A stretch of DNA of 44,976 bases from Thermomonas sp. (GTDB lineage: Bacteria > Pseudomonadota > Gammaproteobacteria > Xanthomonadales > Xanthomonadaceae): positions 1 through 44,976 of the forward strand of contig NZ_JAMQHN010000087.1 of NCBI RefSeq assembly GCF_025993755.1, read 5' to 3'. The stretch's first letter is position 1, and each line of letters opens with the position of its first letter. This document shows, piece by piece, positions 1 through 44,976 of the stretch. Made by a program: the position numbers and the translations under genes. Below the pieces are notes generated by a model, which saw only the letters and a program-made list of their open reading frames with translations, was not told the origin of the DNA and made no database searches.

Positions 1-431
1 TGGCGAAAGGCGAAACTTTCGCGCCTGGGGACGCTGACCATCCCCGCGAACCGGGTCATCGTCGTCAACAGCTCGCTGGCCGTGCCCAGCAGCGCCTGGG
101 TACCGGCACCCGCCGGCAGCTCGTGACGCAGATGCTCGACCTCGTCGGCCGCGAGCGGCTTGATCTGCAGCAGCGAATCCACGAACAACCGATAGCCCTG
201 CGCGGTCGGAACCCGCCCGGCTGAACTGTGCGGCGCCGCCAGCAGGCCGGCGTCCTCCATCGTGGCCAGGATGTTGCGGATGGTGGCGGGGCTGACGTCC
301 AGCCCGGCGTGCCTGGCCAGCGTCTGCGAGCCCACCGGCTCGCCGCTGCGGATGTGGCGGGCCACCAGCGCGCGCAGCAGCTGGCGCGCGCGCGGGTCAA
401 GGGCGATGTCTGCGGTGCGCCGGCGGGACAT
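1..431 (-). CDS. hrcA: Heat-inducible transcription repressor HrcA (N-terminal part, cut by window edge)
   Basis: HrcA represses class I heat-shock genes (groESL, dnaK) by binding CIRCE operators. The visible 143 codons begin MSRRRTADIALDPRARQ and continue with a winged helix (GEPVGSQTLARHAGLDVSPA, then TIRNILATMEDAGLLAAPH, about residues 29-67) and the family's SSAGRVPTAQGYRLFVD stretch near residues 68-84. The frame is still open at base 1, so roughly 200 residues (family length about 345) lie outside. The gene is divergent from recN with 77 bp between them, the usual arrangement next to grpE-dnaK in xanthomonads. No CIRCE inverted repeat is visible in those 77 bp, so autoregulation through CIRCE is not supported here. 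The ATG at 431 is the only good start before the divergent region. Confidence 0.95.
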   Translation of the reverse strand, partial: MSRRRTADIALDPRARQLLRALVARHIRSGEPVGSQTLARHAGLDVSPATIRNILATMEDAGLLAAPHSSAGRVPTAQGYRLFVDSLLQIKPLAADEVEHLRHELPAGAGTQALLGTASELLTTMTRFAGMVSVPRRESFAFR

Positions 432-438
432 GCCCAAG

Positions 439-467
439 GTTGTAAGCGCCAGCCGCCGCCGACGCAA
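439..467 (-). promoter_or_regulatory. Candidate sigma70 promoter for hrcA
   Basis: Read on the minus strand, TTGCGT (467-462) and TACAAC (444-439) are separated by 17 bp and lie just upstream of the hrcA start. It is a fair match to the -35/-10 consensus, but the leader would be only a few bases long, so it is a candidate only. Confidence 0.35.
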
Positions 468-508
468 GCGCTACCCTGCAACGGGCGTCGCGGGCAAAAT
501 GCGGCGCA

Positions 509-2167
509 ATGCTCATCCGCCTGTCGATCCGCGATTTCGCCGTCGTCGCCCATGCCGAACTCGATTTCGGCGCGGGGCTGACCGTCATTTCCGGCGAGAC
601 CGGGGCGGGCAAGTCGCTGCTGGTCGATGCGCTGGGCTTTTTGTCCGGCGCGCGTGCCGACGCCGGCGCGGTGCGCCACGGCGCGCAGCGCGCCGAACTG
701 AGCGCCGAATTCGCGCTGGGCGACAGCCCCGAGGCCGCGCACTGGCTGCGCGAGAACGCGCTCGACGACGGTGATGTCTGCCTGCTGCGCCGGGTGCTGC
801 ACGCCGACGGCGGCTCCAGGGCGTGGATCAACGGCCGCAGCGTGACTCTCGGCCAGCTTGCGGAATTTTCCGCCCTGCTGGTGGAAATCCACGGCCAGCA
901 CGCCCAGCAGGCGCTGCTCGAACGCCGCCAGCAGACCACCCTGCTGGACACCTTCGCCCGCCATCCGGCGCTGCAGGACGCCGCGCGCACCGCCGCCCAG
1001 GCTTGGAAAGCCCTGCGCGACGAACGCGCCGCCCTACTCGCCCGCGGCGACGTCGGCGAACGCCGCAGCTGGCTGCAGCACCAGCTGGACGAGCTCGACG
1101 CCCAGCCGCTGGACCCTGTCGCACTGGCCGCACTCGACGCCAGCCATCGCCGCCATGCCCACGCCGCCGCGCTGATGGCCGCCTGCGACGGCGCGCTGGA
1201 CGCGCTGGCCGGCGACGACGCCCTGCCCACGCGCCTGCAACAAGTGCGCCATGGCCTGCAGCGCGAAGCCGCCCACGAGGCGCGCCTGTTCGAAGTCGAT
1301 GCGATGCTCGATTCCGCCGCGATCCAGCTCGACGAAGCGCAAACCCTGCTGCAGCGCATCCGCGACGACCTCGACCTCGACCCCGAAGCGCTGGCGGACA
1401 TCGAACGCCAGCTCACCCGCGTGCAGGACCTCGCCCGCAAGCATCGGCTGCGGCCCGACCAACTGGCCGCCCACCGCGACGCGCTGGCCCGGGAACTGGA
1501 ATCGCTGGTCGATGCCGACGCCCGCCTGCAGCGCCTCGACGCCGACCTCGCCAGCGCGCAGGCGCAGTGGAACGCCGCTGCCGCCGCTCTTTCCGCCTCG
1601 CGCCGCAAGGCCGGCGACGCGCTGGCCGACGCCGTCAGCGCCCTGATCGACACCCTCGGCATGCAGGGCGGACGCTTCGAGGTGACGCTGGACGCCAACC
1701 CCGACGACACGCCCGACCCCAAAGGCCGCGAGCGCGCCGAATTCCTCGTCTCCGCCAACCCCGGCCAGCCGCCGCGCCCGCTGCGCAAGGTCGCCTCCGG
1801 CGGCGAACTGTCGCGCATCTCGCTGGCGGTGGAAGTGGCCACCCAGGCGCAAGGCGCCGTCTCCACCCTGGTGTTCGACGAAGTGGACGCCGGCATCGGC
1901 GGCGCGGTCGCCGCCGCCGTGGGCGCCCGGCTGCGCGCGCTCGGCGCATCAAGACAGGTGCTGTGCGTCACCCATCAGCCGCAGGTCGCCGCCGCCGGCC
2001 ACGCCCAGTACCGCGTCAGCAAGACCGCGCAGGACGACGTCACCGAAACCGCGGTCGTCGCCCTGGACGCAACGGGCCGCATCGAGGAAATCGCCCGCAT
2101 GCTCGGCGGCGCGAAGATCAGCGCGGAAGCCCGCGCGGCGGCCAAGCGGCTGCTGGAAAGCGCATAA
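509..2167 (+). CDS. recN: DNA repair protein RecN
   Basis: RecN is an SMC-like ATPase that acts early in double-strand break repair, holding DNA ends for RecA-dependent recombination. The 552-residue length is typical. Residues 29-36 are the Walker A loop (GETGAGKS), an ABC signature SGGELSR starts near residue 430, and Walker B (TLVFDEVDAGIGG) lies around residues 453-465. The middle is Ala/Leu/Arg/Glu-rich with long helical stretches, as expected for the short coiled-coil arms. The ATG at 509 places the FAVVAHAELDF strand at the correct distance from Walker A. sbcB follows after 26 bp, so the two repair genes are probably co-transcribed. No LexA-type operator is recognisable upstream, so SOS control is not shown by the sequence. 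Confidence 0.97.
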   Translation: MLIRLSIRDFAVVAHAELDFGAGLTVISGETGAGKSLLVDALGFLSGARADAGAVRHGAQRAELSAEFALGDSPEAAHWLRENALDDGDVCLLRRVLHADGGSRAWINGRSVTLGQLAEFSALLVEIHGQHAQQALLERRQQTTLLDTFARHPALQDAARTAAQAWKALRDERAALLARGDVGERRSWLQHQLDELDAQPLDPVALAALDASHRRHAHAAALMAACDGALDALAGDDALPTRLQQVRHGLQREAAHEARLFEVDAMLDSAAIQLDEAQTLLQRIRDDLDLDPEALADIERQLTRVQDLARKHRLRPDQLAAHRDALARELESLVDADARLQRLDADLASAQAQWNAAAAALSASRRKAGDALADAVSALIDTLGMQGGRFEVTLDANPDDTPDPKGRERAEFLVSANPGQPPRPLRKVASGGELSRISLAVEVATQAQGAVSTLVFDEVDAGIGGAVAAAVGARLRALGASRQVLCVTHQPQVAAAGHAQYRVSKTAQDDVTETAVVALDATGRIEEIARMLGGAKISAEARAAAKRLLESA

Positions 2168-2193
2168 CGCCGGCGCGCGCATAGAATCGACCC

Positions 2194-3645
2194 ATGCCCG
2201 CCTCTTTCCTCTTCTACGACCTCGAAACCTTCGGCGCCGATCCGCGGCGGACGCGGATCGCGCAGTTCGCGGGGATCCGCACCGACCTTGAACTGAACCC
2301 CGTCGAGGACCCGATCAGTTTCTTCGTCCAGCCGGCCGGCGACCTGCTGCCGGCGCCGATGGCCACGCTGATCACCGGGATCACGCCGCAGGACGCGCGC
2401 CGGGAGGGCGTGAACGAGGCCGAGGCCTTCGCACGCATCCTCGACGCCATGGGACGGCCGGGCACCTGCAGCGCCGGCTACAACTCGATCCGCTTCGACG
2501 ACGAGTTCATCCGCTACGGGCTGTACCGCAATTTCTTCGATCCCTACGAGCGCGAGTGGCGGGACGGCAATTCGCGCTGGGACCTGCTCGATGCGCTGCG
2601 GCTGATGCACGCGCTGCGCCCGGACGGCATCGTCTGGCGGCAGCGCGAGGACGGCAAGGGCACCAGCTTCAAGCTCGAACACCTGGCCGAGGACAACGGC
2701 CTGCGCGAGGGCGACGCCCATGAGGCGCTGTCCGACGTGCGCGCCACGATCGCGGTGGCGCGGTTGTTCCGGCAGGCGCAGCCGCGGCTGTGGGACTACG
2801 CGCTACGCCTGCGCGACAAGCGCCACGTGCAGTCGCTGCTGCGCGTGACGGCACCGGAGCCGCTGCTGCACGTGTCGCAGAAATACCCGGCCACGCGGCT
2901 GTGCGCGGCACCGGTGCTGGCGCTGGCCGAGCACCCGAAATATCCCACGCGCGTCATCGCCTTCGACCTCGACACCGACCCCGAACCGCTGCTCGCGCTC
3001 GATGCCGACGCCATCGCCGCGCGTCTGTTCGTCCGCCGGGAAGACCTGCCGGAAGGCGAAACCCGCATCGCGCTGAAGGAAATCCACACCAACAAATGCC
3101 CCGCGCTGGTGCCGTGGGCCCACCTGCGCGCCGCTGATTTCAACCGCCTCGGGATCAACCCGGACGCCGTCGAGCGCAATGCCGCGCGCCTGCGTACCGC
3201 CGGTCCCGCGCTGGCGGAAAAGCTGCGCCGCGTGTTCGACCGCGAGCGCGAATTCGCGTCGGAGGACGTGGACGCGGCGCTCTACGGCAGCTTCATCCCC
3301 GATTCCGACAAGCGCCTGCTGGCCCAGGTGCGCGCAACCCCGCCGCAGCGGCTGGCCGACGCAGGCTTCCCGTTCCGCGACTCGCGCCTGCCGGAGCTGC
3401 TGTTCCGCTATCGCGCGCGCAACTGGCCGCAAACCCTGACGCTGGACGAACAGGCGCGGTGGACGGACTACCGCCGCCAGCGCCTGCTGGACGGCAACGG
3501 CGGCGCGGAACTGACGCTGGCGCAGTACCGCGCCGAGATCGACGAACTGCGCGTGCAGCGCGGCGACGACGCGCGCGCGCTGGCGTTGCTCGACCAACTG
3601 ACCATCTGGGGCGACGCCCTCGCCAGCGAGATCGGCAGCGACTGA
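2194..3645 (+). CDS. sbcB: Exodeoxyribonuclease I
   Basis: ExoI is a 3'-5' single-strand DNA exonuclease working in recombination and mismatch repair. The 483 residues match the family (E. coli about 475). The DEDDh motif I is visible at residues 9-12 (DLET in FYDLETFGAD). Later motifs include the 'GYNSIRFDDEF' region near residues 91-101 and the 'HEALSDVRATIAVARL' region near 178-193, which carries the catalytic His and Asp. The C-terminal half matches the SH3-like and helical ExoI-specific domains (for example KEIHTNKCP). It starts 26 bp after recN, suggesting one repair transcript. The downstream side ends in a palindromic repeat that could act as terminator or mRNA stabiliser. Confidence 0.97.
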   Translation: MPASFLFYDLETFGADPRRTRIAQFAGIRTDLELNPVEDPISFFVQPAGDLLPAPMATLITGITPQDARREGVNEAEAFARILDAMGRPGTCSAGYNSIRFDDEFIRYGLYRNFFDPYEREWRDGNSRWDLLDALRLMHALRPDGIVWRQREDGKGTSFKLEHLAEDNGLREGDAHEALSDVRATIAVARLFRQAQPRLWDYALRLRDKRHVQSLLRVTAPEPLLHVSQKYPATRLCAAPVLALAEHPKYPTRVIAFDLDTDPEPLLALDADAIAARLFVRREDLPEGETRIALKEIHTNKCPALVPWAHLRAADFNRLGINPDAVERNAARLRTAGPALAEKLRRVFDREREFASEDVDAALYGSFIPDSDKRLLAQVRATPPQRLADAGFPFRDSRLPELLFRYRARNWPQTLTLDEQARWTDYRRQRLLDGNGGAELTLAQYRAEIDELRVQRGDDARALALLDQLTIWGDALASEIGSD

Positions 3646-3689
3646 TCCCACGCCTGCCACCCGCAGGCGATGCGCAGGTCGAACAGCTT

Positions 3690-3777
3690 TTTCTGGACGC
3701 GGATAGACGCGGATAGACGCGGATGAAAAGCTGACAAGAGATTGATCCGCGTTCATCTGCGTTGATCCGCGTCCAAA
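3690..3777. repeat. Palindromic intergenic repeat (GACGCGGAT family), copy 1
   Basis: The left arm (3690-3726) has three tandem units of the form GACGCGGATA. The right arm (3744-3777) is its imperfect reverse complement, with units such as GATCCGCGTT. RNA from it would fold into a long hairpin just after the sbcB stop. A second copy with the same core lies at 18519-18670 between the two metH genes, so this is an interspersed repeat family. The rest of the 306-bp gap (3646-3951) holds a candidate promoter and no gene I can support. Confidence 0.8.
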
Positions 3778-3839
3778 TGCCTTTGCAGACTGCGCAGAAC
3801 GCACAAAGACAGCTTGCTCCCGCCATGCCGCACTGCGAC

Positions 3840-3869
3840 ATGACAGGAGCCTGTACGCGTGCGTATGCT
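3840..3869 (+). promoter_or_regulatory. Candidate promoter for the secreted hydrolase pair
   Basis: ATGACA (3840-3845) and TATGCT (3864-3869) are spaced by 18 bp, about 80 bp ahead of the hydrolase start. The match is moderate and the call rests on pattern alone. Confidence 0.3.
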
Positions 3870-3951
3870 CTCCATACCGCACCGTGTGGGACGGTGGGGA
3901 TCGTCGGCCGCAGGCGACCAGGCGGCATCGCAGAAACCCGGGGGGGATTCC

Positions 3952-4824
3952 ATGCGTAGATTCGTGTTCGGCGCGCTGTTGGCGTGCGCCGCCTTGTTTG
4001 CAGCGACACCGGCGCTGGCCGCCGACGTCACCGGCGTCGCCTTCGTGCACGGTACCGGCCATCAGACCGATGCCTACAACGATTACTGGCAGCCGGCGAT
4101 GGTCAACAACGTTCGCGGCGGCTTGGCCAATCCGGCCAACTACACGGTGATCAACTGCGATTTCGAACAGTACATGTGGGACAGCCGCGCGGCCGGCTGT
4201 CTGGCAACGCAGCTCACCAGCTTCATCAGCGCGAAGAAAATCACCCGGCTGATCGTCATCACCCACTCCAACGGCGGCAACGTGATCCGCTGGATCATGT
4301 CGAACCCGACCTACGACAGCCGCTATCCGAACATCATCAGCAAGATCGTGCGCGTGAACGCGCTGGCGCCGTCCTCGGCCGGCACCCCGCTCGCCGATGC
4401 GGTCATCAACGGCAACGTGTTCGAGACCTCGCTGGGCTGGCTGCTGGGCTACAAGTCCGATGCAGTGCGCCAACAGCAGGTCAGCTGGATGGCCTACTAC
4501 AACGGCAACTACCTGTACGGCACCGCCGGTCGGCCGTCGCTGCCGAAGCTGTTCCGCAGCGTGGTCGGCACCGACGTCGAAACCGCGGTCTGGGATCCCG
4601 ACAGCTACTGCGGCGGCTACGCTCTGAACGTCGGACTGGAAACCACCCAGTGGTGGCTGGACAGCTGCTCGGACGGCTTCCTCAACTGCAGCAGCCAGTC
4701 GGCCGCCGGGTCCGTGTGGTTCAAGGACAAGTCGAAAATGGCAGGCAGTGAACCGCTCAGCCACAACCAGAGCCGGCGCGCCTGCTTCGGCCTGGACACC
4801 ATCCTGCGCAACGACATGAAGTGA
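3952..4824 (+). CDS. Secreted alpha/beta-hydrolase (lipase/esterase-like)
   Basis: A 290-residue exported protein. Residues 1-23 are a clear Sec signal peptide ending ATPALA before ADVTG. The mature part starts with a beta strand and an HGTG oxyanion-type motif (H33-G36). The nucleophile elbow is THSNGG with Ser106, a variant of GxSxG. A candidate catalytic His is H271 in PLSHNQ. Several Cys residues (for example in DSCSDGFLNC and the C-terminal RRACFG) suggest disulfides in the periplasm or medium. The start at 3952 is preferred over in-frame upstream codons because it follows a G-rich Shine-Dalgarno-like tract and gives the signal peptide. The next gene starts 10 bp downstream, so they are a two-gene operon. 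Substrate unknown; lipase, esterase or PHB depolymerase-like activity are all possible. Confidence 0.75.
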   Translation: MRRFVFGALLACAALFAATPALAADVTGVAFVHGTGHQTDAYNDYWQPAMVNNVRGGLANPANYTVINCDFEQYMWDSRAAGCLATQLTSFISAKKITRLIVITHSNGGNVIRWIMSNPTYDSRYPNIISKIVRVNALAPSSAGTPLADAVINGNVFETSLGWLLGYKSDAVRQQQVSWMAYYNGNYLYGTAGRPSLPKLFRSVVGTDVETAVWDPDSYCGGYALNVGLETTQWWLDSCSDGFLNCSSQSAAGSVWFKDKSKMAGSEPLSHNQSRRACFGLDTILRNDMK

Positions 4825-4834
4825 GGCCACGACC

Positions 4835-6013
4835 ATGCGAACCAAGATCCTGCATGCCGCGGCGCTGGCCGCACTGAGCACCCTGACAATGGGCTCCGCC
4901 CTCGCCGCACAATCCCTGCTTCCGGCCGGAAACGGAGACCAAGTGCCGACAAGGCTGGTGTCCCTGCCCGCTCCCTCCGGCGCGATCGAGCGCCAGCCGG
5001 TTTCATTTTCCTGGAAACTCGACCCCGCGCTCGCGCTGTCGCAGCCCGCGCCCTTCATGGCCGAGAGCCGTGAATACTGGCTGACCGTCGAAGGTGCGGA
5101 ATTGCAGCGTGGCGTGGCGTTGCCGATGTCGGCCAGCGGCGCGCTGGTCCGGGTCAGCCCCGCACGCGGGGCCACACCTTTGCGCGCCAACGAATTTACC
5201 GTATCGAACCAGGGGCGGAACGTGACGGTGGACCGCAGCGCCGACGCCGAAGCCCTGCGTCGGGCCGGCATGGACGCCAGCGCCGGCACCCAGGTTCTGC
5301 GCCTCGGCGCCGGCAGCGGCGCCGGCAAGGTCACCTTGCGCGCAAGCCGTGCCAGCGGCCGCTACGTGGTCCACGTGTTCGAACCGGGCAGCACGCTGGT
5401 CATGTTCGCGCGACCCGACCGCGACCACGCCCTCGCCGGTCAGCAGATGCGGGTCGCCATCGCCGCCACGAACGCCGGGCGGGCCACCGCGGCGCGCTCC
5501 AGCGCACTGCTGGTCGCGCCGGACGGCAGCAGCCAGCCGATTGCGGTTCGCAATGCGGCGGGCGGCGGCCAGGAGGCGGTCTTCAAACTGCCGACGCAGG
5601 CGCACCGGGGCGGCGGGCTGTGGGAGCTGCAGGTGTTCTCGAATATCGGTGGCACGCCTCGGGATGCCCGAACCGCGTTCGCGGTGGCGCAGCCGACCGC
5701 GCGATTCGCCGGCAGCTTCGCACTCGACGCCAGCCACCTGCGGGTTTCGCTGCCAGTACAGGCTGGCTCGCCCGGGCGCTACGAGGCCCGCGGCACGCTG
5801 TACGCGACCGCGCCCGACCACAGCCTGCGGGCGGTGTCGGAAGCGCACTCCGCGGCCTGGATGAACGCCGGAAACGGGACTCTGGTCCTCGAATTCGAGC
5901 GTGCCCACATCCCGGCTGGGTACGGCGCGCCATACGAACTGCGCCAGCTGGAATTGAACGACCAGGGCCGGATGGCGCCTCTGGAATCGCGGGCGCGGGC
6001 AGCGCGGTTCTGA
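4835..6013 (+). CDS. Secreted protein, DUF4785-like
   Basis: A 392-residue protein with a Sec signal peptide (residues 1-25, ending GSALAAQ). The mature part is rich in predicted beta strands, with Ala/Arg-rich linkers, and looks like successive immunoglobulin-like sandwich domains (for example YVVHVFEPGSTLVMFARP, then MRVAIAATNAGRATAA). By recollection it resembles the DUF4785 family of exported proteins; no enzymatic motif is seen. It begins 10 bp after the hydrolase with a GAGG ribosome site, and a strong terminator follows its stop, so hydrolase and this protein form a complete bicistronic unit. A role as partner or modulator of the hydrolase is inference from the coupling only. Confidence 0.7.
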   Translation: MRTKILHAAALAALSTLTMGSALAAQSLLPAGNGDQVPTRLVSLPAPSGAIERQPVSFSWKLDPALALSQPAPFMAESREYWLTVEGAELQRGVALPMSASGALVRVSPARGATPLRANEFTVSNQGRNVTVDRSADAEALRRAGMDASAGTQVLRLGAGSGAGKVTLRASRASGRYVVHVFEPGSTLVMFARPDRDHALAGQQMRVAIAATNAGRATAARSSALLVAPDGSSQPIAVRNAAGGGQEAVFKLPTQAHRGGGLWELQVFSNIGGTPRDARTAFAVAQPTARFAGSFALDASHLRVSLPVQAGSPGRYEARGTLYATAPDHSLRAVSEAHSAAWMNAGNGTLVLEFERAHIPAGYGAPYELRQLELNDQGRMAPLESRARAARF

Positions 6014-6044
6014 CGCTTTCCTGACGCACGTGCGGTTTGCCGCG

Positions 6045-6074
6045 ACGGCCGGGCTTGCCCGGCCGTTCGCTTTT
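6045..6074 (+). terminator. Rho-independent terminator after the hydrolase/DUF4785 operon
   Basis: A perfect 10-bp stem, ACGGCCGGGC (6045-6054) and GCCCGGCCGT (6057-6066), with a two-base loop is followed by TCGCTTTT. It lies 31 bp after the stop of the upstream gene. Confidence 0.85.
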
Positions 6075-6109
6075 GCGCAGTCTATTCGCCATTGCGGACG
6101 GAGCATGGA

Positions 6110-6667
6110 ATGGGCAAGAAAGCCAAATGGGGTCTGGCGTTGGTCGTGGCCGCGCTGCTGGCCGTGCTGGGTTATGTCGCGGCAGGCCCCTGGCTTGCGA
6201 TCAACGGCATCCGCAAAATCACCGCCAGCGGCAACGTTGCCGAACTGTGGCGATTCGTCGACTTCGATCAACTGCGCGCCAGCGTCGGCCCGCAGATCCG
6301 CGAACGCATCGCCCGCCAGCTGCTGGAACGGGTCGGTTCGAGCGAGCAGCCGCAGACCCTGGCCCAGGTGACCGAATTGATCGGCAAGCGACCGATCGAT
6401 GCCCTTTCCTCACCCGAAGGCATCCAGCACCTGCTGCGCAACAACATTCTGACGCCCACGCCCGCACCCAGCGCTGCCGGCAGTGGCGCTGCCGCAAACG
6501 CTACCCGCCCGCCATCCGACCCGTTGAAGGACGCCGTCACCCACTTCGAATCGGCATCCCTGTTCACCGCGACGGTGCCGAACGCGGACGGCAAGCCGCT
6601 GGTCTTCGAATTCCGTCGCGACGGCTTGTCGTGGAAACTGACCGGGCTGCGCCTGCCGGAATCCTGA
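6110..6667 (+). CDS. DUF2939-like membrane-anchored protein
   Basis: A 185-residue protein of unknown function. It has one N-terminal hydrophobic segment (about residues 7-25, LALVVAALLAVLGYVAAGP), then AINGIRKITASGNVAELWRFVDFDQLRASV, which matches what I recall of the DUF2939 family (small membrane-anchored or periplasmic proteins). A Pro/Ala/Gly linker near residues 125-140 separates a short C-terminal beta-rich part. The ATG at 6110 is preferred over the upstream TTG because GGACGGA sits at a suitable distance. It stands alone after a terminator and is convergent with the nucleotidase gene, 28 bp away. Confidence 0.7.
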   Translation: MGKKAKWGLALVVAALLAVLGYVAAGPWLAINGIRKITASGNVAELWRFVDFDQLRASVGPQIRERIARQLLERVGSSEQPQTLAQVTELIGKRPIDALSSPEGIQHLLRNNILTPTPAPSAAGSGAAANATRPPSDPLKDAVTHFESASLFTATVPNADGKPLVFEFRRDGLSWKLTGLRLPES

Positions 6668-6695
6668 TTCCAGCATTTCGACGCCTTCTGCCCCA

Positions 6696-7598
6696 TCAAT
6701 CGTTCGCCACCCCGTGCGGCACGTGTCCCGCCGCGACATGGCGACGGGCGGAGTCGATGTTGTGCGGCGAGTCGTCGAAAAAGATGTCGGCGCCGAAGGC
6801 CTCCAGGAACGGGCCCTTGTCGCGGCCGCCGAGAAACAGCGCCTCGTCCAGACGTACGTCCCATTCGCGCAGGGTGCGGATCACCCGTTCGTGCGCGGGC
6901 GCGGAACGCGCCGTCACCAGCGCGGTACGGATCGGCGCGTTCTCGCCCGCCGGGAACGCCGCCTGAAGGTCGTGCAGCGCCGACAGGAATCCCCGGAACG
7001 GGCCACCGGAAAGCGGTTCATGCGCCAGCTCGCGCTCGTGGCGGCCGAACGCCTCCACCCCCTGCTCGCGCGACACCCGCTCGCTTTCGTCGCCGAACAG
7101 CACCGCATCGCCGTCGAAGGCGATGCGCAGCTGCGGCTGGCGCGGTTCGTTGGCTTTCTCCGGAAGGATCGTCGCGGCTGCCACGCCCGCCGCCAGCGCA
7201 GCGCGCACGGATTCGGGATTGGCCGACAGGAACAATTGCGCGCCGAACGGACGGATGTAGGGCCACACCGGCGCACCTGCGGTGAACGTAGCGCGGCGGA
7301 TGTCGAGCCGGTAGTGCTCGATGGAGTTGAACACCCGCAGCCCGGTGTCGGAGGAATTGCGCGACAGCAGGATCACCTCGACCCGCGGCGCCTCCCTGGC
7401 CGTTTCCGCATTCAAGGCAAGCAGCTTGCGCACCAGCGGAAACGCGATCCCCGGGGTCAGCACGTCGTCCTCGTGGAGGCGCTGGAAATCGGCGAACGCC
7501 GCGATGCCCTCGCGCTCGAACAGCGCATGGCTGTCCTCCATCATGAACAGCGCGCGAGCGGTGATTGCGACGGTGAGGGTGGCGACCGGTTCCTGCAT
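6696..7598 (-). CDS. 5'-nucleotidase (PF06189-type)
   Basis: Predicted to remove the 5' phosphate from nucleoside monophosphates in the cytoplasm, as the related eukaryotic cytosolic 5'-nucleotidase I does. The 300-residue protein opens with VATLTVAITARALFMMEDSHALFEREG and carries family stretches LHEDDVLTPGIAFPLVRKLLALN, VEVILLSRNSSDTGLRVFNS, and HAD-like acidic motifs RIAFDGDAVLF and DIFFDDSPHNID. ATG at 7598 is used since it gives the family-like N-terminus; a longer frame reaches 7643 without support. Separated from nadK by about 50 bp on the same strand, so the two nucleotide-metabolism genes may be co-transcribed (nadK first). Confidence 0.88.
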   Translation of the reverse strand: MQEPVATLTVAITARALFMMEDSHALFEREGIAAFADFQRLHEDDVLTPGIAFPLVRKLLALNAETAREAPRVEVILLSRNSSDTGLRVFNSIEHYRLDIRRATFTAGAPVWPYIRPFGAQLFLSANPESVRAALAAGVAAATILPEKANEPRQPQLRIAFDGDAVLFGDESERVSREQGVEAFGRHERELAHEPLSGGPFRGFLSALHDLQAAFPAGENAPIRTALVTARSAPAHERVIRTLREWDVRLDEALFLGGRDKGPFLEAFGADIFFDDSPHNIDSARRHVAAGHVPHGVAND

Positions 7599-7650
7599 GG
7601 GAGCATTGTCCGCGATCCGTGTCGCAGATGCTGCGACCGGCAAGCTGGCG

Positions 7651-8421
7651 TCAGACCGTGAACTGCTCGATCAGGATGCGTTCTTCCAGATTGTGCCCTT
7701 GGTCGAACAGCAGGTTCACGCCGCGCTTGTCCGATTCGTGCACCAGCACTTCGGTGACGTCGCGCACTTCGTGCGAATCGGCGGTGGCGCTGACCGGGCG
7801 CTTGTGCGGTTCGAGGATGCGGAACCGCACTTCGGTCCCCGATTTGAGCACCGCACCGCGCCAGCGCCGCGGGCGAAACGGCGCGATCGGCGTCAGCGCC
7901 ATCACATTGGCGCCCAGCGGCAGGATCGGCCCGTGCGCGGAGAAGTTGTAGGCGGTGCTGCCCGCCGGGGTGGCCAGCATCACGCCGTCGCAGACCAGTT
8001 CGCCAAGCCGCACCTCGCCGTTCAACTCGATGCGGATATTGGCGGTTTGTCGGGTTTGCCTGAGCAGCGAGACCTCGTTGTAGGCCAGCGAGGTCACGCT
8101 GGCGCCGGATTCGGTGTACGCAACCATTTCCAGCGGATGCAGCAGATCCGGTTCGGCGGCCGCGATCCGCGCCGGCAGATCGTCGCCTTCGTGATATTGG
8201 TTCATCAGGAAGCCGACCGTTCCCAGCTTCATGCCGTAGACCGGCTTGCCGAGGCCGCCGTAGCGATGCAGGGTTTGCAGCATGAATCCGTCGCCGCCAA
8301 GCGCCACCAGCACGTCAGCGGATTCCGGGGCACACTGGCCGTGGCGCGCGACCAGCGCGGACAGCGCGGCCTGCGCCTCATCGGTCGGGCTGGCCAGAAG
8401 GGCAAGTCTGTGAGCGGACAT
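7651..8421 (-). CDS. nadK: NAD kinase
   Basis: Phosphorylates NAD+ to NADP+ with ATP. The 256-residue protein has the GGDG motif at residues 42-45 ([14 protein letters not shown]), the NE motif at N115-E116 (AYNEVSLLR), and the glycine-rich nucleotide loop [21 protein letters not shown] around residues 145-165. These are the invariant features of the family. The ATG at 8421 starts [12 protein letters not shown]; an upstream in-frame extension to 8511 has no family match. The enzyme is slightly shorter than the E. coli one (292), as in the compact xanthomonad type. Confidence 0.96.
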
Positions 8422-8568
8422 GTGCGAAGGATAGCAAGCGTCCCCGCATTCGGAGATTTCCGGAATACGGCCTCTTTCGCGTTTATGGAAGATGGCGGCT
8501 CTCGGCACCACCCCCCCCAGCGTCGTCGAGCCCCCGGAAACATTGGCACATCACCCCAGGCGAAGAAC

Positions 8569-9558
8569 ATGAACACTCCATTCGATGCGGCCCGCGCATC
8601 CGCAGCCGGCATCGGCCGAAACCCGGCCCCGATCCGGCCCACGTTCGCGCCGCGCTCCCCGCGGCTCCGGGTGGCATGCTCGGTCCTGTCCTGCCTGCTG
8701 CTTGCCACCGTCGTGACCGCCTGTTCGAAACAGCCCTCCAGTGACGAAGCGCCCGCAGCCACGCCGCAGGCGGACGCGCCGTCAGCCCGACAGGCTCCGC
8801 AGCAGCCCGCAGCGGAGCCAACCATCACCGCATTTCCATCGGCCTCGGATCCCTGCCATCGCGCCGAGGACGAGGAGAACCTGGACGAAGCCTGGCCGCC
8901 CATCCCCAGTTGCACGAAAGTGCTCATGGAAAAGTACGGAGACTACATCCGGTACACCGCGCAGCCACCCACGATCCATGGATCCGGCGACGAAAGCGGG
9001 AAATCGGCGAAGGATTTCCTGACGATCAGGGCAGGAAACGGCAGCACCGCCACCTATCGGTACATGAGCGTGGAAGGTTCGGAAGACGGCGAGAACGATT
9101 ACGCCCTCGATCCCGTGCCGTATGCCGTTTACGAGCACTTGAAGCTGCTGCTGGTCAGCGTGGTCTCCTATGGCGAGGAAGTGACTTACGACCTGATCAA
9201 TCTGGACACCGGGAAGAAGACCGAACTTGGCTCGATCGGCCTGCCGCTCGAATTCTCGCCGGACGGCAAGAGGTTTTTCGTGCTCGATACCGAGTTTGGC
9301 TTCGCCCTTCCCCTGTCCATCACCATCTACCGGCTCGATTCCGGCGTCGTCGTCAAGGAAGGCACCATCAAGAACACAGCCTGGTCTCCGTTCGATGCCC
9401 GCTGGGACGGCGCGGGACGCATCGCCTTCACAGGCGCAACGGAAGACAACGTGCACTGGGACGACAGCGGCAAGGGAACCTCCACCGGCCCGCGCCTGAG
9501 CTACGCGCTCGAAGGCGGGAAGTGGCGGCCGGTGCCGGCGCCGGTCGGCAGGCGGTGA
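8569..9558 (+). CDS. Lipoprotein of unknown function
   Basis: A 329-residue protein I do not recognise. After an unusually long basic N-terminus (about 34 residues), residues 35-52 form a hydrophobic segment ending ATVVTAC, a plausible lipobox with Cys near residue 52. A Ser/Pro/Ala/Gln-rich linker (about 53-90) follows, then a globular domain with two Cys (DPCHRAEDEE, IPSCTK). The C-terminal part has beta-propeller-like phrases such as LEFSPDGKRFFVLDTEFGF and WSPFDARWDGAGRIAFTG, reminiscent of WD40/TolB-type repeats; that comparison is inference. It is divergent from nadK (147 bp gap) and convergent with gdh. If the long N-terminus is wrong, a later start would place the lipobox more typically. 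Confidence 0.65.
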   Translation: MNTPFDAARASAAGIGRNPAPIRPTFAPRSPRLRVACSVLSCLLLATVVTACSKQPSSDEAPAATPQADAPSARQAPQQPAAEPTITAFPSASDPCHRAEDEENLDEAWPPIPSCTKVLMEKYGDYIRYTAQPPTIHGSGDESGKSAKDFLTIRAGNGSTATYRYMSVEGSEDGENDYALDPVPYAVYEHLKLLLVSVVSYGEEVTYDLINLDTGKKTELGSIGLPLEFSPDGKRFFVLDTEFGFALPLSITIYRLDSGVVVKEGTIKNTAWSPFDARWDGAGRIAFTGATEDNVHWDDSGKGTSTGPRLSYALEGGKWRPVPAPVGRR

Positions 9559-9561
9559 GGC

Positions 9562-9592
9562 AAAAACGGACGGCCCGGAATTCCGGGCCGTC
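9562..9592 (-). terminator. Rho-independent terminator of gdh
   Basis: A perfect 10-bp stem GACGGCCCGG (9569-9578) with CCGGGCCGTC (9583-9592) and AATT loop. On the minus strand it is followed by CGTTTTTG, giving a U-tract in the direction of gdh transcription. It also sits after the convergent lipoprotein gene and may serve both. Confidence 0.8.
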
Positions 9593-9600
9593 GCGTGTCG

Positions 9601-9629
9601 CCCGATCGACTCGCGCAGCGTCGATCGGG
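9601..9629. other. Second hairpin between convergent genes
   Basis: CCCGATCGA (9601-9609) and TCGATCGGG (9621-9629) form a 9-bp stem with an 11-base loop directly beside the gdh terminator and 12 bp from the gdh stop. No U-tract, so it probably assists termination or protects the 3' end. Confidence 0.5.
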
Positions 9630-9640
9630 CAGCGCCGGGA

Positions 9641-12600
9641 TCAGACGCGCAGCGCCAGTTGCGCCACCCGCTGCACCGCCACCGAGACGGTCGGGTAATC
9701 CAGCGCCTTCTGGGCGGCCAGTTCCGTCAGCATTGCCAGGGTGTGGCGCAGGTTGGCATCGTCGCGCGCCAGCCAGGCGGCGACCCTGGCATCGGCGTCC
9801 TTGCCGGGCAGCGACAGCACCTGCGCGGTCAGACTGCGCAGCTGCGCGGACAGCTCGTCGCGCAACACGCCACGCGCGACCGCATGCCAGCGGCCTTCGA
9901 CCTTGAGCGCATCGATCTGGGTCCGCAGCCACGGTGCGCGCAGCGCGTCGGAGAGGCGGAAATAGACCTTGGCCACGTCGACCGTGCGCAGCTTGCGCTC
10001 GCGCGCCAGCTCAATGATGTTCGGGCAGGATTCCAGGTACGGCAGCGCCGCGAGCTGGTCGGCCAGCGTCGCCGGCACGCCCTTGCCACGCCATTCCCTG
10101 CGCATGGCCTCATAGGCCGGACGCTGCGAGTCGGGCAGGATGTTCTCGCCGGCGCGGATGTCGCGGAAACCATCGTGGTAGCGTTCCACCGCCGCCGTGA
10201 TTCCCGGCACCGCGCCCGGCCGCGCCAGCAGCCAGCGGGTGAAACCGCGCTGCAATTCCCAGATGACCATCAGCGCATCGACCTGCACGGAGTCCGTCAC
10301 CTTGCCGTCGAGCGCGTCGATCTGCGTCCACAGTTCGCGCGCGTCCAGGGTTTCGCGGGTGATGGTGTAGGCCCGCGCGACCTCGCCGATGCTGCGGCCG
10401 CTGTCTTCCTGCATGCGCTGCAGGAAGGTCGCGCCCATCCGGTTGATGGTCGAGTTGGTGACCGCCGTGGCGATGATTTCGCGCTTCAGCCGATGGTTGC
10501 CCATCGCCTTGACGAAATCCTTATGCAGCGGGTGCGGGAAGTACTGGACCAGTTCCTTCGACAGATAGGGGTCTTCCGGGATGTCCGACGCCAGCAGTTC
10601 CGGGAACGCCACCAGCTTGGCGTAGGACAGCAATACGCACAGCTCCGGCCGGGTCAGGCCCTGGCCATGCAGCTTGCGCTCGGCGATCTGCGCATCGGTC
10701 GGCAGGAACTCGATCTGGCGGTCGAGCAGGCCCTTCGATTCCAGGGTGGTGATGAAGTGCATCTTCGAGCCCAGCCGGCTCGCGCTCATCCGCTCCATCA
10801 GGCTCAGGGTCTGGTTCTGGCGATAGTTGTCCTTGAGCACCAGCTTGCCGACCTCGTCGGTCATCGAGGCCAGCAGCTTGTTGCGGGCTTCGAGCGTGAG
10901 CTTCTTCTTGCGCACCTCGGCGTTGAGCAGGATCTTGATGTTGACCTCATGGTCCGAGGTGTCCACGCCGGCCGAGTTGTCGATGAAGTCGGTGTTGAGC
11001 AGCACGCCGGCCTGCGCCGCCTCGATGCGGCCGAGCTGGGTCATGCCGAGGTTGCCGCCTTCGCCGATGATCTTGCAGCGCAAGTCGCAGCCGTTGACGC
11101 GCAGGCCGTTGTTGGCGCGGTCGCCGACGTCGGCGTTGCTCTCGCTGGACGCCTTGATGTAGGTGCCGATGCCGCCGTTGTAGATCAGGTCCACCGGCGC
11201 CCGCAGCGCGGCGTGGATCAGGTCGGTCGGGGTCATGTGCTTGACGTCGTCGTCGAGCCCGAGCGCCGCGCGCACTTCCGGCGTGATCTCGATCGACTTG
11301 AGCGAACGCGCATGGATGCCGCCGCCCTTGCTGATCAGCTTGGCGTCGTAGTTGGCCCAGCTCGAGCGCGGCACCTTGAACAGGCGCTGGCGCTCCTTGA
11401 ACGAAGTCGCCGCCACCGGATTCGGATCCAGGAAAATGTGGCGATGGTCGAAGGCGCACACCAGCCGGGTATGCTGGGACAGCAGCATGCCGTTGCCGAA
11501 CACGTCGCCGGACATGTCGCCGATGCCGACGCAGGTGAAGTCCTGCTTCTGGCAGTCGATGCCCAGCGCGCGGAAATGGCGCTTGACCGATTCCCACGCG
11601 CCGCGCGCGGTGATGCCCATGCCCTTGTGGCTGTAGCCGGCCGAGCCGCCCGAGGCGAACGCGTCGTCCAGCCAGTAGCCATGCGCCTGGGCGATGCCGT
11701 TGGCGATGTCGGAGAAGCTGGCGGTGCCCTTGTCGGCCGCGACCACCAGATACGGATCATCGCCGTCGTGGCGCACCACGCCGGCTGGCGGCAACACCTT
11801 GCCATCCACGCCCAGGTTGTCGGTGATGTCCAGCAGCCCGTTGATGAAGCGCTTGTAGCAGGCCACGCCCTCGGCGAACCAGGCATCGCGGTCGACCGCC
11901 GGGTTCGGCAGCTGCTTGGGATAGAAACCGCCCTTGCTGCCGACCGGCACGATGACGGTGTTCTTGACCATCTGCGCCTTGACCAGGCCCAGCACCTCGG
12001 TACGGAAATCCTCGCGCCGGTCCGACCAGCGCAATCCACCGCGTGCCACCGCGCCGAAGCGCAGGTGGGTGCCTTCCACCCGCGGGCCGCACACCCAGAT
12101 TTCGCGGAACGGGCGCGGTTTGGGGAGATCCGGAACCTTGGCGGTGTCGAGCTTGAAGGCGAGGTAATCGGCCGGGCCGCCGTCCTTGCGCAGGCCATTC
12201 CCGTTTTCATCCCGCTGATAGTCGATGTAGTAGTTGGTGCGCAGGGTCGCCTCGATCACGCCGATGAAACTGCGCAGGATGCGGTCCTCGTCGAGGCTGG
12301 CAACGCGGTCGAGCAGTCCGAACAAGGCATCGCGCGCGGCCGTCGCCTGGGCATCGCGACTGTCGGCGCGCGCCTTCACCAAGGCCGCCAGCGCCTTCAT
12401 CGCATTTTCGTCGTCGGCCACGAGCATCCGCAGCTGCGTTCCGAAGCGCTCCATGCCGCGCTTGATCTCGCTGGCGCTCTCGTGCCCGGTGGCAGGGTCG
12501 AAACGCGCTTCGAACAGCTCGACCAGCAACCGCGCCAGCAGCGGATAGCGCGCCAGGGTGGTTTCCATGTAGCTCTGCGAATAGGCGATGCCGGTCTGCA

Positions 12601-14596
12601 GCAGGTACTTGCAGTAGGCGCGCAGCATCGCGACCTGCCTCCACGACAGGCCGGCGGCAAGCACCAGACGGTTGAAACCGTCGTTCTCGGCATCCCCGCG
12701 GAAGATGTGGGCGAAGGCGTCCTCGAAATTCTCGTCCAGCGCATCGACGTCCAGGTCGCCCAGCAACGACTCGACCTCGAAATCCTGGATGTAGAGCACG
12801 CCGTCTTCGGCATCGAGCCGGTAGGGATGCTCGGTGATGACCCGCAGCCCCATGTTTTCCATCATCGGCAGCGCGTCCGACAGCGGGATGTCCTGCAGCG
12901 GGCGATACAGCTTGAAACGCATCGCACCCTGTTTGCCCGGCGCAGCGCCGAGTGCAAGCCGGAGATCGTCCGGGCCGGTCAGGGCGGCGAGATGCTCGAC
13001 GTCGTCGGCCGCCACGTCCGGGCTAACGTCCTCGATGTATCCGGCCGGCAACGCGCTGCCGAAACGCGCCAGCAGCCTGAGCCCGGCTTCCTCGCCGTGG
13101 CGAGCCACCAGCCGCTCGCGCAGCTCGTCGCCCCAATCGCGGACGATTTCTCCGAGCTTGCGCTCGAGTTCGGGCAGATCGACGTCCTTGCGGTCGGCGT
13201 CGGCCGAGGGGCGGACGAGGATGTGCAGCTGGGCCAGCGGCGAATCGTCGATCTGTACGTTGGTATCGACGCGCTCGCCGCCCAGGGCGCGGGACAGCAT
13301 CGCCTCGATCCGCTCGCGCACGCGATTGCTGATCCGGTCGCGCGGCACGTAGGCCAGCGCGGAGTAGTAGCGGCCGTAGCGGTCGCGGCGCAGGAACAGT
13401 TTGCTGCGCACGCGTTCCTGCAGCGAGAGGATGCCCAGGCAGGTCTTGAGCAGTTCCTCTTCGCCCGACTGGAACAGCTCGTCGCGCGGCAGGGTTTCCA
13501 GGATGTGGCGCAGGGCCTTGCCGCTGTGGCTGTCCGGATCCAGCCCGGACTGGTTCATGACGTAGTTGTGGCGCTCGCGCACCAGCGGGATGTCCCACGG
13601 CCGGCGGGTGTAGGCGCTGGAGGTGTACAGGCCGAGGAAACGCTGCTCGCGGACCGCGCGCCCCCTGGCATCGAATTCGAGGACGCCGATGTAATCCATG
13701 TAGCCTGGACGATGCACGGTGGCGCGGGCATTGGTCTTGGTCAGGATCAGCGCATCGACCGAGCCCGAGTGGCGCAAGGCATGGGCGGCCAGCGACTTGA
13801 CCGGCCGCGGCTTGCTGTCCGCATCGGCGCGCAGCAGCCCAAGACCGGTACCCGGGACTGCGCCCAGCACGTCCTCCTTGCCCTCGCGTTGCACCTGGTA
13901 TTCCCGATAGCCGAAGAACGTGAAGTGGTTGTCCGCCGCCCATTCGAGGAATGCCTTCGCCTCGCGTTTCTCGTTGTCGCTGATCGGCAGCTTGCGCGAC
14001 TCGAGAGCCTCGGCCACCTCCCGCATGCGGTCGCGCATCGGCTGCCAGTCGGCAACGATCGTCCGCACGTCGGCAAGAACGCGCACGATGCGCGCCTTGA
14101 TCTCGGCCAATGCCTCCTTCGGCTGGCGGTTGAACTCGAGGTGCATCATCGACTCGCGCTCGCCCTGCCCGATCGCGGTCAGCTTGCCGGTGCGATCGCG
14201 CGTGACGCGGATTACCGGATGCCCGAGCACGTGCACGCTGATTCCCATTTCGGCCAGCGCCATCGCCACGGAATCGACCAGAAACGGCATGTCGTCGTTG
14301 ACGATCTGCAGCGTCGTGTGCGAAGTGCCGGCCCTGTCCGCCTTCAGCGGCGGATTGAAGACCTGCACGTTGGCCTTGCCCGGCTTGCGCGAACGCGCGA
14401 AGTCCAGCATCGCCACGGCCAGCTCGGCCCAGGCCTCCGTTCCGCGACTGGCGAATTCCTCCGCGTCCATGCGCTGGAACAGCGCCGTCGCGAACGCCAC
14501 GGCTTCCGCCTGGCCGGCCTTGCCGACGAGCTTTTGCACCGCCTCGCGGATCGGTTTCAGGTTGTCCGCCCCGCTGCTTTCGACTGACTTGCTCAT
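9641..14596 (-). CDS. gdhB: NAD-specific glutamate dehydrogenase, large type
   Basis: Catalyses oxidative deamination of glutamate to 2-oxoglutarate with NAD+. At 1651 residues this is the large L_180-type enzyme, with a long N-terminal region (about residues 1-700) holding ACT-like regulatory segments such as HTTLQIVNDDMPFLVDSVAMAL, then the catalytic core. Core motifs include RFGAVARGGLRWSDRREDF and the nearby VPVGSKGGFYPK lysine region, plus the cofactor-domain stretch IGEGGNLGMTQLGRIE. The ATG at 14596 is used because GGAGG lies 11 bases upstream; a TTG six codons earlier overlaps that ribosome site. It follows the acyl-CoA dehydrogenase on the same strand, with a weak terminator between them. 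A full-length antisense open frame over this gene is a GC-bias artefact. Confidence 0.96.
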   Translation of the reverse strand: MSKSVESSGADNLKPIREAVQKLVGKAGQAEAVAFATALFQRMDAEEFASRGTEAWAELAVAMLDFARSRKPGKANVQVFNPPLKADRAGTSHTTLQIVNDDMPFLVDSVAMALAEMGISVHVLGHPVIRVTRDRTGKLTAIGQGERESMMHLEFNRQPKEALAEIKARIVRVLADVRTIVADWQPMRDRMREVAEALESRKLPISDNEKREAKAFLEWAADNHFTFFGYREYQVQREGKEDVLGAVPGTGLGLLRADADSKPRPVKSLAAHALRHSGSVDALILTKTNARATVHRPGYMDYIGVLEFDARGRAVREQRFLGLYTSSAYTRRPWDIPLVRERHNYVMNQSGLDPDSHSGKALRHILETLPRDELFQSGEEELLKTCLGILSLQERVRSKLFLRRDRYGRYYSALAYVPRDRISNRVRERIEAMLSRALGGERVDTNVQIDDSPLAQLHILVRPSADADRKDVDLPELERKLGEIVRDWGDELRERLVARHGEEAGLRLLARFGSALPAGYIEDVSPDVAADDVEHLAALTGPDDLRLALGAAPGKQGAMRFKLYRPLQDIPLSDALPMMENMGLRVITEHPYRLDAEDGVLYIQDFEVESLLGDLDVDALDENFEDAFAHIFRGDAENDGFNRLVLAAGLSWRQVAMLRAYCKYLLQTGIAYSQSYMETTLARYPLLARLLVELFEARFDPATGHESASEIKRGMERFGTQLRMLVADDENAMKALAALVKARADSRDAQATAARDALFGLLDRVASLDEDRILRSFIGVIEATLRTNYYIDYQRDENGNGLRKDGGPADYLAFKLDTAKVPDLPKPRPFREIWVCGPRVEGTHLRFGAVARGGLRWSDRREDFRTEVLGLVKAQMVKNTVIVPVGSKGGFYPKQLPNPAVDRDAWFAEGVACYKRFINGLLDITDNLGVDGKVLPPAGVVRHDGDDPYLVVAADKGTASFSDIANGIAQAHGYWLDDAFASGGSAGYSHKGMGITARGAWESVKRHFRALGIDCQKQDFTCVGIGDMSGDVFGNGMLLSQHTRLVCAFDHRHIFLDPNPVAATSFKERQRLFKVPRSSWANYDAKLISKGGGIHARSLKSIEITPEVRAALGLDDDVKHMTPTDLIHAALRAPVDLIYNGGIGTYIKASSESNADVGDRANNGLRVNGCDLRCKIIGEGGNLGMTQLGRIEAAQAGVLLNTDFIDNSAGVDTSDHEVNIKILLNAEVRKKKLTLEARNKLLASMTDEVGKLVLKDNYRQNQTLSLMERMSASRLGSKMHFITTLESKGLLDRQIEFLPTDAQIAERKLHGQGLTRPELCVLLSYAKLVAFPELLASDIPEDPYLSKELVQYFPHPLHKDFVKAMGNHRLKREIIATAVTNSTINRMGATFLQRMQEDSGRSIGEVARAYTITRETLDARELWTQIDALDGKVTDSVQVDALMVIWELQRGFTRWLLARPGAVPGITAAVERYHDGFRDIRAGENILPDSQRPAYEAMRREWRGKGVPATLADQLAALPYLESCPNIIELARERKLRTVDVAKVYFRLSDALRAPWLRTQIDALKVEGRWHAVARGVLRDELSAQLRSLTAQVLSLPGKDADARVAAWLARDDANLRHTLAMLTELAAQKALDYPTVSVAVQRVAQLALRV

Positions 14597-14611
14597 GTGG
14601 ATCACTGCCTC

Positions 14612-14645
14612 CAAAGGAAGACGGCCGCACCTTCTGGCGCGGCCG
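14612..14645 (-). terminator. Candidate terminator after the acyl-CoA dehydrogenase gene
   Basis: CGGCCGC (14622-14628) pairs with GCGGCCG (14639-14645) across a 10-base loop. On the minus strand the stem is followed by TCTTCCTTT. It lies between the stop of the dehydrogenase and the gdh ribosome site; modest U-tract, so partial read-through into gdh is possible. Confidence 0.5.
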
Positions 14646-14662
14646 GTTGGATGATTCTGGCC

Positions 14663-15811
14663 TCAGCGCAGGCCGGTTTCGTTGCGGGCAATCACCAGCC
14701 GCTGGATTTCGCTGGTGCCCTCGTAAATCTCGGTGATCTTGGCGTCGCGGAAATAGCGCTCGACCGGAAGTTCCTTCGAATAGCCCATCCCGCCGTGAAT
14801 CTGCAGGGCCTGATGGGTGATCCACATCGCCGCTTCGGAAGCGGTGAGCTTGGCCACCGACGCTTCGGTCGAGAACCGCTGCCCCTGGCTCTTCAACCAT
14901 GCCGCCCGCAGCGTGAGCAGCAGCGCGGCATCGAGCTTGCACTTCATGTCGGCGATCTTGGCCTGGGTCATCTGGAACGCGCCGATCGGCTGGCCGAAGG
15001 CCTTGCGTTCCTTGACGTAGGCGATCGTGGCCTCGTAGGCGGCGCGGGCGATGCCGATGGCCTGGCTGGCGATGCCGATCCGGCCGGCGTCGAGCACGCC
15101 CATGGCGATCTTGAAGCCCTGACCTTCCGCGCCCAGCACCTCATCGGGCCGGACGCGGTAGTCGGTGAACTCGATCTCGCAGGTGGCCGAGGCGCGGATG
15201 CCCATCTTCGGCTCGGTCTTGCCGCGATGGAAACCCTCGCGGGCGGTGTCGATCAGGAATGCGGTGATCCCGCGTGCGCCCTGCCCGGGATCGGTGACGG
15301 CGAACAGGACGATGTACCTGGCGACCGGGCCGGAGGTGATCCAGCTCTTCTTGCCGTTGACCAGGAAACTGCCGTCGTCCTGCCGGATCGCGCGGCAGCG
15401 CATCGCGGTGGCATCCGAGCCGGACTGCGATTCGGTCAGCGCGAAGGCGCCGATCTCGCGGCCTTCGGCGATGTCGCGCACGTATTTCTGTTTCTGCGCC
15501 TCGGTTCCGAAGCTCAGGATGCCGTTGCAGAACAGCGAGTTGTTCACGGAAAGAATCGTGCTGTGGGCGGCATCGGCGGCGGCGATCTCGATCATCGCCA
15601 GCACGTAGGCCACGGTATCCATCGCGGCACCGCCGTACTCGGCCGGCACCTCGATCCCCATCAGCCCGTTTTCACCGAGGGCGCGGATGTTCTCTAGCGG
15701 AAACTCGCCGGTCCGGTCGTGGTATTCCGCGCTGGGCGCGATTTTTTCGCGCGCGATCCGGCGAGCCACGTCCTGCAGCATCCGCTGCTCTTCACTGAAG
15801 CCGAACTCCAC
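14663..15811 (-). CDS. Acyl-CoA dehydrogenase
   Basis: FAD enzyme that introduces the alpha-beta double bond into acyl-CoA, passing electrons to ETF. The 382 residues match the family. It begins MEFGFSEEQRMLQDVARRIA, carries FALTESQSGSDATAMRCRA (flavin/substrate loop), SWITSGPVARYIVLFA, the family signature QIHGGMGYSKELPVERYFRDA and the YEGTSEIQ motif containing the usual catalytic Glu. The GTG at 15811 is chosen: it follows GAGG by six bases and gives the family N-terminus, whereas the frame open further upstream runs into the neighbouring gene. Short- or branched-chain specificity cannot be told from sequence reading alone. Expression is on the strand of gdh, so amino acid or fatty acid catabolism is a plausible shared theme. 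Confidence 0.93.
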   Translation of the reverse strand: MEFGFSEEQRMLQDVARRIAREKIAPSAEYHDRTGEFPLENIRALGENGLMGIEVPAEYGGAAMDTVAYVLAMIEIAAADAAHSTILSVNNSLFCNGILSFGTEAQKQKYVRDIAEGREIGAFALTESQSGSDATAMRCRAIRQDDGSFLVNGKKSWITSGPVARYIVLFAVTDPGQGARGITAFLIDTAREGFHRGKTEPKMGIRASATCEIEFTDYRVRPDEVLGAEGQGFKIAMGVLDAGRIGIASQAIGIARAAYEATIAYVKERKAFGQPIGAFQMTQAKIADMKCKLDAALLLTLRAAWLKSQGQRFSTEASVAKLTASEAAMWITHQALQIHGGMGYSKELPVERYFRDAKITEIYEGTSEIQRLVIARNETGLR

Positions 15812-15962
15812 GACTGCCTCATGGCGCAACAGGAAAGCGCCATTGTAGCTCGCCGCGCGGGGGAACCCCAGACCCACCGGTACTGAAGGATCCGGGAGCG
15901 CCCGCCTGTCCAAGGCTCCGATGAGGCCCGACGCCGCCAGAATGGCGCCGCCCGAACCGGAC

Positions 15963-16247
15963 TCAATCGAGTTCCTTGAGCCTCTGCGCCGCCAGGGTCG
16001 CCGCCGATTTGAGCGTCCCGGCATACACCCTGTGCCCCGGCCCCACGTCCCTGGCAGTCGATTCCAGTCCTTCGATGTAGGCCGAGATCAAATCACGGGC
16101 GTTGTACAGATGGCCGAGCTCCGCATAGGCCTTGGCGACGGCATCGCGCACATGCCAGTCCACGTTGGCCCCGGTCTCCGACAGTTTCGCGAGGTCGACG
16201 ACGGTCAGGACGTGTGGCGTGACCAGGCTGATGACGGTCTGTTTCAT
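15963..16247 (-). CDS. Small conserved-looking protein of unknown function
   Basis: A 94-residue protein starting MKQTVISLVTPHVLTVVDLAK. It is soluble, without signal or membrane segment, and has two helical stretches, VRDAVAKAYAELGHLYNARDLISAYIEGLE and TLKSAATLAAQRLKELD, that read like a small helical bundle. I do not recognise a family. Codon use is the same as in its neighbours, supporting a real gene; the ribosome site is weak. It is divergent from the ArsR-methyltransferase regulator and its upstream region carries the same repeated motif as that regulator's leader, suggesting that it belongs to the same regulon. Confidence 0.6.
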   Translation of the reverse strand: MKQTVISLVTPHVLTVVDLAKLSETGANVDWHVRDAVAKAYAELGHLYNARDLISAYIEGLESTARDVGPGHRVYAGTLKSAATLAAQRLKELD

Positions 16248-16274
16248 CGGGATGGCTTGCTGTGCACCAAGGGC

Positions 16275-16295
16275 GAAAGATATCGCATGATCGCG
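16275..16295. promoter_or_regulatory. Candidate operator, copy 1 (GAAAGATAT + ATCGC-N3-ATCGCG)
   Basis: GAAAGATAT (16275-16283) is followed by the direct repeat ATCGC (16282-16286) and ATCGCG (16290-16295). The same two motifs recur, in the other order, at 16406-16431. This copy lies 28-48 bp upstream of the start of the small minus-strand gene. Confidence 0.45.
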
Positions 16296-16375
16296 GGGTC
16301 GTGGCACGTCGGGAGCGCTGGAGGCGCCATGATCCTGCGGCCACCACCGTCCGCCCGGCTGGATCGGACATCGTC

Positions 16376-16403
16376 TTGATCCTTTCGCCGCTGCGCGTAT
16401 AAT
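16376..16403 (+). promoter_or_regulatory. Sigma70 promoter of the ArsR-methyltransferase/metH operon
   Basis: TTGATC (16376-16381) and a perfect TATAAT (16398-16403) are separated by 16 bp. The predicted transcript would start near 16410, which favours the ATG at 16432 over that at 16420 as translation start. Confidence 0.7.
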
Positions 16404-16405
16404 TC

Positions 16406-16431
16406 ATCGCTAAATCGCGATGGAAAGATAT
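16406..16431. promoter_or_regulatory. Candidate operator, copy 2 (ATCGC-N3-ATCGCG + GAAAGATAT)
   Basis: ATCGC (16406-16410), ATCGCG (16414-16419) and GAAAGATAT (16423-16431) lie between the -10 box and the start codon. A protein bound here would block transcription, consistent with autorepression by the ArsR-type regulator encoded just downstream. Confidence 0.5.
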
Positions 16432-17361
16432 ATGGATCTCGAAGGCTGGTCGGCGCATCTGAAAGTGTTTGCCGACGCGACCCGGGTGCGGTTGCTGGCG
16501 CTGCTGGAACGCGAGGAACTGACCGTGGCCGAACTGTCGGCGATCACCCAACTGGCGCAGCCGCGCGTCTCCACCCACCTGGCCAAGCTCAAGGACGCCG
16601 GCCTGGTGCGCGATCGCCGCGCCGGGGTCTCCGCCTATTATCGCTTCGACGAGGCCGGTCTGGACGCCGCCCAGCGCGCCCTGTGGCATTCGATCCGCAG
16701 CGGCAGCGTCGATCCGCTGCTGGATCAGGACGCCGCCCGTGTCGCCGGGGTGCTGGCCAGCCGCGCCGCCGACCAGAACTGGGCCGACAGCGTGGCCGGC
16801 GACATGGAGCGCCACTATTCCCCCGGCCGCACCTGGGAGGCGATGGCGCGCACGGTCATCCCCCTGCTGTGGCCGGGCGACGTGCTCGACATCGCCTCCG
16901 GCGACGGCGTGCTGGCCGAACTGCTGGCACCGCATTCCGGCCGCTATGTCTGCATCGATTCCAACCAGCGCGTGGTCGCGGCCGCCGGCGAACGGCTGCG
17001 GCGGTTCGACAACGTCGAGGTACGCGCGGGCGACATGCACGCGCTGCCGTTCGAGGACGAGAGTTTCGATCTGGTCGTGCTGATGCAGGCGCTGACCTAT
17101 GCCGCTAGGCCGGCGCAGGCGGTGGCTGAGGCCGCGCGGGCGCTGCGCCACGGCGGACGCCTGCTGCTGTCCAGCCTAGACCGCCACGGCCATCGCAACG
17201 TCGCCGAGGCCTACGGGCACGTCAATCTCGGGTTCACCGCGCGCGAATTGCGCAAATTCGCGGAGAAGGCCGGCCTGCAGGTGGCCAGTCTCGAAACCGT
17301 CACCCGCGAACGCAGGCCGCCGCACTTCGAGGTCATCTCGCTGACCGGCGTGAAGCCTTGA
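16432..17361 (+). CDS. ArsR-family regulator fused to a SAM-dependent methyltransferase domain
   Basis: A 309-residue two-domain protein. Residues 1-95 are an ArsR-type winged helix ([26 protein letters not shown] then [17 protein letters not shown]). Residues about 125-300 are a class I methyltransferase fold, with motif [17 protein letters not shown], then [21 protein letters not shown] and [18 protein letters not shown]. The usual ArsR metal-binding Cys are not evident, so the ligand is more likely SAM or S-adenosylhomocysteine. SahR-type regulators of the methionine cycle belong to ArsR, and location directly ahead of methionine synthase fits. ATG 16432 has GGAAAG five bases upstream and fits the promoter; ATG 16420 is the alternative. 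Probably autoregulated through the motifs at 16275 and 16406. Confidence 0.85.
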
Positions 17362-17368
17362 TTCGAAG

Positions 17369-17389
17369 CCCTCCCCTTCAAGAGGAGGG
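17369..17389 (+). promoter_or_regulatory. Hairpin that contains the metH Shine-Dalgarno sequence
   Basis: CCCTCC (17369-17374) can pair with GGAGGG (17384-17389) around a nine-base loop. GGAGGG is the ribosome site for the ATG at 17399, so the stem could lower translation of metH when formed. No larger riboswitch fold is apparent. Confidence 0.4.
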
Positions 17390-17398
17390 AAACACGCA

Positions 17399-18517
17399 AT
17401 GACGCCACGGAGCACCATGAACACCCTTCCCTGGAAACACCCCGAACGCGTCGCCGCGCTGCACGCGGCGCTGGCCCGGCGCATCCTGGTCCTCGACGGC
17501 GCGATGGGCACGATGATCCAGCGCGAAGGGCTGGAAGAAGCGGACTACCGCGGCGAACGGTTCGCCCAGGGGTTCGATGCGCTGTTCGCGGCCGATGGCC
17601 ACGTGCATGGCGTCGGCTGCGGCTGCGAGGCCGTCGATCAGCGCGGCAACAACGATCTGCTCAGCCTGACCCGGCCGGACCTGATCCGTGCCATCCATCG
17701 GCACTATCTGGAAGCCGGAGCGGATCTGATCGAGACCAACACCTTCAACTCCACCGCGATCTCGCTGGCAGACTACCGCCTGTCGCACCTCGTGCGTGAA
17801 CTCAATCGCGAAAGCGCGCGCCTGGCGCGCGCGGAATGCGACGCCGCCGAAGTCGCGACGCCCGGGAAACCACGCTTCGCCGTCGGCATTCTCGGCCCGA
17901 CCAGCCGGACCGCCTCGCTTTCGCCCGACGTCAACCGGCCGGGCTTCCGCGCGGTCACCTTCGACCAGCTGGCCGACGCCTACCGCGAAGCGGCCCGCGG
18001 GTTGATCGAAGGCGGTGCCGACATCCTGATGGTCGAGACCGTGTTCGACACCCTCAACGCCAAGGCCGCCCTGTTCGCCATCGACGACGTGTTCGCCGAA
18101 ATCGGCGGGCGGCTGCCGGTGATGGTTTCGGGCACGATCACCGACGCCTCCGGACGCACGCTTTCGGGCCAGACTGCGGAAGCGTTCTGGTATTCGCTGC
18201 GGCACGCACCGCTGCTGTCGATCGGCCTGAACTGCGCGCTCGGCGCCCGTGAGCTGCGCCAGCACGTCACGGTGCTCGCCCAGGTCGCCGATGCGCCGGT
18301 CAGTTGCCATCCCAACGCCGGCCTGCCCAACGCCTTCGGCGGTTACGACGAGACGCCGGACAGCATGGCCGAGACGCTGGGCGAGTTCGCCCGCAGCGGC
18401 CTGCTCAACATCGTCGGCGGCTGCTGCGGCACCACGCCCGATCACATCGCCGCGATCGCTGCCGCCGTGCGCAACCTGCCGCCGCGCATCGCTCCTGCGC
18501 TGGCCGAGGTGGCCTGA
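17399..18517 (+). CDS. metH: Methionine synthase part 1: homocysteine S-methyltransferase domain
   Basis: A 372-residue protein equal to the N-terminal homocysteine-binding barrel of cobalamin-dependent MetH. It shows [25 protein letters not shown] at the start, the zinc ligands C279 ([11 protein letters not shown]) and C342-C343 ([11 protein letters not shown]), and [15 protein letters not shown]. It would transfer the methyl group from methylcobalamin, held by the second protein, to homocysteine. Full MetH is about 1230 residues in one chain; here the barrel is separate and the rest is encoded 166 bp downstream. ATG 17399 has AGGAGG at a nine-base distance; ATG 17417 is an alternative with its own GGAG. 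Same operon as the ArsR-type regulator (37 bp gap). Confidence 0.93.
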
Positions 18518-18518
18518 T

Positions 18519-18670
18519 TCTTGACGCGGATCGCGCGGATGACACGGATAAAGACACTCAAGATGTTCTGCCTGCGTTTCGTCACTCATGTCTTTTCGGG
18601 AATGCCCGGCGCGGTGGGCATCCGTACCAAGACCGCTCTATCCGTGTCATCCGCGTAATCCGCGTCCAAA
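18519..18670. repeat. Palindromic intergenic repeat, copy 2, between the two metH genes
   Basis: Arms at 18519-18550 and 18639-18670 are near-perfect reverse complements with core GCGGATGACACGGATA, separated by 88 bp. Units (GACGCGGAT) match copy 1 at 3690-3777. The right arm ends 13 bp before the start of the second metH gene. An in-frame extension of that gene to 18588 would translate this repeat and is therefore not used. Confidence 0.85.
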
Positions 18671-18683
18671 AGGATTCAAACGA

Positions 18684-21449
<2,766 letters not shown>

Positions 21450-21497
21450 ACCTGGCGAATCCTGGATGGCACCACGCCGTGAGCTGCACCGAGGCCA

Positions 21498-21663
21498 ATG
21501 GCGACGCCACCACCGAATATCGACTTGCCGACCGGCTGGAAAATGGTCAAGGTGGTGCCGCACGCGTGGCGTCACCTATTGCGTTTACGATCACAGCGTG
21601 GTGAATGGGTGCGACGCACGCAACGGCCCGCTGGCCAGCTTCAACTTCAAGCGGTTTGGCTGA
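21498..21663 (+). pseudogene. Possible small gene broken by a frameshift
   Basis: An ATG at 21498, preceded by GAGG, opens a frame reading MATPPPNIDLPTGWKMVKVV then PHAW near 21565. From there the next frame continues with coding-like, G/C-ending codons (VTYCVYDHSVVNGCDARN, then GPLASFNFKRFG) to a TGA at 21661-21663. Joining the two would give about 56 residues. I recognise no family. It may be a decayed small gene, a sequencing error or chance; the first frame runs on into the cardiolipin synthase gene, so it could also be part of a longer 5' end of that gene. Confidence 0.25.
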
Positions 21664-21692
21664 TAACTCCTCGCGATGCACAACTTCTAGGC

Positions 21693-23069
21693 ATGCTGCA
21701 CCTGCAACCCTGGCATGGGCTGGCCCTTTTGCACGCGGCTGCAGTGGCCGGCGGCCTCCTGCTTTACGTGGGACTGACGCACTCCGGGCGCCAGCGCCGC
21801 CCGCCGTCCGCGGCGATGGCCTGGGTGCTGGCCCTGCTGGCCTTTCCCTACCTTGCGCTGCCCACCTACCTGCTGTTGGGCACGCGCAAACTCGCCCACA
21901 CCGCCACGTCTGGGGAAGGCGCACAGCCGCCGTCCCGCTTGGCCGACGACCCCGCCACCCGCGGCCTCGACCTGCCGCCGCCCCGGCGCTGCGCATCTGT
22001 GCGCATCCACGGCCGCGGTGACGAGGCGCTGCAAGCGCTCCTCGACTTGCTGGCAGGCGCGCAGCGGCGCATCGATGTGGAGATTTTCATTTTCCGCGAC
22101 GACGAGGTCGGGCGCCGGATCGTGGAGGCCTTGGCGAGCGCCTCCCGACGCGGCGTGATGGTGCGTGCTCTGATCGACGGCCTCGGCACGCTGGAGAACC
22201 ACCGCCGCATCCGCGCCGACCTGCACGCGGCCGGGGTGAGGACGCGCTGGTTCTCGCCGATACGCCTGCGCCTGCGGCCCCAGTTCGGTCGCGGCAACCT
22301 GCGCAACCACCGCAAGCTGGTTCTGGTCGACGGCCGGACACTGTGGAGCGGCGGGCGCAATTTCGCCGCCGAATATTTCCTCGGCACGTCCGGCACGCCG
22401 GCATGGCACGACCTGAGCTTCTGTATCGAGAGCGGGATCGTCGCCGATGCGGCGGAGGGCTTCGCACGCGACTGGGCGCTGGCAGGCGGCACGCCGGACG
22501 TCACGCCGCCCGACCCCGACATCCTTCCCACGGGCCCGGTCGCGCAGCTGCTGCCCGGCGGCCCGGACCGTCGCGAGGATACCGCCTACGCGCTCTACCT
22601 CAACGCGATCCACCGCGCCGACGCACGGGTCTGGCTTGCTACGCCCTACTTCGTCCCCGACGACGCGCTGCAGCTTTCCCTGCTGCTGGCAGCCCGGCGC
22701 GGGGCGGACGTCCGGCTGCTGCTGCCGGCGCGCAGCAATCACCGCCTGGCCGACATCGCCCGCGAGCGCAGCCTGCGCGAACTGGCCGCCGCCGGAGTTC
22801 GCATCGCACTGCTGCCGTTGATGCTGCATGCCAAGCTGGCACTGGTGGACCGGCGCTTCGCCAGCTGCGGCTCGATCAACCTCGATAGCCGCAGCCTGTT
22901 CCTCAACTACGAACTCAACGTCCTGTTCCACGACCCTGCGCAGATCGACACGTTCGACGACTGGTTCCGCGGGCTGTTCGCACTGGCAGATGCCTATACG
23001 CCACGCACGTCGGGCTGGCTGCGCGACCTCGGCGAAGGCGCGGTACGCGCGATCGGCTTCCAACTGTAA
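21693..23069 (+). CDS. cls: Cardiolipin synthase-like phospholipase D family protein
   Basis: A 458-residue membrane enzyme expected to join two phosphatidylglycerol molecules, or PG with another lipid, into cardiolipin. Two N-terminal membrane segments (about residues 5-25 and 38-60) are followed by two PLD domains. The HKD motifs are complete: H206-K208-D213 in NHRKLVLVD and H379-K381-D386 in LHAKLALVD, each with the downstream GSINLDSRS/GGRNFAAEYF type signature. Architecture is that of bacterial ClsA. The ATG at 21693 is chosen as it starts directly before the first membrane segment; the frame is open to 21498 but that part does not look like a Cls N-terminus. Ribosome site weak, so the start is uncertain. 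Confidence 0.88.
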   Translation: MLHLQPWHGLALLHAAAVAGGLLLYVGLTHSGRQRRPPSAAMAWVLALLAFPYLALPTYLLLGTRKLAHTATSGEGAQPPSRLADDPATRGLDLPPPRRCASVRIHGRGDEALQALLDLLAGAQRRIDVEIFIFRDDEVGRRIVEALASASRRGVMVRALIDGLGTLENHRRIRADLHAAGVRTRWFSPIRLRLRPQFGRGNLRNHRKLVLVDGRTLWSGGRNFAAEYFLGTSGTPAWHDLSFCIESGIVADAAEGFARDWALAGGTPDVTPPDPDILPTGPVAQLLPGGPDRREDTAYALYLNAIHRADARVWLATPYFVPDDALQLSLLLAARRGADVRLLLPARSNHRLADIARERSLRELAAAGVRIALLPLMLHAKLALVDRRFASCGSINLDSRSLFLNYELNVLFHDPAQIDTFDDWFRGLFALADAYTPRTSGWLRDLGEGAVRAIGFQL

Positions 23070-23099
23070 TGACTGCCGCTGGCGCCACTGTTCCACGCC

Positions 23100-23699
23100 T
23101 CACCAGACCAGATCGTCGGGCACCTGGTACTGCGGGTCGGAATACGGATCCTCGGTGGCCGGCGCATCCGGATCGATCTTCAGCGCGACGGCCTGGGCGA
23201 AGAGGGTTTCGACCTGCGCCAGCGTGGCGACATCGACCAGCAGGTAGCGGCCGTTGAGCTGCACCACGCCCAGCAGGCCGGCATTGAGCGCCTTGAGCTG
23301 TTCGGCATTGACGTGGACGCGCTTGATCTTGCCGCCGTATTCGAAATGACGGACATGCTCGGCGTCCGCGGCATTCAGCGCCTTGTCCTTGAGGAACGCC
23401 TCAAGTCTGGCACGCGCTTCGCGGCGCTGTCGCGCTTCTACCTGCTTGATGCGTTCGGCCTCGATGCGCTCGTCCTTTTCCTTCTGCGCCCGGATCGCGT
23501 AGGCCTTGGCCAGATCGATATCCTCGCGCGGTGTCCTTTTCTGCTGCGGTCGCGGCTGCGGGCGACCCTGCTGCGCCTGCTTGCCTCCGGGCTGGGCGGA
23601 GTCCGGGCCGTCCCGGTGTTCCTTCTTGTCGCGTGGCGCCGGCTTCGGGGCAGCCTTGAAGCCCAGGCCCAGCAATTGGTCGCGCAGGGAATTGCTCAT
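23100..23699 (-). CDS. DUF2058 family protein (YaiL-like)
   Basis: A 199-residue soluble protein of unknown function. It starts MSNSLRDQLLGLGFKAAPKP, typical of the family, followed by a highly charged Gln/Arg/Pro linker (about 20-60), a long Lys/Arg/Glu helix (about 60-110, coiled-coil-like) and a compact C-terminal domain with FEYGGKIKRVHVNAEQLKALNAG. No catalytic residues are evident; RNA or ribosome association is only a guess from charge. ATG 23699 is the family start; upstream frame overlaps slyX. Convergent with the cardiolipin synthase gene (30 bp gap) and 13 bp after slyX, with which it is probably co-transcribed. Confidence 0.88.
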   Translation of the reverse strand: MSNSLRDQLLGLGFKAAPKPAPRDKKEHRDGPDSAQPGGKQAQQGRPQPRPQQKRTPREDIDLAKAYAIRAQKEKDERIEAERIKQVEARQRREARARLEAFLKDKALNAADAEHVRHFEYGGKIKRVHVNAEQLKALNAGLLGVVQLNGRYLLVDVATLAQVETLFAQAVALKIDPDAPATEDPYSDPQYQVPDDLVW

Positions 23700-23712
23700 C
23701 GCGTCTTGCGTT

Positions 23713-23940
23713 TCAGTAGTGCGGGGGTGGCGGTTCGCTGGCGGCATCGCCGGTGATCGGAGTGGCTGCCAGCGCGCTGCGCAATTGCCGCAGGTCTTCC
23801 AGCGCGCGATGCAGCAGCAGCGCATTGCGCGACTCGCTGTCGCGGGCCGCGGCCAGGGCGTCGCTCAGCTCCTGCAGCGCCTGCTCCTGGAAAGCCAGGC
23901 GGGTTTCAAGATCGATCAACCGTTGCTCTAGATCGGCCAT
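23713..23940 (-). CDS. slyX: SlyX family protein
   Basis: A 75-residue protein, the usual SlyX length, forming one coiled coil (ADLEQRLIDLETRLAFQEQ, then ALQELSDALAAARD) and ending in the characteristic PPPPHY tail. Function unknown in all organisms. It starts 3 bp after the end of the UDP-glucose dehydrogenase gene on the same strand and is followed by the DUF2058 gene, so ugd-slyX-DUF2058 look like one transcript. Confidence 0.9.
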   Translation of the reverse strand: MADLEQRLIDLETRLAFQEQALQELSDALAAARDSESRNALLLHRALEDLRQLRSALAATPITGDAASEPPPPHY

Positions 23941-23943
23941 GCC

Positions 23944-25290
23944 CTACGCCTTGCGAACCGAGCGCCCACGACCGATGCCGTAATACGCCAGCCCGGCCGC
24001 CTCGATCTCGGCGGGCTCGTACAGATTGCGCCCGTCAAAGACCACGGCGTCGGCCAGCGCCTGCTTCAAGCCGGAAAAATCGGGGCTGCGGAACTGTTTC
24101 CATTCGGTGATCACCACCAGCGCGTCGGCGTCTTCAAGCGCCCCGTGGGCCGTGGCGCACAGAACCAGGTCCTTGCGCTCGCCAAAGATCCGCCGCGTCT
24201 CCGCCATCGCTTCCGGATCGAACGCCCGCACCGTCGCGCCTGCAGCCCACAGCTGTTCCAGCAGGCGGCGACTGGACGCCTCACGCATGTCGTCGGTGTT
24301 CGGCTTGAAGGCCAGGCCCCAGAGCGCGACGGTCTTGCCCCGCAACGCACCGACTCCGCCGTAGTGGCGCACCATCAGCTCGAACAGATGCCCCTTCTGG
24401 GCAGTGTTGACGGCCTCGACCGCATCCAGCAGCCGCGTGGCCACGCCATGCTGCTGCGCGGTCTTCGCCAGCGCCTGCACGTCCTTGGGGAAACACGACC
24501 CGCCGTAGCCCGCGCCGGGATAGATGAATTGCCAGCCGATGCGCGGATCGGAACCGATGCCCTTGCGCACGTGCTCCACGTCGGCGCCGACCTGTTCGGC
24601 GATGTTGGCGATTTCGTTCATGAAGCTGATCTTGGTCGCCAGCATGGCGTTGGCGGCGTACTTGGTCAGCTCTGCGGAACGGACGTCCATCGTGACGATC
24701 CGGTCGTGGTTGCGGTTGAACGGCGCGTACAGCCGCTTCATCGTCTCCAGCGCCCCCTGGCTGGTCGTACCGATCACGATCCGGTCCGGACGCATGCAGT
24801 CCTCGACCGCCGCGCCCTCCTTCAGGAATTCGGGATTGGACACCACGTCGAAGGCGATCTTCGCGTCACGCGCGGCCAACACCTCGGCGATTTTCGCGCC
24901 CACCTTGTCGGCGGTGCCGACCGGTACGGTCGACTTGTCGACCACCACCGCCGGCCTTTCCAAGTGTCGTCCAATGGTCTCGGCAACCGCCAGCACGTAC
25001 TGCAGGTCGGCGCTGCCGTCCTCATCCGGCGGCGTGCCGACCGCGATGAAAACCACTTCCCCGTGCGCGATCCCGGCCGCCGCATCAGTGGAAAAGCGCA
25101 AGCGGCCTTCGGCGCGGTTGCCGGCCACCATTGGTGCCAGTCCAGGCTCGAAAATCGGCACGACGCCGCGATTGAGGGCATCGACCTTGGCGGCATCCAC
25201 GTCGATGCACAGCACCTCGTGACCAACTTCGGCAAGACAGGTTCCCGTCACCAGACCGACGTAGCCGGTGCCGAAAATACAGACGCGCAT
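23944..25290 (-). CDS. ugd: UDP-glucose 6-dehydrogenase
   Basis: Oxidises UDP-glucose to UDP-glucuronate with two NAD+, feeding polysaccharide and lipid A-sugar synthesis. The 448 residues start [16 protein letters not shown], the NAD loop G7-x-G9-x-x-G12. The catalytic Cys is C266 in [10 protein letters not shown], and K residues in the NAEFLKEG-equivalent loop ([13 protein letters not shown]) are present. The C-terminal UDP-binding domain includes [19 protein letters not shown] 25290 gives the complete Rossmann strand. In this window it has no polysaccharide neighbours; slyX and the DUF2058 gene follow closely. Confidence 0.96.
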
Positions 25291-25355
25291 GGGTTTCGAA
25301 TCCTTTCGGTTGGGGCATGGGCGACGGGATCAGCCCGGATGCATGAACCGGATCC

Positions 25356-25380
25356 GTCGCGCATCGCCCGGATGCGCGAC
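25356..25380. other. Perfect 10-bp hairpin between FKBP and ugd genes
   Basis: GTCGCGCATC (25356-25365) and GATGCGCGAC (25371-25380) form a perfect stem with five-base loop, 15 bp after the FKBP stop. No U-tract on either strand, so it is not a standard terminator; it may stabilise the FKBP mRNA 3' end. Confidence 0.5.
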
Positions 25381-25394
25381 GGTCATAGCGACGC

Positions 25395-26213
25395 TTAGTG
25401 CGCCGGTGCAGGTGCCGCGGTCGGCGCGGGAGCTGCCGCCGCGCCCGGCGGACGCTTGACGACTTCCAGCAGTTCCACTTCGAACACCAGCACCTGGTTC
25501 GGGCCGATCGGCGGGCCGGCCTCTTCGCCATAGGCCAACCGCGACGGAATCCAGAACCGGAACTTGCTGCCGACCGGCATCAGCTGCAGGCCTTCGGCCC
25601 AGCCCGGAATCACGCCCTGCAGCGGCATCACCGCCGGCTCGCCGCGATCATAGGAGCTGTCGAACTTGGTGCCATCCAGCAGGGTGCCGACGTAGTTGAC
25701 CTTGACGCCATCGGTCGCGCCCGGCTTGGGGCCGGTGCCCGGGGTCATGATCTGGTACTGCAGGCCCGAAGCCGTCGTCACCACGCCCGGCTTCTTGCCG
25801 TTTTCGGCCAGGAACTTCTCGCCCTTTTCCTGATTGGCGCGCGCCTGTTCCATCATCTGCGCCATCTGCTTGGCCTGCATCTTCTGGCCGAAAGCCTGCA
25901 TGATCTGCTGCGCCTGCGCTTCGGTCAGCTGCGACTGGCCGCCGCTGATCTGGGTCTTGAGCGCGCGGATCAGGGTGTCGACGTCGATTTCATCCTTGAT
26001 TTCGGTGAGCTGCTTGCCCATCGCCATGCCGATCGTGTAGCTGATCTGGTCCTTTTCCGTCGGCAGGCCCGGATACTGGTTCGAAGCGGCGGCATTGGCG
26101 CCGGCCTGGGCGCCGTTTGCGCCGGTATCGACGGGTTTGTTCGCGGCCTTGCAGGCGGAGAGCGCCAGCAGCAGGGAGGCGGTCAGCGCAGCGGTGCGGA
26201 AAATCGGGTTCAT
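25395..26213 (-). CDS. FKBP-type peptidyl-prolyl cis-trans isomerase, lipoprotein (Mip/FkpA-like)
   Basis: A 272-residue envelope chaperone that speeds proline isomerisation. Residues 1-20 are a lipoprotein signal with lipobox LSAC, so the mature Cys21 is expected to be acylated. Residues about 45-150 are the Mip-type dimerisation region, with a Gln/Met-rich helix (AQAQQIMQAFGQKMQAKQMA). The FKBP domain spans about 165-260, with GVKVNYVGTLLDGTKFDSS, VIPGWAEGL and RFWIPSRLAYG. An Ala/Pro tail closes the protein. It lies 73 bp after a second FKBP gene in the same direction; tandem duplication or shared transcription is likely. Confidence 0.94.
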   Translation of the reverse strand: MNPIFRTAALTASLLLALSACKAANKPVDTGANGAQAGANAAASNQYPGLPTEKDQISYTIGMAMGKQLTEIKDEIDVDTLIRALKTQISGGQSQLTEAQAQQIMQAFGQKMQAKQMAQMMEQARANQEKGEKFLAENGKKPGVVTTASGLQYQIMTPGTGPKPGATDGVKVNYVGTLLDGTKFDSSYDRGEPAVMPLQGVIPGWAEGLQLMPVGSKFRFWIPSRLAYGEEAGPPIGPNQVLVFEVELLEVVKRPPGAAAAPAPTAAPAPAH

Positions 26214-26286
26214 CGGTCAGTGGCTCCGGGTACGGGATGGGCCCGGCAGCGTATGCCGGAAGGGAAACAACGAAAAAGGCTTTGAC

Positions 26287-27201
26287 TCATTCGACGCCAA
26301 GCAGTTCCACGTCGAACACCAGCGTCGCGTCGGGCGGAATCCTGGGCGGCGATCCTTCCGGGCCATAGCCAAGCCCCGAGGGAATCCAGAACCGGTATTT
26401 TGCACCAACCGGCATCAGGCCCAGGCCTTCGCTCCAGCCGGGAATGACCTGGTCGAGGCTGAAGGTCGCCGGTGCGCCGCGGGCAATGGAACTGTCGAAG
26501 GTCGTGCCGTCCAGCAGGCTGCCGACATAGTGGACGCGCACCTGCTGGCCGGGCCGCGGGCGCATGCCGCTGCCCTGCTGCAGCACCTTGTACTGCAGCC
26601 CGCTGGGCGTGGCGAAGACGCCGGCCTGCTTCCGGTTTTCGACCAGGAACGCCTGCTCGCGCTCCAGCGCCGCCGCATGTGCGTCCTGGCGGGCGGAAGC
26701 AGCCTGCGCCGTCACCCGTGCCGCAACCGCTGCACGTATCCGCGCAAGTTCCGCCGCATCCATCGCCGGCGCGATGGACGCATCGGCGCCATCGTGCAAG
26801 CCGCGCAGGAACATCGGCATGTCGAATTCACCGCGCAGCCCCGCCACCTGGCGTCCGACGTCGGCACCCACGACAAGACCCGCCTTGACGCGATCCACGG
26901 CGACCGGCGGCTTGCCGGCGGCGCGCGCGCCGATGCTGGCCATCAACACGCGCAACACCGCCCGCGCCTCGTTTTCCGGCACCAGCGGCGCGCCATTGGC
27001 CATCGCGTTTTCCATTCCGCGCACGAATGCCGCCTGATCCAGATCCTGCAGACCCAGCCCGACGCCACGCCCGGCGTCCAGCCCCGCCATGTAGCCGACC
27101 TTGTCGCGCTCGCTCACCGGTGCGGCGCTCTGGGCCCAGGCCGTGCCCGCAAACAGCACGACCGCGAGCAGCGCACCCAGCGCGCGCGGAAACAGGTTCA
27201 T
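26287..27201 (-). CDS. FKBP-type peptidyl-prolyl cis-trans isomerase, secreted
   Basis: A 304-residue paralogue of the next gene. A Sec signal peptide (residues 1-23, ending GTAWA before QSAAPV) but no lipobox suggests a soluble periplasmic protein. An N-terminal Mip-like region (about 30-200) carries two similar segments (MAGLDAGRGVGLGLQDLD and VGADVGRQVAGLRGEFDM), suggestive of an internal duplication of the FkpA-type N-domain. The FKBP domain (about 215-304) has VRVHYVGSLLDGTTFDSS and VIPGWSEGLGLMP. ATG 27201 gives the signal peptide; the longer frame to 27381 runs into a promoter region of the divergent operon. Confidence 0.9.
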   Translation of the reverse strand: MNLFPRALGALLAVVLFAGTAWAQSAAPVSERDKVGYMAGLDAGRGVGLGLQDLDQAAFVRGMENAMANGAPLVPENEARAVLRVLMASIGARAAGKPPVAVDRVKAGLVVGADVGRQVAGLRGEFDMPMFLRGLHDGADASIAPAMDAAELARIRAAVAARVTAQAASARQDAHAAALEREQAFLVENRKQAGVFATPSGLQYKVLQQGSGMRPRPGQQVRVHYVGSLLDGTTFDSSIARGAPATFSLDQVIPGWSEGLGLMPVGAKYRFWIPSGLGYGPEGSPPRIPPDATLVFDVELLGVE

Positions 27202-27368
27202 CCAATGGTCTCCACAGACGAATCGGGCGGTTGGCCCATCCCGCCCATTGTCCTTGCTGTCGCTGCCGTGGGCAATCCTTCCTTGCCTGCTCTGGCTGGT
27301 TTTCACGCAGCTTGGCGTCGCCTTGCATCGCTCACGTCGGCCTATGCCATCAGTTGGGTCAAAAGGGG

Positions 27369-27396
27369 TTGACGTCCTCAAACATAGTGTTATACT
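27369..27396 (+). promoter_or_regulatory. Sigma70 promoter of the GntR-ABC operon
   Basis: TTGACG (27369-27374) and TATACT (27391-27396) are spaced by 16 bp, close to consensus in otherwise GC-rich DNA. It reads into the small 83-residue gene and the GntR operon. Confidence 0.8.
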
Positions 27397-27408
27397 TGCC
27401 TACAACAC
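27387..27408. promoter_or_regulatory. Operator dyad over the -10 box, probable GntR (YtrA-type) site
   Basis: Half-sites GTGTTATA (27387-27394) and TACAACAC (27401-27408) are inverted repeats matching in 7 of 8 positions, with a six-base centre. The left half covers the -10 hexamer. A dimeric winged-helix protein bound here would repress the operon; the GntR protein encoded 300 bp downstream is the obvious candidate. Assignment is inference from position and symmetry. Confidence 0.65.
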
Positions 27409-27435
27409 CAGATTTAGCCACCTGGAGCGAAGCAA

Positions 27436-27687
27436 ATGAAGATCAAGCAATTCTTCCGAGCGACGTGGATAGCCGCCACCGCCACCGGTCTGCTGCTGGC
27501 CGCGCTGAATGCCCTGGGGTCGATCCCGACGGCGCAATCCGACGCCCAGTCCAACTTTCCAGCGGCGAGCAGCGCCTCCCTGTCCGACATCGACACCGAC
27601 GGCAGCCAGCGGCACCGGCGGCTGTCCTCGCACCGGCTGCGGCATTCCCTGCGGATGCCGTTTTTCTCCTTCCAGCCCCTGGGGTGA
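27436..27687 (+). CDS. Small single-span membrane peptide, first gene of the GntR-ABC operon
   Basis: An 83-residue protein starting MKIKQFFRATWIAATATG. One hydrophobic segment (about residues 8-29, WIAATATGLLLAALNALGSI) could be a membrane anchor or uncleaved signal. The rest is polar and ends in a His/Arg-rich stretch (RHRRLSSHRLRHSLRMPF). GGAG lies nine bases before the ATG and the stop is 3 bp before the GntR start, which supports translation. No family recognised; it may be a small accessory subunit or a leader peptide for the operon. Confidence 0.55.
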   Translation: MKIKQFFRATWIAATATGLLLAALNALGSIPTAQSDAQSNFPAASSASLSDIDTDGSQRHRRLSSHRLRHSLRMPFFSFQPLG

Positions 27688-27690
27688 GCC

Positions 27691-28062
27691 ATGACCAGCG
27701 TTGAATGGAGCGATGGCGCTCCGATCTACCGACAGTTGAAGGAACGGGTGGTTGCCATGATGCTCGATGGACTGCTCAAACCCGGCGACGCCCTGCCTTC
27801 TGTGCGCCAGGTTGCGGCCGAATACCAGCTCAACCCGATCACCGTCTCGCGCGCCTACCAGGAACTGGTCGACGAAAGCCTCGTCGAAAAACGCCGCGGA
27901 CTGGGCATGTACGTCACCGAGGGCGCCACCAAGCGCCTGCGGTCGAGCGAACGCGAGCGCTTCCTGAACGAGGAATGGCCGCAGATCCTGGAACGCATCC
28001 AGCGTCTGGGCCTGAACACCGAAGAACTCCTTGATCCCAACGGCAAGTGGGGGCCGAAATGA
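27691..28062 (+). CDS. GntR-family transcriptional regulator, YtrA subfamily
   Basis: A 123-residue regulator with a GntR winged helix (about 8-75): GAPIYRQLKERVVAMML, then LPSVRQVAAEYQLNPITVSR and VEKRRGLGMYV. The short C-terminal tail (about 45 residues, two helices) is typical of the YtrA subfamily, which lacks a large effector domain and usually controls a linked ABC transporter. Its stop overlaps the ABC ATPase start (ATGA at 28059), giving translational coupling. Probable autorepressor through the dyad at 27387. Confidence 0.93.
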   Translation: MTSVEWSDGAPIYRQLKERVVAMMLDGLLKPGDALPSVRQVAAEYQLNPITVSRAYQELVDESLVEKRRGLGMYVTEGATKRLRSSERERFLNEEWPQILERIQRLGLNTEELLDPNGKWGPK

Positions 28063-28934
28063 GCACCGATACGGACACCAGCGTCATCTCCGCCCGCGGG
28101 CTGCGCAAGACGTACAAGAACACGTGCGCTCTCGACGGCGCCGACTTCTCGATCCCCTCCGGCCGCATCGTCGGCCTGATCGGCCCCAACGGCGCCGGCA
28201 AGACCACGGCGCTCAAGGCCATCCTCGGATTGATCCCGTTCGAGGGCGACCTGCGGGTGCTGGGCAAGGACCCGCGCACCCAACGCGACGCCCTGATGAA
28301 CGACGTCAGCTTCATCGCCGACGTCGCGGTGCTGCCGCGCTGGATCAGCGTCGAACAGGTCATCGAGTTCGTCGCCGGCGTCCACCCGCGCTTCGATGCC
28401 GGCAAGTGCCGCCGCTTCCTGGAAGGCACCAAGCTGCAGATGAAAACCAGGGTGCGCGAAATGTCCAAGGGCATGATCGTGCAGTTGCACCTGGCGCTGG
28501 TGATGGCCATCGACGCCCGCCTGCTGGTGCTCGACGAGCCCACCCTGGGCCTGGACATCCTCTACCGCAAGCAGTTCTACCAGCGCCTGCTGGAAGACTA
28601 CTTCGACGACGACAAGACCATCCTGGTCACCACCCACCAGGTCGAGGAAATCGAGCACATCCTTACCGACGTGATGTTCATCCAGGGCGGCAAGGTGGTG
28701 CTGAACGCGGCGATGGACACGCTGGGCGAACGCTACGTCGAAGTGCTGGTCGCCGCCGACAAGCTGGACGCCGCGCGCGCGCTCGATCCGATCGACGAAC
28801 GCAGCCTGCCGTTCGGCAAGACCGTGATGCTGTTCGACGGCGCCGACCCCGCCCGCCTCGCCGAACTCGGTGAAACCCGCACGCCGGGTCTGGCCGACCT
28901 GTTCGTGGCCACCATGAAAGGAACCTACGCATGA
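28059..28934 (+). CDS. ABC transporter ATP-binding protein
   Basis: A 291-residue ATPase subunit. Walker A is GPNGAGKTT at residues 42-50. The Q-loop region follows, and the signature is degenerate (EMSKGM in place of LSGGQ) before Walker B LLVLDEPTLGLD and the H-loop region TILVTTHQVEEIEH. This is the ABC-2/YtrB type that works with a separate membrane subunit, encoded next with an ATGA overlap at 28931. Cargo unknown; YtrA-controlled exporters in other bacteria respond to cell-envelope stress or antibiotics. Confidence 0.93.
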   Translation: MSTDTDTSVISARGLRKTYKNTCALDGADFSIPSGRIVGLIGPNGAGKTTALKAILGLIPFEGDLRVLGKDPRTQRDALMNDVSFIADVAVLPRWISVEQVIEFVAGVHPRFDAGKCRRFLEGTKLQMKTRVREMSKGMIVQLHLALVMAIDARLLVLDEPTLGLDILYRKQFYQRLLEDYFDDDKTILVTTHQVEEIEHILTDVMFIQGGKVVLNAAMDTLGERYVEVLVAADKLDAARALDPIDERSLPFGKTVMLFDGADPARLAELGETRTPGLADLFVATMKGTYA

Positions 28935-29965
28935 ACGCCATCGTTGACTCCACGCCGACCCCCAGGGCCGCGCCCCACCCCACCCACAGGTTCAAGCTGC
29001 TGCTCAAGCGCGAATACTGGGAGCATCGCGGCGGGTTCTTCTGGGCGCCGATCTGGGCCGGCGCGATCTCGCTGCTGTTCACCCTGATGGGGCTGATCCT
29101 GGGCGAAGTCGCGCTCAACAGCAGCAACGGGGGCATCCACGTCAATGGCGACAAGGTCGTCATGAACAACCTCGACCTGAGCGTCATCACCGCCAACATG
29201 GATCCGGAAACCGCCCGCCACTGGACGGACACCGTGCGCTTCACGACCGCCTCGGCGATGCTCTGGCCGCTGCTGGTGCTGGGCTTCGTGATGTTCTTCT
29301 ACTGCCTGGGCGCCCTGTACGACGACCGCAAGGACCGCAGCGTGCTGTTCTGGAAATCGTTGCCGATTTCGGATCGCGACACCGTACTGTCGAAGGTTGC
29401 CAGTGCGCTGGTGATCGCACCCGTCATGGCCACGCTCATCGGCATCGTCTGCATGGTGGCCTACCTGCTCGTGCTCAGCGTGTTCGTGCTGATCCACCAC
29501 GGCAACCCGATCACCCTGCTCTGGAGCCCGACCAACCTGCTGGCCAATGCCGGCCTCGGCCTGGCGGTCCTCCCGGTGTACGCCCTGTGGGCGTTGCCCA
29601 GTGCGGGTTGGCTTTTGCTGTGCTCGGCCTGGGCCCGGACCAAGCCGTTCCTGTGGGCGGTCATGATCCCGGTGTTCGCCGGCGTGCTCACCAGTTGGTT
29701 CAACCTGATGCAGTCGTTCAATCTCGGCGACGGCTGGTTCTGGAAGAACGTGGTGGCGCATCTGCTGGGTGGCGTATTCCCGGGAAGCTTCTTTGCCGCT
29801 GCCGATGTAAGGTCGTTCGACGGCAGTGGCATCCCGAGCTTCTCGACCCTGCTGCACGTTGTGGCCTCTCCGCTGTCCACGCCGCAGCTGTGGGTCGGCG
29901 CCATCGCCGGCATCGCGATGATCGTCATTGCCATCCGCCTGCGCCGCTGGCGCGACGAGGGCTGA
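28931..29965 (+). CDS. ABC transporter permease
   Basis: A 344-residue integral membrane protein with about six predicted spans: roughly residues 36-62, 103-126, 155-190 (two close spans), 210-240, 245-262 and 320-338. The second span is preceded by a periplasmic loop of about 40 residues. A polar N-terminal tail precedes the first span. It overlaps the ATPase gene by four bases (ATGA), so the two are co-translated and presumably form one exporter. The family resembles ABC-2 permeases linked to GntR regulators in xanthomonads; substrate is not evident. Confidence 0.9.
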   Translation: MNAIVDSTPTPRAAPHPTHRFKLLLKREYWEHRGGFFWAPIWAGAISLLFTLMGLILGEVALNSSNGGIHVNGDKVVMNNLDLSVITANMDPETARHWTDTVRFTTASAMLWPLLVLGFVMFFYCLGALYDDRKDRSVLFWKSLPISDRDTVLSKVASALVIAPVMATLIGIVCMVAYLLVLSVFVLIHHGNPITLLWSPTNLLANAGLGLAVLPVYALWALPSAGWLLLCSAWARTKPFLWAVMIPVFAGVLTSWFNLMQSFNLGDGWFWKNVVAHLLGGVFPGSFFAAADVRSFDGSGIPSFSTLLHVVASPLSTPQLWVGAIAGIAMIVIAIRLRRWRDEG

Positions 29966-29988
29966 GGCCCGACACCGAGGACACACAC

Positions 29989-30675
29989 ATGACCATCAAG
30001 CACGCACTTGCCCTGATCCTGCTCGCCTCCGTGCCGCTGTCGGGCTGCAACCAGGCGCCCACTCCGCCCGCAGCTGCACCCGCCGCGTCCGGGCAGACCG
30101 CCCCGAACGACGCCGGGCAAAAGGGCTTCATCGCACGTCAGGTCGACCGCGCCTTCGACGAAGCGCGCCGCGACCTGCACAGCAAGAACCTGCCGATCAG
30201 CGGCAATCGCATCCAGATCGGCGACCACCGGATCGGTGACAACGACGACACCCTGCCGAAGGCCGAGATCACGCCGCAAGGAGATCTTCTGATCGAGGGA
30301 AAGCCGGTGGCGATCAATGCGCAGCAGCGCCGCGACCTGCTGACCTACCGCGAACAGGTCATCGCCATTGCCGAAGCCGGCATGGCGATCGGTTCACAGG
30401 GCGTCGGCATCGCCGGCATGGCGGTCGGCGGCATTCCCGGCCTGATCCTCGGTGGCGAAAAGGCGCAGAAGGAGTACGAGGCGCGGATCGAGGCCGAGAG
30501 CAAGAAGATCGAAGCCGCAGCCCGCCAGATCTGTACCCAGCTGACTCCGCTGCTGGCGGCCCAGCAGCGACTGGCCGAGTCGCTGCCCGCCTTCAAGCCT
30601 TACGCGACGATGACCCAGGCGGATATCGACGATTGCGGCAAGGACAGCCACGACGACGTAGTCGTCAGGCAATAA
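29989..30675 (+). CDS. Lipoprotein, last gene of the GntR-ABC operon (possibly DUF2884/YggN-like)
   Basis: A 228-residue protein with a lipoprotein signal (MTIKHALALILLASVPLSGC, Cys20). A Pro/Ala linker (about 21-45) follows. The body contains LPKAEITPQGDLLIEGKPVAINAQ and RRDLLTYREQVIAIAEAGM, which recalls DUF2884 (YggN) proteins, and a glycine-rich segment IGSQGVGIAGMAVGGIPGLILGG that could be membrane-associated. It begins 24 bp after the permease with GAGG upstream, so it is likely the envelope component of this operon. Convergent with aroA (37 bp gap). Family call is tentative. Confidence 0.7.
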   Translation: MTIKHALALILLASVPLSGCNQAPTPPAAAPAASGQTAPNDAGQKGFIARQVDRAFDEARRDLHSKNLPISGNRIQIGDHRIGDNDDTLPKAEITPQGDLLIEGKPVAINAQQRRDLLTYREQVIAIAEAGMAIGSQGVGIAGMAVGGIPGLILGGEKAQKEYEARIEAESKKIEAAARQICTQLTPLLAAQQRLAESLPAFKPYATMTQADIDDCGKDSHDDVVVRQ

Positions 30676-30712
30676 CGCGACCGGACTCGCGCCCGCGGCA
30701 TCGCTGCAGGCG

Positions 30713-32017
30713 CTATTCCAGGAAGCACCCGGCGCTGCGCGCCAGCGCGTCAAAGCCCGGGAACGAAGTCGCGACGTTGGCCACGTCGCGGATGTGGACT
30801 TCGCCGCTCGCCCGCTGGGCGGCCACCGCGAACGCCATCGCGATGCGGTGGTCGTCGCGGCTTTCGACCGTGCCGCCGCCGAGCGGGCCGGGGTGGATCA
30901 CGGCACCGTCCGGCGCTTCGTCCACCCGCACGCCCAAGGTGCGCAGACCTTCAGCCATCGCCGCGATCCGGTCGGATTCCTTGACCCGAAGTTCCGAAGC
31001 GCCTTGCACCACGGTGGGGCCGTCGGCGCAGGTTGCGGCAACGAACAGCGCCGGGAACTCGTCGATCATGTCCGGCACCAGCGCAACCGGTACCTCGATC
31101 CCGTGCAGCGGCGCGTAACGCACACGCAGATCGGCCACCGGCTCGCCATCGCAGTCGGAAGCGTTCTCCTCGACGATGTCCGCCCCCATGTGGCGCAGCA
31201 CGTGCAGCAGCCCGGTGCGGCGTGGATTCAGCCCAACCTGGCGCAAGGTGAGATCGGAACCGGGCACGATGCTGGCGGCCACCAGGAAGAACGCCGCCGA
31301 GGAGAAATCGGCGGGCACGTGGATATCTTTCGCCCGCAGCCGCTGCCCACCGCGCAAGCGCGCGAAGCCGGGTGAAAACGCGACCTCGACGCCGAACGCC
31401 GAGAGCATCCGTTCGGTGTAATCGCGGGTCGGGCGCGGCTCGACTACCGACGTCTCGCCGCGCGCGTACAGCCCGGCCAGAAGCAGCGCGGACTTGACCT
31501 GTGCGCTGGCGACTTCGAGAACATGCGCGCAGCCGGCCAGCGTCTGCCCGCCATGAATCCGCAATGGCGGCGTGCCTCCGCTGCCGGTTTCGACGCGCGC
31601 GCCCATGCGCGCCAGCGGCTCGGTGACGCGCCGCATCGGGCGTTTGCCCAACGAAGCATCGCCGGTGAGGATCGAATCGAAGGCCTGACCCGCCAGCAAG
31701 CCGGCCAGCAGCCGCATTCCGGTACCGGAATTGCCGCAGTCCAGCGCACCATCCGGGGCTTTCAGCCCATCCACGCCGACGCCATGCACGATGCGTGTTG
31801 ATGGCGATGGCGTTTCGATGCGCACGTCCATCTGCCCGAAAATCTTCGCGGTGGCGCGGGTGTCCTCGCCTTCAAGAAAGCCGTCAATCCGCGACATGCC
31901 ATCCGCAAGCGCCGCCAGCATCACCGCGCGGTGCGAGATCGACTTGTCGCCGGGCATTTCCAGCACTCCGCGCAGCGCCCGACCCGGCCCGGCATACCAA
32001 TTCTGCCCTGATCTCAT
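30713..32017 (-). CDS. aroA: 3-phosphoshikimate 1-carboxyvinyltransferase (EPSP synthase)
   Basis: Condenses shikimate-3-phosphate with phosphoenolpyruvate in chorismate synthesis. The 434-residue protein has MPGDKSISHRAVMLAAL (K25, S26 binding shikimate phosphate), DCGNSGTGMRLLAGLL and the second-half ESRDDHRIAMAFA motif. ATG 32017 overlaps the hisC stop (ATGA on the minus strand), so the start is well supported and translation is coupled. The longer frame upstream is a shadow of hisC. It is the last gene of serC-pheA-hisC-aroA. Confidence 0.96.
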   Translation of the reverse strand: MRSGQNWYAGPGRALRGVLEMPGDKSISHRAVMLAALADGMSRIDGFLEGEDTRATAKIFGQMDVRIETPSPSTRIVHGVGVDGLKAPDGALDCGNSGTGMRLLAGLLAGQAFDSILTGDASLGKRPMRRVTEPLARMGARVETGSGGTPPLRIHGGQTLAGCAHVLEVASAQVKSALLLAGLYARGETSVVEPRPTRDYTERMLSAFGVEVAFSPGFARLRGGQRLRAKDIHVPADFSSAAFFLVAASIVPGSDLTLRQVGLNPRRTGLLHVLRHMGADIVEENASDCDGEPVADLRVRYAPLHGIEVPVALVPDMIDEFPALFVAATCADGPTVVQGASELRVKESDRIAAMAEGLRTLGVRVDEAPDGAVIHPGPLGGGTVESRDDHRIAMAFAVAAQRASGEVHIRDVANVATSFPGFDALARSAGCFLE

Positions 32018-33126
32018 GCGAAGACCGCCCCCAGCGCCACCAGCAGGCGCGCATTTTCCTCGGCCGTTCCTACCGTGATTCGCAGGCAATCCCCCAGTCC
32101 GTAGCCGCCCACTGGACGCACCACGATCCCGCGCTGGCGCAGCGCCGCTTCGACGCGGTCGGTCTCGGGGCCGAACTCGACCAGCAGGAAATTGGTCTGC
32201 GACGGCGCGACCACCAGTCCCCACACGCGCAGGGCGGAGGCCAGTGCTTCGCGCTGCACCCTGTTGCCATCCACTGCCGCCTGCAGATGCTCGACATCGC
32301 CCAGCGCGGCCTCGGCTGCGGCCAGCCCCGGTGCGTTGACGTTGAAGCTTTCGCGCACGCGCTCCATCACCGCGATGCAGTCGGGATGCGCGATCGCATA
32401 ACCCACCCGAACGCCGGCCAGCGCATAGGCCTTGCTGAAGGTGCGGGTGACGACAAGGTTGGGATACTCCGGCAACAACGAAAGCGCGCTGGCGCACTCG
32501 GGCGCGTCGACGAATTCGGCGTAGGCCTCGTCGATGACGACGATGACGTCCTCCGGCACCCGCGCCATGAACGCGGCGAAGGAATCGTGGCTGAACCAGG
32601 TGCCGGTGGGATTGTTCGGATTGGCCAGGAACACCAGCCGGGTCTTCGGTCCAACCGCGGCAAGCAGCGCCTCCAGATCGTGCCCGCGCGGCATCGCATG
32701 CCCGGACGAATGGGCCGGGGCCACCATCAGCGCCGCACCTGCGGCCTGCGCGGCCAGCGCGTACACGGCAAATCCGAATTGCGATGCGACAACTTCATCG
32801 CCTGGGCCCGCGAACACCTGCGCGAACTGCATCAACAGCTCGTGCGAGCCGTTGCCCAGCACGATGCTGGCACTTTCGACCCGGTGGTGCCACGCCAACG
32901 CACGCTTGAGATCCCCACCCCGGGGATCGGGATACACGTGCATGCGCTCCAACGCGGCGCCGGCCGCCTGCACCGCGCGCGGGCTGGCGCCATACGGATT
33001 CTCGTTCGATCCCAGTTCCACCAGGGGCTGCTCGAACTGCCGCCGCAGCGCGACCAGATCGTGCCCCGGGTCGTACGCGCGCAGGCCGCGCACGCCCGGC
33101 AGCGCCCGCTGGCCGAAATCGATCAC
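32014..33126 (-). CDS. hisC: Histidinol-phosphate aminotransferase (HisC, possibly broad aromatic specificity)
   Basis: A 370-residue PLP aminotransferase of fold type I. It has the family stretches LGSNENPYGASPRAV and LANPNNPTGTWF, and the PLP lysine K232 in TFSKAYALAG. HisC acts in histidine synthesis, but copies in aromatic operons often transaminate prephenate or phenylpyruvate. Location between pheA and aroA points to a role in phenylalanine/tyrosine synthesis. The GTG at 33126 is chosen because it overlaps the pheA stop (GTGA), mirroring the other junctions, and gives a natural N-terminus ([20 protein letters not shown]). Confidence 0.92.
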   Translation of the reverse strand: MIDFGQRALPGVRGLRAYDPGHDLVALRRQFEQPLVELGSNENPYGASPRAVQAAGAALERMHVYPDPRGGDLKRALAWHHRVESASIVLGNGSHELLMQFAQVFAGPGDEVVASQFGFAVYALAAQAAGAALMVAPAHSSGHAMPRGHDLEALLAAVGPKTRLVFLANPNNPTGTWFSHDSFAAFMARVPEDVIVVIDEAYAEFVDAPECASALSLLPEYPNLVVTRTFSKAYALAGVRVGYAIAHPDCIAVMERVRESFNVNAPGLAAAEAALGDVEHLQAAVDGNRVQREALASALRVWGLVVAPSQTNFLLVEFGPETDRVEAALRQRGIVVRPVGGYGLGDCLRITVGTAEENARLLVALGAVFA

Positions 33127-34322
33127 GTGATCGCCACCGGATAGGAGCCGAGCACGCGCACTTCGCTGCCGTGCTCCGCGATCTCGTCCAGCGCGTCCTT
33201 GAGCGGCGCCACCTGGCAATGGCCGGCGACGTCGATGAAAAACGCGTATTGCCACTTGTAGCCGTGCTCCGGGCGAGACTCGATGCGGTTCATGCTGATG
33301 CCGCGCCGCGCCAGCGGCTCCAGCACGCCGTACAGCGCGCCCGGACGATCGCGGATGAACACCAGCAGCGAAGTGCGGTCGTTGCCGGACGGCGGGAACA
33401 TCTCGCGACCGATCACGAGGAAACGGGTGGTGTTGTCGGCGCGGTCCTCGATCGGCCCTGCGATCTTCTTCAGTCCGTACACCACCGCCGCGGATTCTCC
33501 GGCGATCGCCGCCGCGTCATCGGCGCCACGCGCGCGGCGGGCGCCTTCGGCATTGCTCGACACCGGGATCCGCTCGGCCTTCGGAAGGTTCTTGCGCAGC
33601 CAGCCGCTGCACTGCCCCAGCGTCTGCGGATGCGCGAAGACGCGCTCGATGTCCTCGATGTGCCCACTGCGCGATTGCAGGTACTGGTGGATCTGCAGTT
33701 CGACCTCGCCGCAGATCCGCAGCGGCGAACTCAGGAACATGTCCAGCGTCACCTGGATCGTGCCTTGTCCGGAGTTCTCGACCGGCACCACGCCGAAATC
33801 GGCGCTGCCCGATGCCACCTCGGCGAATACTTCCTCGATGCTGCCCATCGGCAGGCCGTGCGCGGAATGGCCGAAGTGCTTGTACACCGCCTGCTGGCTG
33901 AAGGTGCCCTCGGGCCCGAGATAACCGATCTTCAGCGGTTCCTGCTGGGCGAGGCAGGCCGACATGATCTCGCGGAACAGGCGCACAAGTTCCTCATCCG
34001 ACAGCGGGCCGTCGTTTCGATCGACCACCTGGCGCAGCACCTGCGCCTCGCGTTCGGGCCGGTAGTAGTCGACTGCCGCAGCCAGCTTGCCCTTGGCCTT
34101 GCCGACCTGATGCGCCCAGTGCGCGCGTTCGGCGATCAGCTGCTGGATCTGGCGGTCGATGCCGTCGATCTGGACGCGCACCGCCGCCAGGTCGGGCTTC
34201 TTCGGCTCGTCGCTCCCGCGTGGGCGGGAGTCCGTGGACGCCTGACCGGCATCCTCCGCGTTCCTGCCCCTTCGCACGCGCGCGTTCGACGGCTTGGGCG
34301 TCTTGTCGGTCTTCTTAGCCAT
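33123..34322 (-). CDS. pheA: Bifunctional chorismate mutase/prephenate dehydratase (P-protein)
   Basis: Converts chorismate to prephenate and then to phenylpyruvate. The 399 residues consist of a basic, low-complexity tail (1-43), an AroQ-type chorismate mutase (about 44-125, [21 protein letters not shown]), the dehydratase (131-310, [15 protein letters not shown] and the NTTRFLV motif) and an ACT domain (about 318-399, with NRIESRP), the usual site of phenylalanine feedback. The long N-terminal tail is unusual versus E. coli PheA (386 aa) but has the same codon bias. ATG 34322 overlaps the end of serC by eight bases. Confidence 0.95.
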
Positions 34323-35400
34323 GGGATTTCTGGAACTCCTGCATGAAATCGATCAATGCCCGCACGCCATCCTCGGGCAGCGCGTTGTAGAGCGATACCC
34401 GCATCCCGCCCAGCACGCGATGGCCCTTCAGGCCGATCAGGCCCGCCTCGCGCGCCTGCGCGATGAAGGTCGCATCCAGCGCGGGATCGTGCAGGAAGAA
34501 CGGCACGTTCATCCTCGAGCGTGCGCGCGGCGCGACTTCATTGCGGTAATAGCCGCCGGAGCCGTCGATGGCGGCGTACAGCGACGCGGCCTTGCGCGCG
34601 TTGCGGCGGGCGAATTCGTCCACCCCACCCTGGTCCAGCGTCCAGCGCAGGCACAGCCCGAGCAGGTACCAGTTCCAGGTCGGCGGCGTGTTGAGCATCG
34701 AGCCGGCCTTGGCCTGGGCACGGTAGTCGAGGACCGGCGCCCGCGGCTGGCCCTCGCGTTCCAGCAGATCGGGGCGCACGATCAGGACCGTGATGCCGGC
34801 CGGGCCGAGATTCTTCTGGGCCCCGGCGTAGATCGCGCCGAATTTCGCCACATCGAGCGGTTCGGAAGCAATCGACGAACTGAAATCCGCGATCACCGGC
34901 GCCTGGCCGAATTCCGGCAACTGCCGCCACTCGACGCCGTGGATGGTCTCGTTGGCGGTCAGGTGGAGGTAGGCCGCATCCGGCGAAAGCATCCAGCCCT
35001 GGCGCTCGGGCAGGTCGCGGAAACCGCCACCTTCGCTGCTGGCCGCGACCCGCGCATCCACGGCCGTTGCCGCCTGTCGCAGCGCGGTCTTGCCCCAATG
35101 GCCGCTCACCACATAGTCCGCCGCCTGCCCCGGGGCCGCGAAATTGAGCGGCAGCAGGGCCTGCACCGTGGTCGCTCCGCCGCTGGTGAACAGCACCGCA
35201 TAATCGTCCGGAATCGACAGCAGGGCGCGCAGATCGGCTTCGGCGCGCTGCGCCAGTTCCATGAAATCGGCGCCACGGTGGCTGATCTCCAGCACCGAGG
35301 CGCCGCAGTCGCGGTATTCCAGCAATTCCGCCTGTGCCCGCAGCAGCACGGCTTCGGGCAGGGTGGCCGGGCCCGGGCTGAAGTTGAACGCGCGCGCCAT
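34315..35400 (-). CDS. serC: Phosphoserine aminotransferase
   Basis: Makes 3-phosphoserine from 3-phosphohydroxypyruvate and glutamate (serine synthesis, also pyridoxal phosphate synthesis). 361 residues, starting [20 protein letters not shown], the family hallmark. Other motifs are [25 protein letters not shown] and the PLP lysine K196 in [11 protein letters not shown]. It heads the operon serC-pheA-hisC-aroA. The 167-bp upstream gap shows only a weak -10-like CATACT on the minus strand about 35 bp before the start and no attenuator-type leader peptide that I can support. Confidence 0.96.
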
Positions 35401-35567
35401 CGCAGCGAATTCCGAGGGTGGGAAGGATCAAGTATGCCGCAGCGCAGCACGCTCGCATGGGCCGAAGGCCATGCCCGCGCAATGACCAGCGGTTATCGGC
35501 CTAGAAACACGCCGAAAATCCGACATGGAAACTTGAGCGCCGCAAGACCGGGGTTGCCGGCGTTGCC

Positions 35568-35840
35568 CTAGAATTTTTCCTTCAGCACCCGCCGAATCTC
35601 GCTTTCGATCGGTTCCTTGAACATCGCCGCGAAGAATCCGAGCTTGGCGTGCACGTGCAATTCGCCCTCGCCCAGCGCGATTTCGCCGTCCACGCCCGGT
35701 CGCGAGAACTGCAGCGCATCGCCTTCCCATGCGTAGTCGATCCCGAACCGCTCGGCGAGTTTGACCGCCACCTCGTCGATGGCCTTTTTCGCCTTTGCAC
35801 GGGTCAGGGAATGGGCGTGCCGGATTTCGATGCGCGACAT
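35568..35840 (-). CDS. Polyhydroxyalkanoic acid system family protein
   Basis: A 90-residue protein starting MSRIEIRHAHSLTRAKAKKA and continuing IDEVAVKLAERFGIDYAWEGDALQFSRPGVDGEI. The pattern (basic N-terminal helix, then beta strands with VDGEIALGEGELHVHAKLG) matches the PHA_gran_rgn family often found near PHA granule genes; molecular role unknown. ATG 35840 is the family-like start; another ATG at 35858 would add six residues. It is divergent from the FHA gene and marks the beginning of a lipid-granule-like region. Confidence 0.85.
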   Translation of the reverse strand: MSRIEIRHAHSLTRAKAKKAIDEVAVKLAERFGIDYAWEGDALQFSRPGVDGEIALGEGELHVHAKLGFFAAMFKEPIESEIRRVLKEKF

Positions 35841-35998
35841 GCGGGGACGGGGCTCCATGACGGGTTGCGGGTTGCCGACGGCTGGCGCCGGCCGGGACTG
35901 GCCCATGCTAGCAGCCCATGACGTTGTTGATGTCAGAGGCTTGACCCTGCCATGAGTTCACTCCGCAGCACCATTCCGACCTGCTAGATTGCGCGACG

Positions 35999-36793
35999 AT
36001 GAAGCATCCGTTCCTGAGATTCTGCGACGACGGCCAGCCCGGCCCGGCCCAGCCCGACTTGGCGCTGGGCGACGGCGTGCTGACCTTCGGGCGCGGAGCC
36101 GCCGGCCAGCTGGCGCCGGTCGATGCCCAGTCGCCGTGGCTGCTGCAGCTGAGCAACGATCGTCGCGGCATCTGGCTGACGGTCGCCGACCAGTTGCGCG
36201 GCGTCCACGTCAACGGCCGCCCGATCCAGCAGGTCGCCATGCTGCGGGCCGGCGACTGCATCCACGTGGCCGGCCGCAAGCTGCTGCTGCTGTCCGACGT
36301 CGATACCAAGCCCACGACCGAAATCGCCCCGCCGCAGGATCCCGCGGCCAGCGTGCGCGTGGTCCTGCGCGGCGTCGGCGGTCGCCACCATGGCCGCAGC
36401 ATCAGCCTCGACCGACCCTGCCGGGTTGGCAGCACCGCAGATGCCGACCTGCGGATCGAAGGCCACGGCATCCTGCCGCAGCACGCCATGATCGAAGAGA
36501 GCAACGGGCAGTTTCTGCTGCACGCAATGAGCGATGCGGTGCAGGTGAACGGCCGGGCGGTGCGCGAGGCCGTGCTGCACGGCGGCGACCAGATCGCATT
36601 CAGTCCGCAGCACCGTTTCCTGCTCGAAGCCCCGCCCGCGCCAGTGCCCCTGCCCCGGAGGATCGATCCCGAGCTGGACGCCGCGCCCATCCCCCCGCAA
36701 CACGGCTGGGCCAGCCGGATCCCGTGGCTGCTGGTGGCCGCCGTGCTGCTGGCAGCCGGTCTGTCGGCGTTGCTCGTGTTCGGGCCGCGCTGA
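35999..36793 (+). CDS. FHA-domain protein with C-terminal membrane anchor
   Basis: A 264-residue protein. Two FHA-like beta-sandwich regions appear: about 24-100 (LTFGRGAAG... GVHVNGRPIQQVAMLRAGDCIHV) and about 120-212 (CRVGSTADADLRIEGHGILPQHAMI ... VQVNGRAVREAVLHGGDQI). The second has the best FHA signature, GS/T-x(n)-H and VNG. A Pro-rich linker precedes a single C-terminal membrane helix (about 240-261). FHA domains bind phosphothreonine; no kinase gene is in the window. It is 67 bp ahead of the patatin gene on the same strand, so the two may act together at the membrane. Confidence 0.8.
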   Translation: MKHPFLRFCDDGQPGPAQPDLALGDGVLTFGRGAAGQLAPVDAQSPWLLQLSNDRRGIWLTVADQLRGVHVNGRPIQQVAMLRAGDCIHVAGRKLLLLSDVDTKPTTEIAPPQDPAASVRVVLRGVGGRHHGRSISLDRPCRVGSTADADLRIEGHGILPQHAMIEESNGQFLLHAMSDAVQVNGRAVREAVLHGGDQIAFSPQHRFLLEAPPAPVPLPRRIDPELDAAPIPPQHGWASRIPWLLVAAVLLAAGLSALLVFGPR

Positions 36794-36860
36794 CGCGCCG
36801 GTCGGGCGCGGACGCATCCGCTCGACTACACTCGGCAAGATCAGCACACGAGGCAAGCGC

Positions 36861-38093
36861 ATGCTTTCGATTCACGCGGCGCGCGATCCGGGGCCGAAAA
36901 AGCGCCATCCGCGCATCGGTCTGGCGATCGCCGGCGGCGGCCCGGTCGGGGCGATGTACGAACTGGGCGTGCTGCGCGCGCTCGAAGAGGCCTGCGAGGG
37001 ACTCGATCTCACCCGCATGGACGGCTACGTCGGGGTCAGCTCGGGCGCCTTCTTCGCCGCCGGCCTGGCCAATCGCATGGACACTGCGGAGCTGTGCCGG
37101 ATTTTCCTCAAGGGCGAATGCGCGGACGTTCCGTTTTCACCGGAAATTTTCCTGCAGCCGGCCTTTCGGGAATACCTCAAGCGCGCCGCGGCAGCGCCCA
37201 AACAGGGCATGCGCCTGCTCCACGACCTGGTCTCCCCGGACACCGGGTCGCGCTGGTCGGAACTGCTCAACCGCCTCGGCGGCCTGATCCCGACCGGCCT
37301 GTTCGACAACGCCCCGGTCGAGCGATTCCTGGGCGAGCTTTTTTCGCACAAGGGCCGCAGCAACGATTTCCGCAAGCTCAAGCGCCCGCTGTTCGTGATC
37401 GCGGTCGATCTGGACAGCAGCGAAACCACCTGTTTCGGCGGCCCGGGCTGGGACGACGTTCCGATCTCGCGCGCAGTTCAGGCCAGCTCGGCCCTGCCCG
37501 GCCTGTACCCGCCGGTCGAGTTGCGCGGTCGCAACTTCGTCGATGGCGCCCTGCGGCGCACCATGCATGCCTCGATCCTGCTCGACCGCGACGTCGATCT
37601 GCTGATCGGCATCAATCCGCTGGTGCCGTTCAATCCGACCCGCGAGGCGGGCCACGCCCGCTTCGGCGATCGCCAGATCGCCCAAGCCGGATTGCCGGGC
37701 GTGCTGTCCCAGACCCTGCGCACCATGCTGCAATCGCGCATGCAGGTGGGACTGGCGCGCTACCCGCAGCGCTACCCGCACATCAACCAGATCGTGTTCG
37801 AACCGAATGCGATCGACCGCGACCTGTTCTACACCAACATCTTCAGTTTCTCGGCACGGCAGCGGATCTCGCAGCTGGGCTACCGCAACACCCTCGACGA
37901 CCTTCGCAACCGGCGCGAGTTGCTGGAGCCGCTGCTGGCACGGCACGGCATCGGCCTGCGCGAACAGGTACTGGCCGATTCCCACCGCGTTCTGCTCGAC
38001 GCACTGCCCGCCGGCGTGCATCGAACCGAAACGACGGCCCGGCTTGCACGCAATCTGGACGACATCGAGCACCTTCTTCAGCGCGTGGTGTGA
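36861..38093 (+). CDS. Patatin-like phospholipase/lipid acyl hydrolase
   Basis: A 410-residue cytoplasmic hydrolase with a Ser-Asp dyad. The oxyanion loop is GGGPVGAMYELGVLRAL (about residues 25-41), the nucleophile motif is GVSSG (about 56-60, GxSxG) and the dyad Asp lies in VDGALRR (near residue 228). No signal peptide. Patatin-like enzymes release fatty acids from phospholipids or neutral lipids, and relatives are found on storage granules. Flanked by an FHA membrane protein and a phasin, which suggests a role in mobilising granule lipid; this is inference. Confidence 0.88.
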   Translation: MLSIHAARDPGPKKRHPRIGLAIAGGGPVGAMYELGVLRALEEACEGLDLTRMDGYVGVSSGAFFAAGLANRMDTAELCRIFLKGECADVPFSPEIFLQPAFREYLKRAAAAPKQGMRLLHDLVSPDTGSRWSELLNRLGGLIPTGLFDNAPVERFLGELFSHKGRSNDFRKLKRPLFVIAVDLDSSETTCFGGPGWDDVPISRAVQASSALPGLYPPVELRGRNFVDGALRRTMHASILLDRDVDLLIGINPLVPFNPTREAGHARFGDRQIAQAGLPGVLSQTLRTMLQSRMQVGLARYPQRYPHINQIVFEPNAIDRDLFYTNIFSFSARQRISQLGYRNTLDDLRNRRELLEPLLARHGIGLREQVLADSHRVLLDALPAGVHRTETTARLARNLDDIEHLLQRVV

Positions 38094-38171
38094 ATGCTCT
38101 AGACGAAGTGCGGATCCTGTGCCGCAATCCTTCCAACCAACTACGCGTCGCCGCGACGCAGGGAAACCGCT

Positions 38172-38765
38172 ATGGCCAAGCTCAAGAAATCCGCCAGCAA
38201 GAAGCCGACCGGCACCAGCAAGCCCGGGGCGCAGTCCGATGCCCCGCGCATGAACCGGTCGATCACCGAATCCGCACAGCAGATCTGGCTGGCCGGCATG
38301 GGCGCCTTCAATCGCGCGCAGGCCGAAGGCGGACGCCTGTTCGAAAGTCTGGTTCGCGACGGCCTGTCGCTGGAACAGACCGCGCGCCGCTTTGCCGGCA
38401 GCCGCGTCACCGGCGTGAAGGGCGTGGTCGAAGGCCGCGTCGGACAGGCCAAGGAACGTGCCGTCGACACCTGGGACAAGCTGGAAAAGGTGTTCGAGGA
38501 ACGCGTCCAGCGGGCGCTGGTCAAGCTCGGCGTCCCCGGTCGCGACGACCTCAATGCCCTGACCGAGCGCGTCGAGCGCCTGACCGCCGCCCTGCACAAG
38601 CTTGGCGCCAAGCCGAGTGCGGGCACTGCGAAGAAGACATCCAAGACAGATCGTCCCGCCACCGCCAAAAAAGCCACGAGCAAGCCTGCCAAGGCTGCCA
38701 GGGCGGCCAAGGCCCGGAAGCCTGCCGCCGGAAAGTCGGCCAAGTCGGGCGCCGCTGCCGAGTAA
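38172..38765 (+). CDS. Phasin-family granule-associated protein with histone-like tail
   Basis: A 197-residue protein. Residues about 35-140 match the PHA granule-associated phasin family (QQIWLAGMGAFNRAQAEGGRLFESLVRDG, then an amphipathic helix KLEKVFEERVQRALVKLGVP). Residues about 140-197 are a Lys/Ala/Pro-rich tail (AKKATSKPAKAARAAKA) like that of Pseudomonas PhaF, which links granules to the nucleoid. A second basic patch is at the N-terminus. Starts 78 bp after the patatin gene in the same direction. A short paralogue lies at 41108. Confidence 0.88.
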   Translation: MAKLKKSASKKPTGTSKPGAQSDAPRMNRSITESAQQIWLAGMGAFNRAQAEGGRLFESLVRDGLSLEQTARRFAGSRVTGVKGVVEGRVGQAKERAVDTWDKLEKVFEERVQRALVKLGVPGRDDLNALTERVERLTAALHKLGAKPSAGTAKKTSKTDRPATAKKATSKPAKAARAAKARKPAAGKSAKSGAAAE

Positions 38766-38809
38766 GCGTCAGCCCATCCAACCGGGACGCGTTGAACGAC
38801 CGCGTCACG

Positions 38810-38980
38810 GAACGGGAAATCCAGAATGACGGCACGGTCGCTTTCCCGTTCGACGCAGTGCTGACCGGATCAGTGTTGCCCTGCTCCGCTGACCCATTCG
38901 TGGCTGTTTCGTTGCGCATCGGTAAAGTCCCGCCAGTCCGCCCCTGTGGCACCCCCTCCCTTGCCATACGGACTGGCGGG
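38810..38980. other. Intergenic region with two perfect hairpins
   Basis: The 295-bp gap after the phasin gene (38766-39060) contains GAACGGGAAA (38810-38819) pairing with TTTCCCGTTC (38842-38851), and CCCGCCAGTCCG (38929-38940) pairing with CGGACTGGCGGG (38969-38980). The second is a perfect 12-bp stem with a 28-base loop. Neither has a good U-tract. I see no gene in this gap; TATAGT at 39025-39030 could be a -10 box for the next gene. Confidence 0.5.
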
Positions 38981-39060
38981 CATCGTTTCGCCGGGCGATC
39001 CGCCCAACGGTGGATGCCACGCGGTATAGTTGCGCTCGGCTCACAGCAACCGTTCAGCGC

Positions 39061-40050
39061 ATGATCCCTTTCTTGATCGCCCTGCTCGTCTTTGTCGGCG
39101 TCGGTGCCGGCTTGACCGTCTGGCTCCGTGGTGGCAAGAACGCTGCGCCGCAGTCCGAGCCCGTGCGCCGCGGCGCTGAGCAACTCGCCCAGCTGCGCTG
39201 GCGCGATTTTGCCCGTCTGGTGCTGCAGGCCATGCACGGCCGCGGCTACAACCCGGTGATCGGGCCGGAAGATCCGCCCGACGGGATTCCCAGCGATGGC
39301 AGCGACATCCTGCTCAAGCGCGCGGACGAACTCGCGCTGCTGTCCTGCCAGTACGGCACCGGGGCGACGGTCGCGCCGCAGGTTGTCGCCTCCGCTGCAA
39401 CCAAGGCCTCCTTGCACGGCGCCAGCCGTGTGATCGTGGTGACGCCGGGGCGTTTCGAAGGCGACATCGCGGATATCGTGGCCAATCATCAGGTCGAACT
39501 GATCGATGGCGAAACCCTGTGGCCGGAAGTGCGTCCCTACGTTGCGCGCCCGGAAGAACCTGTGCCGGTCACATCACCTTCGGCAGCCATTCCAGCCAAG
39601 ACCCAGGCCTTCGTCTGGCTCGGCGCAGCGCTGGCCGGCACCCTGGCCTTCGTGGCTGTGGACGGCCTCACGCAAAGCCCCGACAGCCTTCCTTCCGAGG
39701 CCGTTGCACCGCAAGCGAACACGGCCCCGCCGGCAGCCCAGCGACCTGCCGCCGCACCCTCCGCCGACGAACGTCCGGCCCAGCCGGGCGTGCCGGCCGA
39801 CACCCGCGAACTCGACCAGCGCCGAAAGGAAGCCGCCAACGCGGTTGCCACCCTGTTCGGCGTCAGCCGTGCGCTGTGGTCCAGCCAATCGACCCTGATG
39901 GTCTATCTCTCGTCGGAAAACGCGGATCCGTTCAACGACATCTGCCCGCTGCTCGAACAGTATCCGGAACTGGCCGCCTCGCGCATCCAGCTGCAGCCGC
40001 CGGAGGGCAGCGACAAACAGGTCCGCTTCAAGCAGTGCCGCGCCTACTGA
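39061..40050 (+). CDS. Membrane-anchored Mrr-like (restriction endonuclease-fold) protein
   Basis: A 329-residue protein. Residues 2-22 and about 181-203 are membrane segments. Between them, about 40-155, lies an Mrr-type nuclease-like domain: WRDFARLVLQAMHGRGY, then SDGSDILLKRADELALLSCQYG and ASRVIVVTPGRFEGDIADIV. In active members the last strand ends QxK; here it reads SCQYG, so the catalytic Lys appears to be missing and the domain may be inactive. The C-terminal part (after a Pro/Ala linker) is a small domain with two Cys. Such proteins occur in xanthomonads; function unknown. Convergent with the next gene (66 bp gap with an ACGGCCG/CGGCCGT hairpin at 40050-40074). Confidence 0.7.
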   Translation: MIPFLIALLVFVGVGAGLTVWLRGGKNAAPQSEPVRRGAEQLAQLRWRDFARLVLQAMHGRGYNPVIGPEDPPDGIPSDGSDILLKRADELALLSCQYGTGATVAPQVVASAATKASLHGASRVIVVTPGRFEGDIADIVANHQVELIDGETLWPEVRPYVARPEEPVPVTSPSAAIPAKTQAFVWLGAALAGTLAFVAVDGLTQSPDSLPSEAVAPQANTAPPAAQRPAAAPSADERPAQPGVPADTRELDQRRKEAANAVATLFGVSRALWSSQSTLMVYLSSENADPFNDICPLLEQYPELAASRIQLQPPEGSDKQVRFKQCRAY

Positions 40051-40116
40051 CGGCCGTTCCGGTCCGCCGGCCGTACAGCGGTTGATCGGAGCATCATCTT
40101 CCGACGGGCAGGCGCG

Positions 40117-40974
40117 TCATTCGATCTGCGCGCGCGCCCAGGCCGCGTCCAGCGTCTCCATCGCGTCCAGCGGCTTGCACTTGCCAGCCTTTTCGTAGGC
40201 TTCCGCAGCCGCGTCCTCGTTGCGCCGGGCATCGAGCAGCAACAGCAGGTTGCCGTGTTCGACATGGGCAATCGGTGAGGCCGGCGTGAGTTTGAGCGCT
40301 TCGCGGATGTGTTTGTCGGCTTCTGACGCCTTCGCGCCATAGGTCAGCCCGCCGATCATCGCGCCAATCTTGCCGACGATTTCGGCGTGATAGAGCGCCA
40401 GCGCCATGTGCGCCTCGGCGTGCTTGGGCGCCAGTTCCAGCGCGGCATCCAGCGAGGCGCGCACCTTGCCGGCGATCCCCAGCTTGAGCGCCTTGGCGAT
40501 CGAAATTCCCTGGCTGTAACGGCCCAGCGCGAAGGCATGCCGGTAATGGCTGTTGGCTTCCTCCGGAAGCGCCTTGATCGCCGCTTCCGCAAGCTTTCCT
40601 CCCAGCTCGTGGCGGCGCAGGCGCTCGGCTTCATCCTCGACCAGATAGGTCGCGTGGATTCCAAGCGCCTTGACCGCCACCGACGCGCCCACCGGCCCCA
40701 GCGCCTCGCCAGACTCGAACGCCTGCTGGAAATCCCCGCGATGGAAGGCACGCCAGGCATCCTGCAATGTAGCGGCCAGCGCTTCGGCATCCAGTTTCGG
40801 TGCGGATTTTCCGGCAGCCTTGAGCAGCGCGGCGGCACGCTTGGCGTCCGGGTACGGTTCGCAATCGCCGGCATGCAGCTTTGGCCAGGCCTTCTTCAAG
40901 GCATCGCCGGCGAACTGGAAGGCTTTGGCATCGTGGGGGAAAGGCGCCCAGGCGGACGATTTCTTCGCGGCCAT
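40117..40974 (-). CDS. Helical-repeat protein of unknown function (TPR/Sel1-like)
   Basis: A 285-residue soluble protein with no signal peptide. It consists of alternating helices with TPR-like spacing, for example AALLKAAGKSAPKLDAEALAA, DAWRAFHRGDFQQAFESGEA, ASLDAALELAPKHAEAHMALAL and AIAHVEHGNLLLLLDARR-type turns. I do not recognise a named family, though proteins of this kind occur in xanthomonads. It is divergent from the short phasin-like gene, and both genes share a mirrored 11-bp leader element containing the ribosome site. Confidence 0.7.
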   Translation of the reverse strand: MAAKKSSAWAPFPHDAKAFQFAGDALKKAWPKLHAGDCEPYPDAKRAAALLKAAGKSAPKLDAEALAATLQDAWRAFHRGDFQQAFESGEALGPVGASVAVKALGIHATYLVEDEAERLRRHELGGKLAEAAIKALPEEANSHYRHAFALGRYSQGISIAKALKLGIAGKVRASLDAALELAPKHAEAHMALALYHAEIVGKIGAMIGGLTYGAKASEADKHIREALKLTPASPIAHVEHGNLLLLLDARRNEDAAAEAYEKAGKCKPLDAMETLDAAWARAQIE

Positions 40975-40982
40975 GTCGTGGA

Positions 40983-41102
40983 ACTCCGGGGTCAGGTGTG
41001 GGTGTGAGCATCGGGCCAGTCGGGTGCAATGGCAAGTGCAGGGGTAGTGTGATTGCTCGACATCCGGGCGGCATGCTGGCCCCAATTTCCCGACCCCGGA
41101 GT
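40983..41102. promoter_or_regulatory. Divergent leader region with a perfect 11-bp inverted repeat
   Basis: ACTCCGGGGTC (40983-40993) and GACCCCGGAGT (41092-41102) are exact reverse complements placed just before the start codons of the two divergent genes. In both directions the element reads GACCCCGGAGT and supplies the GGAG ribosome site. The intervening 98 bp should hold both promoters; I see no strong consensus box. Confidence 0.6.
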
Positions 41103-41107
41103 CCGTC

Positions 41108-41533
41108 ATGGCCGCCCGCAAGAACACGAAGACCCGCACTCCTCGCGCTGAAGCCCTCGATCTCAATCCGCGCCATCTGTGGCTGGCCGCGCTTGGCGCC
41201 GTCGTTGCCGCACGCCGCAGCGCGGCGGGCGCGATCCACGAAGCCGGCCTGCGCACCCGGCTCGCGTCAGCCGACGCCCGGGACGCCGTGCGCAAGCTCA
41301 ACGCCGAGGCCCGCGCCGGGATCGAGACCCTGAGCGATCGCGTCCAGCCCCTCCTGTGCCCGGTTGGCCGCACGGTACAGGCCGGCATCGCACCGATCGC
41401 GCAACGTGTCGGGATCCAGCTCGGCCCGCAGCACACCGCGCGCCGCAAGGCGGCACCCAAGGCGACGCCGAAGGCGGCGCGGCGCACGGTTCGCAAGTCA
41501 GCCCCGGCACGCCGCAGCAAGCGCGCGGGTTGA
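41108..41533 (+). CDS. Short phasin-like protein with arginine/lysine-rich tail
   Basis: A 141-residue basic protein. The central part (about 18-100) resembles the N-terminal half of the phasin at 38172 (LWLAALGAVVAARRSAAGA, then an amphipathic stretch to GIQLGPQH). The C-terminal 40 residues are Ala/Lys/Arg-rich (ARRKAAPKATPKAARRTV), again PhaF-like. The ATG at 41108 follows GGAG by six bases. A likely granule surface or nucleoid-linking protein. The family match is weaker than for the longer phasin. Confidence 0.65.
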   Translation: MAARKNTKTRTPRAEALDLNPRHLWLAALGAVVAARRSAAGAIHEAGLRTRLASADARDAVRKLNAEARAGIETLSDRVQPLLCPVGRTVQAGIAPIAQRVGIQLGPQHTARRKAAPKATPKAARRTVRKSAPARRSKRAG

Positions 41534-41555
41534 GTCGCCCCGTAGCAATCACAAC

Positions 41556-41669
41556 GGCTTGTCGTCCTGTCAGTGTGGCGGGCGACCATAGGCGGCATGG
41601 ATGCCGCCTATGAGCCTACATGGACGTATTCACGGCGTGTCGCCCGCCATGCTGGCAGGGCGACAAGCC
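41556..41669. repeat. Large palindromic repeat, copy A
   Basis: Outer arms at 41556-41586 and 41639-41669 are reverse complements in 27 of 31 positions. Inside is a perfect 12-bp stem, CATAGGCGGCAT (41587-41598) and ATGCCGCCTATG (41601-41612). The inner 70 bp recur in inverted orientation at 44841-44905. The element follows the short phasin gene and precedes the 3' end of the TetR gene, so it may terminate both. Confidence 0.85.
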
Positions 41670-41718
41670 CCGATCGCTCATCGATCGACCCCCTCCAGAG
41701 CAGATACCCAGCCCGGTT

Positions 41719-42345
41719 TCAGTCGAGATAGGCGCCGGTCAGCGTGTTCAGATGCAGGCGTTCGGCGTCGCGCAGGAACGGCGCGATCGACAGCATCACC
41801 TGCACGATGCCATCGCGGATCGACTTGCGCTCGTCGTGTTCGCCGCGCGCAGCCGCATAGTTCAGCCAGAAGGTCGCGATCACCAGGATATTGGTGGCCG
41901 CGGCATCCAGCTCGGCCCGGGAAGCGCGCATGATGCCGGCCTGCAGCAGGCCGCGCATGACGTCGCGCGAACGTTCGTCGGCACGCTTGAGGATGCGCGC
42001 AAAGCGCATCCGCAGCCGGCGGTTGCGGGTCAGGATGTCGACCAGATCGCGGTACAGGAAGCGATAGTCCCAGATGCACTCGAACACCAGGTGCAGCTGC
42101 AGCCAGACGTCCTCCAGCCCCGGCAGCCGCCCCTCCGGCGCGGCCAGCGCCGCGTCCATGCGCACCTCGTAGCCGGCGAACAGCTGTTCGATGATGTCGT
42201 CCTTGTTGCGGAAGTGGTAGTACAGGTTGCCCGGGCTGATCTCCAGCTCGTCGGCAATGTGGTTGGTGGTGACGTTCGGCTCGCCCTGCGCATTGAACAT
42301 CGACAGCGAAGCGTCGAGGATGCGCTGGCGGGTCTGTCTGGCCAC
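41719..42345 (-). CDS. TetR-family transcriptional regulator (PhaD-like)
   Basis: A 208-residue regulator with an N-terminal TetR helix-turn-helix (MARQTRQRILDASLSMFNAQG, then TTNHIADELEISPGNLYYHF and RNKDDIIEQLF). The C-terminal ligand domain is all-helical. The sequence style resembles PhaD-type regulators of PHA/fatty acid genes, whose ligand is an acyl-CoA. GTG 42345 is used: it lies 11 bp after the stop of the acyl-CoA-binding protein gene and gives the family N-terminus. Together with that gene it is divergent from the fatty acyl-CoA reductase, a typical position for a local regulator. Confidence 0.88.
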   Translation of the reverse strand: MARQTRQRILDASLSMFNAQGEPNVTTNHIADELEISPGNLYYHFRNKDDIIEQLFAGYEVRMDAALAAPEGRLPGLEDVWLQLHLVFECIWDYRFLYRDLVDILTRNRRLRMRFARILKRADERSRDVMRGLLQAGIMRASRAELDAAATNILVIATFWLNYAAARGEHDERKSIRDGIVQVMLSIAPFLRDAERLHLNTLTGAYLD

Positions 42346-42356
42346 GTCCGATCCGC

Positions 42357-42614
42357 TCAGGCCGTCAGTTTCTTCACCAGATCGATGTATTTCTGCATCG
42401 CCTGATCCTGCGCGGTGCCCTTGAGCTTGCCCCAGGCTTCGTACTTGGCGGTCGCCACGAAATCGAAGAAACCCGGCTTCGGGCCGCTGACGTCGCCCTC
42501 GCTGCCCTGCTTGTAGAGTGCGTACAGGCGCAGCAAGGTGTCGTTGTCCGGCCGCTCCTTGAGCCCCTTGATGGCTTCCGACGCTTGTTCGAACGCTGCC
42601 TTGAGATCGGCCAT
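42357..42614 (-). CDS. Acyl-CoA-binding protein
   Basis: An 85-residue ACBP, full length for the family: a four-helix bundle that binds medium- to long-chain acyl-CoA and delivers it to enzymes. Diagnostic stretches are LRLYALYKQGSEGDV, the KPGFFDFVATAKYEAW region and YIDLVKKL at the end. ATG 42614. Bacterial ACBP is uncommon and often sits near lipid enzymes. It starts 150 bp from the fatty acyl-CoA reductase in the opposite direction and shares a transcript with the TetR gene (11-bp gap). Confidence 0.95.
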   Translation of the reverse strand: MADLKAAFEQASEAIKGLKERPDNDTLLRLYALYKQGSEGDVSGPKPGFFDFVATAKYEAWGKLKGTAQDQAMQKYIDLVKKLTA

Positions 42615-42764
42615 GACCCAACTCCGTGCCTGGATGCGGCCATGACACCACGCGCCGCGGCAGGGGTCAATACGCCACGGCATTGTCGCGAAGCCTGCGC
42701 TCTGGCAACGTATGCAACACGACCACGGGTCGGATTCAACTCAATCGGGGGGCAGGGACAGGTC

Positions 42765-44756
42765 ATGAGCTATTTCGTCACCGGCGGCACCGGATTCATC
42801 GGTCGGCATCTGATCGATCTCCTCCTCAAGCGCAAGGGCACCATCCACGTGCTGGTGCGCAAGGCGTCGATGAAGAAATTCACCGCGCTGGCGAAGAAGC
42901 ATGGTTGGGATCCCAAACGCGTGCTGGCGGTGGCCGGCGACATGACCGCACCGCGCTGCGGCCTGAGCGCCGCGCAGGTGCGCAGCCTCGGCGGCGGCAA
43001 GATCAAGCATTTCTTCCATCTGGCCGCGATCTACGACATGGCCGCCGATGCCGAATCGCAGCGCGTGGCCAATGTCGACGGCACCCAGCACGCGCTCGAC
43101 CTCGCCGCCGCGCTCAAGGCCGGTTGCTTCCACCACGCCAGTTCGATCGCCGCTGCCGGCATGTATCCGGGCGTGTTCCGCGAGGACATGTTCGAGGAGG
43201 CCGAGGGGCTGAACAATCCCTACCTGCGCACCAAGCACGATTCAGAAGGGCTGGTGCGCGCCGAGAAGCGCGTCAAGTGGCGGATCTACCGCCCCGGCAT
43301 GGTGGTCGGCCACTCGCAGACCGGCGAAATCGACAAGATCGACGGCCCGTACTACTTCTTCACCTTCCTCAAGAAACTGCGCGCGACGCTGCCGCAGTGG
43401 ATGCCGACGCTGGGCATCGAGGGCGGCCGCATCAACCTGGTTCCGGTCGATTTCGTCGCCGCCGCGATGGATCACATCGCCCACAAGCCGCGCCTCGACG
43501 GCCGCTGCTTCCATCTCACCGACCCGGAGCCGATGCGCGCCGGAGAGGTGCTCAACACCTTTGCCCGGGCCGGCCACGCCCCGGAAATGACCATGCGCAT
43601 CGACGCGCGCATGTTCGCCTTCCTGCCCGGCAGCGTGCGCGCCGCGGTCGGCAGCCTGCCGCCGGTACGCCGTTTCGTCGGCATGCTGCTGCGCGACTTC
43701 CGGATCCCGAAGGACGTTCTCGGCTTCATCACCTACCCGACCCGCTTCGACAACCGCGAGGCCGAGCGCGCGCTTAAGGGCAGCGGGATTTCCGTGCCGC
43801 CGCTGGAGTCCTACGCATGGCGGCTGTGGGATTACTGGGAGCGCCATCTCGACCCGGACCTGTTCGTCGACCACTCGCTCAAGGGCAAGGTGCGCGGCAA
43901 GGTGGTGGTCATCACCGGCGGTTCCTCCGGCATCGGCCTGTCCACCGCGCAGAAAGTCGCGGCGGCGGGCGCGACCACCATCATCGTGGCGCGCCGCGAG
44001 GACGAACTGTTCGCCGCGCGCGATGCCATGATCGCCGCCGGCGGCAAGGTGTTCGCCTACACCGCCGATCTCGCCGACCTAGCCGATTGCGACCGGTTGG
44101 TGGCGACCGTGCTGGAAAAGCACGGACACGTCGATGTTCTGGTCAACAACGCCGGCCGCTCGATCAGGCGTTCGATCGCGCTCAGCTTCGATCGCTTCCA
44201 CGATTTCGAGCGCACCATGCAGCTCAACTACTTCGGCAGCCTGCGCCTGATCATGGGCTTCATGCCGAAGATGATCGAACGCCGCAAAGGCCACATCATC
44301 AACATCAGTTCGATCGGCGTGCTGGCGAACTCGCCGCGCTTCTCCGCCTACGTGGCGTCGAAGGCCGCGCTGGACGCCTTCAGCCGTTGCGCACAGGGCG
44401 AACTGTCCGGCAAGCACATTGCCTTCACCACCATCAACATGCCGCTGGTGAAGACGCCGATGATCGCGCCGACCAAGATGTACGACAGCGTGCCGACGCT
44501 CACCCCCGACGAGGCCGCCGACCTGGTGGTCAAGGGCATCATCGAGCGTCCGAGCCGGATCGCCACCCGCCTCGGCGTTTTCGCCGCGCTGGTCAACGCG
44601 GTCGCGCCGAAAGCCTACGAAGTGGTGATGAGCACCGCGTTCGAACTGTTCCCCGATTCCTCGGCGGCCAAGGGCGAAGGCAAGTCGGGCAAGGACGAAA
44701 TCCCCAGCCAGGAACAGATCGCCTTCGCGGCGCTGATGCGCGGGGTGCACTGGTAG
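42765..44756 (+). CDS. Two-domain fatty acyl-CoA reductase (Marinobacter FAR type), alcohol-forming
   Basis: A 663-residue fusion. The N-terminal extended SDR domain (about 1-370) has GGTGFIG at residues 7-13 and a YxxxK pair Y153/K157 (YLRTK), with RIYRPGMVVGHSQTGEIDKID. The C-terminal classical SDR domain (about 378-663) has TGGSSGIG at 384-391, the NNAGRS loop, Ser515 region and Y529/K533 (YVASK). By recollection, length, domain order and long stretches such as SFDRFHDFERTMQLNYFGS match the Marinobacter fatty acyl-CoA reductase, which reduces acyl-CoA through the aldehyde to fatty alcohol with NADPH. No signal peptide. Divergent from ACBP and TetR genes, which probably supply substrate and control. 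ATG 42765 gives the complete first Rossmann strand. Confidence 0.9.
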   Translation: MSYFVTGGTGFIGRHLIDLLLKRKGTIHVLVRKASMKKFTALAKKHGWDPKRVLAVAGDMTAPRCGLSAAQVRSLGGGKIKHFFHLAAIYDMAADAESQRVANVDGTQHALDLAAALKAGCFHHASSIAAAGMYPGVFREDMFEEAEGLNNPYLRTKHDSEGLVRAEKRVKWRIYRPGMVVGHSQTGEIDKIDGPYYFFTFLKKLRATLPQWMPTLGIEGGRINLVPVDFVAAAMDHIAHKPRLDGRCFHLTDPEPMRAGEVLNTFARAGHAPEMTMRIDARMFAFLPGSVRAAVGSLPPVRRFVGMLLRDFRIPKDVLGFITYPTRFDNREAERALKGSGISVPPLESYAWRLWDYWERHLDPDLFVDHSLKGKVRGKVVVITGGSSGIGLSTAQKVAAAGATTIIVARREDELFAARDAMIAAGGKVFAYTADLADLADCDRLVATVLEKHGHVDVLVNNAGRSIRRSIALSFDRFHDFERTMQLNYFGSLRLIMGFMPKMIERRKGHIINISSIGVLANSPRFSAYVASKAALDAFSRCAQGELSGKHIAFTTINMPLVKTPMIAPTKMYDSVPTLTPDEAADLVVKGIIERPSRIATRLGVFAALVNAVAPKAYEVVMSTAFELFPDSSAAKGEGKSGKDEIPSQEQIAFAALMRGVHW

Positions 44757-44832
44757 GCACGGGCGTCGCGCGCCTTGCTCGCCGGCATCTCGGGAGGCAA
44801 GAAGGAGCTTCAAGGGCCGCCAGCCGAGGAGC

Positions 44833-44919
44833 GCGGCCTTGCGGGCGACACGCCGTGAATACGTCCATGTAGGCTCGCAGGCGGCATCCATGCCGCCGAT
44901 GGTCGCGTATGGGGCCGCC
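44833..44919. repeat. Large palindromic repeat, copy B (inverted relative to copy A)
   Basis: The segment 44841-44905 is the reverse complement of the inner part of copy A (41580-41648) with only a few differences, including the inner stem GGCGGCAT (44880-44887) and ATGCCGCC (44890-44897). Outer pairing uses GCGGCC (44833-44838) and GGCCGC (44914-44919). It lies 77 bp after the reductase stop and probably marks the end of that transcript. I see no gene in 44757-44976; a minus-strand open frame there is repeat sequence. Confidence 0.85.
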
Positions 44920-44976
44920 CATCCGCTGGCATCGCATTGGGCATCTTCCGAAAGGCAAAAGCAGACAGGCAGTCAA

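Follow-up and report, generated by a model that had tools for sequence, protein, structure and literature searches.

A conserved Thermomonas locus joins a two-domain fatty acyl-CoA reductase with a PhaF-like phasin and points to wax-ester storage

Gene content of the locus

The window, i.e. the whole stretch of 44,976 nucleotides that was analysed, carries the following features towards its 3′ end. Domains of the encoded proteins were assigned with Pfam and NCBIfam models.

35568..35840 (-), small PHA_gran_rgn protein, start inferred; TIGR02610/PF09650
35999..36793 (+), FHA-domain protein with a C-terminal hydrophobic stretch; PF00498, 41.3 bits
36861..38093 (+), patatin-like hydrolase with motifs GGGPVG, GVSSG and DGA; PF01734, 96.6 bits
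38172..38765 (+), PhaF-like phasin; PF05597 domain followed by a Lys/Ala/Pro-rich basic tail
39010..40050 (+), Mrr_cat-domain protein with an N-terminal hydrophobic stretch
40117..40974 (-), TPR-like protein, start inferred; TPR matches weak in the window's protein
41108..41533 (+), probable decayed short phasin (PH2) with a basic tail
41582..41652 (+), hairpin-containing 71-nt repeat; with 44836..44906 it makes an inverted pair on either side of the TetR, ACBP and FAR genes
41719..42345 (-), TetR-family regulator, start inferred; PF00440 and PF13972
42357..42614 (-), acyl-CoA-binding protein (ACBP), start inferred, divergent from FAR; PF00887, 99.6 bits
42765..44756 (+), fatty acyl-CoA reductase (FAR), 663 aa, with NAD_binding_4 and adh_short domains; NF005539
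44836..44906 (-), inverted partner of the repeat at 41582..41652, with 93% complementarity

The domain models confirmed the PHA-system protein (99.7 bits for PF09650 and 94.5 bits for TIGR02610, above cut-off), the FHA protein, the patatin, the TetR regulator, the ACBP and the 663-residue reductase of the initial annotation, which had omitted the Mrr_cat and TPR-like proteins, both of them conserved neighbours. A scan for regulatory sites returned no promoter-like site (0.9 expected) and seven terminator-like sites as compared to 6.0 expected, and an Rfam search of the window gave no match.

Two phasin-like proteins had been proposed, of which the first is well supported. The protein encoded at 38172..38765 reached 144.4 bits with PF05597 (cut-off 28.8), presumably also the Pfam family of PhaF from Pseudomonas putida, and 111.4 bits with TIGR01837; it is the only PF05597 match of the genome (E ≤ 0.001). 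The second open reading frame, which occupies the position of the PF05597 phasin in other families, gave no Pfam phasin match. Its core scored 15.5 bits (E 3e-4) against a profile built from 15 short phasins of relatives; among 16 such short-phasin cores, 13 exceeded the top score from 500 shuffles (8.8 bits) and three did not. Judged from its sequence, this reading frame is probably a decayed short phasin. The regulator had been described as PhaD-like, a label that no model match supports: a PhaD-named family was not found among its 21 NCBIfam matches up to E 1, and the solved structures closest to it are those of TetR proteins that carry no functional name. It probably regulates the cluster.

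Reductase, wax ester synthase and PHA synthase

The reductase matched NF005539 (PRK07201) end to end with 991.8 bits (cut-off 549; residues 1–662 of the 662-residue query). Both of its short-chain dehydrogenase/reductase (SDR) motif pairs are intact, namely GGTGFIG at position 7 with YLRTK at 153 and GGSSGIG at 385 with YVASK at 529. A grouping of the reductase away from characterised alcohol-forming enzymes had been named beforehand as a possible refutation, and was examined here at the level of this family model. Residues 449–663 share 58.6% identity with an SDR from Acinetobacter, and each PDB relative among the best 60 of 407 matches covers one domain only. Six plasmid records contained no close FAR (best identity 43.9%).

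The statement that neither PhaC nor a wax ester synthase is present holds for the window; a search of the genome revealed that both are encoded elsewhere. Its sole match to the wax ester synthase/acyl-CoA:diacylglycerol acyltransferase (WS/DGAT) family lies on another contig (L001:1387-2931), scored 422.7 bits with TIGR02946 (cut-off 309.95) and carries the HHxxxDG motif as HHCYADG at position 168. Only two solved relatives of this protein were found, one of which is 6chj, which we take to be the structure of a Marinobacter-type WS/DGAT. The genome also encodes one class III PhaE–PhaC pair. This PhaC was detected by the class III model only, and PF07167 (class I/II PhaC) gave no match in the genome; the use of a single PhaC model would thus have been misleading.

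Conservation of the gene neighbourhood

A gene order not conserved in relatives had been named beforehand as a refutation; we found the order to be conserved. The combination of FAR, TetR and phasin genes, often with ACBP and patatin genes, is met again in genomes across the order and at three loci of Betaproteobacteria. Phasin and FAR genes are at most 5 kb apart in 71 of the 78 genomes in which they share a contig (88 genomes contain both), and more than 5 kb apart or on separate contigs in 17 of the 88 FAR-positive genomes; FAR and WS/DGAT genes lie within 10 kb in 10 of 38 genomes where both share a contig, these distance counts being based on lists that do not include some additional WS/DGAT copies or the second fragments of a single phasin. 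FAR is flanked by 5 kb of sequence on either side in 69 regions, and 63 of these carry a TetR gene inside that distance. The Mrr_cat protein is encoded in 37 of 80 FAR regions of 3 to 20 kb, which represent 80 of the 88 FAR-positive genomes (without G000, G012, G014, G023, G038, G047, G065 and G118). For three FAR regions, from Wenzhouxiangella sp. 15190 (L225), Betaproteobacteria bacterium GR16-43 (L226) and a Chromatiales metagenome-assembled genome (L228), Pfam confirmed WS/DGAT together with a phasin.

In a class-level sample, NF005539 was matched in 12 of 369 genomes, two of which belong to this order. Outside the order, FAR is accompanied by phasin, patatin, TetR and TPR genes in one of ten regions and by PHA_gran_rgn and TetR genes in another; for the remaining eight, tblastn with the window's sequence matched none of the queried neighbours, although several of the ten regions stop at contig ends and tblastn could miss diverged phasins. 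Thirteen phasin regions from FAR-less genomes were also fetched. They encode the FHA protein (12/13), PHA_gran_rgn (10/13; nine times beside the phasin, once about 8.7 kb away), SerC (10/13) and the Mrr_cat protein (8/13), which indicates that PHA_gran_rgn is not specific to a wax module.

Co-occurrence and assignment of the phasin

The distribution of these genes was determined in 119 genomes comprising the organism's own, its genus, its family and its order. FAR and WS/DGAT were concordant in all 119 (88 with both, 31 with neither), as would fit one shared product, the wax ester. An ortholog-level match to the window's patatin (E ≤ 1e-20) was found in 83 of the 88 FAR-positive and in none of the 31 FAR-negative genomes, ACBP in 84 and five, respectively; five FAR-positive genomes are thus without patatin and four without ACBP. 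The PF05597 phasin is present in all 88 FAR-positive genomes. On a serC tree with 38 rows, the presence of FAR changes at least six times, four of these changes being forced by well-supported branches; the tree was restricted to loci whose serC match spans 330 residues or more, and its ten FAR-less rows all have a phasin locus, so that it does not include genomes lacking both FAR and phasin.

A first alternative assigns phasin, PHA_gran_rgn and TetR to the class III PHA system and regards FAR, ACBP and patatin as an unrelated wax module which came to lie beside them in an old storage neighbourhood. The PhaE–PhaC pair in the genome agrees with this explanation, as does the retention of FHA, PHA_gran_rgn, serC and Mrr_cat genes in most FAR-less phasin regions, which stem from PhaC-positive genomes. 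The distribution of the phasin argues against it. All 21 FAR-positive genomes without a PHA synthase match retain the phasin, and 17 of these are at least 90% complete. Named strains that encode FAR, WS/DGAT and phasin and gave no PhaC match are Silanimonas lenta DSM 16282, Wenzhouxiangella sp. 15190 and XN79A. Among FAR-negative genomes, phasin occurs in 13 of 25 with PhaC, once truncated, and in none of six without. The 12 genomes of families f7 and f8 are all without a PhaC match, and in each of them phasin follows FAR (nine both, three neither). Fisher's exact test associated phasin with FAR (p = 2e-13) rather than with PhaC (p = 0.24), both values being uncorrected for relatedness. The congener G013 (95% complete) gave no match for FAR, WS/DGAT, patatin or ACBP; it kept TetR, in line with the PHA-system explanation, and PhaC, but lost about half of the phasin domain (profile positions 5–62 of 126, in a reading frame that, counted from the ATG, is about 65 aa long).

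Sequence divergence adds to these counts. At similar serC identity, phasins of FAR-less genomes are less similar to that of the window (median identity 45%, n = 7) than those of FAR-positive genomes (62%, n = 17; p = 6e-6), as determined for loci of family f1 with serC identity of 55–72% over a match of at least 200 residues. PHA_gran_rgn (p = 0.013) and Mrr_cat (p = 0.011) showed a weaker shift and FHA none (p = 1.0). Taken together, we regard separate PHA and wax modules as improbable. A complete PHA operon elsewhere, to which the phasins might belong, had been raised initially: a PhaE–PhaC pair does exist, but over the 119 genomes the phasin tracks FAR and WS/DGAT better than PhaC. That the phasin is simply part of a PHA operon was judged unlikely in view of its presence in genomes without a PhaC match and of the half-domain in G013.

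Very unlikely, in our estimate, is a general neutral-lipid locus in which WS/DGAT makes mainly triacylglycerol and the fatty alcohol serves another purpose such as envelope wax or export: titles and abstracts describe WS/DGAT enzymes as producing both wax esters and triacylglycerol, and ACBP has been proposed to aid triacylglycerol storage in the part of PMC10351704 considered here, but neither WS/DGAT without FAR nor FAR without WS/DGAT occurred in the 119 genomes.

Proposed function in wax-ester storage

Gene content, conserved order, co-occurrence and co-loss make it probable that the locus serves wax-ester storage and that its PhaF-like phasin, which is probably shared with PHA granules, forms a coat on inclusions of neutral lipid; the enzymatic, structural and regulatory roles are all inferred. 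Either fatty alcohol or wax ester had been suggested as product, and we favour the wax ester, because WS/DGAT is encoded in every FAR-positive genome examined. ACBP would deliver acyl-CoA to FAR, in which, judged from relatives of its domains, the aldehyde may be formed by the C-terminal half and converted to the alcohol by the N-terminal half. The fatty alcohol would then be joined to a second acyl-CoA by the WS/DGAT encoded on the other contig, an enzyme that could also yield triacylglycerol. The wax is expected to gather in inclusions with a putative surface coat of the PF05597 phasin; through its basic tail, similar to that of PhaF, this protein may anchor the inclusions to the nucleoid. 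Patatin is a candidate hydrolase for the stored wax ester or other neutral lipid, and the TetR protein, encoded next to ACBP and divergently from FAR, would control the cluster. The PhaE–PhaC pair and the phasins of FAR-negative, PhaC-positive genomes imply that the phasin is not confined to wax; where PhaC is present, the same phasin is likely used on PHA granules, too.

For the order as a whole (Thermomonas-, Lysobacter- and Wenzhouxiangella-like bacteria and related families) we tentatively propose, with the chances slightly against it, that PF05597 phasins primarily coat wax-ester droplets, which they tether to the nucleoid, and PHA granules only secondarily; they would then correspond, in bacteria, to the coat proteins of lipid droplets and be encoded together with a dedicated lipase and reductase. 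Phasins are coat proteins known so far mainly from bioplastic granules and defined by PHA; if they act on wax-ester droplets in this order, they also serve oil-like droplets, the presence of a phasin is no longer evidence for PHA, the system offers a tractable model for bacterial lipid-droplet coats, and patatin becomes a strong candidate for wax-ester mobilisation. The named strains without a PhaC match make the question directly testable.

Comparison with known systems

Among open-access publications, no title or abstract was found that ties phasins to a FAR or wax-ester locus, and only PMC10351704 mentions such genes together; the consulted parts of PMC2667194, PMC6355812 and PMC8478749 likewise contain no link between phasins and wax esters, a table in the last, a review, assigning phasin to PHA droplets and TadA/HBHA to wax-ester or triacylglycerol droplets. 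As far as its main text goes, PMC10351704 (2023) describes sediment metagenome scaffolds with WS/DGAT, ACBP and an SDR 49.5–61.9% identical to MAQU_2507, a PHA-system protein on two Burkholderiales-like scaffolds, a phasin on another, and WS/DGAT beside PHA-metabolism genes on two alphaproteobacterial scaffolds. The words patatin, TetR and PhaC are absent from that main text, and the passages considered contain no test of co-occurrence. It gives pieces of such clusters without connecting phasin and wax: its phasin is assigned to PHA metabolism, whereas we link the phasin to wax esters.

A precedent for phasin on lipid inclusions is GA14 of Rhodococcus ruber (PMC5658603, citing Kalscheuer 2001), an unrelated organism for which the passage in question does not connect the phasin genetically with FAR or WS/DGAT. 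The same source, in the section concerned, counts PF09650 among the phasin families. PhaF of P. putida, as outlined in PMC3574117, consists of an N-terminal granule-binding domain and a C-terminal basic DNA-binding domain, and the phasin of the locus resembles it in its granule-binding-type domain and basic C-terminal tail. Pseudomonas phasins are described as encoded beside phaC1ZC2D (PMC5658603), whereas the phasin reported here is tied to FAR and WS/DGAT and kept in genomes without a PhaC match.

The expected chemistry is that of the wax-ester pathway of Marinobacter with its reductases MAQU_2507 and MAQU_2220 and WS/DGAT, which is paralleled here by a two-domain FAR and a WS/DGAT in the same genome. 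In contrast to that pathway, FAR of the present locus adjoins genes for ACBP, TetR, patatin and phasins.

Genes of the locus

The window is one complete contig (C76, 44976 bases) within a 2.69-Mb draft genome. Pfam and NCBIfam profile matches confirmed that the genes named in the initial annotation, which had proposed a storage-lipid locus, are all real.

Features of the locus
36861-38093, forward strand: patatin
38172-38765, forward strand: PF05597 phasin, the sole PF05597 match in the genome, with a tail rich in Lys, Ala and Pro
41108-41533, forward strand: second phasin-like open reading frame (ORF)
42765-44756, forward strand: fatty acyl-CoA reductase (FAR), 663 residues, matched over its whole length by the curated model NF005539
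41582-41652 and 44836-44906: two intergenic copies of a 71-nt repeat that contains a hairpin, inverted relative to each other (93%) and lying on either side of TetR, ACBP and FAR

Inspection of the FAR sequence revealed two glycine motifs and two YxxxK motifs, all intact. The ORF at 41108-41533 has no Pfam match; profile tests, in which 3 of 16 short phasin cores failed to beat shuffles, support a decayed phasin. Its position is the site of a PF05597 phasin in families f3, f7, f9, f10 and f12, many genomes of which have the order TPR< phasin> TetR< ACBP< FAR>. The only solved relative of the patatin at E<=0.01 is PlpD (E 2.5e-12), and the group to which the window's patatin belongs may be regarded as candidate neutral-lipid hydrolases. 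Similar copies of the 71-nt repeat were found in loci L116, L050, L056 and L066/L174; an Rfam search of the window matched no family.

Synthases outside the window

The initial annotation had found neither PhaC nor a wax ester synthase in the window, which does not extend to the genome, where both a wax ester synthase (WS/DGAT) and a PhaE-PhaC pair are encoded outside the window. The single WS/DGAT match (catalytic domain C80:20774-21568) scored 422.7 bits with TIGR02946 and carries the motif HHCYADG. A PhaC_N profile search of the genome gave no match; contig C152 encodes a class III PhaE (158.7 bits, cut-off 154.95) and, as the very next gene, PhaC (525.5 bits, cut-off 365.3). As WS/DGAT and class III PhaE-PhaC are both encoded, the genome is in principle capable of producing both wax esters and PHA. 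Thermomonas has been counted as a potential PHA accumulator on account of phaC (PMC9003127).

Gene order in related genomes

The gene order, whose conservation the initial annotation had left to be checked, is usually, in 80 FAR regions, TPR< (phasin 2)> TetR< ACBP< FAR> (Mrr_cat)< phasin< patatin<, followed by PHA_gran_rgn and FHA. Judged against other relatives with both blocks adjacent (window versus L036-L115), the TPR-to-FAR block (window 39010-44756) is inverted in place in the window and in its congeners G019, G016, G006, G021, G015 and G005. Neighbours were counted by tblastn (E<=1e-4) with the window's proteins as queries: in the 69 of 80 regions flanked by 5 kb or more to either side, ACBP (63), TetR (63), phasin (53) and patatin (44) lay within 5 kb of FAR, the numbers for named regions (52 of 80 with flanks of at least 5 kb) being 46, 48, 46 and 37. 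Phasin and patatin lie at most 5 kb apart in 71 of the 74 genomes carrying both on one contig (83 genomes have both), and they may remain paired away from FAR (e.g. G108, G114). WS/DGAT is found within 10 kb of FAR in 10 genomes. At L225, L226 and L228, Pfam confirms both WS/DGAT and a phasin in the region around FAR.

In the betaproteobacterial loci L221, L222 and L226, FAR lies close to phasin, TetR and TPR; patatin is also nearby in L221 and L222, and ACBP is 6-10 kb off in L221 and L226. Among ten class-level FAR regions, L142 alone has phasin, patatin, TetR and TPR near FAR and L143 has PHA_gran_rgn and TetR; none of the neighbours was found in the other eight. Beyond the order and the betaproteobacterial loci, the link between FAR and its neighbours is weak.

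Co-occurrence in 119 genomes

The genes of the locus occur together, keep their order, and are inherited and lost together. FAR, phasin, PhaC, WS/DGAT, the window's patatin and ACBP were each searched in one set of 119 genomes (the window's own and others of its genus, family and order). A genome without a positive entry was scored negative, and the totals so obtained matched those given by the search tools. A genome was scored FAR-positive if it had a match at roughly 60% identity or above, fragments counted (e.g. G011, G065, G104); weaker SDR matches occur in every one of the 119 genomes. FAR and WS/DGAT were concordant in all 119 genomes (both in 88, neither in 31). The patatin group was confined to FAR-positive genomes (83/88, missing in G084, G094, G100, G107 and G117; 0/31 FAR-negative). 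As the most FAR-specific partner after WS/DGAT, the patatin is a natural candidate for the hydrolysis step. ACBP was found in 84 of 88 FAR-positive genomes (missing in G038, G047, G094, G110) and in 5 of 31 FAR-negative ones (G043, G045, G098, G105, G111).

Phasin was present in 88/88 FAR-positive and 13/31 FAR-negative genomes. Divided by PhaC state, it occurred in 67/67 FAR+/PhaC+, 21/21 FAR+/PhaC-, 13/25 FAR-/PhaC+ and 0/6 FAR-/PhaC- genomes, following FAR (p=2e-13) better than PhaC (p=0.24; Fisher's test, kinship ignored). PhaC was called absent from searches with two models, TIGR01836 (E<=1e-20) and PF07167 (E<=1e-5). Completeness is 90% or more in 17 of the 21 FAR+/PhaC- genomes, the exceptions being G023, G079, G110 and G116. 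Both FAR states are present within each of families f1, f7, f8 and f12, and the FAR label changes at least six times on a serC tree (38 rows; a single-gene, not a species tree), four changes being forced by well-supported branches; these observations speak against a single-event explanation. Silanimonas lenta DSM 16282 (L182) and Wenzhouxiangella sp. XN79A (L224) and 15190 (L225) were observed to carry FAR, WS/DGAT and phasin without a PhaC match.

Natural losses

The congener G013 (95% complete) gave no match for FAR, WS/DGAT, patatin or ACBP; it retains PhaC (E 4.8e-167) and TetR. Its phasin match covers profile positions 5-62 of 126, and the ORF (L116, G013:C50), a short N-terminal piece with a basic tail, has about 65 residues counted from ATG versus 197 in the window. 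The 13 FAR-less phasin regions, including that of G013, contain FHA (12), PHA_gran_rgn (10), serC (10) and Mrr_cat (8), and patatin in none. Median phasin identity to the window's was 45% in 7 FAR-less versus 62% in 17 FAR-positive loci (p=6e-6; serC-comparable loci, the seven not all independent); for other genes of the same loci the comparison gave p=0.013 (PHA_gran_rgn), p=0.011 (Mrr_cat) and p=1.0 (FHA).

Proposed mechanism and known systems

From the established families of these proteins we infer that ACBP would present acyl-CoA to the pathway and FAR would reduce it to fatty alcohol, as Marinobacter enzymes do (PMC4096523, PMC3522743). WS/DGAT would esterify the alcohol, and the candidate hydrolase patatin may cleave the product. 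The phasin would form the coat of the inclusion, and the basic tail of this phasin may anchor the inclusion to DNA. PhaF of Pseudomonas putida is described as having a C-terminal domain that binds DNA and as acting in granule segregation (PMC3574117). TetR, a putative regulator, probably controls the divergent ACBP/FAR pair.

PMC10351704 describes WS/DGAT scaffolds with ACBP and an SDR 49.5-61.9% identical to MAQU_2507, some adding a PHA-system protein or a phasin, the latter taken there as PHA metabolism. PMC8478749 assigns phasin to PHA droplets and TadA/HBHA to wax-ester/TAG droplets; according to PMC5658603, the R. ruber phasin GA14 was isolated from lipid inclusions too. A literature search, with most subscription papers outside its reach, retrieved no paper linking phasins to the FAR/WS-DGAT system. 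The wax-ester pathway itself has been described before; our searches turned up no description of the unit formed by phasin, patatin, ACBP and FAR, nor of its independence from PhaC.
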